The translations under genes were made by a program, and so were the position numbers. A DNA stretch of 51,982 bases. Source: Bacteroidales bacterium. GTDB taxonomy: Bacteria > Bacteroidota > Bacteroidia > Bacteroidales > FEN-979. Below, in pieces: positions 1 to 51,982 of the stretch. Each line of letters begins with the position of its first letter. Position 1 is the first letter of the stretch. Below the pieces are notes generated by a model, which saw only the letters and a program-made list of their open reading frames with translations, did not search any database and was not told where the DNA came from. Location: assembly GCA_017882335.1 (NCBI GenBank), contig JADGPR010000015.1, positions 1 through 51,982 on the forward strand, in the 5' to 3' direction.

Positions 1-120
1 AGGGCCGCCGCGAGGGCGAGCAGCAGGGCGAGGGGCCACCACCTGTTGCCCGCGTATGGCTGCATCTGCTGGCCCCAGCCGATCGGCGAGGCCCACGACA
101 GGACGCCGTTGCCCAGGTCG
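1..120. other. GC-rich foreign segment at the left edge
   Basis: By direct count 89 of these 120 bases are G or C (74%), against 43 of 120 (36%) in the next 120. On the minus strand the segment continues the hppA frame but no longer reads like a membrane pyrophosphatase. It gives a stretch with LSWASPIGWGQQMQPYAG followed by RWWPL and an Ala/Leu-rich helix. From memory this resembles the repeated segment of actinobacterial ABC-2 (polyketide-antibiotic exporter type) permeases. The change falls around positions 105-128. The most likely cause is a chimeric contig join; a real recent insertion is much less likely. Confidence 0.7.
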
Positions 121-1196
121 CCGATCATAAAATAGCTTGCAATAAAAGTAACAATGATCGATAAGATAGAAGTGATCCAAACCAGGTTGGTAAGCGGACG
201 TTCAAAATCAAGATCATCTTTTTTACTGTAGAGTGCGTTACTGATTAGTTTGTTGATATAGAATGCTGTGATCGAAGTAATAACCATCAGGATACGCATG
301 AGGAATATCCAGGTAAGTAACTGCATCTGGTTCTCAACATTGGAAACGGCCAGTACAATAAAAGAGATCAACGCTACGCCGGTTACGCCATAGGTTTCGA
401 ATCCGTCAGCGGTCGGGCCAACACTGTCACCTGCATTATCACCGGTACAATCGGCAATTACACCGGGATTTCTCGGGTCATCTTCCTTTATTTTAAACAC
501 GACTTTCATCAGGTCCGAACCGATATCGGCGATCTTGGTGAAAATACCACCGGCAATACGCAGTGCAGATGCACCGAGGGATTCACCGATGGCGAATCCG
601 ATAAAACTGGCACCTGCCAATTCCCTGGGTACGAATAGCAGTATGATCAACATCATGATCAGTTCCACGCAGATCAGCATCACCCCGATGCTCATTCCCG
701 AATCGAGGGGAATGTTTAATAATTTGATCGGTTTCCTCTCCAGAGAGGCAAAGGCCATACGACTGTTGGCCAGGGTGTTCATCCGTATCCCAAACCATGC
801 CACCCCGTATGATCCCAGGATCCCGATGACAGTCCAGCTAAGGATCAACAATACTCCTCCGAAGGAATTATGCTGAAGCCCGCCGAAATAGAAAGCAATG
901 CAAAGACCTATGAAAAGGAATAGGATGATAAGGAATTTACCCTGCTGGATCAGGTAGGTTTTACAGGTTTCAAAGATAACCTTGGCAACGTCGAGCATGG
1001 AAGAATGAGCCCCGAGTTTCCTGACCTTCTGATATTGGTAAAGGCCGAAAAGCATACCCAGGAAACAAATGAGAAAACCAAATAACAAGAGGTGGTTCTG
1101 GCTCTCCGAAAGGTTCGGAATCTTCAAGTCTGCCTCACTGGCAAACATAAATGCCGGCATCATGATAGCAAACAGCAAAAGGATAATTTTCTTCAT
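1..1196 (-). CDS. hppA: membrane-bound ion-pumping pyrophosphatase, 3' part missing
   Basis: This is the N-terminal part of an integral-membrane pyrophosphatase that couples PPi hydrolysis to Na+ or H+ export. The ATG at 1194-1196 begins a hydrophobic N-terminus. Several transmembrane stretches follow, then the family's substrate loop, visible as DDPRNPGVIADCTGDNAGD. This fits the conserved DDPRNPxVIADxxGDNxGD pattern that binds Mg-PPi. The residue that separates K+-dependent from K+-independent enzymes lies beyond the window, so the pumped ion cannot be told. The true gene is readable only down to about position 125; the last ~40 codons to the window edge are GC-rich and look foreign. It is divergent from the DUF151 gene. 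A TATTTTTG box at 1234-1241 on the minus strand may be its -7 element. Confidence 0.88.
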   Translation of the reverse strand, partial: MKKIILLLFAIMMPAFMFASEADLKIPNLSESQNHLLLFGFLICFLGMLFGLYQYQKVRKLGAHSSMLDVAKVIFETCKTYLIQQGKFLIILFLFIGLCIAFYFGGLQHNSFGGVLLILSWTVIGILGSYGVAWFGIRMNTLANSRMAFASLERKPIKLLNIPLDSGMSIGVMLICVELIMMLIILLFVPRELAGASFIGFAIGESLGASALRIAGGIFTKIADIGSDLMKVVFKIKEDDPRNPGVIADCTGDNAGDSVGPTADGFETYGVTGVALISFIVLAVSNVENQMQLLTWIFLMRILMVITSITAFYINKLISNALYSKKDDLDFERPLTNLVWITSILSIIVTFIASYFMIGDLGNGVLSWASPIGWGQQMQPYAGNRWWPLALLLALAAA

Positions 1197-1279
1197 ACTT
1201 ATCTATTTAAATTTTTTTCTGTTGGAATGGATGCAAAAATATTAACTATTTTTCAATTGACCAGTTTTTTTTCAGGGGA

Positions 1280-1311
1280 TTTGCCACTTTGAGAAAATTC
1301 ATGTAGGTTTG
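1280..1311 (+). promoter_or_regulatory. Bacteroidota-type promoter of the DUF151 gene
   Basis: TTTG at 1280-1283, 20 bases, then TAGGTTTG at 1304-1311. This matches the Bacteroidota primary-sigma consensus (-33 TTTG, -7 TAnnTTTG) in both boxes and in spacing. It places transcription start near 1317, about 20 bases before the ATG. It is one of the two best two-box promoters in the window. Confidence 0.7.
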
Positions 1312-1335
1312 TACTAAGGAAACGACAGGTGGAAA

Positions 1336-1920
1336 ATGGAAAAAATCCGTCTTGAAATTATCGGAATGTCATACAGCCAATCACAGAGTGGCGCCTATGC
1401 GCTGATCCTGGGGGAGAAGGATGGAAAGCGCCGGCTGCCCATCATCATAGGAGGATTTGAGGCTCAATCTATTGCCATTGAACTGGAAAAGATAAAAACA
1501 CCCCGGCCACTGACCCATGACCTGTTCAAGACTTTTGCCGAATCGTTCGATGTCCGGATCTCGGAAGTCATCGTCAACAAATTCAGCGAAGGGGTTTTTT
1601 ATGCCGTGCTGCTGTGTTCCGATGGAAAAAGAGAAATAGAGATCGATTCCCGGACCTCCGATGCCATCGCGCTGGCTCTTCGTTTCGGTTGCCCCGTTTA
1701 TACCTATGAAAGTATAATGGTAGCAGCCAGTATCCTTATGGAAGAGGATCCAGAGCCGGTGAAACAGGGATATTCCGTCGAAGAAGGAGATCCCCTTTCT
1801 GAAACCTCTTATTCCGAAAATTCACTTGAGGAACTGCATCAGATGCTTCAATCGGCCATTGAGAATGAGGAATATGAAAAAGCAGTTCGGATCCGGGATG
1901 AAATAAAAAAGAGGAAATAA
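1336..1920 (+). CDS. bifunctional nuclease family protein (DUF151) with UvrB/UvrC-type C-terminus
   Basis: The 194-residue protein has a DUF151/BFN domain over roughly residues 1-130, recognisable from GMSYSQSQSGAYALILGE, LPIIIGGFEAQSIAIELE and the SDAIALALR segment. The last ~32 residues (SLEELHQMLQSAIENEEYEKA, then RIRDEI) form a helical UVR motif of the kind that mediates UvrB-UvrC contacts. Members of the family have been reported to have RNase/DNase activity, but the cellular role in Bacteroidota is not established. The ATG at 1336 follows a strong promoter. Two hairpins lie between this gene and the next, so it is probably transcribed alone. Confidence 0.85.
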   Translation: MEKIRLEIIGMSYSQSQSGAYALILGEKDGKRRLPIIIGGFEAQSIAIELEKIKTPRPLTHDLFKTFAESFDVRISEVIVNKFSEGVFYAVLLCSDGKREIEIDSRTSDAIALALRFGCPVYTYESIMVAASILMEEDPEPVKQGYSVEEGDPLSETSYSENSLEELHQMLQSAIENEEYEKAVRIRDEIKKRK

Positions 1921-1928
1921 CTCAATGA

Positions 1929-2002
1929 GACTAAAATTTTTCAAACCAGTGCGGAAAAATTTTTTAGTCGAATTGATCCCGAGAGCGAAGCGATTCGGGA
2001 TC
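1929..2002. repeat. double-hairpin intergenic element (REP-like or terminator)
   Basis: Two adjacent inverted repeats lie here. The first pairs 1929-1942 with 1954-1969 (GACTAAAATTTTTC against its near-perfect complement). The second pairs GATCCCGA at 1975-1982 with TCGGGATC at 1995-2002, with loop GAGCGAAGCGAT. The first has AT-rich arms ending in T-tracts and begins 8 bases after the DUF151 stop, so it could terminate that transcript. The second has no following U-run and looks like a dispersed palindromic unit. Whether other copies exist cannot be judged from this window. Confidence 0.5.
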
Positions 2003-2033
2003 CCCCTCAACTAACCTTTAACTAAAAATCCTG

Positions 2034-3278
2034 ATGGGAATAAAACAACGTTTGATCATCCTTAATTTTCTACAGTTTTTTGTTTGGGGATCCTGGCTGA
2101 TTTCTCTAGGCGGGTATATGATTGTGACCCTTAAGTTTACCGGTGGACAGGTCGGGAGCATTTACGCAACAATGGGGCTGGCTTCATTATTTATGCCTAC
2201 TTTATTGGGAATTGTTGCCGACAGGTGGGTCAATGCTGAACGCCTGTTGGGTATATGTCATATGGCAGGGGCCGTTATGTTGTTCTGGGCTTCAACGGTA
2301 TCTGATCCATCCTTTTTCTATTGGATTATGCTGTTAAACTCAATGGCCTACATGCCAACCATTGCCTTAAACAATACTGTATCGTATATTATACTTGAAC
2401 AAAAAGGATTTAAGGTGGTGAAAGATTTTCCTCCCATCCGGGTTTGGGGAACCATCGGCTTTATTCTTGCCATGTGGCTTATCGATCTGGTTGGTTGGAA
2501 AGTTAGTCCTTCACAATTGATCTTTAGTTCAGCCGCATCACTGGTGCTTGGGCTTTATTCCTGGACAATGCCTGCTTGTCCTCCATCTAAAATCAAGAAA
2601 AAAGTCTCCACTTTAAGCTCTTTTGGGTTAGATGCACTGGTTCTATTCAAGAAAAGAAGAATGATCGTCTTCTTCATATTTGCCCTATTTCTCGGTGCTG
2701 CCTTACAAATAACCAATTCATTCGGTCAGCCCTTTCTGCTTGATTTTGCAGGCCGTTTTCCTGATACATTTGCCGTTAAACATCCTGGTATCCTTATGTC
2801 GGTGTCACAGATCTCTGAAACACTATTCATTCTTACAATTCCCTTTTTTTTATACAAGTTTGGGATTAAAAAGGTGATGCTTATGAGCATCTTTGCATGG
2901 GTCTTTCGATTTGGGTTATTTGCTGTTGGCAACCCTGGCAGCGGTCTAATCTTGCTTGTTTTATCTATGATAATTTATGGTATGGCCTTTGACTTTTTTA
3001 ATATCTCTGGTTCCCTGTTTGTTGAAAAAGAAGCCGATATCAATATCAGAGCAAGTGCACAGGGCTTATTTATGTTGATGACCAATGGTTTTGGCGCTTT
3101 TCTTGGTGGAACGGCCAGCGGATGGGTGGTTGATTATTTTACAAAAGACGGCATTAAAAACTGGCAGAATATCTGGTTTACGTTTGCATCTTATGCACTG
3201 GTTCTTGGAATTTTATTTCCGATATTTTTTAAATACAAACACGACCCTAAAACGGTGGAAATCGTACATCATTCGTAA
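2034..3278 (+). CDS. MFS transporter, nucleoside:H+ symporter (NupG-like)
   Basis: The 414-residue protein has about 12 transmembrane helices and the NupG/XapB signature at its N-terminus (LNFLQFFVWGSWLISLG), plus GIVADRW after the second helix and IRVWGTIGFI in the middle. The expected role is proton-driven uptake of nucleosides across the inner membrane. Its stop codon lies inside a triplicated ATTCGTA heptamer, and thyA starts 18 bases later, so it is probably co-transcribed with thyA and folA. Nucleoside import next to dTMP synthesis is a sensible pairing. The exact substrate cannot be read from sequence. Confidence 0.85.
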   Translation: MGIKQRLIILNFLQFFVWGSWLISLGGYMIVTLKFTGGQVGSIYATMGLASLFMPTLLGIVADRWVNAERLLGICHMAGAVMLFWASTVSDPSFFYWIMLLNSMAYMPTIALNNTVSYIILEQKGFKVVKDFPPIRVWGTIGFILAMWLIDLVGWKVSPSQLIFSSAASLVLGLYSWTMPACPPSKIKKKVSTLSSFGLDALVLFKKRRMIVFFIFALFLGAALQITNSFGQPFLLDFAGRFPDTFAVKHPGILMSVSQISETLFILTIPFFLYKFGIKKVMLMSIFAWVFRFGLFAVGNPGSGLILLVLSMIIYGMAFDFFNISGSLFVEKEADINIRASAQGLFMLMTNGFGAFLGGTASGWVVDYFTKDGIKNWQNIWFTFASYALVLGILFPIFFKYKHDPKTVEIVHHS

Positions 3279-3291
3279 TTCGTAATTCGTA
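3271..3291 (+). repeat. ATTCGTA x3 heptamer repeat
   Basis: Three perfect consecutive ATTCGTA units (3271-3277, 3278-3284, 3285-3291) span the stop codon of the transporter (3276-3278) and end 5 bases before the thyA start. The repeat supplies the stop codon of the upstream gene and most of the short intergenic gap. Confidence 0.85.
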
Positions 3292-3296
3292 ATTTA

Positions 3297-4091
3297 ATGA
3301 GACAGTATCTCGACCTGCTCGATCATGTCCTGAAAAACGGATACGAAAAACCCGACCGGACGGGAACCGGAACCATCAGCGTTTTTGGTTACCAGATGCG
3401 TTTTGACCTGCAGGAAGGCTTTCCTTTACTGACCACGAAAAAACTCCACCTCCGATCCATCTTACATGAATTACTCTGGTTCCTGAAAGGCAGCACCAAT
3501 GTGCAGTACCTGCGAGAGAATGGCGTTACAATATGGGATGAATGGGCCAAACCCGATGGGGAACTGGGTCCGGTTTATGGCTACCAATGGCGTTGTTGGC
3601 CTAAACCCGACGGAACCCATGTTGACCAGATCACCGGTGTGGTGGAATCTATAAAAAAAAATCCGGATTCGAGAAGACACATCGTGAGTGCATGGAATGT
3701 TGGAGAACTCGATAAAATGGCATTGCCGCCTTGTCACCTTCTGTTCCAGTTTTATGTAGCAGGGGACAAGTTGTCCTGCCAGATGTACCAGCGCAGCTGC
3801 GATATTTTTCTGGGCGTTCCATTCAACATTGCTTCCTATGCCTTGTTGACCCTGATGATGGCCCAGGTTACCGGCCTGAAACCCGGCGAGTTCATTCATA
3901 CCCTTGGCGATGCCCATATCTATCTCAACCATCTCGAACAGGTAAAACTTCAGTTTACCCGTACTCCGTTCCCGCTTCCGAAAATGATCATCAATCCTGA
4001 AACAAAGGACATTTTAAGTTTTTCTTTTTCAGATTTCAGATTACAGGATTACCAATCCCATCCGCACATCAAAGGCCAGATATCTGTTTAA
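3297..4091 (+). CDS. thyA: thymidylate synthase
   Basis: This enzyme converts dUMP and methylene-tetrahydrofolate to dTMP and dihydrofolate. The length, 264 residues, equals the E. coli enzyme. The nucleophile is Cys146 in PPCHLLFQF. The phosphate-binding arginines are in PDRTGTG and in [11 protein letters not shown], and the folate/dUMP segment [20 protein letters not shown] is complete. The gene looks intact. folA starts 14 bases downstream; ThyA produces the dihydrofolate that FolA reduces, so the two form a functional pair. Confidence 0.98.
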
Positions 4092-4105
4092 TATAAAAAT
4101 TATCC

Positions 4106-4597
4106 ATGATTTCGATAATCGTTGCCATCGCAGAAAATTACGCCATCGGAAAAAACAATGACCTCCTGTGGCATATTCCGGAAGACCTGAAAAGGTTCAA
4201 AAAAATCACCACCGGACATAAGATCATTATGGGGAAAAAGACCTATCTTTCATTACCGGTTCGGCCTTTGCGTAACCGTGAGAATATTGTGATCACTGAT
4301 AACCCTGAGGATGTTTTTGAAGGATGTACGGTTGTATATTCGTTGGCTGAAGCAATTGAAAAATGCAGCGCCGGTGAAGAGAATTTTATCATCGGGGGGG
4401 CCTCTATCTATCAGCAGTTTTTACCCTGCACCGACCGTCTTTACCTCACCTGGGTCCATAAAAATTTTGAAGGCGATGTGTTTTTTCCGGTCATCGATTT
4501 TAAGGAATGGGAGATCATCTCACATGAGGATTTTCCTGCCGATGATCAACTCGGATTTGCCTATTCCTATGTTGTATACGACCACAGGAAAATCTGA
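4106..4597 (+). CDS. folA: dihydrofolate reductase
   Basis: It reduces dihydrofolate to tetrahydrofolate with NADPH, closing the cycle opened by thymidylate synthase. At 163 residues it has the normal family length. The active-site block LLWHIPEDLKRFK contains the catalytic acid (Asp27, in the E. coli position), and IIMGKKTYLS and the glycine pair in FIIGGASIYQQFL match the cofactor-binding regions. It sits 14 bases after thyA and 31 bases before a lipoprotein gene, so the operon may continue. Confidence 0.97.
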   Translation: MISIIVAIAENYAIGKNNDLLWHIPEDLKRFKKITTGHKIIMGKKTYLSLPVRPLRNRENIVITDNPEDVFEGCTVVYSLAEAIEKCSAGEENFIIGGASIYQQFLPCTDRLYLTWVHKNFEGDVFFPVIDFKEWEIISHEDFPADDQLGFAYSYVVYDHRKI

Positions 4598-4628
4598 ACT
4601 TAACAAATCTTAAAACCAGGATATTGAA

Positions 4629-5456
4629 ATGAAAATGATTTCGATCCTTTCGCTGGGCATCATCCTTCTCTTTTTCTTTTATTCCTGCAGAAAAAATACC
4701 TCCATCGATCTGAACCCTGACGTTAATGTCGCAAATGATGTGATTATCTCTATCAGTTCGTATACTGCCGTTTTTAACCTTCTGATCAAATCACGTTTAG
4801 ATACTTCATTAGCAAAGTATGGCCATGCGGTAATCGATAGTTCTTACATTACTTATGATTCGTCGAAGATGGAGTATGATTTCGTTTTCTATTCAGTAAT
4901 TTCTCCGGATAGTATACAACGTTCCGGATGGATCAAAGTGCTTGTGTCGGGTGATATTCTTCAGAAAGGTTCTTATGCGAGGGCTTTCTTCCAAAGCTAT
5001 TATGAGGATTATGCGAGGGTCGACGGAGTTGACAGTATTGCCAATGAAGGGGTCAATGCCTTCGGTCAGGTGGTATTCTCGGATCATATTTCACATGGAT
5101 CCATAAACAAGGCCATTGGCGGAGGAACGATCAAAGTTGACATAAACAGCAAATATAAAACACTGACTTCCTCGCTTGTTTCCGGAAAGGATATTCTTTT
5201 TCTTGTGCAGGGGAATATTGCCGGACTTTCTTCAAAAGGCTATACTTTTTCAGCTTCTATCCGTGACACTTTACAGGATTCATTCAGCTGTCCCTGGATC
5301 AAAGGGGGAATCATTGATGTGCATGTTCCGGAGGCGGAGATTCCCGACGGCTATATTGATTTCGTTACCGGTGACGGTTGCTCAAATATGATTTGGTATT
5401 ATTTTAATACCTCAGAGTTCAAAGTATGGAAGAACAAATTCTACTTGAAAAATTGA
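4629..5456 (+). CDS. predicted lipoprotein of unknown function
   Basis: This is a 275-residue protein with a signal peptide ending in LLFFFYSC. Cys20 is a plausible lipid-attachment site, although the residues before it are not a perfect lipobox. The mature part is rich in Ser, Asp and aromatic residues with alternating hydrophobic stretches, as in a beta-sheet extracytoplasmic domain. I do not recognise a family. It lies 31 bases after folA on the same strand and is probably read from the same transcript. It ends 7 bases before a convergent gene. Confidence 0.75.
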   Translation: MKMISILSLGIILLFFFYSCRKNTSIDLNPDVNVANDVIISISSYTAVFNLLIKSRLDTSLAKYGHAVIDSSYITYDSSKMEYDFVFYSVISPDSIQRSGWIKVLVSGDILQKGSYARAFFQSYYEDYARVDGVDSIANEGVNAFGQVVFSDHISHGSINKAIGGGTIKVDINSKYKTLTSSLVSGKDILFLVQGNIAGLSSKGYTFSASIRDTLQDSFSCPWIKGGIIDVHVPEAEIPDGYIDFVTGDGCSNMIWYYFNTSEFKVWKNKFYLKN

Positions 5457-5462
5457 CGGTGT

Positions 5463-6755
5463 TCAGGTTTTCCTTTTTTCCTTTTTTGCTGCAGGAAATA
5501 ATACATTATTCAGGATCAGCCGGTATCCCGGTGAGTTGGGATGCAGACTTAGATCGGTAGGCGGATCGCCGACCAGGTGTTGATAATCTTCCGGATCATG
5601 GCCTCCAAGGAAGGTGAATGTGCCTTTCCCGAAATCTGCATGAATGTAACGTGCCTCACCAATTCCCTTGTTTTCTCCCATGATCGTAACCGATGACTTG
5701 ATCGTCTTCTCATTGAAGGCTGTCGTTTGCCCCATAAATCCCTTTATCACGGTCTCATGATCCTGGCAAAGCATGGTGGGAACAGGATCCCACTTGGCGG
5801 AAAATTCGAAGAGGGTGAAATAATCATTGGTTTCGTTAAGGTTTCTTGGGCGCGTATTGGTCACATCGATATTCGATTTTTCATAAACATAGGGATTCAT
5901 GGTAAGCTTGAAGTTCTCAAATGCAAAGCATTTGCTGAAGTCCAGCTTTGCTTGTGCATTTGGATCAGGTGGATCCCCATCGAACATAACATCGCAGATA
6001 TCATCTCCTTCTGCTGCAAGGGCAATATCATAACTGTCGGGAGCCGAACACATTGCAAACATATACCCGCCGCCGGCAACAAAATCCCGGATTTTCTGCG
6101 CAACCGAAAGCTTGAGCTGCGAAACCTTTTGAAAACCCAACTTATGGGCGATCTCCTCGTTGATTCTTACATCTTCCTGGTACCAGGGATAATTGCGGTA
6201 AGCGGACCAGAATTTTCCGTATTGCCCGGTAAAATCCTCATGGTGCAGGTGAAGCCAGTTGTACAACGGTAAAACCCCCGCCATGATTTCCTCATCATAT
6301 AACACGTCATAAGGAATTTCTGCATAGGTAAGCACCAGGGTTACGGCATCATCCCAAGGCAATTTGTTCTTCGGGGAATAAACGGCGATCTTAGGAGCTT
6401 TGTGAAGCTTGATATTTTCCATGTTGACCTGCGGATCGGAAATTTCCTGCAGGATCGCGGCAGCCTGCACATCTGCAAGGACTTCAAAAGTAACACCCCG
6501 GATCACACATTCATTTTCGATGGGTTTTGAATATTGGGCAAGGAAACTGCCTCCACGGTAATTCAACAGCCAGTCTACCTCAACTTCATGCTTCAGGATC
6601 CAGTAGGCAATACCATAGGATTTCAGATGATTCTTCTGAGTTTCATCCATCGGGATCAAAATATAAGCTGCCTGTAAACCCTGTACAAGTAAAAGAAAAA
6701 AAAATAAAAGTGAAAACCGGATCCGGTTAAAAAGCAGTCTCATTCCTCTCATCAT
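5463..6755 (-). CDS. secreted protein often labelled 'asparagine synthetase B'; function unproven
   Basis: The 430-residue product has a signal peptide (hydrophobic residues 12-28, cleavage near LQAA/Y). From memory it belongs to a Bacteroidota family that databases often name asparagine synthetase B. No N-terminal glutaminase cysteine and no ATP-pyrophosphatase motif is visible, so that name seems unsafe. Residues 122-240 resemble a type-1 glutamine-amidotransferase-like or ThuA-like fold. A conserved-looking LHLHHEDFT precedes IRDFVAGGGYMFAMCSAPDS, where Cys236 sits in a nucleophile-elbow-like context. The coding region overlaps the end of dnaB by 29 bases; a second Met at 6743 would shorten the overlap. 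Confidence 0.75.
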   Translation of the reverse strand: MMRGMRLLFNRIRFSLLFFFLLLVQGLQAAYILIPMDETQKNHLKSYGIAYWILKHEVEVDWLLNYRGGSFLAQYSKPIENECVIRGVTFEVLADVQAAAILQEISDPQVNMENIKLHKAPKIAVYSPKNKLPWDDAVTLVLTYAEIPYDVLYDEEIMAGVLPLYNWLHLHHEDFTGQYGKFWSAYRNYPWYQEDVRINEEIAHKLGFQKVSQLKLSVAQKIRDFVAGGGYMFAMCSAPDSYDIALAAEGDDICDVMFDGDPPDPNAQAKLDFSKCFAFENFKLTMNPYVYEKSNIDVTNTRPRNLNETNDYFTLFEFSAKWDPVPTMLCQDHETVIKGFMGQTTAFNEKTIKSSVTIMGENKGIGEARYIHADFGKGTFTFLGGHDPEDYQHLVGDPPTDLSLHPNSPGYRLILNNVLFPAAKKEKRKT

Positions 6756-8292
6756 CGTTCATTTTTGACATGACCGTTCGGGTCCTGCCAGGAGCATCAA
6801 ACGATGCACTTGGAGATATAGTATTCAGGGAGGAATAATCGATTTCCAGGTCCAAGAATTTTGCAAACCGTGCAACGAATTTCAACTTGACATCTTTCGT
6901 TGCACCATTACGGTTCTTTGCAATACTGATCTCTGCAACCCCTTCCACCGGGCCGCCATAAGCATCATCTTCAATCTTATAATATTCCGGACGGTAGATG
7001 AAAAGAACCATATCGGCATCCTGTTCGATGGATCCCGATTCACGAAGGTCGGAGAGGATGGGCTTCTTGACGAGTCTTTTCTCAACTTCGCGGCTCAACT
7101 GCGACAAGGCGATGATCGGAACATCCAGCTCCTTTGACAAGGCCTTGAGCGACCGGGAGATATTACTGATCTCCTGTTCCCGGTTTCCCTTATGTTCCGG
7201 TGCTCCCTGCATTAACTGCAAATAGTCGAGGATCACGATTTGAATATCATGCTGTGTTTTCAACCGCCGGCACTTTGCCCGGAGTTCGAAGATCGTCAGT
7301 GCGGGTGTGTCATCGATAAACAAAGGTGCATCGATCAATGTGGAGATACGGGAATTGAGCTGTTCCCATTCATAGTCTTCCAGGTTACCACGTCTTAGCT
7401 TCTCAGCGCTGATTTCCGTTTCACTGGCGATGAGACGCGTAACCAGCTGAACAGCCGACATTTCAAGGGAGAACAAAGCTACAGGCTTTTTAAAATCTAC
7501 TGCAATATTGCGGGCCATGGTCAGTGCCATTGCCGTTTTTCCCATCCCCGGGCGGGAAGCAAGAATGATCAGGTCGGATTTCTGCCAGCCTGAGGTGATC
7601 CGGTCGATTTCTGTAAACCCGGAACCCACACCGCGCAGATGCCCGTCATGCGACCGCCCCGCTGCAATTTCAGCTACCGCCTCTTTCACCAATGATTGCA
7701 TGCTCCTGACATTCCTGCGGATACTGGTCTCACTAACGGCAAACAGGTTGCCTTCAGCACGGTCAAGGAGTTCAAAAACATCCGTCGTATCTTCAAACGC
7801 ATCCTTTATGATGGCAGAAGATATCCGGATCAACTCACGCTGAATATGTTTTTGAAGAATAATCCTCGAATGGAATTCAATATTTGCCGACGATGCAACC
7901 CGGTTTGTCAGCATCGCAATATAATATGGACCTCCTACCAATTCCAGTTCCCCTGATTGCCTGAGTTCATCTGTCACGGTGAGAATATCTACCGGCTTAA
8001 CCTGGGAAAATAACCGTGTGATTGCACCGAAGATAAGCTGGTGTTCGCTCTTGTAAAAAACCTCAGGTTTCAGCAACTCGATAACGGCAGCCAGCTTGTC
8101 TTTTTCAAGCATCATGGCCCCGATCACGGCTTCCTCAAGATCCACTGCCTGGGGAGGCACTTTCCCATGCTCAAGAACAAGATCTGTACCCGGCGCCTTT
8201 CTGGGCTTTTTTCTTACAAGTCCCTGACCTGAAGCAGGAGCGGTCCTGCCTGAGTTACCGGCTTCTGCGGCGCTGTTATTAAATTCTTCCAT
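6727..8292 (-). CDS. dnaB: replicative DNA helicase
   Basis: This is the hexameric helicase that unwinds the chromosomal fork. It has 521 residues: an N-terminal primase-interaction domain (from QAVDLEEAVIGAMMLE), then the RecA-like motor with Walker A ASRPGMGKTAMAL and Walker B VILDYLQLM, and the loop segment LRESGSIEQDADMVLFIYRPE. No intein is visible. The first ~45 residues are a low-complexity Lys/Pro/Gly extension before the normal family start. A TATTTTTG box ends only 5 bases upstream of the ATG, which implies a very short or absent leader. The downstream gene overlaps its 3' end by 29 bases, suggesting translational coupling. Confidence 0.97.
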   Translation of the reverse strand: MEEFNNSAAEAGNSGRTAPASGQGLVRKKPRKAPGTDLVLEHGKVPPQAVDLEEAVIGAMMLEKDKLAAVIELLKPEVFYKSEHQLIFGAITRLFSQVKPVDILTVTDELRQSGELELVGGPYYIAMLTNRVASSANIEFHSRIILQKHIQRELIRISSAIIKDAFEDTTDVFELLDRAEGNLFAVSETSIRRNVRSMQSLVKEAVAEIAAGRSHDGHLRGVGSGFTEIDRITSGWQKSDLIILASRPGMGKTAMALTMARNIAVDFKKPVALFSLEMSAVQLVTRLIASETEISAEKLRRGNLEDYEWEQLNSRISTLIDAPLFIDDTPALTIFELRAKCRRLKTQHDIQIVILDYLQLMQGAPEHKGNREQEISNISRSLKALSKELDVPIIALSQLSREVEKRLVKKPILSDLRESGSIEQDADMVLFIYRPEYYKIEDDAYGGPVEGVAEISIAKNRNGATKDVKLKFVARFAKFLDLEIDYSSLNTISPSASFDAPGRTRTVMSKMNDDERNETAF

Positions 8293-8296
8293 CTTT

Positions 8297-8330
8297 CAAA
8301 AATAGAACTTATTCGCAAGGTAAACACAAA
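8297..8330 (-). promoter_or_regulatory. putative dnaB promoter
   Basis: On the minus strand TTTG (8330-8327) is followed after 22 bases by TATTTTTG (8304-8297). The -7 box ends 5 bases before the dnaB ATG (8292), so the mRNA would start at or next to the start codon. Confidence 0.5.
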
Positions 8331-8355
8331 TGCACTGTGATTTATTTTTCAACAA

Positions 8356-9660
8356 TCACATTCCGAAGGTCACACCGATATGTACCCATTTGTGCCATGC
8401 ACAACCATGAAACTCAGGACTTAACAAAAATTGTTCAACATCCAGCTGGATCCCTGCAAACGACAATGTGATACCGAATGTCCCCTGGTAGGTGAAACGG
8501 GATAGCTCACTGCTTTTTAGGATGTAAATACTCGACTTGTTAAACATACCACCTTCCAGTGTTGCATCATAACCCACCAGTTTTCCAAGAGAAGTAACGA
8601 AAACAAAGGCCTGGAATTTTGAATATCCTTTTGCATTATTGACCTTCATCCGTGAATAACCGTATGAACCAAAATACTGATTCATCAGTCCGGCACGAAA
8701 TTGAAAACCACCTCCCATATTGGTATACAGGGTTCCCAATGCTCCAACCGCATTCAGGTTCAGGTCAATTCGCCGGTTGCTGAAAATTCCTTTCTCATAG
8801 GCAAGGTTATAGTTTAGAACCAGGTCGTCCTGGATCTGGTTTTCCCATCCCAGTGGTTCGTTGTTCGTAGGTACGCTGTTATGAAACGACTTCTGCACAA
8901 AGTCTCCAAACGACGATGGCCCGATCACACCAAGGTCGATTTCGCTGGTCTGTCGGAATTTCTTACCCGGGTCGTTGGAGATCTTGAAACCACCAATGAA
9001 AAGATAAGCGGCATAAGGTCTGTCGCCTGGATGAATGCCGCCGACTTTTGTCGAAAACGGTGTGTACATGTTCTGGCCAATCGACACGCCGTAATAATTG
9101 ACCCCATTTCCCCAGTAAGGAACCATCAGCCACGATAACGGTGATTGTTTCAGGTAAGGGCTGATAAAATCAAAACGGATCCCATTTGTATAGTAACGGT
9201 CAGTATTATCAAGGATATCATTGTCAAAGTTGATCCGGATGGAACGTTCATGGCTCAACAGGATCATCGATGAGAACTCGGAATTTTCGACCTGAGAGAA
9301 GAGGTATGCATGGTTAACCGGTTCCCGGAAATCGATCTCAAGATTCGCACTGCGCAACCGGATCAGCTTTCTGATGAGGGTGGTGTCGATGATCTGAGGT
9401 CTGAGGTCTGAGGTCTGAGGTCTGAGGCCTGAGGTCCGAGATCTGAAGTTTGAGGTCTGAGGTCTGAGGTCTGAGGTTTGAGATCTTTTGACTTCCCACT
9501 TCTGACTTCCGACCTCAGACTTCGGCCTTCTGATTTCGGTCTTCCGACTTCTGACTTCCGACTTCCGACTTCTGACTTCTGACTTCTGATCTCGCTCTTC
9601 ATCCTCACTGCACCTGGCGGACAACAGAACAAGAAGTAAAAGGGTAGCGTATTTCCTCAT
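8356..9660 (-). CDS. LpxR-like lipid A deacylase (DUF2219) with a heptad-repeat N-terminal insert
   Basis: The C-terminal ~330 residues are an outer-membrane beta-barrel of the LpxR/DUF2219 family, which removes 3'-acyloxyacyl chains from lipid A. Family landmarks are INFDNDILDNTDRYYTNGI, GDRPYAAYLFIGG, LGVIGPSSFG and a His in QKSFHNS followed by GWENQIQDD. I chose the ATG at 9660 (MRKYATLLLLVLLSARC). An earlier in-frame start at 9681 would lie upstream of a TACTTTTG -7 box at 9669-9676. Between signal sequence and barrel are ~70 charged residues (KSEVRSR and QTSDLRP heptads) coded by 28 heptanucleotide units. Each unit is not a multiple of three, so a change in copy number would shift the barrel out of frame. 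Confidence 0.82.
   Translation of the reverse strand: MRKYATLLLLVLLSARCSEDEERDQKSEVRSRKSEVRSRKTEIRRPKSEVGSQKWEVKRSQTSDLRPQTSNFRSRTSGLRPQTSDLRPQIIDTTLIRKLIRLRSANLEIDFREPVNHAYLFSQVENSEFSSMILLSHERSIRINFDNDILDNTDRYYTNGIRFDFISPYLKQSPLSWLMVPYWGNGVNYYGVSIGQNMYTPFSTKVGGIHPGDRPYAAYLFIGGFKISNDPGKKFRQTSEIDLGVIGPSSFGDFVQKSFHNSVPTNNEPLGWENQIQDDLVLNYNLAYEKGIFSNRRIDLNLNAVGALGTLYTNMGGGFQFRAGLMNQYFGSYGYSRMKVNNAKGYSKFQAFVFVTSLGKLVGYDATLEGGMFNKSSIYILKSSELSRFTYQGTFGITLSFAGIQLDVEQFLLSPEFHGCAWHKWVHIGVTFGM
9393..9591. repeat. heptanucleotide tandem repeat, 13 + 15 units
   Basis: Two blocks keep perfect 7-base register. Block A (9393-9483) has 13 units of TCTGAGG, eight of them exact. After a 3-base interruption, block B (9487-9591) has 15 units of TCTGACT, with variants such as TCCGACT. 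Because 7 is one more than a multiple of 3, all three reading frames of an exact array code the same cyclic heptapeptide, and no stop codon appears. On the coding (minus) strand these read QTSDLRP and KSEVRSR. The whole tract lies inside the LpxR-like gene. Confidence 0.95.
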
Positions 9661-9668
9661 AGGAGGAA

Positions 9669-9676
9669 CAAAAGTA
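9669..9676 (-). promoter_or_regulatory. -7 box of the LpxR-like gene
   Basis: TACTTTTG on the minus strand, 8 bases before the ATG at 9660. No good -33 TTTG lies at the expected distance. It argues for the 9660 start and for a nearly leaderless mRNA. Confidence 0.4.
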
Positions 9677-9825
9677 ATCAATTCTCATATTTGCGCGCCT
9701 CAGTGATGCGTGCCATATCAAAAGTCTCTTATTGGTGCGCGACTGTGAAGCGTGCCCAAACAATATTCCTTAAATTTTACACGTTCAGCCCAATAAATAG
9801 TAACTTAGCATAAGTTATCATCATC

Positions 9826-10308
9826 ATGAGAAAGCTGATCCTCCTATTGATACTCCTGGCTGCCTTTTCAGGTGCATTTGCTCAGAAAACACTGGTCCTG
9901 GAGAAAATCGGGACTTCGACCCGGTATGCATTTTACCTCGGCGATGATGTAAAGATACGGACGAAAAAACAGAATGTAATTGTGAAAAGTTACTTGTGGA
10001 ACCTCACCGACAGTTCAGTGACGATAGGCCCTCGCACCACAATACCGTTATACGACATCAGCGCAGTCTATAAGCATTATTATTTCCAGAACCTTATGAC
10101 CAGGGTTCTTTTTTATGCAGGAGCGGGTTATTTTATTCTTGATTCTTTCAATAACCTGATCAATAAGGAACAGGTATTCGTCCCCCAAACCATGATCATC
10201 AGCGGATCCCTCCTCGGCGTCAGCATGGCAATCATCCCCTTGGGACAAAAAAAATGCAGGATCGGGATACGATGGAAATTAAAAATTATGGATATAAACC
10301 TGGAATAG
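9826..10308 (+). CDS. small secreted or membrane protein of unknown function
   Basis: This 160-residue protein has a clear signal peptide (MRKLILLLILLAAFSGAFAQ, cleavage after AFA). The next ~70 residues look like a small beta domain (KIGTSTRYAFYLGDDVKIRT). A hydrophobic segment at about residues 92-112 and another near 124-140 could be membrane helices. I do not recognise the family. It is divergent from the LpxR-like gene and converges with the phosphorylase gene, leaving 2 bases between stop codons. Confidence 0.7.
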   Translation: MRKLILLLILLAAFSGAFAQKTLVLEKIGTSTRYAFYLGDDVKIRTKKQNVIVKSYLWNLTDSSVTIGPRTTIPLYDISAVYKHYYFQNLMTRVLFYAGAGYFILDSFNNLINKEQVFVPQTMIISGSLLGVSMAIIPLGQKKCRIGIRWKLKIMDINLE

Positions 10309-10310
10309 GA

Positions 10311-11126
10311 TCAATCAAGGGTTCCGATCAGTTCCTTTAAGATCTTCGTCATCTTGGGTTCAACATTACTTGCTGCCAGGATCACATCCTGGTGCGTGAT
10401 CTCAACGATCTTTCCGGGTACTCCGAGATCGGAAATCACCGAAAATGCAAAGACACGCAATCCCATGTGACGGGCGGCAATCACTTCGGGAACCGTTGAC
10501 ATCCCCACTGCATCGGCCCCGATGGTACGTATATAACGATATTCTGCCGGAGTTTCAAAAGTTGGCCCTGAAACGGCTGCATAAATTCCTTTCTGCAGAT
10601 GGATATCGTGATTAACGGCAATGGTAAATACTTTCTCAATCAGTTCTTGGTCATAAGCATGGCCCATATCCGGGAAACGGGTTCCCAGCTTATCATCATT
10701 GCGGCCGATAAGCGGGTTGTCCTTCATCAGGTTTATATGATCCTCGATGATCATGAGGTCGCCGACTTCGAACGATGGGTTTACCCCGCCGCTTGCATTG
10801 GAAACGATCAGGAAATGGATCCCGAGAAGTTTCATCACACGTACGGGAAATGCGACCTCCTGCATGGAATAACCTTCGTAATAATGAAAGCGCCCTTGCA
10901 TAGCAACAATGTTTTTTCCGCTCATTTTCCCGAAGATCAGTTGGCCGTTGTGACCGTCGACTGTGGAAACTGGGAAATTCGGAATCGTAGTATAGGGAAT
11001 GGTATGAAGAATTTCAATCTCATTGACAAGGCCGCCCAGCCCTGTTCCGAGAATAATTCCGATATCCGGTTTCAGGGATATCCGGGCTTGTAAAAATTCA
11101 ACGGTTTCTTTGATTCTGTCCAACAT
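10311..11126 (-). CDS. punA: purine nucleoside phosphorylase
   Basis: It cleaves purine nucleosides with phosphate to the free base and (deoxy)ribose-1-phosphate for salvage. The 271 residues match the trimeric PNP (type I inosine/guanosine) family. Visible are the phosphate loop GIILGTGLGGL, the GRFHYYEGYSMQEVAFPVRV segment, SNASGGVNPSFEVGDLMIIE, and the base-pocket region SGPTFETPAEYRYIR. It overlaps the 3' end of lpxK by 29 bases (11098-11126), so the two are likely translationally coupled although their pathways differ. Confidence 0.93.
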   Translation of the reverse strand: MLDRIKETVEFLQARISLKPDIGIILGTGLGGLVNEIEILHTIPYTTIPNFPVSTVDGHNGQLIFGKMSGKNIVAMQGRFHYYEGYSMQEVAFPVRVMKLLGIHFLIVSNASGGVNPSFEVGDLMIIEDHINLMKDNPLIGRNDDKLGTRFPDMGHAYDQELIEKVFTIAVNHDIHLQKGIYAAVSGPTFETPAEYRYIRTIGADAVGMSTVPEVIAARHMGLRVFAFSVISDLGVPGKIVEITHQDVILAASNVEPKMTKILKELIGTLD

Positions 11127-12162
11127 AGTCTGTAATCAGTTTGTCAAATATCTGCTTGTTTTTCTCGTGAAAGTCGATTTCGATAGGAAGGTAAAATAAC
11201 GGAAGATTTTTTAAAAAATTACTGAACTCTGGAATTTTCAGCCTCATTATATCCTTTTCTGTAGTCAGGATGATTTTTTTTCGTGACGGAAGATCCTCGA
11301 AGCGTGACCGGATATTCTCCAGGTCTTTCATTTCGTATTGGTGATGATCAGGAAATTTCAGAATGTTGAATTCCGAACATTTTCTCCTGACTTCCTCCTG
11401 GAGTGGATAATCATTCGCGATCCCGGTAAATAAAAGGATATAGCTTAGCTTTTGAAGGATTGCCAGATCCTGTTCTTCATTGACCGGAACCGGACTTCCA
11501 TAGGTGATGAAAGAAAAGAAAAGTTGCTGGGAAGGCTGGGGTTTCAGATCTTCCAGTATCCTTCTCCGGGTAATGGGGGAAAATACTTTCGGTGTTTTTG
11601 TCACGATGATAATATCCGCCCGCTTTGCCCCGGAACGGAATTCCCTTAACCGCCCGGAAGGTACCACATGATCTTCGGTAAAAAGTTGATGATAATCGGT
11701 CAGGAGGATGGTAATACCCGGTTTTACCCATCGGTGCTGGAAGGCGTCATCCAATAAAACCAGTCCGAGGTCGGGAAATTTATCCATCAGCTTGTGGATG
11801 CCCCGGACCCTTTTTTCATCAACGGCAACCTTGATGTTGTGAAATTTTTTTACGAATTGGAGGGGTTCATCTCCGATATATTTAACATTCGACCTTCGGG
11901 AAGCCAGGATAAATCCCTTACTCTCCCTGCCATAGCCACGGCTCAGTGTTGCAGTAAGCATGCGGTCGCCCATAAGCCTGATAAGATACTCGATGTGGGG
12001 CGTTTTCCCGGTACCACCGAAGGAAAGATTCCCCACAGAGATGACCGGAATATCAAATTTTTCTGAAGGAAGGACACCTAAGTCAAAAAGAAGGTTCCTC
12101 ACCAGCATGATCATTCCGTAACAAAAAGCAAACGGGAGTAAGAGTATCTGTAAAAACCTCAT
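11098..12162 (-). CDS. lpxK: tetraacyldisaccharide 4'-kinase
   Basis: It phosphorylates the 4' position of the lipid A disaccharide precursor to give lipid IVA, at the cytoplasmic face of the inner membrane. At 354 residues it has typical length. An N-terminal hydrophobic helix (about residues 3-22) anchors it, and the P-loop is GNLSFGGTGKTP at about residues 44-55. The segment LVLLDDAFQHRWVKP and the GRLREF motif are also family-typical. Its presence shows that the organism makes lipid A, the substrate of the LpxR-like and PagL-like enzymes nearby. Confidence 0.93.
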   Translation of the reverse strand: MRFLQILLLPFAFCYGMIMLVRNLLFDLGVLPSEKFDIPVISVGNLSFGGTGKTPHIEYLIRLMGDRMLTATLSRGYGRESKGFILASRRSNVKYIGDEPLQFVKKFHNIKVAVDEKRVRGIHKLMDKFPDLGLVLLDDAFQHRWVKPGITILLTDYHQLFTEDHVVPSGRLREFRSGAKRADIIIVTKTPKVFSPITRRRILEDLKPQPSQQLFFSFITYGSPVPVNEEQDLAILQKLSYILLFTGIANDYPLQEEVRRKCSEFNILKFPDHHQYEMKDLENIRSRFEDLPSRKKIILTTEKDIMRLKIPEFSNFLKNLPLFYLPIEIDFHEKNKQIFDKLITDYVGQNQRNR

Positions 12163-12258
12163 TCTTACGAAAAAGGCTAAATTATGAAAAAATGTTAAAA
12201 GTGCACCTGTTAGGGTGGATATTTTCAGATAAGGATGAAATATTAATGAAAAGTGAAC

Positions 12259-12657
12259 CTAAATTGCCTGGCTTTTTTCCCGGATCAGGAATTCCATGTT
12301 CTTTACCAGTTCATGGATCCATTCCTCCATCCGGCCCGATTTATAGATGTAATCGGTTGCACCATCTTCCATCAGTTGTGTAACGAGCGAATCATCTGTA
12401 AAGGGAGAAAGAAACAGGGTTCTTATTCCCGGGAAAGACTGCAATATGGACTTCAGAAAACCTGGTCCATTGATTTCCGGATGTTCAAGGTCGGCGATTA
12501 AAAAATCCGGTATTGATTTTTTTTGCATGAAGTAGAGGCATTCTGCCGGGGTCGGAAACACCTGGACGTGCTTGGCTTGGTGCGAAAGCAAGTGATACCT
12601 GATCAGATTGGCAACGGGTGCCTCCTTTTCAATGATATAAACGGTTGTCCTTTTCAT
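12259..12657 (-). CDS. single-domain response regulator, partly degenerate
   Basis: The 132-residue product is only a receiver domain. The phospho-acceptor fits Asp56 in FLIADLEHPEINGPGFL, and the conserved Lys is in DYIYKSG. A Ser (LFLSPF) stands at the usual Thr/Ser switch position. The acidic pair that binds Mg2+ is weakened: where VDDE is usual, this protein has IEKE. There is no DNA-binding or enzymatic output domain and no histidine kinase nearby, so the partner is unknown. It lies 96 bases upstream of lpxK on the same strand. Confidence 0.75.
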   Translation of the reverse strand: MKRTTVYIIEKEAPVANLIRYHLLSHQAKHVQVFPTPAECLYFMQKKSIPDFLIADLEHPEINGPGFLKSILQSFPGIRTLFLSPFTDDSLVTQLMEDGATDYIYKSGRMEEWIHELVKNMEFLIREKSQAI

Positions 12658-12779
12658 GCCTGAATATCCGGTAGGTATTTATACCTTTCAAAGGTTGAAA
12701 ATTTTATCTCCCGAAATGGATAGAGACAGGAAAACTTTCCAACAACATATGAACAGAAAGGATTCCGCAAAAAGAAATG

Positions 12780-12787
12780 TATTTTTG
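12780..12787 (+). promoter_or_regulatory. -7 box of the Nif3-like gene
   Basis: TATTTTTG fits the TAnnTTTG box. The predicted transcription start near 12794 leaves about 26 bases before the ATG at 12820. No clear -33 TTTG was found. Confidence 0.45.
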
Positions 12788-12819
12788 TACTTTATTAATC
12801 AATTTAAGTGAAATTGAAT

Positions 12820-13914
12820 ATGACCATCCGGGAGATACAACAGGTTCTTGAACACTATGCACCGCTTGAATTTCAGGAAGATTATGACAATGCCGGGCTT
12901 ATTATTGGAAATCCGGATGCTGAAATTTCCAACGTACTGATCGCACTCGACATTACGGATGAAGTCCTGGATGAGGCATTGCAAAATGATTGCAACCTTG
13001 TGATCTCGCATCATCCCCTGATCTTTAAAGGGCTGAAACGACTTGTTGAGGCGGATCCCATTCAGCGTCTGACCGTGAAGGCCATCCAAAACCATATTGC
13101 CGTTTATGCCATGCATACAAATCTGGACAATTCAGTAAACGGATTGAATGCCTGGTTCTGTGATCTTCTTGGAATAAAAAATTGCAGGATCCTTTCACCG
13201 GGAAAAGGATTATTGTCAAAACTGGTGACCTTCTGCCCGGTTGATCATACGGATCGTATTAGACAAGCATTGTTCGAAGTGGGTGCCGGTCATATCGGCA
13301 ACTACGATTGTTGCAGTTATAATCTTACCGGACAAGGCACTTTCAGGGCTTCCGAAAATGCAAATCCTTTTGTTGGCGAGAAAAATGTTATTCATTTTGA
13401 AACAGAATCACGCATTGAGGTGATCTTCCCACGGTTTCTTGAACACCGGGTTCTAGCTGCCCTGCTGAAAAACCATCCTTACGAGGAAGTCGCCTATGAC
13501 ATCTATCCACTCTCCAATACAGCAGGATTTGCCGGTAGCGGGATGGTTGGTGAGCAAGACCCGGCGATGACGGAAGTACAATTTCTCGAAAAAGTGAAAA
13601 ATCAAATGGGGCTTCCCTGCCTGCGGCATTCGGAATTATCTGGCAAAAAGATTTCCCGTATAGCAGTTTGTACCGGCTCGGGAGCATTTCTGATTCCCGA
13701 GGCAATAAAATCAGGTGCCAATGCTTTTCTGACGGCAGACCTTAAATACCATGAATTTTTTGATGCAAATGCACAACTGCTCCTTGCGGATATCGGTCAT
13801 TATGAAAGTGAAAGGTTTGCAAAAGATTTGATTTATGGCATTTTGATCGAAAAATTTCCTAATTTTGCATTCCTTATTTCAAAAATCAACACAAACCCTG
13901 TTCACTATTATTAA
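12820..13914 (+). CDS. Nif3-like dinuclear metal centre protein (YqfO/YbgI family)
   Basis: The family forms toroidal hexamers with a two-metal site. Some members are annotated as GTP cyclohydrolase I type 2, but the physiological role is unsettled. Metal-binding signatures are visible: QEDYDNAGLIIG, VISHHPLIFKG, YAMHTNLDNSVNGLN and, near the end, DIGHYESE. The YqfO-type insert lies in the middle (residues about 125-235). The ATG at 12820 gives the usual MTIREI start; an in-frame GTG at 12808 is possible but less likely. The zinc-ribbon gene follows after 12 bases, an arrangement I recall as common in Bacteroidota. Confidence 0.9.
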   Translation: MTIREIQQVLEHYAPLEFQEDYDNAGLIIGNPDAEISNVLIALDITDEVLDEALQNDCNLVISHHPLIFKGLKRLVEADPIQRLTVKAIQNHIAVYAMHTNLDNSVNGLNAWFCDLLGIKNCRILSPGKGLLSKLVTFCPVDHTDRIRQALFEVGAGHIGNYDCCSYNLTGQGTFRASENANPFVGEKNVIHFETESRIEVIFPRFLEHRVLAALLKNHPYEEVAYDIYPLSNTAGFAGSGMVGEQDPAMTEVQFLEKVKNQMGLPCLRHSELSGKKISRIAVCTGSGAFLIPEAIKSGANAFLTADLKYHEFFDANAQLLLADIGHYESERFAKDLIYGILIEKFPNFAFLISKINTNPVHYY

Positions 13915-13926
13915 TTCAGCATATTT

Positions 13927-15408
13927 ATGGCAAAAACAACAAAACCGAATGTTGCCAAAACAACCCCTGCCAAAGTGGTAAAGCCAGCTTCCAAAGTTGA
14001 AAAAAAAGTTGAGAAGAAGGCGGTAAATAAGAAAGAAAGTGTTGCTAAACAAGGAACTGCAAAACCTCTAGCGGCAAAAGCAGCCGTTAAAAAGCTTGCA
14101 ATCCAAGCACTTGCTCCGAGACCTGCAGAAAAATCGGCACCAAAGAAAGCTGCACCTGCAAAACCTGCTCCAAAACCGGCTATAAAGAAAGTTGTGACTT
14201 CAAAACCAGTTGTGAAACCAGTAATAAAGAAAGCTGCACCTGCAAAACCTGCTCCAAAACCGGCTACAAAGAAAGTTGTGACTTCAAAACCAGTTGTGAA
14301 ACCAGTAATAAAGAAAGTTGTGACTTCAAAACCGGTTGAGAAACCAATAGTAAAGAAAGTTGTAGCTTCAAAACCGGTCGAGAAACCAATAGTAAAGAAA
14401 GTTGTAGCTTCAAAACCGGTCGAGAAACCAATAGTAAAGAAAGTTGCGGCTTCAAAACCGGTTGAGAAACCAATAGTAAAGAAAGTTGTAGCTTCAAAAC
14501 CGGTTGAGAAACCAATAGTAAAGAAAATTGTAGCTTCAAAACCGGTCGAGAAACCAGCTGTTAAGAAAGTCGCACCTCGAAAACCGACAGAAAAAACCAA
14601 AAAAGAAGCGGTCCCTGCCGTTTTGAAGAAGACCTTCGCATTTGCTAAACAGGAACCCCCGCAAGATCTGAGCGAAGTAACCATTGAAAAGAAACTGATC
14701 GCCCTCTATAGCCTTCAGCAGATCGATTCCCAGGTCGACAAGATCAGGATCATCCGTGGAGAATTACCACTCGAAGTCCAGGACCTTGAAGATGAAATAG
14801 CCGGATTGGAAACTCGTATCGAGAACTATCTCCAGGAAAACAATGCGCTGGAAAAATCGATCACGGAAAAGAAATTCTCCATCAAGGATTCACAGGCCCT
14901 GATCAAGAAATATGAAGAACAGCAGATGAACGTAAGGAACAATCGCGAATACGATTCACTAACCAAAGAAATAGAGATCCAAAGCCTTGAAATCCAGCTT
15001 TCAGAAAAACGTATTCGTGAATTTCAGTTGGCACTGGAAGCTAAAACGGAAGAGATCAACCGGTTCCAGAGTATCCTGGCCGACAGAAAAGGTGATCTTG
15101 AGATAAAGAAAAATGAGTTGGATGACATCGTCGCCGAGACGGAAAAAGAAGAAAATGACCTGATCAGGAATTCGGAGATCAATCGCAAATTTATTGAAGA
15201 ACGATTGATCACCGCCTACACCCGGATCCGGAAAAATGCCCGTAATGGCCTTGCCGTTGTGCAAATCGAAAGGGATGCCTGCGGGGGTTGCTTCAATAAG
15301 ATCCCCCCTCAGCATCAACTCGATATCCGGATGCATAAGAAGATAATTGTTTGTGAGTACTGTGGCAGGATCCTGGTTGATGACGGAATTGTCAACTTAG
15401 TCAACTAA
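13927..15408 (+). CDS. C4-type zinc-ribbon coiled-coil protein with Lys/Pro-rich repeat arm
   Basis: The 493-residue protein has two halves. Residues 1-~225 are low-complexity and very basic (Lys, Ala, Pro, Val), with a 14-residue unit like KPVEKPIVKKVVAS repeated in tandem, reminiscent of histone-H1-like tails. Residues ~245-445 form a long coiled coil (LEDEIAGLETRIENYLQENN and following). A zinc ribbon closes the protein, with CxxC at 452/455 and CxxC at 476/479. The second half matches the short zf-RING_7/CdsZ-type proteins known next to Nif3 homologues; the basic arm is the unusual part. A nucleic-acid-binding role is an inference. Its stop overlaps the next ATG by one base. Confidence 0.85.
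   Translation: MAKTTKPNVAKTTPAKVVKPASKVEKKVEKKAVNKKESVAKQGTAKPLAAKAAVKKLAIQALAPRPAEKSAPKKAAPAKPAPKPAIKKVVTSKPVVKPVIKKAAPAKPAPKPATKKVVTSKPVVKPVIKKVVTSKPVEKPIVKKVVASKPVEKPIVKKVVASKPVEKPIVKKVAASKPVEKPIVKKVVASKPVEKPIVKKIVASKPVEKPAVKKVAPRKPTEKTKKEAVPAVLKKTFAFAKQEPPQDLSEVTIEKKLIALYSLQQIDSQVDKIRIIRGELPLEVQDLEDEIAGLETRIENYLQENNALEKSITEKKFSIKDSQALIKKYEEQQMNVRNNREYDSLTKEIEIQSLEIQLSEKRIREFQLALEAKTEEINRFQSILADRKGDLEIKKNELDDIVAETEKEENDLIRNSEINRKFIEERLITAYTRIRKNARNGLAVVQIERDACGGCFNKIPPQHQLDIRMHKKIIVCEYCGRILVDDGIVNLVN
14155..14580 (+). repeat. 42-bp in-frame tandem repeat
   Basis: The unit is about 42 bases and codes 14 residues (KPVEKPIVKKVVAS with variants). The central copies from about 14326 to 14565 are nearly identical; the flanking copies (KPVVKPVIKKVVTS, KPAPKPAIKKVVTS) are more diverged. 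There are no unique spacers, so it is not a CRISPR array. Confidence 0.9.
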
Positions 15409-16952
15409 TGCACTTCAGCCACCGAAACGGCAAAGCATTGAGCAGAAAACATGTGTTTCTCTTCAATGCTTTGTTTTTTTTCCCCCTTTTTCTCTTTGCC
15501 CAATTTGATTTTAACAGCAATTGCCGGGAAGCCTACCGGTCAATCATTTCATTGCATTTCACGGAGGCCTCGAAACTGCTGAATGCGGAAAAGGCTGCTC
15601 ATCCCTCCAACCTTATCCCTGTTTATCTTGAAAATTATATCGATTTCTTTACTGTATTTATCGGGGAAGAACCTCCAGCATTTGAGAAATTTCGTAAAGC
15701 CCAGGAACTGCGGACCGATATCATGAAAAAAGGGAACATGGAATCGCCCTGGTACCGGTATTGTCTTGGCAACATGCGTATTCAGTTTGCCTTATGCAGG
15801 ATAAAATTCGGTGAGTACAAATCGGCTGCCCTCGATATTAGTCATGCTTATGGCGACCTGAAGGAAAATACGCAATTGCATCCTGACTTTCTCTTGCAGA
15901 ATTCAGGACTTGGATTGATTCATGTCCTGGCCGGGGTCATCCCGGATAATTATTCATGGGTTCTCAGGATACTGGGACTGGAAGGGAACGTTCAGAAAGG
16001 ACTGGATGAAATATCCGTGATGGCCGGATATACAGGTAGTAATGAGACTTACCAGTTGTTCAGGATCGAATCCTTGTTTTATCTTGTATTTCTGGATGCA
16101 ACCCTTGGAAAAGATGCAAAAAATGCCCTGCGGATCTTACAGAAATTTGAGGACCAGAAAATTACATTTCCTGGACGCACAAATCCGTTACTGATATTCG
16201 TGAGGGCTTCTATTCTTGCAAAAGCAGGCAAGACCGATGACGCCATCCTGAACCTGCAAGAATACCATACTGAAGGTGAAGAGTTTCCTTTCTGTTACCT
16301 GGATTACCTCACTGGGTTGAATAAGCTGAACCGCCTGGATCCCGATGCCGATCTTTACTTTATCCGATTCCTGAAAAACTTCAGGGGAGGGAATTATATT
16401 AAGTCATGTTACCAGAAACTGTCGTGGACCTTCTTATTAAAAGGGAATATTCCTAAATATGAAGAATATATCGGGAAGGCCCTGACCCGTGGAGTGCTAT
16501 TCATGGATAATGATATGCAAGCGAACCGGGAAGCAAAATCCAAAGAACAACCCAATGTTATTTTACTGAAGGCACGGTTGCTCTCCGATGGGGGTTATAC
16601 CGATCGCGCTATTCATATCCTACTGGATCAGAGTGTGAAAAATGTCGTCAAAACACCGAAGGACCTGCTTGAATACAATTACCGTTTGGGACGCATTTAC
16701 CAGCAATCCGGAAATCATCCCGACGCCTTGAAATATTTTGGAATTACCATGAGGGATGGTGCAGGCCAATCCTGGTACTTTGCGGAAAATGCTGCACTGC
16801 AATCAGGTATCATTTATGAACAAAACAAGGATTATCTCAATGCTGCACGATATTACAGGCAATGCTTGTCAATGAAAAACACGGAATATAAAAACAGCCT
16901 GGACCAGAAGGCCAGGCTGGGACTGAAAAGGATCAAATCGTACCTTCCTTAA
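15408..16952 (+). CDS. TPR-containing exported protein
   Basis: The 514-residue protein has an N-terminal hydrophobic signal (FLFNALFFFPLFLFAQ, cleavage after AQ likely). The rest is almost entirely helical. Tetratricopeptide-like pairs are visible at the C-terminus (LLEYNYRLGRIYQQSGNHPD, ALKYFGITM, YFAENAALQSGIIYEQNKDY). Such proteins usually scaffold envelope complexes; no specific partner can be named. Its ATG overlaps the stop of the zinc-ribbon gene (TAATG), so translation is probably coupled. It converges with the FadL-like gene, overlapping it by 4 bases. Confidence 0.8.
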   Translation: MHFSHRNGKALSRKHVFLFNALFFFPLFLFAQFDFNSNCREAYRSIISLHFTEASKLLNAEKAAHPSNLIPVYLENYIDFFTVFIGEEPPAFEKFRKAQELRTDIMKKGNMESPWYRYCLGNMRIQFALCRIKFGEYKSAALDISHAYGDLKENTQLHPDFLLQNSGLGLIHVLAGVIPDNYSWVLRILGLEGNVQKGLDEISVMAGYTGSNETYQLFRIESLFYLVFLDATLGKDAKNALRILQKFEDQKITFPGRTNPLLIFVRASILAKAGKTDDAILNLQEYHTEGEEFPFCYLDYLTGLNKLNRLDPDADLYFIRFLKNFRGGNYIKSCYQKLSWTFLLKGNIPKYEEYIGKALTRGVLFMDNDMQANREAKSKEQPNVILLKARLLSDGGYTDRAIHILLDQSVKNVVKTPKDLLEYNYRLGRIYQQSGNHPDALKYFGITMRDGAGQSWYFAENAALQSGIIYEQNKDYLNAARYYRQCLSMKNTEYKNSLDQKARLGLKRIKSYLP

Positions 16953-18412
16953 AATCGGAATCCGACAGTAGAGGTCAGCGCACTGATAGTATACCTGTTT
17001 TGTGAAGGGTTGACCATTGTGGGGTCATAAAAATAATAATCTTCTTTTGTTTGCGTCCACCGGTAAGTCATATCAAAGAAAAAGTGCTTAACCCGGTATC
17101 CCCAACCAAAAGATGCAACAAGCATCTCTGACGTGTTGATGCTGGATTGATATGGACTTCCGTAATAACCGAATCCCCCTCTCAACAGGAAGTTCTGTAT
17201 TCTCCATTCGGTTCCGAAACGCAAGTTTAGTGGGGACTTGTACTTGTTTTTAATGTCTGTATTCACATCAGAGAAACTTGTACTGGTGGCAGAAAAACTG
17301 GATTGTGAATAGTTTACATATTCATATTCTCCGCTTATGAGCCCGAATTTCCCTATAATAAATGCAATGCTTCCGATCGCCCTGAATGGTGTGGTAAGCT
17401 GGTAATCAAATGAACCTAGGGGTGAACTTGCAGAACCCGTCGGGAGTGAATCATAAACTCCGGTCATATCGCTGTTCCAGCTGTCTCTCATATTACCATA
17501 GTATGTAGGAGTGTGAATTGAAGCCCCGATCCGGATCCAGTCCGCCGGACGGTAAATAAGACCGATTTTCAGGTTTATACCGGTCCCGTGTGTTTCAAGA
17601 TCCTGGTTGAAAGTCATGGACCTAAAATATGGGATGGTCTGATCATTTTTCACTTCCCTGTATTGAGAGTGCTCATAATACCGGATAATTGGTATTCCGA
17701 TGGTAGCGCCGATATATAAACGGTCGTTGTAGTTGGCCCCGAAAGCAAAATCAAATTCATTGATCGAACCCTCGGTAGTTACTAATTTTGACTGGATCAC
17801 TCCCCCGTTAGGGGCATCATTGGCATAGATGCGGTTAAGTGTATCTTTAAGATAGATAAGATTGGAGTTGAGAGCCAGTGAGATATCGAATGGGTATTGG
17901 TCGTCTACCATACCGGGAGTAATGCCACCTGGTGTGTTATTAAGAATATTGACATATTGCGTCAGCAGGGAATTTTTATTGTTTGTTCCTTCCATAAATA
18001 CGCGGTTGTTGAAATCATTCTGCCGGTTCATGCCAAATGCAACGTTGAATCCCTTAAAGCCTGAACTGCTCTTGTTTTTGCCCTCCAGGTGAAAAACCAA
18101 ACCCAGGTTGTCCATTCCAACATTGAATTTATTATCCCTGTTGGTTTCCATGTTATAGTTGGAATAAGAATTTTCCATCCGGATGGAAGGGCTGAGGGTC
18201 ATTTCAGAGCTTGTAAAAAGTCCAAGTCCTGCAGGATTGGTTGCAATGGAAGAGAAGTCGGCGCCGACAGCGCCAAATGCTCCCCCAAGTCCCTGGAATC
18301 GTGCGGACCCACCATAGAGGATTCGAGAATAGCGCAATGCATCTGATGAATTCTGTGAAAACAGAGTGGGTATATAGCTTATGAAAAGCACGATGATCAA
18401 AAGTCGTTTCAT
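16949..18412 (-). CDS. FadL/OMPP1-family outer-membrane transporter
   Basis: The 487-residue protein has a signal peptide ending near LFSQ and an outer-membrane barrel ending in Phe (TVGFRF). The N-terminal plug segment ARFQGLGGAFGAVGADFSSI followed by NPAGLGLF is the hallmark of the OMPP1/FadL/TodX family. The later sequence gives alternating strands with Tyr/Trp girdles. Family members carry hydrophobic compounds such as fatty acids across the outer membrane; the substrate here is unknown. A TATTTTTG box at 18460-18467 on the minus strand is a candidate -7 element. Confidence 0.88.
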   Translation of the reverse strand: MKRLLIIVLFISYIPTLFSQNSSDALRYSRILYGGSARFQGLGGAFGAVGADFSSIATNPAGLGLFTSSEMTLSPSIRMENSYSNYNMETNRDNKFNVGMDNLGLVFHLEGKNKSSSGFKGFNVAFGMNRQNDFNNRVFMEGTNNKNSLLTQYVNILNNTPGGITPGMVDDQYPFDISLALNSNLIYLKDTLNRIYANDAPNGGVIQSKLVTTEGSINEFDFAFGANYNDRLYIGATIGIPIIRYYEHSQYREVKNDQTIPYFRSMTFNQDLETHGTGINLKIGLIYRPADWIRIGASIHTPTYYGNMRDSWNSDMTGVYDSLPTGSASSPLGSFDYQLTTPFRAIGSIAFIIGKFGLISGEYEYVNYSQSSFSATSTSFSDVNTDIKNKYKSPLNLRFGTEWRIQNFLLRGGFGYYGSPYQSSINTSEMLVASFGWGYRVKHFFFDMTYRWTQTKEDYYFYDPTMVNPSQNRYTISALTSTVGFRF

Positions 18413-18459
18413 AGGACAATAAAATTTTTAAATTCTGAACTGATTTCTTTTTTATCCTT

Positions 18460-18467
18460 CAAAAATA
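18460..18467 (-). promoter_or_regulatory. -7 box of the FadL-like gene
   Basis: TATTTTTG on the minus strand, about 48 bases upstream of the ATG at 18412, matches TAnnTTTG. No clear -33 partner was found. Confidence 0.4.
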
Positions 18468-18484
18468 TTCTCTTTCAGATGTTG

Positions 18485-19810
18485 TTATCTCCTTCTGCCG
18501 CTTCCGCCACTATTGCCTGAGTTGCCACCTGAATTTGACGGGGACGAATTGGAACGCGAGGGAGCAGAATAACTGGGGCTCGATGACCGTGATGGAGCGG
18601 AATTTCCGGGTGAAGAGTAAGATCTTGACGGAGTGCTGTAGCTGCGGCTACCGCCCGAAGGATTTGAATAAATCCTGGAGTTACCCCCGGTGTTGGAAGG
18701 AGAGGAATACCTCCTGCCCGAAGGGCTAGGGGTGCTGTTATTGCTATTCCGGTTGGAATTTTCTTTCACGCCGGTAGGACGGCCCTGCTGTGTACGGGGA
18801 TTGATGTATTCCTGGCTTGATTTCGGCTGCCTGTATGCCGGTGAAGAGTAAGTCTGGGCATCCGATCGGGTTGCTTGTTGCTGGTTTCCGGGCCTTGTAT
18901 ACCTTGGTGCAGGTTTCTGGCGCTGAACAGAATTACGATCTGACCGGGTTCTATTATCCTGGTTGTTTCTTACAACCCGAGTATTCTCCTGAGTGCTTGA
19001 ACGGGTGTATCTGTAGTGCTGTTTATCGGGAGGAATGCGGTTGATATCGGTGCGGCCCGAACGGGTTTGATCAGAAGAACGATTGACTACACCAGGATCA
19101 ACGGTTCTTGTGTTTTTCACCTGTCCTAACTCTGACTTGGTTCCTGTGGTGCTGGTTCTGGAGTTTCTTCCGCCATCATGGGTAGAAAGGGTCCTTCTCT
19201 GTCCATAATAGTAGTCCCTTGAATTTCCATTGTTCCAGTCCCAACCCCCGTGATGGTGGCCGTATCCGTAACCTCCCCAATAAGGATAATCCCAGTACCA
19301 AGGGTAGTAAGGATAATAACTATAATATGGATAGCCCCAGTAATAGGGATAGCAGAAACTGCAATCTCCCCATCCGTATCCCAAACCGAATGAGTAGGAA
19401 GGTCCCCAGAATGATGAGCCCCAGGAATTCCCGAAATAGATGTTTATATCCGGGGAAGTTCCACCTGAAGAAGAAGTGGAATCGGAAGACCCGGTATAAT
19501 ATTCGTTGCTATAGTTCAGTCCGGAATTATTACCATTAAACCTTTTGATTCTTGCAGCATAGGAATTGTTGCTGTAATCTTGATTTGAAGTGGCAGATGT
19601 GGCTGTAAGGGCGGATGAACTGTCGGGTGATGCAATAGAATGCGAACCGGAAAGATCTTCATTCTGGATTTTCGGCTTTGAAGTGATCTTTGAATGATCA
19701 GACCTGGTGGAATAAACATCATCGTAAGTATAACCGGTTGTTTTTTGCTGAGATTTGCAGCCGAACAGAAAGGTAGCGATGATGACGCTGAAGATGATTA
19801 ATTTTTTCAT
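18485..19810 (-). CDS. Tyr/Gly/Ser-rich lipoprotein of unknown function
   Basis: The start chosen is the ATG at 19810 (MKKLIIFSVIIATFLFGC), preceded by a purine-rich AAAAGGAG. It gives a 441-residue lipoprotein with Cys18 as the lipid site. A longer reading to 19972 would run back into proS. The middle (about residues 115-200) is extremely rich in Tyr, Trp, Gly and Pro, with a Cys pair in WGDCSFCYPYYW and a GHHHGG cluster. The C-terminal ~200 residues are disordered-looking Ser/Arg/Asn/Gly sequence ending in GRRR. No family is recognised. The composition suggests an extended surface-exposed structural protein. Confidence 0.75.
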   Translation of the reverse strand: MKKLIIFSVIIATFLFGCKSQQKTTGYTYDDVYSTRSDHSKITSKPKIQNEDLSGSHSIASPDSSSALTATSATSNQDYSNNSYAARIKRFNGNNSGLNYSNEYYTGSSDSTSSSGGTSPDINIYFGNSWGSSFWGPSYSFGLGYGWGDCSFCYPYYWGYPYYSYYPYYPWYWDYPYWGGYGYGHHHGGWDWNNGNSRDYYYGQRRTLSTHDGGRNSRTSTTGTKSELGQVKNTRTVDPGVVNRSSDQTRSGRTDINRIPPDKQHYRYTRSSTQENTRVVRNNQDNRTRSDRNSVQRQKPAPRYTRPGNQQQATRSDAQTYSSPAYRQPKSSQEYINPRTQQGRPTGVKENSNRNSNNSTPSPSGRRYSSPSNTGGNSRIYSNPSGGSRSYSTPSRSYSSPGNSAPSRSSSPSYSAPSRSNSSPSNSGGNSGNSGGSGRRR

Positions 19811-19872
19811 ATGATGTTCTCCTTTTGAAATTTGGGATGAATTGAAGTTCTTTAGGATCGCGATAATTTTAT

Positions 19873-19880
19873 TACTTTTG
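19873..19880 (+). promoter_or_regulatory. -7 box of proS
   Basis: TACTTTTG fits TAnnTTTG, about 52 bases before the proS ATG. It lies in the gap between the divergent lipoprotein and proS genes. Confidence 0.45.
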
Positions 19881-19932
19881 TAGCAGTACGATGAACCCGG
19901 AAAGACTGCAAATATTATACCATACTCAATAA

Positions 19933-21408
19933 ATGGCAAAAGATTTTCCAACAAGAAATGAAAATTATTCACAATGGTACAATGACCTTGTGATCAAGGC
20001 CGACCTGGCAGAAAATTCGGCAGTTCGTGGATGCATGGTGATAAAACCCTATGGTTATGCTATCTGGGAGAAAATTCAAGCAGCCCTGGATAAGAAGTTC
20101 AAGGATACAGGTCATAGCAATGCTTATTTCCCGATCTTCATACCGAAATCCTTCTTTAGCCGCGAAGCAAGTCACGTGGAGGGTTTTGCAAAAGAATGTG
20201 CGGTGGTTACCCATTACCGCCTGAAAGCATCCCCGGATGGAAAAGGGGTGGTGGTGGATGAGGAGGCCCGTCTGGATGAAGAGCTGATTATACGGCCTAC
20301 TTCCGAAACCATCATCTGGGATACATACCGTAACTGGATCAAATCTTACCGTGACCTTCCAATCCTGATAAACCAGTGGGCGAATGTTGTGAGATGGGAA
20401 ATGCGGACCAGGCTTTTTCTCCGGACCACTGAATTCCTTTGGCAGGAAGGGCATACGGCTCATGCAACGCGTGAAGAGGCCGTCCATGAAGCAGAAACTA
20501 TGCTGAATGTTTATGCCGATTTCGCGGAGAACTGGATGGCTATTCCTGTGATAAAGGGAACCAAAAGCCCGGCAGAACGGTTTGCAGGCGCTATTGAAAC
20601 TTACGCGATCGAAGCCCTGATGCAGGATGGCAAGGCATTACAGGCCGGAACATCTCATTTTCTTGGAGAGAACTTTGCAAAAGCATTTGATGTTAAATTC
20701 CTGAACCGGGAAAACCAACTCGAATATGTATGGGCTACCTCATGGGGCGTATCCACGAGGCTTATGGGGGCATTGGTCATGTCGCATTCTGACGACAACG
20801 GCCTTGTGTTACCTCCCAGGCTGGCACCCATCCAGGTTGCCATTGTACCGGTTTTCAAAACCAAAGAACAGCTTGACCTTATCTCGGAAAAGGTCTTCCC
20901 TCTGAAAAGAGCATTGGAAGCAAAAGGGATATCTGTAAAATATGACGATCGGGACACCCATAAGCCCGGCTGGAAATTTTCAGAATACGAGTTTAAGGGC
21001 GTTCCTGTGAGGATCACAATCGGGCCAAGAGACATTGAGCAAGGAACCGTCGAAGTTGCCCGTCGTGACACCCTGGAAAAAGAGGTCTTCCAGATGACAG
21101 ATATTGAAAACAAGGTGGTCAATTTACTCGACCAGATTCAGAAAAACCTTTACAACAAGGCCCTTGATATGAGAGAAACAAATTCTTACAGAGTGGATAC
21201 CTGGGAGGAGTTTAAACGTGTTTTGGATACAACCGGGGGATTTATTTACGCCCATTGGGACGGCACAGCCGAAACGGAAGAAAAAATCAAGGAAGAAACC
21301 AAAGCCACCATACGGGTAATCCCTCTGAACAATCCACAGGAAAGCGGAAAATGCATCTACTCCGGAAAGCCGTCTTCCCAGCGTGTCATATTTGCCCGGG
21401 CATACTAA
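19933..21408 (+). CDS. proS: prolyl-tRNA synthetase (archaeal/eukaryotic type)
   Basis: It charges tRNA-Pro in the cytoplasm. The 491-residue protein is the shorter type without the bacterial editing insertion. Class II features are visible: [35 protein letters not shown], the motif-2 region [20 protein letters not shown], and motif 3 [21 protein letters not shown]. The anticodon-binding domain begins near residue 300. The chain ends in Tyr (FARAY), as is typical of this type. It abuts the convergent GIN-domain gene with no intergenic gap. Confidence 0.97.
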
Positions 21409-22176
21409 TCAGAACTCGATAAGCTGACCGGCTCCCGTGATGTGCGCATATACGGTATCGGTTTTCCCTGTATAATAGATATTGCCGATTGACCGGATTG
21501 TTGCATCCAGGTATTTAACGGCGTTAACATAACAGTCGTTGGTCCCGGTATTCGACACATAGGTGAAATCGGTGTTCAGATCTTTCAGTTGAAGAAATCC
21601 AAAATCTCCCAAAACAACAGAATTATATACTGCCCTTCCCCTGACTGTGATATCTGCAGTTCCCATATGTTCATAAATAAATCCCTGATTCACATTGATG
21701 GAGAGATCGATACTCCCGCAACCTCCCCAAACATCCAGCAAGAATGATTCGGGTGTCAGGACATTGGTGGAGGTAATATTACCGGCCGACAGGTAATAGA
21801 TCTTTCTCAGGTTTTTCACATGAACATAAACATTCAATGGTTTATCATAACTGCGCACCCAGTTACAGGTATTGGTATTATCGATTACCAGTTGCCGGTT
21901 TTCGGTTACGGTCTTGATGCCTACTATTATTTTTTCACCGGCTTCAACTACTACACTGTTGACCGTATCCTGGGTTAGGATGATGTCGATATTCTCTCTG
22001 GCAATGATGGTATCGAAATCGGTTACGATCCGTGCTTCTTTAATGACAGTGCCGGAGCTGGTAAAACAATCTGCTCCTGATTTCTTACAGGAGGAGATGC
22101 CTGAAAACACCGTCAGTAGGATCAGGCCTGCCAGGCAGATGCGATTCGTTGAATTATTTATGAACTTTTTTCCCAT
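21409..22176 (-). CDS. GIN-domain (DUF2807) lipoprotein
   Basis: The 255-residue lipoprotein has Cys30 in FSGISSC. The mature part has the DUF2807 'auto-transporter adhesin head GIN' pattern: FDTIIARENIDIILTQ near residue 54, then short beta-helix repeats with LRKIYYLSAGNITS and LDVWGGCGSIDLSINV. The family is abundant in Bacteroidota and surface-associated; function is unproven. Its start overlaps the end of the PagL-like gene by 23 bases, indicating one operon. Confidence 0.85.
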   Translation of the reverse strand: MGKKFINNSTNRICLAGLILLTVFSGISSCKKSGADCFTSSGTVIKEARIVTDFDTIIARENIDIILTQDTVNSVVVEAGEKIIVGIKTVTENRQLVIDNTNTCNWVRSYDKPLNVYVHVKNLRKIYYLSAGNITSTNVLTPESFLLDVWGGCGSIDLSINVNQGFIYEHMGTADITVRGRAVYNSVVLGDFGFLQLKDLNTDFTYVSNTGTNDCYVNAVKYLDATIRSIGNIYYTGKTDTVYAHITGAGQLIEF

Positions 22177-23338
22177 AAGTTTGTTCGATATGCAGGCCCA
22201 ATCCCCATCCGATGTAATCAGCCCGTCCCCAATGAACTTTAAGCATCACATTGGCATAAAAATCTTTTGTAAATTTATATTGAAATGAGATCTTCTCGTA
22301 GAACGGGCCATTGCTTCTTTCCAGTCCTCCAAGGTAATACCCGAGATTCAGGATAAAACCGAGTTTTGAAAGCACAAGCATATATGCGGCATTGATTCCC
22401 GGCCGGAGGATATTTAGTTTATTTGTTACATCGACCCCACGGCTTTCAAGAATTTTAACATGAGATTCATCGTATGAAAAATCCAGCCCAAATCCCCACT
22501 TACTTTTTCGTTGAACTGGGAAGAAGGTGTTTTCATACAAATGATAAACCATGTAGTTTTTCCCGAGAACTGCCTTCATGTTCTTCCATCCCAGGGATAC
22601 CCCGATATCAAACTCAATGCTGTGTCTCAAGATAGCTGAGTAGGGCTCGGTAGGAGGAACGAACCGGTCGCCAATGGATCTGTTTTCCCTTGCAAGCCGG
22701 TATGCTATTCCGGCATTGATCGCCGGAATATTCAATCCATAATTCGGCAGTTTCAGCGAACCGTTGGAAAAGTGTTGCAACCCAAATCCCAGCGACAAGG
22801 TCAACCTCTCGGTCAGTTTGTAGCGGGCTTCGAGCATCATATTCACAGAAGCATTAATATGCGAACCGATGGCAAGGTTCTTGTAATTGGTTAGCCGGTC
22901 GAATCGTTTGGTGAGATAGCCAACTCCCAACCCAAACCGGAGATTAAACATGAAATTCTTATGCCGCACCAGCGGAAAATTGATGAAAGGGAAGATGGAG
23001 AATGCCGAACCCAGTGCTGGAGATTTCCCAAGTCCGGTGTAAAGAAAACTTATCCCGATGTTGGGATAACCAAAAGCCCTTTCCCATTTATGTTTTCCGA
23101 AGGTTTCCTGTTGAAGGTTGATTTCAAAGACCGGGAAATGGCCGTTAAACTTTTCCAACTCAATGTGTTGTGCATAAAGGAATCCGTAATAAAAACGCCC
23201 TTCCAACATCATATTTGAGGTAAAGAGCATGTGTTTATATTCCTGTGATCTGACTGGAGAAGAATACAATATTAAAAAAATAACCGACGATATGAGAAGG
23301 AGAAATGATGCGAATGAATGTGTAAATAAAGTTCTCAA
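22154..23338 (-). CDS. PagL-like acyloxyacyl hydrolase / lipid A deacylase
   Basis: This is an outer-membrane beta-barrel of about 394 residues. The block GLQHFSNGSLKLPNYGLN contains the His-x-Ser pair typical of PagL-type 3-O-deacylases. No ATG precedes the signal peptide. I chose a TTG at 23338, giving MRTLFTHSFASFLLLISSV and a good signal peptide ending near VRSQ. The longer reading to a TTG at 23371 overlaps a TAACTTTG -7 box (23369-23376) and so is unlikely. The chain is longer than enterobacterial PagL (about 170 residues), as is usual for Bacteroidota relatives with extra strands. It is co-directional with the GIN lipoprotein. Confidence 0.78.
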   Translation of the reverse strand: MRTLFTHSFASFLLLISSVIFLILYSSPVRSQEYKHMLFTSNMMLEGRFYYGFLYAQHIELEKFNGHFPVFEINLQQETFGKHKWERAFGYPNIGISFLYTGLGKSPALGSAFSIFPFINFPLVRHKNFMFNLRFGLGVGYLTKRFDRLTNYKNLAIGSHINASVNMMLEARYKLTERLTLSLGFGLQHFSNGSLKLPNYGLNIPAINAGIAYRLARENRSIGDRFVPPTEPYSAILRHSIEFDIGVSLGWKNMKAVLGKNYMVYHLYENTFFPVQRKSKWGFGLDFSYDESHVKILESRGVDVTNKLNILRPGINAAYMLVLSKLGFILNLGYYLGGLERSNGPFYEKISFQYKFTKDFYANVMLKVHWGRADYIGWGLGLHIEQTYGKKVHK

Positions 23339-23368
23339 ATCAAGAATTATTAGATCGTTCTTGTTGTA

Positions 23369-23376
23369 CAAAGTTA
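23369..23376 (-). promoter_or_regulatory. -7 box of the PagL-like gene
   Basis: TAACTTTG on the minus strand. It overlaps the upstream-most possible start and therefore supports the TTG at 23338 as the real start. Confidence 0.4.
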
Positions 23377-23443
23377 GGAGGATTTCTTCATTACGCGAAC
23401 CACGGCCAGGTTAACTATATTAACATGAAAACCGATAAATCCT

Positions 23444-23451
23444 TATTTTTG
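23444..23451 (+). promoter_or_regulatory. -7 box of mazG
   Basis: TATTTTTG, 13 bases before the mazG ATG at 23465, which implies a leader of only about 7 bases. Confidence 0.45.
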
Positions 23452-23464
23452 TAAAAAAATAAAA

Positions 23465-24244
23465 ATGGAAGAGCGCGTTGCCGCATTCGGGCGGTTGCTG
23501 GAGATCATGGATGAACTCAGAACCAAATGTCCCTGGGACCAGAAGCAGACTTTGGAGAGCCTGAGGTACCTAACCATTGAGGAAACCTATGAGTTATCCG
23601 ATTCTATCCTGGAAAAAAATATGGATGGGATCAAGAAGGAACTGGGAGACCTGATGCTTCACCTGGTCTTTTATTCCAGGATCGCCTCTGAAACAGGTAG
23701 TTTTGATATCCTTGATGTGTTAAATAATATCATCACAAAACTCATAGACCGTCATCCTCATATCTTTGGGGATGTCAAAGTGAACAGTGCCAAAGAAGTG
23801 AGGGATAACTGGGAAAAGATCAAACTGAAAGAAAAAGGAAATGAATCAGTCCTTTCGGGTGTCCCGAATTCATTGCCTGCTATTGTCAAGGCATACAGGA
23901 TCCAGGAAAAAGCAAGCGGAGTAGGATTCGACTGGGAAAAACCGGAGCAGGTTTGGGAAAAGGTAATGGAAGAATTGAACGAACTGAAGGAAGAGGTCAG
24001 CAAAGGCGCAGCTGTTGAAAAAAAAGAGGATGAACTGGGCGACCTGTTATTTGCCATTGTCAATTATGCAAGGTTCATCGATGTGAATCCTGAAGATGCG
24101 CTTGAAAGAACGAACCGGAAATTCATACAACGGTTCCAGTACCTTGAAGAAAAAGCCAAGAAGCTAAACAAGCCACTTCATGACATGACACTTGGCGAAA
24201 TGGATGTTTTCTGGGAGGAAGCTAAGAGCTGGAAGCCAATATAA
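23465..24244 (+). CDS. mazG: nucleoside triphosphate pyrophosphohydrolase
   Basis: It hydrolyses (d)NTPs, including aberrant ones, to NMP and PPi as a house-cleaning enzyme. The 259 residues carry two tandem MazG domains. The first has CPWDQKQTLESLRYLTIEE followed by EELGDLMLH-type acidic helices (KKELGDLMLHLVFYS). The second has EELNELKEEV and EDELGDLLFAIVNYAR. Metal-binding Glu/Asp residues are kept in both. The downstream glycosyltransferase reading frame overlaps its 3' end if an ATG start is used. Confidence 0.95.
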   Translation: MEERVAAFGRLLEIMDELRTKCPWDQKQTLESLRYLTIEETYELSDSILEKNMDGIKKELGDLMLHLVFYSRIASETGSFDILDVLNNIITKLIDRHPHIFGDVKVNSAKEVRDNWEKIKLKEKGNESVLSGVPNSLPAIVKAYRIQEKASGVGFDWEKPEQVWEKVMEELNELKEEVSKGAAVEKKEDELGDLLFAIVNYARFIDVNPEDALERTNRKFIQRFQYLEEKAKKLNKPLHDMTLGEMDVFWEEAKSWKPI

Positions 24245-25703
24245 TCCTGACTTTGTGAGCGTTTTTTCCAAACCGACACTGAAACTTTGGTTGATCCCGG
24301 TAGGGTTGATCCTTCTTAATTTTATCCTGAAGATAATTTTTCTGGGAAGAAGGGACATCGCGATGGATGAACCCTTTACAATTTTTTATGCCCAGGCCGG
24401 TTTCCCTGCCCTTTTTGAGATGCTGAAAACCGAAAACAATCCTCCATTGTTTTTCGTGCTTCTGCATTACTGGATAAAAGTCTTTGGCATCTCGGCTTTA
24501 TCTGTAAGGTTCCTGCCATTTCTCTTCAGCACACTGACTGCCCCTGTGATTTACCTCACCGGACGACGATTTTTTTCGGTACGGTCGGGTATTCTTGCAT
24601 CCCTGATCTTTACCTTTTCAAATTATCACCTGGCGTTTTCCCATGAAGCAAGGGTTTATCCGTTGTTTGCATTGCTGACCTGCTTTTCCATGTATTTCTT
24701 TTTCTCCCTGGTTCAAAACCCGGAGCGGAGAACTCCCCTTTATCTGTTAATTCTTGCCAATGTTTTACTGATCTATTCGCATTTCTTTGGCTTTTTTGTG
24801 ATCGTTATACAGTTACTTTCCTGCCTGATCTTCCCGGATACCCGGAAAGCAACAAAGATTTGCCTTCAAGCCCAGGTGGCGACCCTGTTTTTTTATTTAC
24901 CCTATTTCCCTGTTTTTTTCAGTCGTTTCTTTGCTTCCTCAGGTGGTACCTGGGTTCCGCCTCCTGTATTCAGCGATCTGTATACCATGGTGTGGAGGTT
25001 CAGCAATGTACCTGTAGTAACAGTATTTTTTCTCATGATTCTGACGGCAGCAGTGGTGAAATATTTTATGGAATGGAGAAATTCTTTGGTACTTCTTTCT
25101 CCGTTTCATAAGATTCTCTTGCTGTGGTTCTTTTTCCCCTACCTGGCTATCTTTCTCCTTTCTTATAAAATCCCGATGTTCCTTGACCGTTATATGATCT
25201 TTACTTCCATTGCTTTTTATTTGCTGGTTGCACATGCAATCATATATATATGGGGATCGCGTAAGAACATTTTTTATGTTTTGTCGGTATTAGCAGTCGG
25301 AGGGATGCTTCTGACTTTTAACCCAAACATCGATAATCATCGCAGGCTGAAAAAAGTTATTGAGGTTATCCACGATCTGAAGAAGAAGGAGACTCTGGTA
25401 TTAATGTGCCCTGAATGGCTCGACCTGGGTTTTACCTATTATTATAATCAGGAGTATTTCAAGGATTACGGAAATCTCAGGCAGAACCTTCAAAAGGAAT
25501 CCATTTTTCCTGTGAGCCATCCTGATCAGATTCCACAAGGGATCATGGAAAAAGCAACCTCTGTTATTCTCCTGGAAGAATGGCCTGAGGTTGTGGATAA
25601 AAATAATGAAGTCTTGAAAAAGATATCAGGCAGATTCAGCGATTGCAGGGTAATCAATATCCCTGAAGCCTACAAGATGTATTATTTCAGCAGGAGAAAA
25701 TGA
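24192..25703 (+). CDS. integral-membrane glycosyltransferase, GT39/ArnT-like
   Basis: This is a multispanning inner-membrane protein with about 10-12 helices. The conserved acidic motif of the GT39/PMT fold is in the first periplasmic loop (DIAMDEPFTIFYAQ), followed by NNPPLFFVLLHYWIKVFG and the Ser-His-Glu-Ala-Arg stretch in SHEARVYPLFAL. It would transfer sugars from a polyprenyl-phosphate donor. The start is uncertain. The ATG at 24192 overlaps mazG by 53 bases; a GTG at 24255, 11 bases after the mazG stop, would give a more natural 482-residue protein. The C-terminal ~120 residues form a soluble domain. Confidence 0.82.
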   Translation: MAKWMFSGRKLRAGSQYNPDFVSVFSKPTLKLWLIPVGLILLNFILKIIFLGRRDIAMDEPFTIFYAQAGFPALFEMLKTENNPPLFFVLLHYWIKVFGISALSVRFLPFLFSTLTAPVIYLTGRRFFSVRSGILASLIFTFSNYHLAFSHEARVYPLFALLTCFSMYFFFSLVQNPERRTPLYLLILANVLLIYSHFFGFFVIVIQLLSCLIFPDTRKATKICLQAQVATLFFYLPYFPVFFSRFFASSGGTWVPPPVFSDLYTMVWRFSNVPVVTVFFLMILTAAVVKYFMEWRNSLVLLSPFHKILLLWFFFPYLAIFLLSYKIPMFLDRYMIFTSIAFYLLVAHAIIYIWGSRKNIFYVLSVLAVGGMLLTFNPNIDNHRRLKKVIEVIHDLKKKETLVLMCPEWLDLGFTYYYNQEYFKDYGNLRQNLQKESIFPVSHPDQIPQGIMEKATSVILLEEWPEVVDKNNEVLKKISGRFSDCRVINIPEAYKMYYFSRRK

Positions 25704-25720
25704 AACCAGGTTGATTCGTT

Positions 25721-26353
25721 TCAGTGGTTTGATAGGTAACTTGCTACACCCTCAGAAGTAGCTTTCATTCCCTGGTCTCCTTTATGCCAATCGGCTGGAC
25801 AAACTTCCCCGTTTTCTTCATTAAACTGGAGTGCATCCACCATCCGTAATGCTTCATCAATGCTGCGTCCCAATGGAAAGTCATTGACCACCTGATGACG
25901 TACAATGCCCTGTTTATCGATGAGGAATAATCCTCTGTATGCCTGCGCTACACCGTCAAATTCAATGGTGCCGTCTTCGTTGTAAATCCATTCGCCGGCC
26001 AGCACATCATAATTTGCTGCAATGGTCTTTGAGAGGTCAGAAACGACCGGGTATTTTACACCTTGGATTCCGCCTTTTTTCTTTTCGGTATTCAGCCATG
26101 CCCAGTGGGAAAATTTGGAATCAATGGAGCAGCCGACAACCGCCACATTCCGTTTTTCAAATTCCTGGAGTTTCTCCTGGAAGGCTAAAAGTTCGGTGGG
26201 ACAAACAAATGTAAAATCCAATGGATAGAAGAAAAAGATCACATGCTTCTTCCCGATATACTGCTGAAGGGAGAATTTTTCGACAAATTCGCCTCCGTTT
26301 ACAACGGCATCCGCTTCGAATAAGGGAGCTTTCTTACCAACTAATACTGCCAT
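25721..26353 (-). CDS. 2-Cys peroxiredoxin (AhpC/TSA family)
   Basis: It reduces hydrogen peroxide and organic hydroperoxides. The peroxidatic Cys51 is in DFTFVCPTELLAF, and the resolving Cys near residue 185 is in NGEVCPADW, so it is a typical 2-Cys enzyme. No ahpF-like reductase lies next to it. A TATCTTTG box (26389-26396) stands upstream, and a palindrome covers the expected -33 region, which may point to peroxide-responsive control. Confidence 0.95.
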   Translation of the reverse strand: MAVLVGKKAPLFEADAVVNGGEFVEKFSLQQYIGKKHVIFFFYPLDFTFVCPTELLAFQEKLQEFEKRNVAVVGCSIDSKFSHWAWLNTEKKKGGIQGVKYPVVSDLSKTIAANYDVLAGEWIYNEDGTIEFDGVAQAYRGLFLIDKQGIVRHQVVNDFPLGRSIDEALRMVDALQFNEENGEVCPADWHKGDQGMKATSEGVASYLSNH

Positions 26354-26388
26354 ATTTCAGATTTTTAAGATGAATGATTATTTTACTG

Positions 26389-26396
26389 CAAAGATA
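26389..26396 (-). promoter_or_regulatory. -7 box of the peroxiredoxin gene
   Basis: TATCTTTG on the minus strand, about 36 bases before the ATG. No -33 TTTG is present at the right distance; that place is taken by the palindrome at 26413-26424. Confidence 0.45.
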
Positions 26397-26406
26397 AAAA
26401 TAATTT

Positions 26407-26430
26407 AGAAACATTATCGATAATTGTTTC
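26407..26430. promoter_or_regulatory. palindrome between tolC and the peroxiredoxin gene
   Basis: A perfect ATTATCGATAAT (26413-26424) is framed by GAAAC and GTTTC arms, offset by one base. Read on the minus strand it is a stem with a one-base bulge followed by TAAATTATTTTTATC, so it could terminate the tolC transcript. It also sits where the -33 element of the peroxiredoxin promoter should be, so it could be an operator. The sequence alone does not decide. Confidence 0.45.
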
Positions 26431-26431
26431 T

Positions 26432-27925
26432 TCAGGGGTTGATGTCCCTGATATTGAACTGCAGGAGTGTTTTGTTCTCGAAATCAAACAGAGTGGATTT
26501 ACGCATATTATAATACTGCTGCCAATAACTCTGCAAGGCAGTAAAAAAAGCATTCTCCGAGTTATCTGCTTCTGTTTGCGCAGTGTATAGTTCCTGGAAG
26601 TCGGATATTTTACCAATCATGTACCGGTCCTGGGTGATCTGGTACGATTTTTTTGCGACAGTATCAGCTTTGGCAGCAATCTGAAGCTGATTTTGTTGCA
26701 TATTGAATTTCATGACATTCCTGTAAATACTTTGCCTGAAATCGATGATTCCTTGTTCTACCTGGTTCTTAACAATATCACGATTGTATTCTGAAATTTT
26801 AATTTTACCCCTTGCAACTCCCCAATCCACGATAGGAAGATTGATATGAAGTGTCACCTCTTCAAGGTCCTGAGAACCTTTGTAAACATCGGTGAGATTA
26901 GAAGCAGTTTGATTGTATCCTAAAATCGCGGTAAGGTCTGCATCGAATCTTCCGCTCATTTTTGCCAGGTAAACATTCATGTCCGCCTTCATAAGCTGCA
27001 GTTTAAAATCATCTGCTGGCGAAGTATTGGCAAATGCTTCATCAATAGCTTTGAAAGGGTTAACTGTGAAGAAACTGATATTCACAGGGGGAAGAATGAC
27101 AATGGAATCAGACTCAGGCAACCGCAGAAATGATCTTAGCACAAACTGTGCATCACTTAAAGCAAACATTGCATCTTCAGTTGAAAGTTTTGCTTTTAGT
27201 AAACTCAATTCATATAACAAGAGTTGGTTCTGGGGAATTTTCCCTAGTTGGAACCGTCCCTGTGTGATCTTGTATAAGGTATCGTAATTCCGGTAATTTG
27301 TCTCTGCAATTTTCTTTTGAACCTGGGCTTCCAGGACAGCAAAGAAATAATTTGTGGTCGTAATATTGATATCCTCGATGGCTTCGAGGTATTTCCGTTT
27401 TGCCTGATCGTACTCGAGAGGTTGGATTTTACGGTTCCATTTATATGGATTACCTACGAAGATTGGTTGTGTATATTGAATGTTGACGGGCGTACTCAAA
27501 TATGAGGTTGAAATCGGATTGACAAGATTATCGGTTCGTTGAAGTCCGGTATTTAATGAGATACTTCCTCCGCTGAACCCAATCTCCTGGTTTAACCTGA
27601 TATTACCCAGGTAATTGATGTATTGTTGCGGGATGTAACTTTTTGTGCCATCAGGATTCAGGTATAATTGGATGGATCGTTGATAATCAGGCAAAGTGCC
27701 TGAAGCGATGAGCTGCGGCAGGTAACTTTTCCGGAAGTCTTTATAAGTAAGGTAGCTTACCCTGAACTGCTGTTTGGCAATCAGGGCCTGGATCGACCTG
27801 TCTTTTGCAAGTGAAGTAGCCTCTTCCAGTGTCATCTTGCGGATCTTTTTCTGTGCCAGCGCATGATGAGGATGAATGAGCAAGATAAGCGCTATGATCC
27901 AGAAATACAATAAGGGTCTTTGCAT
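26432..27925 (-). CDS. TolC-family outer-membrane efflux protein
   Basis: The 497-residue protein has a signal peptide (to HHALAQ) and two outer-membrane efflux protein repeats rich in long helices (MTLEEATSLAKDRS at the start, LEAQVQKKIAETNYRNYDTL near residue 200, and TVAKKSYQITQDRYMIGKIS near 430). It forms the outer-membrane channel of a tripartite exporter. It is the last of three genes; the permease stop is 15 bases upstream, so the unit is adaptor, permease, channel. Confidence 0.92.
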   Translation of the reverse strand: MQRPLLYFWIIALILLIHPHHALAQKKIRKMTLEEATSLAKDRSIQALIAKQQFRVSYLTYKDFRKSYLPQLIASGTLPDYQRSIQLYLNPDGTKSYIPQQYINYLGNIRLNQEIGFSGGSISLNTGLQRTDNLVNPISTSYLSTPVNIQYTQPIFVGNPYKWNRKIQPLEYDQAKRKYLEAIEDINITTTNYFFAVLEAQVQKKIAETNYRNYDTLYKITQGRFQLGKIPQNQLLLYELSLLKAKLSTEDAMFALSDAQFVLRSFLRLPESDSIVILPPVNISFFTVNPFKAIDEAFANTSPADDFKLQLMKADMNVYLAKMSGRFDADLTAILGYNQTASNLTDVYKGSQDLEEVTLHINLPIVDWGVARGKIKISEYNRDIVKNQVEQGIIDFRQSIYRNVMKFNMQQNQLQIAAKADTVAKKSYQITQDRYMIGKISDFQELYTAQTEADNSENAFFTALQSYWQQYYNMRKSTLFDFENKTLLQFNIRDINP

Positions 27926-27940
27926 AGGATGGTTTTTGCA

Positions 27941-29317
27941 TTATTCATGTCTCAGTGATGCAACCGGTTCCTGTTGTGAGGCACGCCGGGCAGGCATAAA
28001 ACCGAAAGCGATGCCGACAGTGGCGGAAACTCCAAAGGAGATCACCACTGACCAGATTGAAACGATCGTAGTGATTTGGGTGAGCTCCATAATAAGTTTG
28101 GACAGAGCGATCCCTAAAATGATCCCGATCAGCCCGCCTGTGATGGAGATCATGGTAGCTTCGGTGAGGAACTGTAAGATGATATCACGTTTAGTTGCAC
28201 CGATGGCCTGTCGGATGCCGATCTCTTTGATCCTTTCCATGACCGACGCAAGCATGATGTTCATGATCCCTATTCCTCCGATGAGTAGGGAAATACTGGC
28301 AATGGCACCGAGCACCATGTTGAAGATATCGCGTGTACGTTCCTCGGTTTTGAGCAGCAGTTCCGGAACTTTTATTTCCACATCTTCCGCACCGGCGTGA
28401 CGACGGAGCAACATCCGTTTTAGGACTTCCGTCGTCGGCTTCATCATCTTACTTTCCTTGACCTGTACAACAATTTTATCCACCTGGTTACGGGAGGTGT
28501 TATCGTTTTCATTATCAACAATCGTGATGCCCCGCCCTGAAAATATATATTGGGTTCCCTGGAAACTATTCTTGGTTACGAGGGACCTGTCCTTATAGCG
28601 TAACAGCAAGGTTTGGATCGGAGTATAGAGGGTGTTGTTATAATCTGAGATGCCTAAATTTTCAAGGGCTTGCTGGTTGACCTCGCGATTTCTTAATACC
28701 CCAATCACTGTTAACCAGATCGGGCCGCATTTTATTTCCTTACCGAGGGGATTTTCCTTTGAAAAGAAATGGGATTTAATTGTACTTCCGATGATGCAAA
28801 CAGGTTTTCCGTCTTTCAGCTGTTCCTCATTAAACATCTCTCCCTGCAAAAGATCCAGGTTGAAAACGCTGAAGAAATCAGGTGTTATACCGGTCAGTTT
28901 TGTGGCAGATTTTTTTCCTCCTCTGATCACATCCACTTCGTAAATCACTTCGGGGCTAACCTTGTCGACAGTGGGGATGAGTTGTTTTATACTGATGGCA
29001 TCTTGTAAAGTTAATCCCGGTGAGAATTTTTTAGCTTGTTTGGAATCAGAATTATCTTTGGTTTGGGATTGTGCAGAATTATCGCTTTTCTGAGCTGATT
29101 TTTTATTTTCTGTTTTGTAAGAGATCACGATGTTGTTGACGCCTACCAGCTTCATCTGGTCGAGAATCTCCTTCTGGGCGCCCCGGCCGATGGCCATCAT
29201 GGCGATGACGGCAGCCACTCCGAAAATGATCCCGAGGGCAGTGAGCATGGAACGGAATTTATTGATAAAAACCGCTTCCCATGCGATGTTAAGAATATAG
29301 ATATAACGTTCGAACAC
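27941..29317 (-). CDS. MacB-like ABC transporter permease (FtsX family), no ATPase domain
   Basis: The 458-residue protein has one N-terminal helix (LTALGIIFGVAAVIAMMAIG), a large periplasmic MacB core, and three C-terminal helices (IASISLLIGGIGIMNIML, FLTEATMISITGGLIGIILG and the last after VSIWSVVIS). The segment ERIKEIGIRQAIGATKRDI is the classic FtsX/MacB signature. Unlike MacB it lacks the fused nucleotide-binding domain, and no ABC ATPase gene adjoins it. Residues 70-100 are a Ser/Lys/Gln-rich insert. It lies 11 bases after the adaptor gene. Confidence 0.92.
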   Translation of the reverse strand: MFERYIYILNIAWEAVFINKFRSMLTALGIIFGVAAVIAMMAIGRGAQKEILDQMKLVGVNNIVISYKTENKKSAQKSDNSAQSQTKDNSDSKQAKKFSPGLTLQDAISIKQLIPTVDKVSPEVIYEVDVIRGGKKSATKLTGITPDFFSVFNLDLLQGEMFNEEQLKDGKPVCIIGSTIKSHFFSKENPLGKEIKCGPIWLTVIGVLRNREVNQQALENLGISDYNNTLYTPIQTLLLRYKDRSLVTKNSFQGTQYIFSGRGITIVDNENDNTSRNQVDKIVVQVKESKMMKPTTEVLKRMLLRRHAGAEDVEIKVPELLLKTEERTRDIFNMVLGAIASISLLIGGIGIMNIMLASVMERIKEIGIRQAIGATKRDIILQFLTEATMISITGGLIGIILGIALSKLIMELTQITTIVSIWSVVISFGVSATVGIAFGFMPARRASQQEPVASLRHE

Positions 29318-29328
29318 AGCGTTAATTT

Positions 29329-30675
29329 TTATCGGGAAGACCCGGGTTTGATTATCTTGCTGGTGTTCTTTACATCGGGTTTAATAATTTTTTTAGATGC
29401 CGGTTTTACTTCGAATTTTTTCAATTCTTCGGATTTGAGTTCTGTTAGTTTCATCTTCTCGGCATTCTCCGGCGGGAGAAGCAACAATTCATCATTCTCT
29501 TTAACGCCGGCTTTCAGGATGATCTCATTGTCGTTACTTTCCCCTGCAATCACCTGTTGCTTGATGACCCGGCCTCCGTCTTTCTTAAAAACATATGTAA
29601 CAGTGTCGTTGCTGATTACTGCTTCAATGGGAGCGAATATCACATTATTTATCGATGCGGTGACAATGGTATTCTTGGATGTCATCGATGGCCTCATGAT
29701 GGAATCGAATTCGTTGATCAGGATATTGACTTCGAAGACCTTTGCATTGGAATTAGGGAGTTGTTCTCCTACATTGGCAACCTGAGTGACTTTACCGGTG
29801 AATTTCTTATCAGGGAAAGCATCAATTCCAATCCGTACGTCCTGTCCAACTTTAACCTTGCTGATATCAATCTCATTGACATAAGTCCGGGAGATCATTT
29901 TCGACAAATCGGGCAGTTCAGCCACGGTGAAATCCCCCCATGTGTTCACACTGGAACCTTCCTGTTGGCGGCCATTCCAGTCACGGGTGTAGATCACCAT
30001 ACCTTTCTTGGGTGCAAAGATGGTGAAGTGCTTGATCTTGTCCTGCATCTGTTCAAGTTTCTGCTGGGCCTGGGTATAGGTGGAATTGGCATCGTCCATG
30101 TTGGCGACTTCCTTTCTGTATTGAAGGGTGTAACTTTTTTCAGCTTGCTCCAATGTCCGTTGTGCTTTTTCCATTTCGATTTCTGCCTGCCGGCGTGTGG
30201 CGGGAGGTTCATAAATGGATTGATCTTTTATAGTCTTTTTTTGTTCAAGGTCATATTTCATGTTGATCTGTTCATCGCGAAGGCGACGCAGGTTCAGGGA
30301 ACTGTCGAGCTGCCGCTGGGTCAGCTGGGTCAGGGCTTTGTCACGATTGGATTCGATCTCTTTCATCTTGGAGGTCAATTCACTCTGGTCGAGTATTGCT
30401 ACGAAATCCCCGGAATCAACTTTTGTTCCTTCCTGTACCAGTTTCAGGATTTTCACGGAATAGATTTGCAATTGAGGGAGGCTTTGTGGCCCGCGGATCT
30501 TTTCAGAAGATTTGGCGAACAATTCGCCGGTGGTAGTAACCTCTATCGGGAAGGTGCCTTTCTTTACTTTGACGGTAATCTGCTGGCTTTTATCATTCCT
30601 GGAGAAAATGAAATAGGCCACAATAGCAAGTATGAAGACACCTGCTATTATGTAACCAACTTTTTTCTGCTTCAT
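29329..30675 (-). CDS. HlyD/MacA-family periplasmic adaptor
   Basis: The 448-residue adaptor links the inner-membrane permease to the TolC-like channel. It has an N-terminal anchor helix (VGYIIAGVFILAIVAYFIF), a long coiled hairpin (residues ~105-215), and the barrel-sandwich/beta-barrel segments DSGDFVAILDQSELTSKM and IDISKVKVGQDVRIGIDA. The C-terminal ~40 residues are Lys-rich and disordered. It starts 20 bases after the gyrB stop on the same strand and may be read through from gyrB. Confidence 0.92.
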   Translation of the reverse strand: MKQKKVGYIIAGVFILAIVAYFIFSRNDKSQQITVKVKKGTFPIEVTTTGELFAKSSEKIRGPQSLPQLQIYSVKILKLVQEGTKVDSGDFVAILDQSELTSKMKEIESNRDKALTQLTQRQLDSSLNLRRLRDEQINMKYDLEQKKTIKDQSIYEPPATRRQAEIEMEKAQRTLEQAEKSYTLQYRKEVANMDDANSTYTQAQQKLEQMQDKIKHFTIFAPKKGMVIYTRDWNGRQQEGSSVNTWGDFTVAELPDLSKMISRTYVNEIDISKVKVGQDVRIGIDAFPDKKFTGKVTQVANVGEQLPNSNAKVFEVNILINEFDSIMRPSMTSKNTIVTASINNVIFAPIEAVISNDTVTYVFKKDGGRVIKQQVIAGESNDNEIILKAGVKENDELLLLPPENAEKMKLTELKSEELKKFEVKPASKKIIKPDVKNTSKIIKPGSSR

Positions 30676-30695
30676 AGAAGGATTTTTGAGGAGTA

Positions 30696-32729
<2,034 letters not shown>

Positions 32730-32800
32730 TCAGGATAATCAAGGATTTTATTAACAATGAAAGGTGCAAAAAATAGGTACCCTGATAATGAGGAAACCGG

Positions 32801-32822
32801 ATGGAAAAAAATAACAGCAGTT
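32801..32822 (-). terminator. end of RNase P RNA with U-tract
   Basis: The 3' arm of the P1 helix (32813-32822) is followed on the minus strand by TTATTTTTTTCC, a U-rich run that would end rnpB transcription. Confidence 0.55.
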
Positions 32823-33166
32823 CTGTAAGCAGGATCCTGTTGAATTCTATCATTTATCTGAGCCGGATGTCACCATCCGGCTTAAGCGACCTACCCCCCG
32901 GCATTGGGCGAGCAACCCTTGACAACCGGTATACATGGTCTTTCAACCCATAAGGTTTACCCCTCCGGCAGTCACCTGCACGGATCGTGAGCTCTTACCT
33001 CGCGTTTTCACCCTTTCCCCGGTTACCAGGGGTGGTAATTTTCTGTGGCACTGTCTGTCTCTCCGGCCTTTATATCCGGACAGCCTTCCCGTTAGGAAGT
33101 ATGGTGCTCTGTGTTGTCCCGACTTTCCTCCACGCCATAGGCGCGGCGATAGAACAAACTGCTGTT
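32813..33166 (-). ncRNA. rnpB: RNase P RNA
   Basis: This is the catalytic RNA that matures tRNA 5' ends. No protein gene lies here. Conserved blocks appear in order on the minus strand: GGAGGAAAGTC (33131-33121), AGACAGTGCCACAGAAAA (33056-33039), GGTAAGAGCTCAC (32999-32987) and GATAAATGATAGAATT (32858-32843). The ends pair perfectly as P1: AACAGCAGTT (33166-33157) with AACTGCTGTT (32822-32813), giving about 354 nt. A TACCTTTG box ends 5 bases before the 5' end, and a U-tract follows the 3' end. Open frames on either strand of this region are shadows. Confidence 0.93.
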
Positions 33167-33170
33167 GGCG

Positions 33171-33178
33171 CAAAGGTA
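33171..33178 (-). promoter_or_regulatory. -7 box of rnpB
   Basis: TACCTTTG on the minus strand, ending 5 bases from the RNase P RNA 5' end defined by P1 pairing. The agreement of promoter and RNA end supports both. Confidence 0.6.
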
Positions 33179-33199
33179 CATATTCCCCCCGATTATCGC

Positions 33200-33207
33200 T
33201 ACCTTTG
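33200..33207 (+). promoter_or_regulatory. -7 box of the MATE gene
   Basis: TACCTTTG on the plus strand, 20 bases before the ATG at 33228. With the rnpB box it forms an inverted repeat CAAAGGTA / TACCTTTG separated by 21 bases. Confidence 0.5.
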
Positions 33208-33227
33208 CCGTTCATAAAATTTCCCGG

Positions 33228-34589
33228 ATGAAGGATTTGAGTACCGGAAATGAGGGCAGACTGATCCTGAGATTTGCCATCCCGATGCTGCTTGGAAATG
33301 TTTTTCAGCAACTCTACAATGTTGTCGACAGTATTGTGGTGGGCAAGTTCATCGGGAAAGACGCATTGGCGGCCGTAGGAACATCTGGACCCGTGATCTT
33401 TCTGCTGATCTCATTCATGATTGGAATCACCATGGGGTTTACCATCGTGATATCACAGTATTTTGGCGCGAAAGACATAGAGAAAGTCCAGAAGGCCATC
33501 AATACCATGTACATTTTTCTTTTCTTTGTTTCCCTGGTAATGAGTGCTGTCGGGATCCTTCTAAGCGGATATATTTTCCGGGTTATCAACCTTGACCCGT
33601 CGATCATTCCACAGGCTCAGTTGTTCCTGAATATCTTCTTCGCCGGGTTGGTATTCCTCTTCGGTTACAATGGAACCAGCGCAATTTTGCGTGGATTGGG
33701 CGACTCAAAAACTCCACTCTATTTTCTGGTCGGTTCCGTAGCAATCAACATCGGCCTTGACCTGATCTTCGTGCCGGTTTTCCACTGGGGTGTGGCGGGT
33801 GTAGCTTGGGCAACCGTGATCTCGGAGGCGCTGGTTTTCATCGTGCAAATCCTTTATCTTAATAAATACCATAAAGTAGTAAAATTCTCCTTCCGGAATC
33901 TGAAATTTGACTATCCCGTTTTTTTAAAGAGCATTCGGATCGGGTTACCGACCGGCTTCCAGCAAACCTTCGTAGCCGTAGGGATGGTTGCCTTGTATTG
34001 GGTGGTGAACCGGTTTGGCATCGACGCCAATGCAGCATACAGTGTCGCCGGAAGGATTGACAATTTCGCAGCGATGCCGGCCATGAGCTTCGCCATTGCA
34101 CTTTCTACCTTTGTCGGGCAAAACATGGGTGCCAATAAACCGGAAAGGGTCAAAACCGGGTTACGGGCTACTTTTTTTATGACGAGTGCAGTCACCCTTA
34201 CCATATCTGCATTCATCCTCTTTTTTGCACGTGGACTGATGCGGTTGTTTACCAATGATGAGGTGGTTATTGAATTGGGGCGTGGCTATCTGGTCGTGAT
34301 CGGGATCTTCTACATCCTCTTCTCAACCATGTTTGTGATCAATGGTGTTCTCAGGGGCGCGGGCGATACCCTCGTGCCGATGTTTATCAGCTTGTTTGCT
34401 TTGTGGATTATCAGGATCCCGGTAGCAATCTGGTTGTCAAATATCCCGTCGATCGGCGTACATGGAATCTGGTGGTCGATCCCGATAGGCTGGTTTGCCG
34501 GATTGGTCGTCAATTATTTCTATTACCGTTCGGGCCGATGGAGGAAGAAGGCTGTGGTAAAATATGACAGTGAAGGAAAGATGATCTGA
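33228..34589 (+). CDS. MATE-family efflux transporter
   Basis: The 453-residue protein has 12 helices in two similar halves and exports drugs or metabolites with Na+ or H+. It begins MKDLSTGNEGRLILRFAIPM, a typical MATE N-terminus, with LLGNVFQQLYNVVDSIVVG and, in the second half, SFAIALSTFVGQNMGANKPER. A longer frame back to 33165 would start inside rnpB, so the ATG at 33228 is preferred. It converges with the glycosyltransferase gene downstream. Confidence 0.92.
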   Translation: MKDLSTGNEGRLILRFAIPMLLGNVFQQLYNVVDSIVVGKFIGKDALAAVGTSGPVIFLLISFMIGITMGFTIVISQYFGAKDIEKVQKAINTMYIFLFFVSLVMSAVGILLSGYIFRVINLDPSIIPQAQLFLNIFFAGLVFLFGYNGTSAILRGLGDSKTPLYFLVGSVAINIGLDLIFVPVFHWGVAGVAWATVISEALVFIVQILYLNKYHKVVKFSFRNLKFDYPVFLKSIRIGLPTGFQQTFVAVGMVALYWVVNRFGIDANAAYSVAGRIDNFAAMPAMSFAIALSTFVGQNMGANKPERVKTGLRATFFMTSAVTLTISAFILFFARGLMRLFTNDEVVIELGRGYLVVIGIFYILFSTMFVINGVLRGAGDTLVPMFISLFALWIIRIPVAIWLSNIPSIGVHGIWWSIPIGWFAGLVVNYFYYRSGRWRKKAVVKYDSEGKMI

Positions 34590-34607
34590 CATCCCGTGAG
34601 GATAAAA

Positions 34608-35696
34608 TCATGATAATTTCATCCCCGGAAAAAAATCTTCCTGTAAGACACGGATCATATTATTTTCCCTGTCATCGAAAGAAAAATTCTCCCTGATCCG
34701 CCTGCTGGCTTCCTTCCCTGATTTTAAGTTTAAGGCTTGGCGAACGCCGGATTCAAGTTCGGAGATATCCCGCTTTATAATGATGATCCCGGTATTGCCG
34801 ATCGCATCCGGAATCCCGTTAACATTGGAACCTACTGGCGTGCATTCGCACAGCATGGCTTCACAAAGTGTGTTAGGCATGCCTTCGGTAATGGATGCCT
34901 GGACAAATACCTGTGCTTTATTATAACTTTCAAAGAGAACTTCATGCGGACAATACGAGTAGATGACGGTAAGATTTTCAATGTCATAAAAAGGATATTT
35001 TTCTTCAATCCATGGAAGAAACTGTTTTTTTATCCCGACCAGGATAAAATTCAGATCAGGATTTCTTCGGGCCAATGAGATAAACAGGTCAAAGCCCTTA
35101 TTGAGAAAATCATACACGCTGTTCATGGTCCCGACCGTAAGAACCGTTTTCGGATCTTTTTGAATGGATTCCTCCCGGTAAAATTTATCGGTTTCGATAC
35201 CATTGGGGACAACGGTGATTTTCGTCTTCAGGCCGGGAACGTAATACTTCATACCGTCTTTTTTCCCTGAAGGATCATAATAGAAATTTTCGTGGTAGAT
35301 CAGTGATTCATGATTCGGAAGAATCAGGTCGGCATGGCGAAGGGCAAATTTTACACAAACGCCCCTGAATTTTTTATAATAAACACCTTTTTTCAGTTCC
35401 GGATAACATACTGCTTCCTGCCCCCCGGCTATGATGACCACCTTTATATTCAGAATCTTCCCCATGAATACCATAATGGCTGCATGATAATCGGCAAACC
35501 AGGTTATCATTAATCGGGTTCCCCCGGAATTGAAAATGATGAATAAGATCAGGTTGATAATTCTCCGGATGAAATGGAAGCCGGCATTTTTCTGGTTGAT
35601 CAGGAATGCCTTTACTCTGAAATGCTTTTCCAGAATCTTCTGATCATTGACCGTAAATGAATAATCCGCCGGTTTTATAAAAAGAATCTTATTCAT
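34608..35696 (-). CDS. glycosyltransferase, GT4-like
   Basis: The 362-residue protein has the GT-B C-terminal domain: VVPNGIETDKFYREE, KTVLTVGTMNS, and the donor-sugar loop AQVFVQASITEGMPNTLCEAM with its conserved Glu. The N-terminal domain is short and has a hydrophobic stretch (residues ~48-65). It is probably involved in capsule, O-antigen or exopolysaccharide assembly. It lies downstream of wecB on the same strand. Confidence 0.85.
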   Translation of the reverse strand: MNKILFIKPADYSFTVNDQKILEKHFRVKAFLINQKNAGFHFIRRIINLILFIIFNSGGTRLMITWFADYHAAIMVFMGKILNIKVVIIAGGQEAVCYPELKKGVYYKKFRGVCVKFALRHADLILPNHESLIYHENFYYDPSGKKDGMKYYVPGLKTKITVVPNGIETDKFYREESIQKDPKTVLTVGTMNSVYDFLNKGFDLFISLARRNPDLNFILVGIKKQFLPWIEEKYPFYDIENLTVIYSYCPHEVLFESYNKAQVFVQASITEGMPNTLCEAMLCECTPVGSNVNGIPDAIGNTGIIIIKRDISELESGVRQALNLKSGKEASRRIRENFSFDDRENNMIRVLQEDFFPGMKLS

Positions 35697-35735
35697 CCTT
35701 TCTGATATTATTTCAGGAAAAGTGATTCCACCGTT

Positions 35736-36827
35736 TTACAGTTCTTTCTCAATACAGCGGATGATACGTTCAGCGGTATGGCCATCCCACAGTTCGGGGA
35801 TTTTTCCGGTCTTCCATTTCCCGTCGAGAATCTGGTTGGCAAAGATGATGATCTTCGCTGTATCAGTTCCTGCAAGTTCATTCGTGCCTTCCCACAAAGT
35901 GATCGGTCGTTCTGTATTTTCGCGTATGGTTATGCATGGAATTCCATAAACGGTGGATTCTTCCTGGATTCCACCGCTATCAGTGATTACCATGCGGCAA
36001 CCGGAGACCAGTCTTCCAAAATCGAAATAACCCAGCGGATCGCAAAGTACCAGTCGCGGCATGTTACCGGTTATGGCTTTCAGTTCAGGATCATCCAGGA
36101 TCTTGCGGGTCCTGGGATGAACCGGGAAAACGATGGGCAACCGTTCCTGTATTTTTGAAAGCGCCAACAATATCCGTTTGAAATCCGAAATGTTATCCAC
36201 ATTGGACGGCCGGTGAAGGGTAACCAGTGCATAGTTCCGATCTTCGATTCCCAATTGCCGGAGAATCTCTGATTTCATGATCTGTGCCTGTGAATCCATT
36301 AACGTATCAATCATGATATTTCCAACCAGGTGGATTTTACTTGCCGGGTGGCCTTCCTTTAGCAGGTTGTCAACGGCATCCCTTGAAGGGGGCAATAACA
36401 GGTCGGTAATGGCATCGGTGACCATGCGGTTGATCTCTTCCGGCATTTCCCTGTCAAAACTCCGGATACCGGCTTCAATATGAATGATCTTTATGCCTTT
36501 TTTGGCCGCCACCAGCGAGCATGCCATGGTTGAGTTCACATCGCCTACTACCAGGATCCCATCCGGTTTCTGGCTGTCACAAACATCGTCAAAGCGCTCC
36601 ATGATGCGGGCAACCTGTTTTGCATGTGAGTCAGATCCTACTTCTAAGGAGATATCGGGGGAAGGAATGTTCAGCTCCTGGAAAAACCGTTTTGACATCT
36701 CAATGTCATAATGTTGCCCGGTATGCAGTAAGATGGGTTCAATGATCGATGACTTCCGCATCTGGCGCATGATGGGTGCAATTTTTATGAAATTCGGCCG
36801 TGCGCCAACGATATTGATGATTTTCAT
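35736..36827 (-). CDS. wecB: UDP-N-acetylglucosamine 2-epimerase (non-hydrolysing)
   Basis: It interconverts UDP-GlcNAc and UDP-ManNAc, supplying ManNAc-type sugars for surface glycans. The 363 residues show the family signatures GARPNFIKIAPIMRQ, LLHTGQHYD, IHIEAGIRSFDREMPEEINR and TDSGGIQEES. Adjacent glycosyltransferases suggest that the product is used locally. Confidence 0.95.
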   Translation of the reverse strand: MKIINIVGARPNFIKIAPIMRQMRKSSIIEPILLHTGQHYDIEMSKRFFQELNIPSPDISLEVGSDSHAKQVARIMERFDDVCDSQKPDGILVVGDVNSTMACSLVAAKKGIKIIHIEAGIRSFDREMPEEINRMVTDAITDLLLPPSRDAVDNLLKEGHPASKIHLVGNIMIDTLMDSQAQIMKSEILRQLGIEDRNYALVTLHRPSNVDNISDFKRILLALSKIQERLPIVFPVHPRTRKILDDPELKAITGNMPRLVLCDPLGYFDFGRLVSGCRMVITDSGGIQEESTVYGIPCITIRENTERPITLWEGTNELAGTDTAKIIIFANQILDGKWKTGKIPELWDGHTAERIIRCIEKEL

Positions 36828-36848
36828 GTTTTTCGGTAGTTGTTTCTT

Positions 36849-38153
36849 TTATCTTGTTTCTGATATTTCATCCAGCAGGGATGAAATTTTTTCGGTCAGG
36901 CCTTTCCTGGAAAAGGAATCAATTTCTCCCTCCTGGTTCTGCAAGGATCCCTGTTTATATCGGCCGTACAATTCAAGCAAGGCATTTTTCATCGAAGTTT
37001 TATCGTCAAAGTTACAGGTTATTCCGGCTCGTGCTTCGAGGATGATCCGGGCGCTGTCGCCATCGGTCGGGCCAATACAGAATATCGGCCGCCGGGTGGC
37101 AAGGTATTCAAATAGTTTTCCAGGAATTATGCCCATCACATTTGGAGTATTGTTCAGAAGGAGCAAAAGAACCTGTGATCCTGCCGATTCTTTGAGTACC
37201 TCTTCATGTGGCATATACTCTATCTTTTCGGTCCGGGATAACAACTGGTACTTCTCCAGGCATTGAAAAAGTGACATATCACATTTGCCGATAAACCGGA
37301 GTTTCAGGTCATCCCTGAAAGACGCATTTTCAAAACAGATCTCGGCAAGTACTTTCCACAGCAATTCCGGGTTGCGGTCCTTGTTCAGGGAACCGATGTG
37401 CGTAAGTTCAAAGGTTTTAGCAACCTTCTGGTCGGGAATGATAAAATCATCCGGATCATAACCATTCGTGATCACATCATAATGACGTGGAAAAAGCTGG
37501 TTAAAATCGAGCGCCCAGTTCCAGCTGACGATGGTTACCCGGTCGGCTTTTGAAAGAACTTCTTTTTCCAGGCGATGATGCTTTTTATCGGCCTGGTTTG
37601 TAAGCTTGAGCTGATGATAGAAGTCGATTCCTGTCCAGGGATCCCGGAAATCGGCCAGCCAGGGAATGTTTAACTTGTTTTTCACCCCAAGTGCGATCAG
37701 GTGCATTGAATGGGGAGGACCAGTGGAGACCATGGCATCTACAGGATATTCAGCAAGGTATTTAAGCAGAAACCGGATGGATGGTTTGATCCAGAAATTC
37801 CGGGCATCCGGGATGAAGAGATTTCCCCTGATCCATACCGAAATATTTTCAATAACCGGATTTTTCTTTTTTACAGAGAGGAAACCGGCCTGGATTTTCT
37901 CCTCTTTTTTCTGCCCGATGAATCGCTTGTAAGCATTATAGGGTTCCCATATCGGTTTTTTTATCACTTCAATTCCTGAGGGAATATCTTTGAACAGGGA
38001 TTCATCGGCTTCAGGGTATTCGGGATTTTCAGGTGTATAAATCACGGGTTCCCAACCGAATTTGCGAAGGTATTTGGCAAATTTGAGCCAGCGCTGAACG
38101 CCGGCTCCACCGCTGGGTGGCCAGTAATAGGTTATGATCAGTACTTTTTTCAT
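36849..38153 (-). CDS. glycosyltransferase, GT4-like
   Basis: The 434-residue GT-B enzyme starts MKKVLIITYYWPPSGGAGVQ, a Bacteroidota-typical N-terminus with a glycine-rich acceptor loop. DAMVSTGPPHSMHLIALG, LADFRDPWTGIDFY and the late segment VMGIIPGKLFEYLATRRPIF (donor-binding Glu) follow. The ATG overlaps the yfhO stop by 4 bases, so it is translationally coupled to the upstream membrane protein. wecB starts 21 bases downstream. Confidence 0.88.
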   Translation of the reverse strand: MKKVLIITYYWPPSGGAGVQRWLKFAKYLRKFGWEPVIYTPENPEYPEADESLFKDIPSGIEVIKKPIWEPYNAYKRFIGQKKEEKIQAGFLSVKKKNPVIENISVWIRGNLFIPDARNFWIKPSIRFLLKYLAEYPVDAMVSTGPPHSMHLIALGVKNKLNIPWLADFRDPWTGIDFYHQLKLTNQADKKHHRLEKEVLSKADRVTIVSWNWALDFNQLFPRHYDVITNGYDPDDFIIPDQKVAKTFELTHIGSLNKDRNPELLWKVLAEICFENASFRDDLKLRFIGKCDMSLFQCLEKYQLLSRTEKIEYMPHEEVLKESAGSQVLLLLLNNTPNVMGIIPGKLFEYLATRRPIFCIGPTDGDSARIILEARAGITCNFDDKTSMKNALLELYGRYKQGSLQNQEGEIDSFSRKGLTEKISSLLDEISETR

Positions 38154-40624
38154 GAACCGGATGCAACGGATTTCCTGATCTCCACTGCCGCCAGCCCGAT
38201 CACAACCAGGATCAGAAGGATGGAGCTGATCAGTGAAATTTTTTCCCCGATACGATAGACTTTCGGTTCGAATTTAAATTCGACTTTATGTTCGCCTGCG
38301 GGAAGGATCATTGCCCGTAAAACATAGTCGGTCTGAAAATGGGGCGTGGCCTTACCATCAACATAAGCATTCCATCCTTTCGGGTAATAGATTTCAGAAA
38401 AAACTGCCAGGCCGTTATTCTTTGATTTATAGCTGTACACCAGGTCATTTGGTGCATAGCTTTCCAGCCGGATGACATCCGATGTGTCGCGTCCCGGACT
38501 GAATCCTTTCAGGTCTTCTGCAAATTTTTTATTGATGATGGCCGTTTCATGCGGATTGAATTTTTTAATAGCGTTGAGTTCTGCATCTGCATTATCAACC
38601 AGGTTAAACCCATTTACAAACCAGGCATTTCCAAGCGCTTTCGGATTTGGGAAAACAGCAGGTTGCCGGTTGTTGTCGGGAATGATGAGGTACTTCGTGT
38701 TCAGCATATTCAGAACGGAAGTGCTGTCGGTGTTCATGTTCCGTGCAAAAATTTGGATGTCCTTCTCAATCCCGGCATCGATCAGTTCCTGGTAACGGCG
38801 CAGTTTTGCACCATGATATCCCCCGAGTGATTTATGGAAATAGGAAGTGCTGGCATCATTAAAGGGGTCTAACGTCAGGTTCAGAACACGGTAGTCGGGT
38901 GTTTTATCCTGGAGGATCTGCTCATCGGCAGGGGTAGGCTGATAAGGTTTTGCAATTTCTGATTTGGATCTGAAACTTTGATTGTTCAGGTATCTCTTGG
39001 CAATGGGGTACATATCAATAAGGATCAATGCCGAAAGGATAATATAAGCATATTGCTTCTTGATTTTATTGAACAGGACTGCAAACATGACGCTACTTGC
39101 CAGTAAGATGAAAATCACGGTTCGCCAGGCGTCCATCTGGAGCAGGCTTTGACGATCCTCACGGATGCCTTGCAACAGCCAGTCGGGGAGTCCCGATTGT
39201 TTTGCCTTATAGGCATCGCTGTGTCCGATAAAATCAAGAAACATCCCGGGAATAAGAGCAAAGATCAGCGCGATCCCTGCAGTGATCCCGGCAGCAATAA
39301 AAAGCTGTTTTCTTGTTTTTTTCGGATCCTGTTTGGAGTCGAAGAACCCCTTTAATGCAAGCATACCCAAAAGAGGCATGGCAAATTCTGCGATCACCAG
39401 GATCATGGTTACAGATCTGAATTTATTGTATCCCGGTAAATAGCTGAAGAAGAAGTCGGTCATCGCCATGAAATTATGTCCCCAGGCAAGAATGATGGAC
39501 AGTATTGTGGCGGCCAGCAGCCACCATTTTAGCGGACCTTTGACGATCAATAAACCAAGGACAAACAAAAAGAAAATAATGGCCCCAATATAAACCGGCC
39601 CCGCTGTAAAGGGCTGTGATCCCCAATACATTGGCAGGTGCTGATTGACGAACTGACGGATATTTTCTTCCGGAACGTTGTTGGCCCTGAGTGCCTTGGC
39701 CGTATTGGAATTGATGTCGAGCTTCTGATCGGATCCGCCATAAAAGTTGGGAATGAGGAGTGTCATGGTTTCTCCGACTCCATAGCTCCATTGGGTTGCA
39801 TAGTCTTTGTCCAGCCCGGATGTACGGTTACTCTTTTCGGTCGTAAGTTCGGATTTCCCCCGGATGGTATAATTCCCATACTCGTAGGTTGCCCAAAGGC
39901 TGGTAATGTTTGTTGCCAAAGCAAACCCTCCTGCGATGAATATGATCCCGACGGAGATAAAGAAGGGTTTATACGTTTTTAGCCGGATTGCCTGGATTAG
40001 TTCACTGATCCCGAGTAGGACCGCCAGCATAACAAGGTAATAAGTGATCTGTGGATGGTTTGCTTTAAGTTCAAGGGACAGGAATACCGCAGAAAGCAAA
40101 CCTCCCAGGAAGTATCGTTTCCTGAATGTAAGGATAAAACCGGCAAGGACGGGAGCCATATAACCGATGGCATGTGCCTGTGAATTATGACCAACATCGA
40201 TGATGATCATGAAAAAGGAAGAAAACGCAAACGCGATGGCTCCAGCAATGGAAAGCCAGGGATCCACTTTCATGACCAGCAGCAGGAAAAAGAATCCAAG
40301 GAAGTAGAGAAACACCAGGTTGGCAGGGTGGGGTAGTCCCAGCGTCAGGATATTATCAAGGTAACCAACCAGGTTGGAAGTATAATTGGTTGAGATCTGG
40401 TAAGCTGGCATTCCACCAAACATGGAATTGGTCCATAGAGGTTCCTGCCCGGTGACCGACCGATAATCGACGATCTCTTTTGACATTCCCAGGAATTGTG
40501 CAATATCACTTTGGAAGATACGCTTTCCTTCGAGCAAAGGGCTGAAAAAAGTGAAGGTAATGACGATAAAAAGCAGGATGGCTGCCAGATACGGAGCGAC
40601 TTTCTTGAATGAGATGTTTTTCAT
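38150..40624 (-). CDS. YfhO-family membrane protein
   Basis: The 824-residue inner-membrane protein has a GT-C-like fold. About 12-13 helices are in the first ~560 residues, and a C-terminal soluble domain ends with one last helix (ISLISSILLILVVIGLAAVE). YfhO proteins are implicated in glycosylating lipoteichoic acid or in glycolipid handling in other phyla; the Bacteroidota role is not established. The motif FQSDIAQFLGMSKEIVDY near residue 38 and QEPLWTNSMFGGMPAYQIS are family-typical. It heads the glycan block, which continues without gaps. Confidence 0.88.
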   Translation of the reverse strand: MKNISFKKVAPYLAAILLFIVITFTFFSPLLEGKRIFQSDIAQFLGMSKEIVDYRSVTGQEPLWTNSMFGGMPAYQISTNYTSNLVGYLDNILTLGLPHPANLVFLYFLGFFFLLLVMKVDPWLSIAGAIAFAFSSFFMIIIDVGHNSQAHAIGYMAPVLAGFILTFRKRYFLGGLLSAVFLSLELKANHPQITYYLVMLAVLLGISELIQAIRLKTYKPFFISVGIIFIAGGFALATNITSLWATYEYGNYTIRGKSELTTEKSNRTSGLDKDYATQWSYGVGETMTLLIPNFYGGSDQKLDINSNTAKALRANNVPEENIRQFVNQHLPMYWGSQPFTAGPVYIGAIIFFLFVLGLLIVKGPLKWWLLAATILSIILAWGHNFMAMTDFFFSYLPGYNKFRSVTMILVIAEFAMPLLGMLALKGFFDSKQDPKKTRKQLFIAAGITAGIALIFALIPGMFLDFIGHSDAYKAKQSGLPDWLLQGIREDRQSLLQMDAWRTVIFILLASSVMFAVLFNKIKKQYAYIILSALILIDMYPIAKRYLNNQSFRSKSEIAKPYQPTPADEQILQDKTPDYRVLNLTLDPFNDASTSYFHKSLGGYHGAKLRRYQELIDAGIEKDIQIFARNMNTDSTSVLNMLNTKYLIIPDNNRQPAVFPNPKALGNAWFVNGFNLVDNADAELNAIKKFNPHETAIINKKFAEDLKGFSPGRDTSDVIRLESYAPNDLVYSYKSKNNGLAVFSEIYYPKGWNAYVDGKATPHFQTDYVLRAMILPAGEHKVEFKFEPKVYRIGEKISLISSILLILVVIGLAAVEIRKSVASGS

Positions 40625-40650
40625 GATGGTGCAGATGAAAGGTCAATAAA

Positions 40651-40688
40651 TAAGAAAGAAGATAATTGCGAAATTACCTTCTTTCTTA
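40651..40688 (-). terminator. hairpin downstream of rpmH
   Basis: An 11-bp perfect stem pairs TAAGAAAGAAG (40651-40661) with CTTCTTTCTTA (40678-40688). On the minus strand it is followed by TTTATT. The stem is AT-rich and the U-run short, so termination may be partial and could let transcription continue into yfhO. Confidence 0.45.
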
Positions 40689-40728
40689 AAACGAAATAAG
40701 AAAATTGTCTGAGATCAAATCAAAATAA

Positions 40729-40890
40729 TTATTTCTGATCCATGGGTTCGTCGGAAACTGTAAGTTTTTTCCTGCCCTTAGCTCTTCTGGAAGCCAATAC
40801 CTTCCGGCCATTTGCACTTGCCATTCTTTCACGGAATCCGTGTTTGTTCTTTCTTTTACGGTTGGATGGCTGAAATGTTCTCTTTGTCAT
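40729..40890 (-). CDS. rpmH: 50S ribosomal protein L34
   Basis: This is a 53-residue basic protein of the large subunit. It begins [20 protein letters not shown] and continues with [20 protein letters not shown], unmistakable L34 sequence. The tail [13 protein letters not shown] is a Bacteroidota-type extension. A strong promoter lies 20-50 bases upstream. The usual neighbours dnaA, rnpA and yidC are absent here. Confidence 0.96.
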
Positions 40891-40910
40891 TTTACTTCAA
40901 TTTGGGACGG

Positions 40911-40940
40911 CAAAATTACGATTTTTTTTAAATCCTGCAA
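40911..40940 (-). promoter_or_regulatory. rpmH promoter
   Basis: On the minus strand TTG (40940-40938), 19 bases, then TAATTTTG (40918-40911). Both boxes and the spacing fit the Bacteroidota consensus. Transcription would start about 15 bases before the ATG at 40890. Confidence 0.65.
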
Positions 40941-41130
40941 GGCATTTCAATTATTTATTAGAACATTTTCACACAAATGAAGGAGGATTAGCCGGGAAAT
41001 GAATCCCGGAAAGATGAAAACACATGCCATCTATGTGAAAAATGTGCGGTAATGAACAAAACCTGGTTAGTTTCTTTTCCTTATGTGGGTTCACGGTGTT
41101 TTGCGTGTTCGTACTTTGGTTTAAAAAATT

Positions 41131-44100
41131 ATGGAGAAATTCCATGCCTGGTATTTTCAACTAAAACCGCACTCCATCAAGCTTTTTATGGTTTTTTTTC
41201 CAACTAGATTTTTCGCGGTTTGTAAGGTGAAAGCCTTTATCTTCGCGTTGATCCTTACATCCGGAATGTTTACCACAGCTTTCGGGCAAATCAAAGCTGC
41301 AAAGAATGAAATGTTGCAATACAATTATTCAAAGGCAATAGAAATTCTCCACCAGTTTATTCAGAAAACCGATCCTAAAACAAAAGCGGAAGCAACACTG
41401 CTCATGGCAGATTGCTATCGGCTGCAAAATGATATGCAGGATGCCAGGGCCTGGTATTTCAAGGCGATCAGATTAGGGAATACAGAGCCTTTGACTTATT
41501 TTTATTATGCCAAGGCATTGCGTGCATGTGGTGATTATGAAGCCGCCAAGAAAATATTTCTCCGGTATGACTCCCTGATGCCGGATGACCATAGGGGAAA
41601 GATCTATGCCAGTTTTTGTGACAGTGCCATGGCCTGGGATGAAAAGCCTTTTGCATTTGAAGTGAATAACGCCAGGAACCTGAATTCGGGAAGTTCGGAG
41701 TTCGGACCGGTGTTTTATAATGACGGGGTCATGTTCGCCACGGACAAGATCATGTCTGCCGATGAGGATAAAAAATCGGGTTGGGCCGGAAATGGATATT
41801 TGAAACTGGTGTTTGCCAAACCCAAACAAAAAGACGATTACTACGGGGAGTATAACCTGCCAAAGCTTATCCCTGAATTCTTCAATAATGGCTCCAATGA
41901 CGGCCCTGCAACGTTCAGTAAAGACGGGAATGAGGTTTTTATCACCCGGACCGTCAAATCCACTGATAAATCCAAAGATGAATCCGAAGACGGACAGGCG
42001 AACCAGTTGAAGATTTTTTCGGCTACTATGACAAGTGATAAATGGTCGAAGATGAAACCCTTCTTTTTTAACAGTAACCGTTATTCTGTTGGGCATCCGG
42101 CCCTTGCACCCGATGGCGGTTCGCTTTATTTTGTTTCGGATGTCGACGGAGGTTATGGCGGGACGGATATTTATGTCTCCTCAAGGGATGGTGGCACCTG
42201 GAACCCACCTTCCAACCTTGGCCCTATTGTCAATACTTTTGGAAATGAAACGTTCCCATTTATGGCCGACAATGGCGATCTCTATTTTGCTTCCGATGGA
42301 CATCCGGGTTACGGAGGTCTCGATATTTTTGTGACCAGGAAGGTCGGGAATGTATGGTTGATACCGCAAAACCTGGGGAAACCGATCAACTCCTCGTATG
42401 ATGATTTTGCACTGGCGATGTATAAGAATGACTCGGTTGGCCTTTTCAGCGCAGATCGTCCGGGAGGTAGAGGAGAAGATGATATTTATAGTTTCCGGGT
42501 AGTCGGGCCGCTGCCTGCACTCACGGCTCAACCTGCAATCGCAACAGTTCCAAAAGCCACACCCAAAGAGGAACCCAAACCGGTGGAAAATGTAGTTCCC
42601 GTGCCATCACCTGTAATTGCTGAAAAAAAACCACCTGCTGAAGAGCCGAAGCAGGAAGTAAAACCGGAACCCCAGGTTGCACCGAAAGAAGAACCCAAAC
42701 AAGTGGAAAATGTAGTTCCCGTGCCGTCACCTGTAATTGCTGAAAAAAAACCAGCGGCCGAAGAACCCAAGCAGGAAGTAAAACCGGAACCGCAGGTTGC
42801 ACCGAAAGAAGAACCCAAACCAGTGGAAAACGTTGTTCCCGTGCCTGCGCCTGCTACTGCTGAAGTGAAACCACCTGCTGAAGAGCCGAAGCAGGAAGTA
42901 AAACCGGAACCGCAGGTTGCACCGAAAGAAGAACCCAAACCGGTGGAAAATATAGTTCCCGTACCTGCGCCTGCTACTGCTGAAGTGAAACCACCTGCTG
43001 AAGAGCCGAAGCAGGAAGTAAAACCGGAACCGCAGGTTGCACCGAAAGAAGAACCCAAACCAGTGGAAAATGTAGTTCCCGTACCGTCACTAATAATTGT
43101 TGAAGTAAAACCACCGGCCGAAGAACCCAAGCAGGAAGTAAAACCAGAACCCCAGATTGCACCTAAAGAAGAACTCAAACTGGTGGAAAATATAGTTCCC
43201 GTGCCGTCACCTGTAATTACTGAATTAAAACCACCGGCCGAAGAACCCAAGCAGGAAGTAAAACCGGAACCGCAGGTTGCACCGAAAGAGGAGACTAAAC
43301 CGGTAGAAAATATAGTTCCCATTCCATCACCTGCTACTACTGAAGTAAAACCGCCTGCCGAAGAGCCGAAGCAAGAGGTAAAACAGGAGCCACAGGTTGC
43401 ACCTAAAGAAGAACCAAAATCGGAAGTTTCAACAGAAATAAAAATCACTCCGGTTGCGACTATTGTTTCTAGATACATGGTTTCTGGTTGCATTAAAGAT
43501 AGAACAACGCATGATGTCATTGCTTCTGCAACTGTGTTTTTTCTTGACGAGAATAAAGGAAAGGTCATCGTACACAAGGCGAATGCAACCGGTTGCTTCA
43601 GATCACTGGTAATTGCCGGCGACAGCTACAGGGTTAAAGCAATGCAAACAGGCTATTCTTCCGACTGTGTTCCTTTCTTTTCCGACACCCTTGGCAATCA
43701 AACGGAAACGACGATTTCAAATGATCTTTTACTGGAAAAGATCGGGGTCATCCATTCATATAAAGTCGATAATATCTATTACGATTTTGACCGGTATTTT
43801 ATTCGCCCGGATGCAGAACCTTCTCTCAATAAACTTGTTCAGCTCATGAACGAAAATCAGGTAACGGTGGAATTAGGGGCACATGCCGATTGCAGGGGCT
43901 CTGCTGCATATAATATGATCCTCACCGAGAAACGGGCTGCATCGGCAGTTCATTATATCGTTCAGAAAGGGATTAACGGATCCAGGATTACCAGCAGGTG
44001 GTATGGGAAATCACAGCTTACAAACAATTGCAATTGTGACGAAGGCGTTCACTGTACAGAAGTTCAACACCAGGCCAACCGCCGGGCTGAGTTTAAAATT

Positions 44101-44541
44101 TCCTTACCTGCTGTGAAACTTACTGAACCCCCTGTTGATCTTAAAAAGTACCGGGAAGGTGATACGCTGGATATCCGGTTATTACCCCCTGATTTCTTTA
44201 AAAACTGCAATCACCATCTGCTTAGCGGGCCCCTGGCTGAACTCCTGAATTCTTCAACCCTTCTTCCCCCTGAACAAAATTCAAATTTCTTCTATACGGT
44301 TCAGATCGGCGCATTTTCTTATATTAAACCCCGGTTTAATAACTTGAATAATGTGATGAGCTGCAAAGGGAGCGATGGTATCCTGCGATGTTTTGTCGGG
44401 AAGTTTACATCAAAAGCAGAAGCAATTTGGTACCGTGACCACCTGAGGTCGGGTGAATTCAAGGATGCATTTATTGCACAGATTGATGAGAAGCATCAAC
44501 CGTCAAATGTTGATCAGGTGGTCTATTTTGGTAAGCAATAA
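41131..44541 (+). CDS. PorE-like OmpA-family envelope protein with PD40, Pro/Glu/Lys repeats and SPOR domain
   Basis: The 1136-residue protein has several modules. After a signal peptide (cleavage near TTAFGQ) come TPR-like helices (~55-165) and PD40/WD40-like blades (~185-455, e.g. YFVSDVDGGYGGTDIYVSS and YFASDGHPGYGGLDIFVTR). Seven 40-residue Pro/Glu/Lys/Val repeats (~480-765) follow, then a carboxypeptidase-regulatory-like domain (~780-870), an OmpA peptidoglycan-binding domain (~878-990, VELGAHADCRGSAAYNMILT) and a C-terminal SPOR-like domain (~1052-1130, FFYTVQIGAFSYIK). TPR-PD40-CRD-OmpA is the order in PorE of type IX secretion; the repeat linker and SPOR end are extra. The start could be ATG 41188 or GTG 41227, both closer to the signal peptide. 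Confidence 0.85.
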   Translation: MEKFHAWYFQLKPHSIKLFMVFFPTRFFAVCKVKAFIFALILTSGMFTTAFGQIKAAKNEMLQYNYSKAIEILHQFIQKTDPKTKAEATLLMADCYRLQNDMQDARAWYFKAIRLGNTEPLTYFYYAKALRACGDYEAAKKIFLRYDSLMPDDHRGKIYASFCDSAMAWDEKPFAFEVNNARNLNSGSSEFGPVFYNDGVMFATDKIMSADEDKKSGWAGNGYLKLVFAKPKQKDDYYGEYNLPKLIPEFFNNGSNDGPATFSKDGNEVFITRTVKSTDKSKDESEDGQANQLKIFSATMTSDKWSKMKPFFFNSNRYSVGHPALAPDGGSLYFVSDVDGGYGGTDIYVSSRDGGTWNPPSNLGPIVNTFGNETFPFMADNGDLYFASDGHPGYGGLDIFVTRKVGNVWLIPQNLGKPINSSYDDFALAMYKNDSVGLFSADRPGGRGEDDIYSFRVVGPLPALTAQPAIATVPKATPKEEPKPVENVVPVPSPVIAEKKPPAEEPKQEVKPEPQVAPKEEPKQVENVVPVPSPVIAEKKPAAEEPKQEVKPEPQVAPKEEPKPVENVVPVPAPATAEVKPPAEEPKQEVKPEPQVAPKEEPKPVENIVPVPAPATAEVKPPAEEPKQEVKPEPQVAPKEEPKPVENVVPVPSLIIVEVKPPAEEPKQEVKPEPQIAPKEELKLVENIVPVPSPVITELKPPAEEPKQEVKPEPQVAPKEETKPVENIVPIPSPATTEVKPPAEEPKQEVKQEPQVAPKEEPKSEVSTEIKITPVATIVSRYMVSGCIKDRTTHDVIASATVFFLDENKGKVIVHKANATGCFRSLVIAGDSYRVKAMQTGYSSDCVPFFSDTLGNQTETTISNDLLLEKIGVIHSYKVDNIYYDFDRYFIRPDAEPSLNKLVQLMNENQVTVELGAHADCRGSAAYNMILTEKRAASAVHYIVQKGINGSRITSRWYGKSQLTNNCNCDEGVHCTEVQHQANRRAEFKISLPAVKLTEPPVDLKKYREGDTLDIRLLPPDFFKNCNHHLLSGPLAELLNSSTLLPPEQNSNFFYTVQIGAFSYIKPRFNNLNNVMSCKGSDGILRCFVGKFTSKAEAIWYRDHLRSGEFKDAFIAQIDEKHQPSNVDQVVYFGKQ
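42571..43420 (+). repeat. 120-bp in-frame tandem repeat, about 7 copies
   Basis: A 120-base period codes a 40-residue unit that includes KPVENVVPVPSP and EEPKQEVKPEPQVAPKEE. Copies differ by scattered substitutions but not in length. It is a coding linker in the OmpA-family gene and has no unique spacers. Confidence 0.95.
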
Positions 44542-44766
44542 TAAACCTCACCTGAGGTTATCGTTTATATCCCGGACAACTGTCAGACCAATCAAAGCAA
44601 ATGACAGTGCTTTCCCCATCTTACATCATATAGCTTAATCACAGAAGGCCTGGCAATTGGATTAATGTGTGAATGATGTAACTTATTTCCAAAGTTGTGT
44701 AACGGTGGACAAACAAAAGGGTACCACCTTTGTTGTGGAATTTAATATTAAAAAAGGAGTAGTGTT
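44542..44766 (+). other. intergenic gap with weak hairpin
   Basis: This 225-base gap lies between the OmpA-family gene and the DUF4382 gene. A 7-bp stem AACCTCA / TGAGGTT (44544-44559) follows the stop but has no U-run. CACCTTTG at 44725-44732 is one mismatch from a -7 box. AAAAAAGGAG stands before the DUF4382 ATG. I see nothing else in it. Confidence 0.4.
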
Positions 44767-45549
44767 ATGAAAAGTAAAGCTTTATGGTTAATGATCCTGG
44801 CAATTATGTTGGTGGCTGGTTCATGTAAAAAAAATAGTAATGACAGCTCAGCAAATAAAACTTCCTATCTGACCCTCAGGCTTACCGATGCCCCTGCAAA
44901 TTATGATGCCGTAAATATCGACATTCAATCAATCGGGGTGCAGGTAGACAGTGGATGGTCCAACTTCAACTTGCCGAACCCCGGGGTGTTCGACCTGATT
45001 TCTCTATCGAACGGAACTTCGTTGTTGCTGGTATCAAATATAGGGGTTCCGGCAGGGACAATCAACCAGATGCGCTTGCACCTTGGAAACAACAATACGA
45101 TAGTGGTTGATGGTGTGTCACATAACCTGCAGACCCCATCGGGGCAGACATCGGGTTATAAGGTTAAGATGAATGCTTCTATCCAGCCTGGTGCCAGTTA
45201 TGTGGTCATGATCGATTTTGATGCATCAAAATCGATCGTCAAGGAGGGAAACGGAAATTATCTTTTAAAACCTGTAGTTTACGGGAACCTTGTTGCAAAT
45301 ATCGGCCAGATCGATGGAACAGTTGTTCCGTCAACCGGAGGAAATTTAGCTTCCGCCTGGAATGCAACAGATACCCTGAGTGTATTCATTAACCAGGTTT
45401 CAGGCTATTTCCTCATCAACAGTCTGGTACCCGGCACCTATACAGTAAAGATCACAGCCAACAGCCCATACAGGGATACTACGCTGCTGAACATTCCTGT
45501 AACCCTTCAACATGTCACTCACCTCGACTCGATCCACCTCGGTCAGTAA
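44767..45549 (+). CDS. DUF4382 lipoprotein
   Basis: The 260-residue lipoprotein has Cys20 in the lipobox MLVAGSC. The DUF4382 domain covers residues ~33-175 (LTLRLTDAPANYDAVNIDIQ, GVPAGTINQMRLHLGNNN), followed by a short beta-sandwich carboxypeptidase-regulatory-like domain (LVPGTYTVKITANSPY). The family is common in Bacteroidota and of unknown function. An AAAAAAGGAG ribosome-binding-like sequence precedes the ATG, and a clear intrinsic terminator follows. Confidence 0.88.
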   Translation: MKSKALWLMILAIMLVAGSCKKNSNDSSANKTSYLTLRLTDAPANYDAVNIDIQSIGVQVDSGWSNFNLPNPGVFDLISLSNGTSLLLVSNIGVPAGTINQMRLHLGNNNTIVVDGVSHNLQTPSGQTSGYKVKMNASIQPGASYVVMIDFDASKSIVKEGNGNYLLKPVVYGNLVANIGQIDGTVVPSTGGNLASAWNATDTLSVFINQVSGYFLINSLVPGTYTVKITANSPYRDTTLLNIPVTLQHVTHLDSIHLGQ

Positions 45550-45570
45550 GTGCAGGAAAATGCTTTAAAA

Positions 45571-45608
45571 ATAAAAGCCGCCCTTTCGGACGGCTTTTAT
45601 TTTTTTTC
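45571..45608 (+). terminator. bidirectional intrinsic terminator
   Basis: AAAAGCCGCCC and GGACGGCTTTT pair around a TTTC loop with one internal mismatch, followed by ATTTTTTTT. The upstream A-run gives a U-tract on the other strand too, so it can serve both the DUF4382 gene and the convergent pepD. Confidence 0.88.
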
Positions 45609-45616
45609 AGTCTAGT

Positions 45617-47077
45617 TTATTTTACCGGTACCTGTTTCAGGGTTTCCACAAGAAAATCCCAGAATTTCTGAACGGTTGCAATATTGACTTTTTCATCCGG
45701 TGAATGGGGGTAACGGATGGTCGGGCCGAAGGAGATCATATCCAGGTTGGGATAAACCCCGCCCAGCAAACCGCATTCGAGGCCGGCATGAATGGCTTTT
45801 ATTTCCGGCACATTTCCGTATTTCTTCTGGTAAATGTCCTGCATTGCTTTGAGGATCGGTGAACCGGGGTTGGGTTTCCATCCCGGGTACTGGCCGTCAA
45901 ATTTAACCTCTGCACCTGCAAGTTCGAATATGCTTTGCATCATATGCTCAAGGTCCTGTTTGGCAGAATCTACAGAGCTGCGGAGCAAGCAATGAACACG
46001 GATGGTTTTGTCTTCGGATTTGACAATGGCAAGGTTGGTGGAAGTTTCTACCAGTCCCTGCATTTCGTTGCTCATCCGCATCACCCCGTTCGGGCAGCCG
46101 TAAATTGCGCCGATCAGGTTGCGTTGCGTTTTTTCATCCATCATGCTCTTAGGAATATCTATAGGAACGACATCCATTTTCAGGTCGGGTTCTACTGCAG
46201 ATAATTCTTTCCGGATCGTTTCGGTGAATCCTGGCAGGCATTTCAGGAAATCATCCTTTTTATCCAGCGGGATCGTAATGATGGCAAACGATTCCCTGGG
46301 GATGGCGTTGCGTAGGCTGCCTCCGTCGACGGATGAAAGCCTTAAACCATGTTTCCGGGCTGCATGCCACATGAAACGGAACAGCACCTTATTTGAATTT
46401 CCACGACCCAGGTGAATATCCACGCCACTGTGTCCACCCTTGAGACCGGTGACACTGAGCTTGTAAGCTGTAACACCGGGATCGGCGGGGACTTCGGTAT
46501 ACGTGAACTTCACATTGCCATTCGTCCCACCGGCACAGCCGATGTACAATTCCCCTTCGTCTTCCGAATCGAGGTTCATCAGGATATCTCCTTTCAGGAT
46601 ACCGGATTTCAGACCGAATGCACCGGTCATGCCTGTTTCCTCATCACAGGTAAACAACGCTTCAACCGGCCCGTGGGGGATGTCTTTGGATTCGAGGATT
46701 GCCATGGCGGCAGCAACACCCATTCCGTTGTCTGCTCCCAGGGTTGTTCCTTTTGCTTTCACCCATTCACCGTCAACAACAGCATCGATGGGATCTTTTT
46801 CAAAATCATGAACTTTATCGCTGTTCTTCTGGGGAACCATGTCGAGATGCCCTTGAAGAATAATGCCTTTCCGGTTTTCCATGCCGGAAGTAGCCGGTTT
46901 GCGGATGATGACATTACCGACTTCATCGATAATGGTCTCCAGTCCAAGGCTCTTACCGAAATTCACAGCGAATTCCTGGACTTGAACTTCTTTCTTTGAT
47001 GGTCTGGGTATTTGAGTCAGGCTGTAAAAATTTTTCCATAAAGCCTTTGGCTCCAGATTCAGGATGTCTTTACTCAT
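45617..47077 (-). CDS. pepD: aminoacyl-histidine dipeptidase / cytosol non-specific dipeptidase
   Basis: This is an M20-family zinc peptidase that cleaves Xaa-His and other dipeptides in the cytoplasm. Metal-ligand motifs are LQGHLDMVPQ, TTLGADNGMGVAAAMAI and ALFTCDEETGMTGAFGL, with the late histidine in GLECGLLG/IRYPHSPDEKV. The ATG at 47077 (MSKDILNLEPKALW) is chosen because GGAGGAACAT precedes it; the 18-residue extension to 47131 does not resemble the family. It is 486 residues long, usual for PepD. Confidence 0.94.
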   Translation of the reverse strand: MSKDILNLEPKALWKNFYSLTQIPRPSKKEVQVQEFAVNFGKSLGLETIIDEVGNVIIRKPATSGMENRKGIILQGHLDMVPQKNSDKVHDFEKDPIDAVVDGEWVKAKGTTLGADNGMGVAAAMAILESKDIPHGPVEALFTCDEETGMTGAFGLKSGILKGDILMNLDSEDEGELYIGCAGGTNGNVKFTYTEVPADPGVTAYKLSVTGLKGGHSGVDIHLGRGNSNKVLFRFMWHAARKHGLRLSSVDGGSLRNAIPRESFAIITIPLDKKDDFLKCLPGFTETIRKELSAVEPDLKMDVVPIDIPKSMMDEKTQRNLIGAIYGCPNGVMRMSNEMQGLVETSTNLAIVKSEDKTIRVHCLLRSSVDSAKQDLEHMMQSIFELAGAEVKFDGQYPGWKPNPGSPILKAMQDIYQKKYGNVPEIKAIHAGLECGLLGGVYPNLDMISFGPTIRYPHSPDEKVNIATVQKFWDFLVETLKQVPVK

Positions 47078-47141
47078 ATTCGATGTTCCTCCATTATTTA
47101 TAGATAGTTGATAGATTTGATTCCTGTCCAAATATAGGAAA

Positions 47142-47543
47142 TTAATTGCCTCGATCCTCTTTTTTTTCCCGGATGATTTCCCTGAAGGTGATGTAGCGTT
47201 GCTGGTAGAGCATAGAAAGGAACTGGGTAACCCGCCTCTCAGTTTCCGCAGGTGGATGAAGTATTTTCGGATGTGTTGCCTGTACCCGGCTGCAGAGGTC
47301 AGTCACATTGATTGTCCCGTCAACCTGAAGCCAGATTGCAGATCCAATTTCATCCAGGTGGATCCTGATAAATTCCTGCTTCCAATGAGGCTGAAGGGTC
47401 CTTTTCCATATCGGATGTTTAAACCTTGGCAACAGGATATCCACTTTGCCGTCTTCCCGAATTTCAAACTCCATTTGCCTCAACGGGGTAAGGTCGAGGT
47501 AATTGGCTTTCTTCAGGATTTTCCTTCGTTGAAAAAAATTCAA
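47142..47543 (-). CDS. PqqD-like peptide-binding protein
   Basis: The 133-residue protein has a C-terminal PqqD-type winged-helix (LDEIGSAIWLQVDGTINVTD, then a helix to RVTQFLSMLYQQRYI). PqqD and RiPP recognition elements bind precursor peptides for radical-SAM enzymes. No radical-SAM enzyme or precursor is visible nearby, so the role is open. It is 64 bases upstream of the chosen pepD start on the same strand. Confidence 0.8.
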   Translation of the reverse strand: MNFFQRRKILKKANYLDLTPLRQMEFEIREDGKVDILLPRFKHPIWKRTLQPHWKQEFIRIHLDEIGSAIWLQVDGTINVTDLCSRVQATHPKILHPPAETERRVTQFLSMLYQQRYITFREIIREKKEDRGN

Positions 47544-47559
47544 TACTGTCGTTTTTAAA

Positions 47560-47596
47560 ATAAGACCTCAAAGGATCCGGTTCACCTTTGAGGTCT
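47560..47596 (-). terminator. terminator after the OPT transporter
   Basis: A perfect 12-bp stem pairs AGACCTCAAAGG (47563-47574) with CCTTTGAGGTCT (47585-47596). On the minus strand it is followed by TATTTT. It lies 28 bases after the OPT stop. Confidence 0.85.
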
Positions 47597-47623
47597 CGAA
47601 ATGCCTGTTAAGTTTATCAGATT

Positions 47624-49699
47624 CTACATTCCTGATGCAGGTGGTGCGGGTTCATCCGGTTTACCTGCATTTTTTAACGGTATCTGGGTCAAAACATAAG
47701 CGATGATCGCCAGGACAATAAAACTGATATAGAAGGTCGGGGTCTTGAAGAAGCTGAAAGAATTGTAGAGGAAAATGTTGAATGCGGCGAAAATCGCGAT
47801 CACAAGTCCCATAAGCGCTTCTCCTGCAATCAACCCGGAAGCCAGCAATACCCCTGTATTCTCGATCCTGATCTTCTGCGCAGGATTATGTTTCCTTTTG
47901 TCAGAAATGAGATCAACCAATCCTTTGATGAGTCCGCCGACAAAAATGGCGAAAGTTGTTTCGATCGGAAGGTACATCCCCACGCTTACCAACATAGGGC
48001 TTTTTACCTGCATAAGGATGAAGGCGGTTCCCATCAGCATTCCGGCGATGATCAATGGCCAGGCCATTTGCCCTTGGACGATACCGCGTGAAAGTATGGC
48101 CATCAGGCTGGCTTGCGGAGCCGGCAGATTCTTGCTGCCGAAACCGCCTTGGTACCCGAGGTTCTTACCGCTGGCGATATCACCTTCATTAAGGTAAGCC
48201 AGAATGATGAACATGACTGCGCCTGCCAGGATCACGCCCAGGATATCGCCTACCTGCATTCTCCATGGAGTACCACCGAGGATATGTCCTGCTTTCAGGT
48301 CCTGGAGCATTTCTCCTGCAACGGCAGCAGAAACGCAAACGATGGCAGCTACTCCGAGAACAGTTGCAACACCGGCTTCTTTCTGAACTCCCAATGCGAC
48401 GAGGATCAGAGCAGTCACCACCAGTGCAGTAAGGGTAAGACCGCTGATCGGGTTATTGCTTGAGCCCATGATCCCGACAAGGTAACCGGAGACAGAGGCA
48501 AAGAAGAAAGCGAGGATAATCATTAAGGTTGATGCAACGAAAGAAATCAGGATACCTGCGTCAAAAATGAAATAAGTGATGCAGAAAGTGAGAAGGGCAA
48601 CGGCTCCGATACCGATCATGATCCAACCGAAGCTGATATCTTTTTCATTTCTCGGCACGTGATGTTCGATCCCGGTAGCAGCTTTCTTGACGTCCTTTAT
48701 GGAACGGGCGATACCAGTAGAAAGACTTTTGCGCATTTTGAACAGTGTGAATGCCGCACTCACGAGCATGCCGCCGATGGCGATCGGGCGGATGATGAAT
48801 CTCCATATCTGAACGATCTGGTAGCTCGGATCGGAAACTTTGGCCATGGCATTATCCATTGTTATGGTGGCATCCTTGCTCATGAGAAAAGAGGCCCATG
48901 ATGTCAGATCGACATTCGGGATCAGGAAATACATGATCATCGGGGCCATCAGTCCCCATGCAAGAAGCCCGCCGCTGAAGTTCAACGCACCGAGCTTGGG
49001 TCCGATGATATATCCAACACCCATGTATGCTGGGCTTACGCCGGGTGAACTCAGCAGCATACCGCCTTTGCCCTGGAAAACAGTACCGGTGATGGTCTGC
49101 TGTCCGAATATGATGAATTTTTCCCAGAGGTACTGAAACAGTTTCAGTTCACCAAGGATCTTGATCAGCCCACCCAGTCCCATCGCGGCAAAGAGGAATT
49201 TAGAACCACCAGCACCGGATTGTCCTGCTTTATGAATTTCTGAGGCTGCAACCGACTCAGGAAAGGGAAGTTCAGCATCTTCCACCATCACCCTTCTGAG
49301 GAGTGCAACAAACATGATACCTAAAATACCACCGGCAATGAGGATTAGTGTGGAGGTGATATAATGCCCGGGAGTAAAAAAATCACTCCATATCCCGGAA
49401 ATAAAGAAGGCAGGTAAGGTAAAAATAGCCCCGGCTGCAACCGATTCCCCTATGGAACCTACCGTACGTGCAAAGTTTTCTTCCAGGATCGATCCTTTTA
49501 CCAACTTCAGGATCGCCATACCTAAAACGGCGGCGGGATAGGTTGCGGCAATGGTCATACCGGCCCTGAGTCCAAGATAAGCATTGGCAGCGCCGAGAAT
49601 AACGGCAAAGAACAAACCAATAATGAGGGCCCGGACGGTAAATTCTTTCATGTTTGTCTCCGGCGAGACAAAGGGAACGTACTTTTTGTATTCGGCCAT
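47624..49699 (-). CDS. OPT-family oligopeptide transporter
   Basis: The 691-residue inner-membrane protein has about 16 helices. The conserved start FTVRALIIGLFFAVILGAAN is followed by YLGLRAGMTIAATYPAAVLG, the classic OPT N-terminal motif. PFPESVAASEIHKAGQ and SSNNPISGLTLTALVV are also family-typical. It imports oligopeptides, or possibly metal chelates, by proton symport. The ATG is preceded by AAAGGAGGAA, the strongest Shine-Dalgarno in the window and unusual for Bacteroidota. Together with PepD nearby it suggests peptide use. Confidence 0.93.
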   Translation of the reverse strand: MAEYKKYVPFVSPETNMKEFTVRALIIGLFFAVILGAANAYLGLRAGMTIAATYPAAVLGMAILKLVKGSILEENFARTVGSIGESVAAGAIFTLPAFFISGIWSDFFTPGHYITSTLILIAGGILGIMFVALLRRVMVEDAELPFPESVAASEIHKAGQSGAGGSKFLFAAMGLGGLIKILGELKLFQYLWEKFIIFGQQTITGTVFQGKGGMLLSSPGVSPAYMGVGYIIGPKLGALNFSGGLLAWGLMAPMIMYFLIPNVDLTSWASFLMSKDATITMDNAMAKVSDPSYQIVQIWRFIIRPIAIGGMLVSAAFTLFKMRKSLSTGIARSIKDVKKAATGIEHHVPRNEKDISFGWIMIGIGAVALLTFCITYFIFDAGILISFVASTLMIILAFFFASVSGYLVGIMGSSNNPISGLTLTALVVTALILVALGVQKEAGVATVLGVAAIVCVSAAVAGEMLQDLKAGHILGGTPWRMQVGDILGVILAGAVMFIILAYLNEGDIASGKNLGYQGGFGSKNLPAPQASLMAILSRGIVQGQMAWPLIIAGMLMGTAFILMQVKSPMLVSVGMYLPIETTFAIFVGGLIKGLVDLISDKRKHNPAQKIRIENTGVLLASGLIAGEALMGLVIAIFAAFNIFLYNSFSFFKTPTFYISFIVLAIIAYVLTQIPLKNAGKPDEPAPPASGM

Positions 49700-49842
49700 A
49701 GATTCCTCCTTTTTAGGATTAATGATGATGGAAATTTTCAGCTAATTAATAAAAATTCCATGAGATGGACAACGAATATTTTTCCATCACGGTGGTTCAC
49801 TTGTTGTATTAAATTGAGCCTCAGTATTTAAAGGTGTGATAA

Positions 49843-50454
49843 CTAATACAAGTGCACCAGTTTCTTGGTCTGGAAAAAATCCTCTGAAAAATAATCGGAA
49901 AGTGGATATATTTTATAAGCTTGAATCAGCCCCGATAGTTCTGCCCTGAAATCTCCGCCTTTCAGGTAAATCATCCCGTTAGGAAAAGAATGAACAGAAT
50001 GGGCTGATATTTTGTTCTTCAACATCCTGAAAAGATCCGGAATCTGTGTAACAGCCCTGCCCGTGATAAAATCAAATTCACCCATCATCTCTTCAAAACG
50101 CATCCTGACAGGTTTTACGTTAGTGAGACCAAGTTCCAAACGAATCTGGTCCACAACCCGGATCTTTTTCTCAATTGAATCAACAAGGGTAAATTCCACC
50201 TCGGGAAAAAAGATGGAAAGCGGAAGCCCCGGAAGCCCGCCACCGGTGCCGGCATCCATGATCCGGGTACCGGGTTTGAATGAGAAGATCCGGGCGATGG
50301 AAAGGGAATGCAAGATGTGGTGAACTTCGAGGTTGTCAATATCTTTCCGGGAGATCACATTGATCTTTTCATTCCACTCCCGGTATAATGCTGCAAGATG
50401 TGCAAACCGATCAAGTTGATCATCCTTCAGAGAGGGGAAATATTGCTTCAGCAT
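49843..50454 (-). CDS. rsmG: 16S rRNA (guanine-527-N7) methyltransferase
   Basis: It methylates G527 of 16S rRNA. The 203-residue product starts MLKQYFPSLKDDQLDRFAHL. Class I methyltransferase motifs are RIMDAGTGGGLPGLPLSIFF and FTLVDSIEKKIRVVDQI, and the segment FDFITGRAVTQIPDLF is RsmG-specific. A longer reading to a TTG at 50481 would begin inside the upstream gene's terminator, so the ATG at 50454 is preferred. Confidence 0.95.
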   Translation of the reverse strand: MLKQYFPSLKDDQLDRFAHLAALYREWNEKINVISRKDIDNLEVHHILHSLSIARIFSFKPGTRIMDAGTGGGLPGLPLSIFFPEVEFTLVDSIEKKIRVVDQIRLELGLTNVKPVRMRFEEMMGEFDFITGRAVTQIPDLFRMLKNKISAHSVHSFPNGMIYLKGGDFRAELSGLIQAYKIYPLSDYFSEDFFQTKKLVHLY

Positions 50455-50468
50455 AAGGCTATAAATAA

Positions 50469-50503
50469 AAACGCCTGGCAAGTTCAGATAGGCCAGACGT
50501 TTG
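50469..50503 (-). terminator. terminator after the bThX fusion gene
   Basis: On the minus strand AAACGTCTGGC pairs with GCCAGGCGTTT (one G-U pair) and is followed by TTATTTAT. It stands 39 bases after the stop of the bThX gene and 15 bases before the rsmG ATG. Confidence 0.8.
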
Positions 50504-50541
50504 ATCGTTAATAAGGATTTCGTTAAGAAAATCCAATGTTA

Positions 50542-51312
50542 TTATTTCGTCGGTTTTTCTTTTTCTACAACAGGTTCAGCAGCCTTTTTTTTGGTTTTGA
50601 CGGCTTTTGGTTTTACTTCCACGGCTTCAGTTTTCTCCGGTTTTTCAGCTTTCACATTAGTCTTTTTTGCGGCTGCTTTTTTTATGGGGGATTTAACAGG
50701 CTTAATTTCCGGGATTTCAACCTTGGCGGGAACTTCAACTACAGGTTCCTTTTTTACAGGGGCTTTTACAGGTTTAACTTCCGGGATTTCAACCTTGGCG
50801 GGAACTTCAACTACAGGTTCCTTTTTTACAGGGGCTTTTACGGGCTTAACTTCCGGGATTTCAACCTTAGCGGGAACTTCAACTACAGGTTCCTTTTTTA
50901 CAGGGGCTTTTACAGGCTTAACTTCCGGGATTTCAACCTTGGCGGGAACTTCAACCTCAGGTTCCTTTTTTACGGGGGCTTTTACGGGCTTAACTTCCGG
51001 AGGGATTTCCACCTTGGCGGGGACTTCAATCACCGGTTCCTTTTTTACGGGGGCTTTTACGGGCTTAACTTCCAGTGGGATTTCCACCTTGGCGGGTGCT
51101 TCAACCACTGGTACATTCACAATTACGGGTTCAATCATGACTGCTTGTACTTCCGCCACTTTATGTGGTTTCGGTTCCTGGACCTTTTTTGGTTTTGCCT
51201 GTGCTGCTTTGTTTGCAATGACAATCGCTTTTTTAATTCTACGCGGCCTTCTTACACCGTAAGAACCGATGACAATTTTGCCTCTTCTTGTTTTTTTATC
51301 TCCTTTTCCCAT
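50542..51312 (-). CDS. 30S ribosomal protein bThX fused to a Lys/Pro/Val/Glu repeat tail
   Basis: Residues 1-~27 (MGKGDKKTRRGKIVIGSYG then VRRPRR) match the tiny ribosomal protein bThX, which sits in the head of the 30S subunit in Thermus and is found in Bacteroidota. Here the protein continues for ~230 more residues. Six units of about 24 residues (APVKKEPVVEVPAKVEIPEV and variants, 72-bp period) are followed by a basic Lys/Ala end. The bThX peptide alone is normally under about 60 residues. A TAAATTTG -7 box lies 38 bases upstream and a strong terminator downstream, so it is a single-gene unit. Where the tail lies on the ribosome is unknown. Confidence 0.85.
   Translation of the reverse strand: MGKGDKKTRRGKIVIGSYGVRRPRRIKKAIVIANKAAQAKPKKVQEPKPHKVAEVQAVMIEPVIVNVPVVEAPAKVEIPLEVKPVKAPVKKEPVIEVPAKVEIPPEVKPVKAPVKKEPEVEVPAKVEIPEVKPVKAPVKKEPVVEVPAKVEIPEVKPVKAPVKKEPVVEVPAKVEIPEVKPVKAPVKKEPVVEVPAKVEIPEIKPVKSPIKKAAAKKTNVKAEKPEKTEAVEVKPKAVKTKKKAAEPVVEKEKPTK
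50689..51110 (-). repeat. 72-bp in-frame tandem repeat, about 6 copies
   Basis: Units start near 50689, 50761, 50833, 50905, 50977 and 51052. Most steps are 72 bases; one is 75 because of an extra proline codon. The copies at 50761-50976 are nearly identical. The tract codes the tail of the bThX fusion. Confidence 0.92.
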
Positions 51313-51349
51313 AAATAATGTTCTGTTAATTAATTTGAGTCTTTCCGTG

Positions 51350-51357
51350 CAAATTTA
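51350..51357 (-). promoter_or_regulatory. -7 box of the bThX fusion gene
   Basis: TAAATTTG on the minus strand, 37 bases before the ATG at 51312. No clear -33 element was found. Confidence 0.45.
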
Positions 51358-51381
51358 GGAAAAAAAACGACCCGATGCATA

Positions 51382-51982
51382 TTAGCCATTTATTTTACGG
51401 AGAAATTCCTTTTCCAGGAGATCCGATTTTTTTACCACACTCTTTGCCCATGAAATCCGGATATCCAGGCCCTCTGTTTCGGATAATTGCCAGGGAATTT
51501 CCGAATTGTGCAGGCGTTCGGTGATACTTCTCACCAGCAAGGCAGCAGAAACGGAAATATTCAGGCTCTCGGTGAACCCATACATGGGGATCTTTACAAA
51601 CCCGTCAGACATCTCTATGGCCTTTGAAGTAAGCCCTTCCATTTCGGTGCCAAACACCATGGCAATTTTCTGATCCAGCGGAAGCCCTTCGGGGGTATGA
51701 TCCTTTTTGTGAGGTGTGGTTGCAATGATGCGATATCCAGAATCCTTCAGCTGCTGAAGGCAATCCTCAGTATTGTTTTCTGCTGAATTATATTTGTAAA
51801 GGCTCAACCATTTTGACGATCCCAGCGCTACATCCGGGTTGATCTCATATTTATTATTATTTTCGATGATATGAACATCCTGTATTCCGAAACAGTCGCA
51901 GGAGCGTAGCACGGCACTGGCATTGTGGGGCTGAAAGATATCTTCCAGAACCAACGTAATGTAACGCGTACGCTGAAGAATG
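51382..51982 (-). CDS. TrmH-family 2'-O-methyltransferase, 5' end outside the window
   Basis: This is a SPOUT-fold RNA methyltransferase, probably the tRNA Gm18 enzyme TrmH. The three motifs are present: HNASAVLRSCDCFGIQ, VFGTEMEGL and IPMYGFTESLNISVSAALL. The reading frame stays open through the right edge (codons for RTRYITLVLEDIFQ), so the N-terminus is cut off. A TTG near 51954 is not the real start. The C-terminal extension after the knot is typical of TrmH rather than TrmL. Confidence 0.9.
   Translation of the reverse strand, partial: ILQRTRYITLVLEDIFQPHNASAVLRSCDCFGIQDVHIIENNNKYEINPDVALGSSKWLSLYKYNSAENNTEDCLQQLKDSGYRIIATTPHKKDHTPEGLPLDQKIAMVFGTEMEGLTSKAIEMSDGFVKIPMYGFTESLNISVSAALLVRSITERLHNSEIPWQLSETEGLDIRISWAKSVVKKSDLLEKEFLRKING

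Follow-up and report, generated by a model that had tools for sequence, protein, structure and literature searches.

A heptamer array in the spacer of a Bacteroidales LpxR-family gene is probably one copy of a dispersed TCNGANN repeat

In an uncultured Bacteroidales bacterium (source genome G000; 3.13 Mb, 123 contigs), a gene of the LpxR family carries a long array of seven-base units, each consisting of TCNGA and two further bases, in the spacer that precedes its barrel domain. We consider it probable, at roughly 70%, that this array is a copy of a TCNGANN repeat that is dispersed in this Bacteroidales lineage and often palindromic, and that it has been recruited as a protein spacer. The basis for this reading is the dispersal of the repeat, the polarity of its arrays, the in-frame position in the gene, the array-less homologues with spacers of equal length and the predicted disorder of the encoded stretch. 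The window, by which we mean the whole stretch of DNA that was analysed, is one contig of that genome, 51,982 nucleotides long. The relevant features are the following.

8356..9660, minus strand: LpxR-family gene, 434 codons plus stop, ATG at 9660 (open frame; Pfam PF09982)
9610..9660, minus strand: lipoprotein-like signal sequence ending in Cys17, presumably lipidated (Cys17 in 16 of 16 aligned proteins)
9331..9609, minus strand: spacer of 93 codons from Cys17 to the conserved part, disordered in the model (pLDDT; length comparison with homologues)
9393..9591, minus strand: 28-unit TCNGANN heptamer array, 66 of the 93 spacer codons (repeat finding, unit parser, frame analysis)
9393..9483, plus strand: purine-spacer half of the array, 13 units of the TCTGAGG type, with the longest perfect tract (unit parser)
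9484..9591, plus strand: pyrimidine-spacer half, 15 units of the TCTGACT type, the other hairpin arm (unit parser, fold)
8371..9252, minus strand: LpxR barrel domain, modelled with 12 strands (DNA coordinates derived from the Pfam match)

An earlier note on this DNA had called the gene LpxR-like, and this identity was upheld. The Pfam LpxR family (PF09982) matched at 196.8 bits (E 5.6e-58; curated cut-off 26), a profile of 16 homologues found Salmonella LpxR (PDB 3fid, E 5e-6), and the same structure was the top PDB match in a fold search with the predicted model (E 3.3e-12), whereas a single-sequence PDB search with the protein lacking its first Met gave no match. The model, of modest confidence (mean pLDDT 56.5), has 12 strands from residue 140 onward, and its residues 15-95 have a pLDDT below 50 and no confident structure. 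Thus the protein is like Salmonella LpxR in Pfam family, strand number and best fold match; unlike it, the present clade has a presumed lipidation cysteine and a mostly disordered spacer of about 90 residues before the barrel. The invariant His260 aligns with a histidine of 3fid that we take to be the catalytic one; the alignment does not extend to the N-terminal part of the active site. By homology, the gene product is an LpxR-family outer-membrane enzyme with putative 3'-O-deacylase activity, and Cys17 is presumed to be the lipobox cysteine of a lipoprotein-type signal sequence. The start is best placed at the ATG at 9660, giving 434 aa, which corrects the earlier note.

The closest named relatives of the protein, from Bacteroidales/Bacteroidetes MAGs of fen and Lake Pavin, are 86, 79 and 77% identical to it, and a protein search of plasmid records returned 10 records, each below 60% identity and with less than 80% of the query covered. 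A gene of lipid A synthesis, that for LpxK (tetraacyldisaccharide 4'-kinase; PF02606, E 7.2e-70), lies at 11098-12162 on the minus strand. It is separated from the LpxR gene by about 1.4 kb, in which a purine nucleoside phosphorylase-type gene is found; a DnaB helicase gene is on the other side. Other repeats in the window are 84/42-bp tandem repeats in the KKVVASKPVEKPIV-type tail of a zinc-ribbon protein (Zn_ribbon_9; 14142-14586, plus strand), with units that are multiples of three; seven 120-bp repeats in the Pro/Glu/Val-rich spacer of an OmpA/PD40 protein (42560-43423, plus strand); and six 72-bp repeats in a Lys/Val/Pro-rich protein (50678-51112, minus strand), the first 27 residues of which resemble ribosomal protein Thx just below the cut-off (29.0 versus 29.7 bits).

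The count of 28 heptamers, which had been made by inspection of the letters, was reproduced by our unit parser. Tandem Repeats Finder reported two adjoining period-7 arrays, at 9393-9486 (13.4 copies, 85% matches) and 9485-9589 (15 copies, 77% matches). The array is 199 nt long, lies in frame within the gene and, as had been described, stands just past the signal sequence, six codons beyond Cys17; its units follow the TCNGA-plus-two pattern with substitutions. The period-7 autocorrelation of the spacer DNA was 0.64, a value equalled in 0 of 500 mononucleotide shuffles, which together with 0 matches to the reversed pattern in G000 ruled out chance periodicity. The longest perfect tract spans 35 of the 199 nt, or 5 units, so that recent slippage is likely. 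A property that the earlier note had missed is that the two halves are complementary and form an inverted repeat. Since a purine-spacer half is followed by a pyrimidine-spacer half on the plus strand, the array could pair with itself as a long, imperfect hairpin, and the sense RNA was predicted to form a single long, interrupted one (-76 kcal/mol, z -3.5; none of 200 shuffles did as well).

The coding frame is open through the array. A second frame also crosses it and ends at 9365-9363, as previously reported, and the third stops inside the array at 9517, contrary to the statement that all frames lack stops. With these stops in the two other frames, a change by one or two units in either direction would terminate translation ahead of the barrel, in keeping with the earlier claim that a change of one unit shifts the frame of the whole barrel. 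The further claim that all frames code the same heptapeptide had to be given up: two kinds were found, with SEVRSQK-like units in the half that is read first and TSDLRPQ-like units in the other. These peptides are hydrophilic and basic, and the spacer, with 23 K+R and 15 D+E, has the highest K+R among 45 loci, a set that includes some genomes twice.

Among 61 genomes searched, 36 (G000 included) have the LpxR gene, and the stretch before the barrel was inspected in all 36. Three TCNGA units in a row were found in 1 of these 36 genomes, G000. The comparison of homologues for the insert, proposed in the earlier note, thus placed the array in G000 and not in the other 35, two of which carry a different heptamer. 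The array was absent from all 4 other searched genomes of the genus, and no TCNGA array was present in 15 homologue loci from a genome-contig collection, several of which are from the same genomes as the 36. Of 20 homologues at 55% identity or more, 19 have 88-94 aa between the cysteine and the barrel, compared with 93 in G000; the exception, L043, has no recognised signal sequence, and the cysteine finder misfires there and at L051, so that the lengths of 58 and 73 aa are unreliable. Similarly, the whole protein measures 429-435 aa in the 15 genome-contig homologues and 434 in G000. The spacer of the homologues is variable in sequence and nearly constant in length, a length that is not strictly kept, as shown by the 99 aa of G024 versus 71-87 aa in seven sisters of its genus. 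The spacers of G004 and G024 hold another heptamer, CAGYCRG (0 of 500 shuffles each), which is dispersed in both genomes, and weak period-7 signals were seen in those of L142, L143 and L048 (21, 12 and 9 of 500 shuffles, respectively). By eye, the spacers of G003 and of the closest relative, G001, are still alike, and the replacement in G000 therefore seems later than its split from G001.

The TCNGANN pattern is widely scattered. In G000, each strand has 69 matches to four consecutive units, as compared to 0 for the reversed control, and the four-unit pattern is present in 30 of the 61 genomes (G000 included). Counts vary greatly, G001 (85% complete) having 1, G003 113 and G004 129. Among 395 genomes sampled from the phylum, 28 have the purine-spacer version, G000 being one of them. 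We called individual arrays in sampled stretches of G000, G003 and G004, all of one genus, with genes taken from a codon-usage caller rather than annotation; the arrays of G003 came from purine-spacer four-unit matches and those of G004 are among the matches listed, so that both are samples and not a census. In G000, 36 stretches (35 and the window) yielded 26 arrays, with none above threshold in L001, L004, L013, L022, L072, L075 and L076-L080. The LpxR array is the longest of the 26, at 199 nt, the next being 107 nt; across the family, lengths range from 28 to 199 nt. Among the 76 arrays called in the three genomes, 67 are intergenic, 4 overlap a gene end and 5 lie inside a called gene, and one of these five, L121, is upstream of the likely start of RNase H1, leaving 4 inside genes. 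The earlier note had warned that arrays of this sort might also be found in the intergenic DNA of related genomes, and this caution was well placed. Two genomes of another genus, G029 and G031, are rich in TCNGA arrays with spacers mostly of mixed AT, TA, CA and TG types instead of purine or pyrimidine pairs; judged by these units, their arrays are a sister subfamily. A literature search found no paper on TCNGANN arrays.

Arrays outside genes are concentrated near gene 3' ends. A 3' end is the nearest gene end for 47 of 71 such arrays (17 of 24 in G000, 22 of 37 in G003 and 8 of 10 in G004), whereas the array-free gaps of the same stretches, the only background used, have 37.5, 38.8 and 31.9% of their bases nearest a 3' end. 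The one-sided binomial p-values were 0.001, 0.009 and 0.003, respectively, and like the other binomial and Fisher values given here they are too optimistic, as arrays and units are treated as independent. Relative to the stop codon, the start of 28 of the 47 arrays lies between -15 and +8 nt, and several supply the stop themselves as the TGA of a TCTGA core. Many intergenic arrays of G000 (L012, L010, L009 and others) begin at the stop codon of the preceding gene. On the sense strand, 27 of the 47 are of the purine type, 13 of both and 7 of the pyrimidine type. Most arrays are one-sided (59 of 76), and the 17 two-sided ones all run from purine to pyrimidine, with 0 in the opposite order (two-sided p 1.5e-5). 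TCTGA cores, which can make stops, account for a smaller share of the exact cores in the four coding arrays (3 of 42) than in 3'-end arrays (81 of 308; Fisher p 0.006), and for 1 of 21 in the LpxR array alone (p 0.03); these p-values are too optimistic because units within an array share ancestry.

The family also occurs in coding sequence elsewhere. In G003, an array lies in frame between two conserved blocks of tsaB; the Pfam match of the protein is TsaD (PF00814), and we take the protein to be TsaB. The loop at this site is shorter in six homologues and nearly as long in G005. A second array, in G000, is in frame in a loop of an FAD-dependent oxidoreductase, a loop that is shorter in G001, and a third, in G003, is in the inter-domain linker of a UvrA-like protein. 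In-frame arrays are thus found in unrelated genes, tsaB, the FAD oxidoreductase gene and the LpxR gene. The tsaB, FAD oxidoreductase and UvrA-like genes are not plausible contingency genes, and the same loops of the FAD oxidoreductase and TsaB seem to be hit repeatedly. As separate observations, the TsaB of G005 has a SRKSEVVSQKPEV stretch resembling a decayed array, and different repeat-like peptides occupy the same loop of the FAD oxidoreductase in G004 and G003 (loci compared: L135, L136 and L130).

The earlier note had interpreted the array as the switch of a phase-variable contingency locus, in which slippage by one heptamer would toggle LpxR translation and cells would differ in lipid A acylation. 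Several observations agree with this: the seven-base unit, which is not a multiple of three, stands in the coding frame and the other frames stop at 9517 and 9365, before the barrel; there is a perfect tract of 5 units; and LpxR is a surface enzyme. That the longest array of G000 is in such an enzyme is also what a contingency locus would predict, and this counts against the spacer reading. In addition, heptamer tracts, including some within open reading frames, are proposed for phase variation of Haemophilus influenzae in the available part of one report (PMC2651432). However, the repeat family is genome-wide, mostly intergenic and in frame in housekeeping genes, and is not tied to this locus; 35 of 36 homologues lack the array; most units are imperfect, the halves having 85% and 77% matches; and the present spacer length is that of array-less homologues, the norm of the LpxR family. 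A literature search on lipid A, LpxR and phase variation returned no phase-variable lpxR in titles. The switch was thus left unsupported, and we regard it as unlikely; it keeps some weight because of the proposed switching by tracts in H. influenzae and because each species is represented here by one genome. Taken more widely, the evidence favors a repeat that roams and is tolerated over a switch built for the purpose, and ON/OFF switching is possible as a by-product of the seven-base unit, not as its evident purpose.

It is also conceivable that the hairpin itself is selected and acts in mRNA or DNA, through pausing, stability or protein binding, the peptide being incidental. The fold of the LpxR sense strand, the fixed purine-to-pyrimidine polarity and the 3'-end bias would fit such a role, as would the folding of four out of eight intergenic arrays, in which no shuffle out of 200 was as good as L007, L009 or L016 and 3 of 200 were as good as L012. 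In the other four (L011, L014, L023 and L002), however, 34 to 144 of 200 shuffles folded as well, most arrays of the family have one side only, Rfam had no match in 8000-10000, and the other 35 homologues manage without this array. Ordinary intrinsic terminators were rejected, as the stem-loops lack a T tract: five or more T within 25 nt downstream followed 2 of the 47 3'-end arrays versus 4.8% of random windows, and a terminator scan around the intergenic array L012 gave one site, outside the array. Selection for the hairpin as such is thus very unlikely.

We favor the recruitment of a dispersed repeat as a spacer, which could have proceeded as follows. TCNGANN arrays would settle mostly between genes, often starting from a stop codon, with an occasional one landing in a protein loop or linker. 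One such stop-poor heptamer array may have entered the sequence-tolerant spacer of the lipoprotein-type LpxR, where it would have grown or been homogenised unit by unit, by slippage or duplication, until it filled 66 of the 93 codons. Selection on frame and length would presumably have kept it only in frame and near the usual spacer length, and the LpxR with an array spacer is likely made and active.

Dispersed heptamers are known from other bacteria. According to the available part of one study, GGGAATC and GGGGA(C/T)T in Xanthomonas and Nostoc form genome-wide tandem arrays, mainly in non-coding DNA, with a cluster on the coding strand no more than 50 bp away from stop codons, which some of the repeats overlap (PMC4692102). 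Similarly, TCNGANN forms many tandem seven-base arrays that are mainly intergenic and cluster at stop codons with a strand preference; as far as that part of the study allows comparison, it differs in sequence, in having no GGG run for quadruplexes, in arrays that are often two-sided with fixed polarity and in the presence of some in frame in genes. TAACTGA repeats are described, in the accessible portion of another paper, from Beggiatoaceae, cyanobacteria and five Bacteroidetes, a few having long arrays, and in the paper's main genome they lie mostly just upstream of start codons (PMC4679880). TCNGANN likewise consists of dispersed tandem heptamers in Bacteroidetes; compared with that portion, its sequence differs and it favors stop codons.

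Rickettsia palindromic elements, as set out in the available text, are dispersed, measure about 150 bp and encode a conserved peptide, and they lie in frame within unrelated metabolic genes (PMC10969869). TCNGANN arrays resemble them in being often palindromic and, in some cases, in frame in unrelated genes, and in their absence from orthologues, as judged from the tsaB and FAD oxidoreductase alignments and from LpxR. In contrast to the fixed-length, non-repetitive elements of that text, they are tandem heptamers of variable length (28-199 nt). The H. influenzae tracts, in the part of the report at hand, have uniform units that differ in copy number between strains (PMC2651432). They share with the LpxR array the seven-base unit and, in some of them, the location inside an open reading frame and a frame set by unit number; set against that part of the report, TCNGANN units are degenerate, and one genome per species is represented here. 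Hence TCNGANN arrays share features of dispersed heptamers and of in-frame palindromic elements and match neither in full.

More broadly, and more tentatively, TCNGANN and sister heptamers such as CAGYCRG may belong to a spreading class of tandem repeats, many of them palindromic, that settle time and again at the borders of stop codons and also, in frame, in protein loops and linkers, serving ordinary and even essential proteins as a ready-made disordered spacer. If so, the LpxR spacer would have been entered at least three times, almost wholly in G000 and partly in G004 and G024, and the polarity of the arrays would point to a single mode of spread, coupled to transcription or replication. 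Regardless of how far this extends, the arrays document a route from intergenic repeat DNA into protein, in which a stop-poor heptamer array fills a disordered linker with the frame intact, even in tsaB. They are also a warning that a repeat alone is insufficient ground for naming a gene phase-variable. Finally, the polarity of two-sided arrays and their starts at stop codons make the origin of bacterial heptamer repeats testable.
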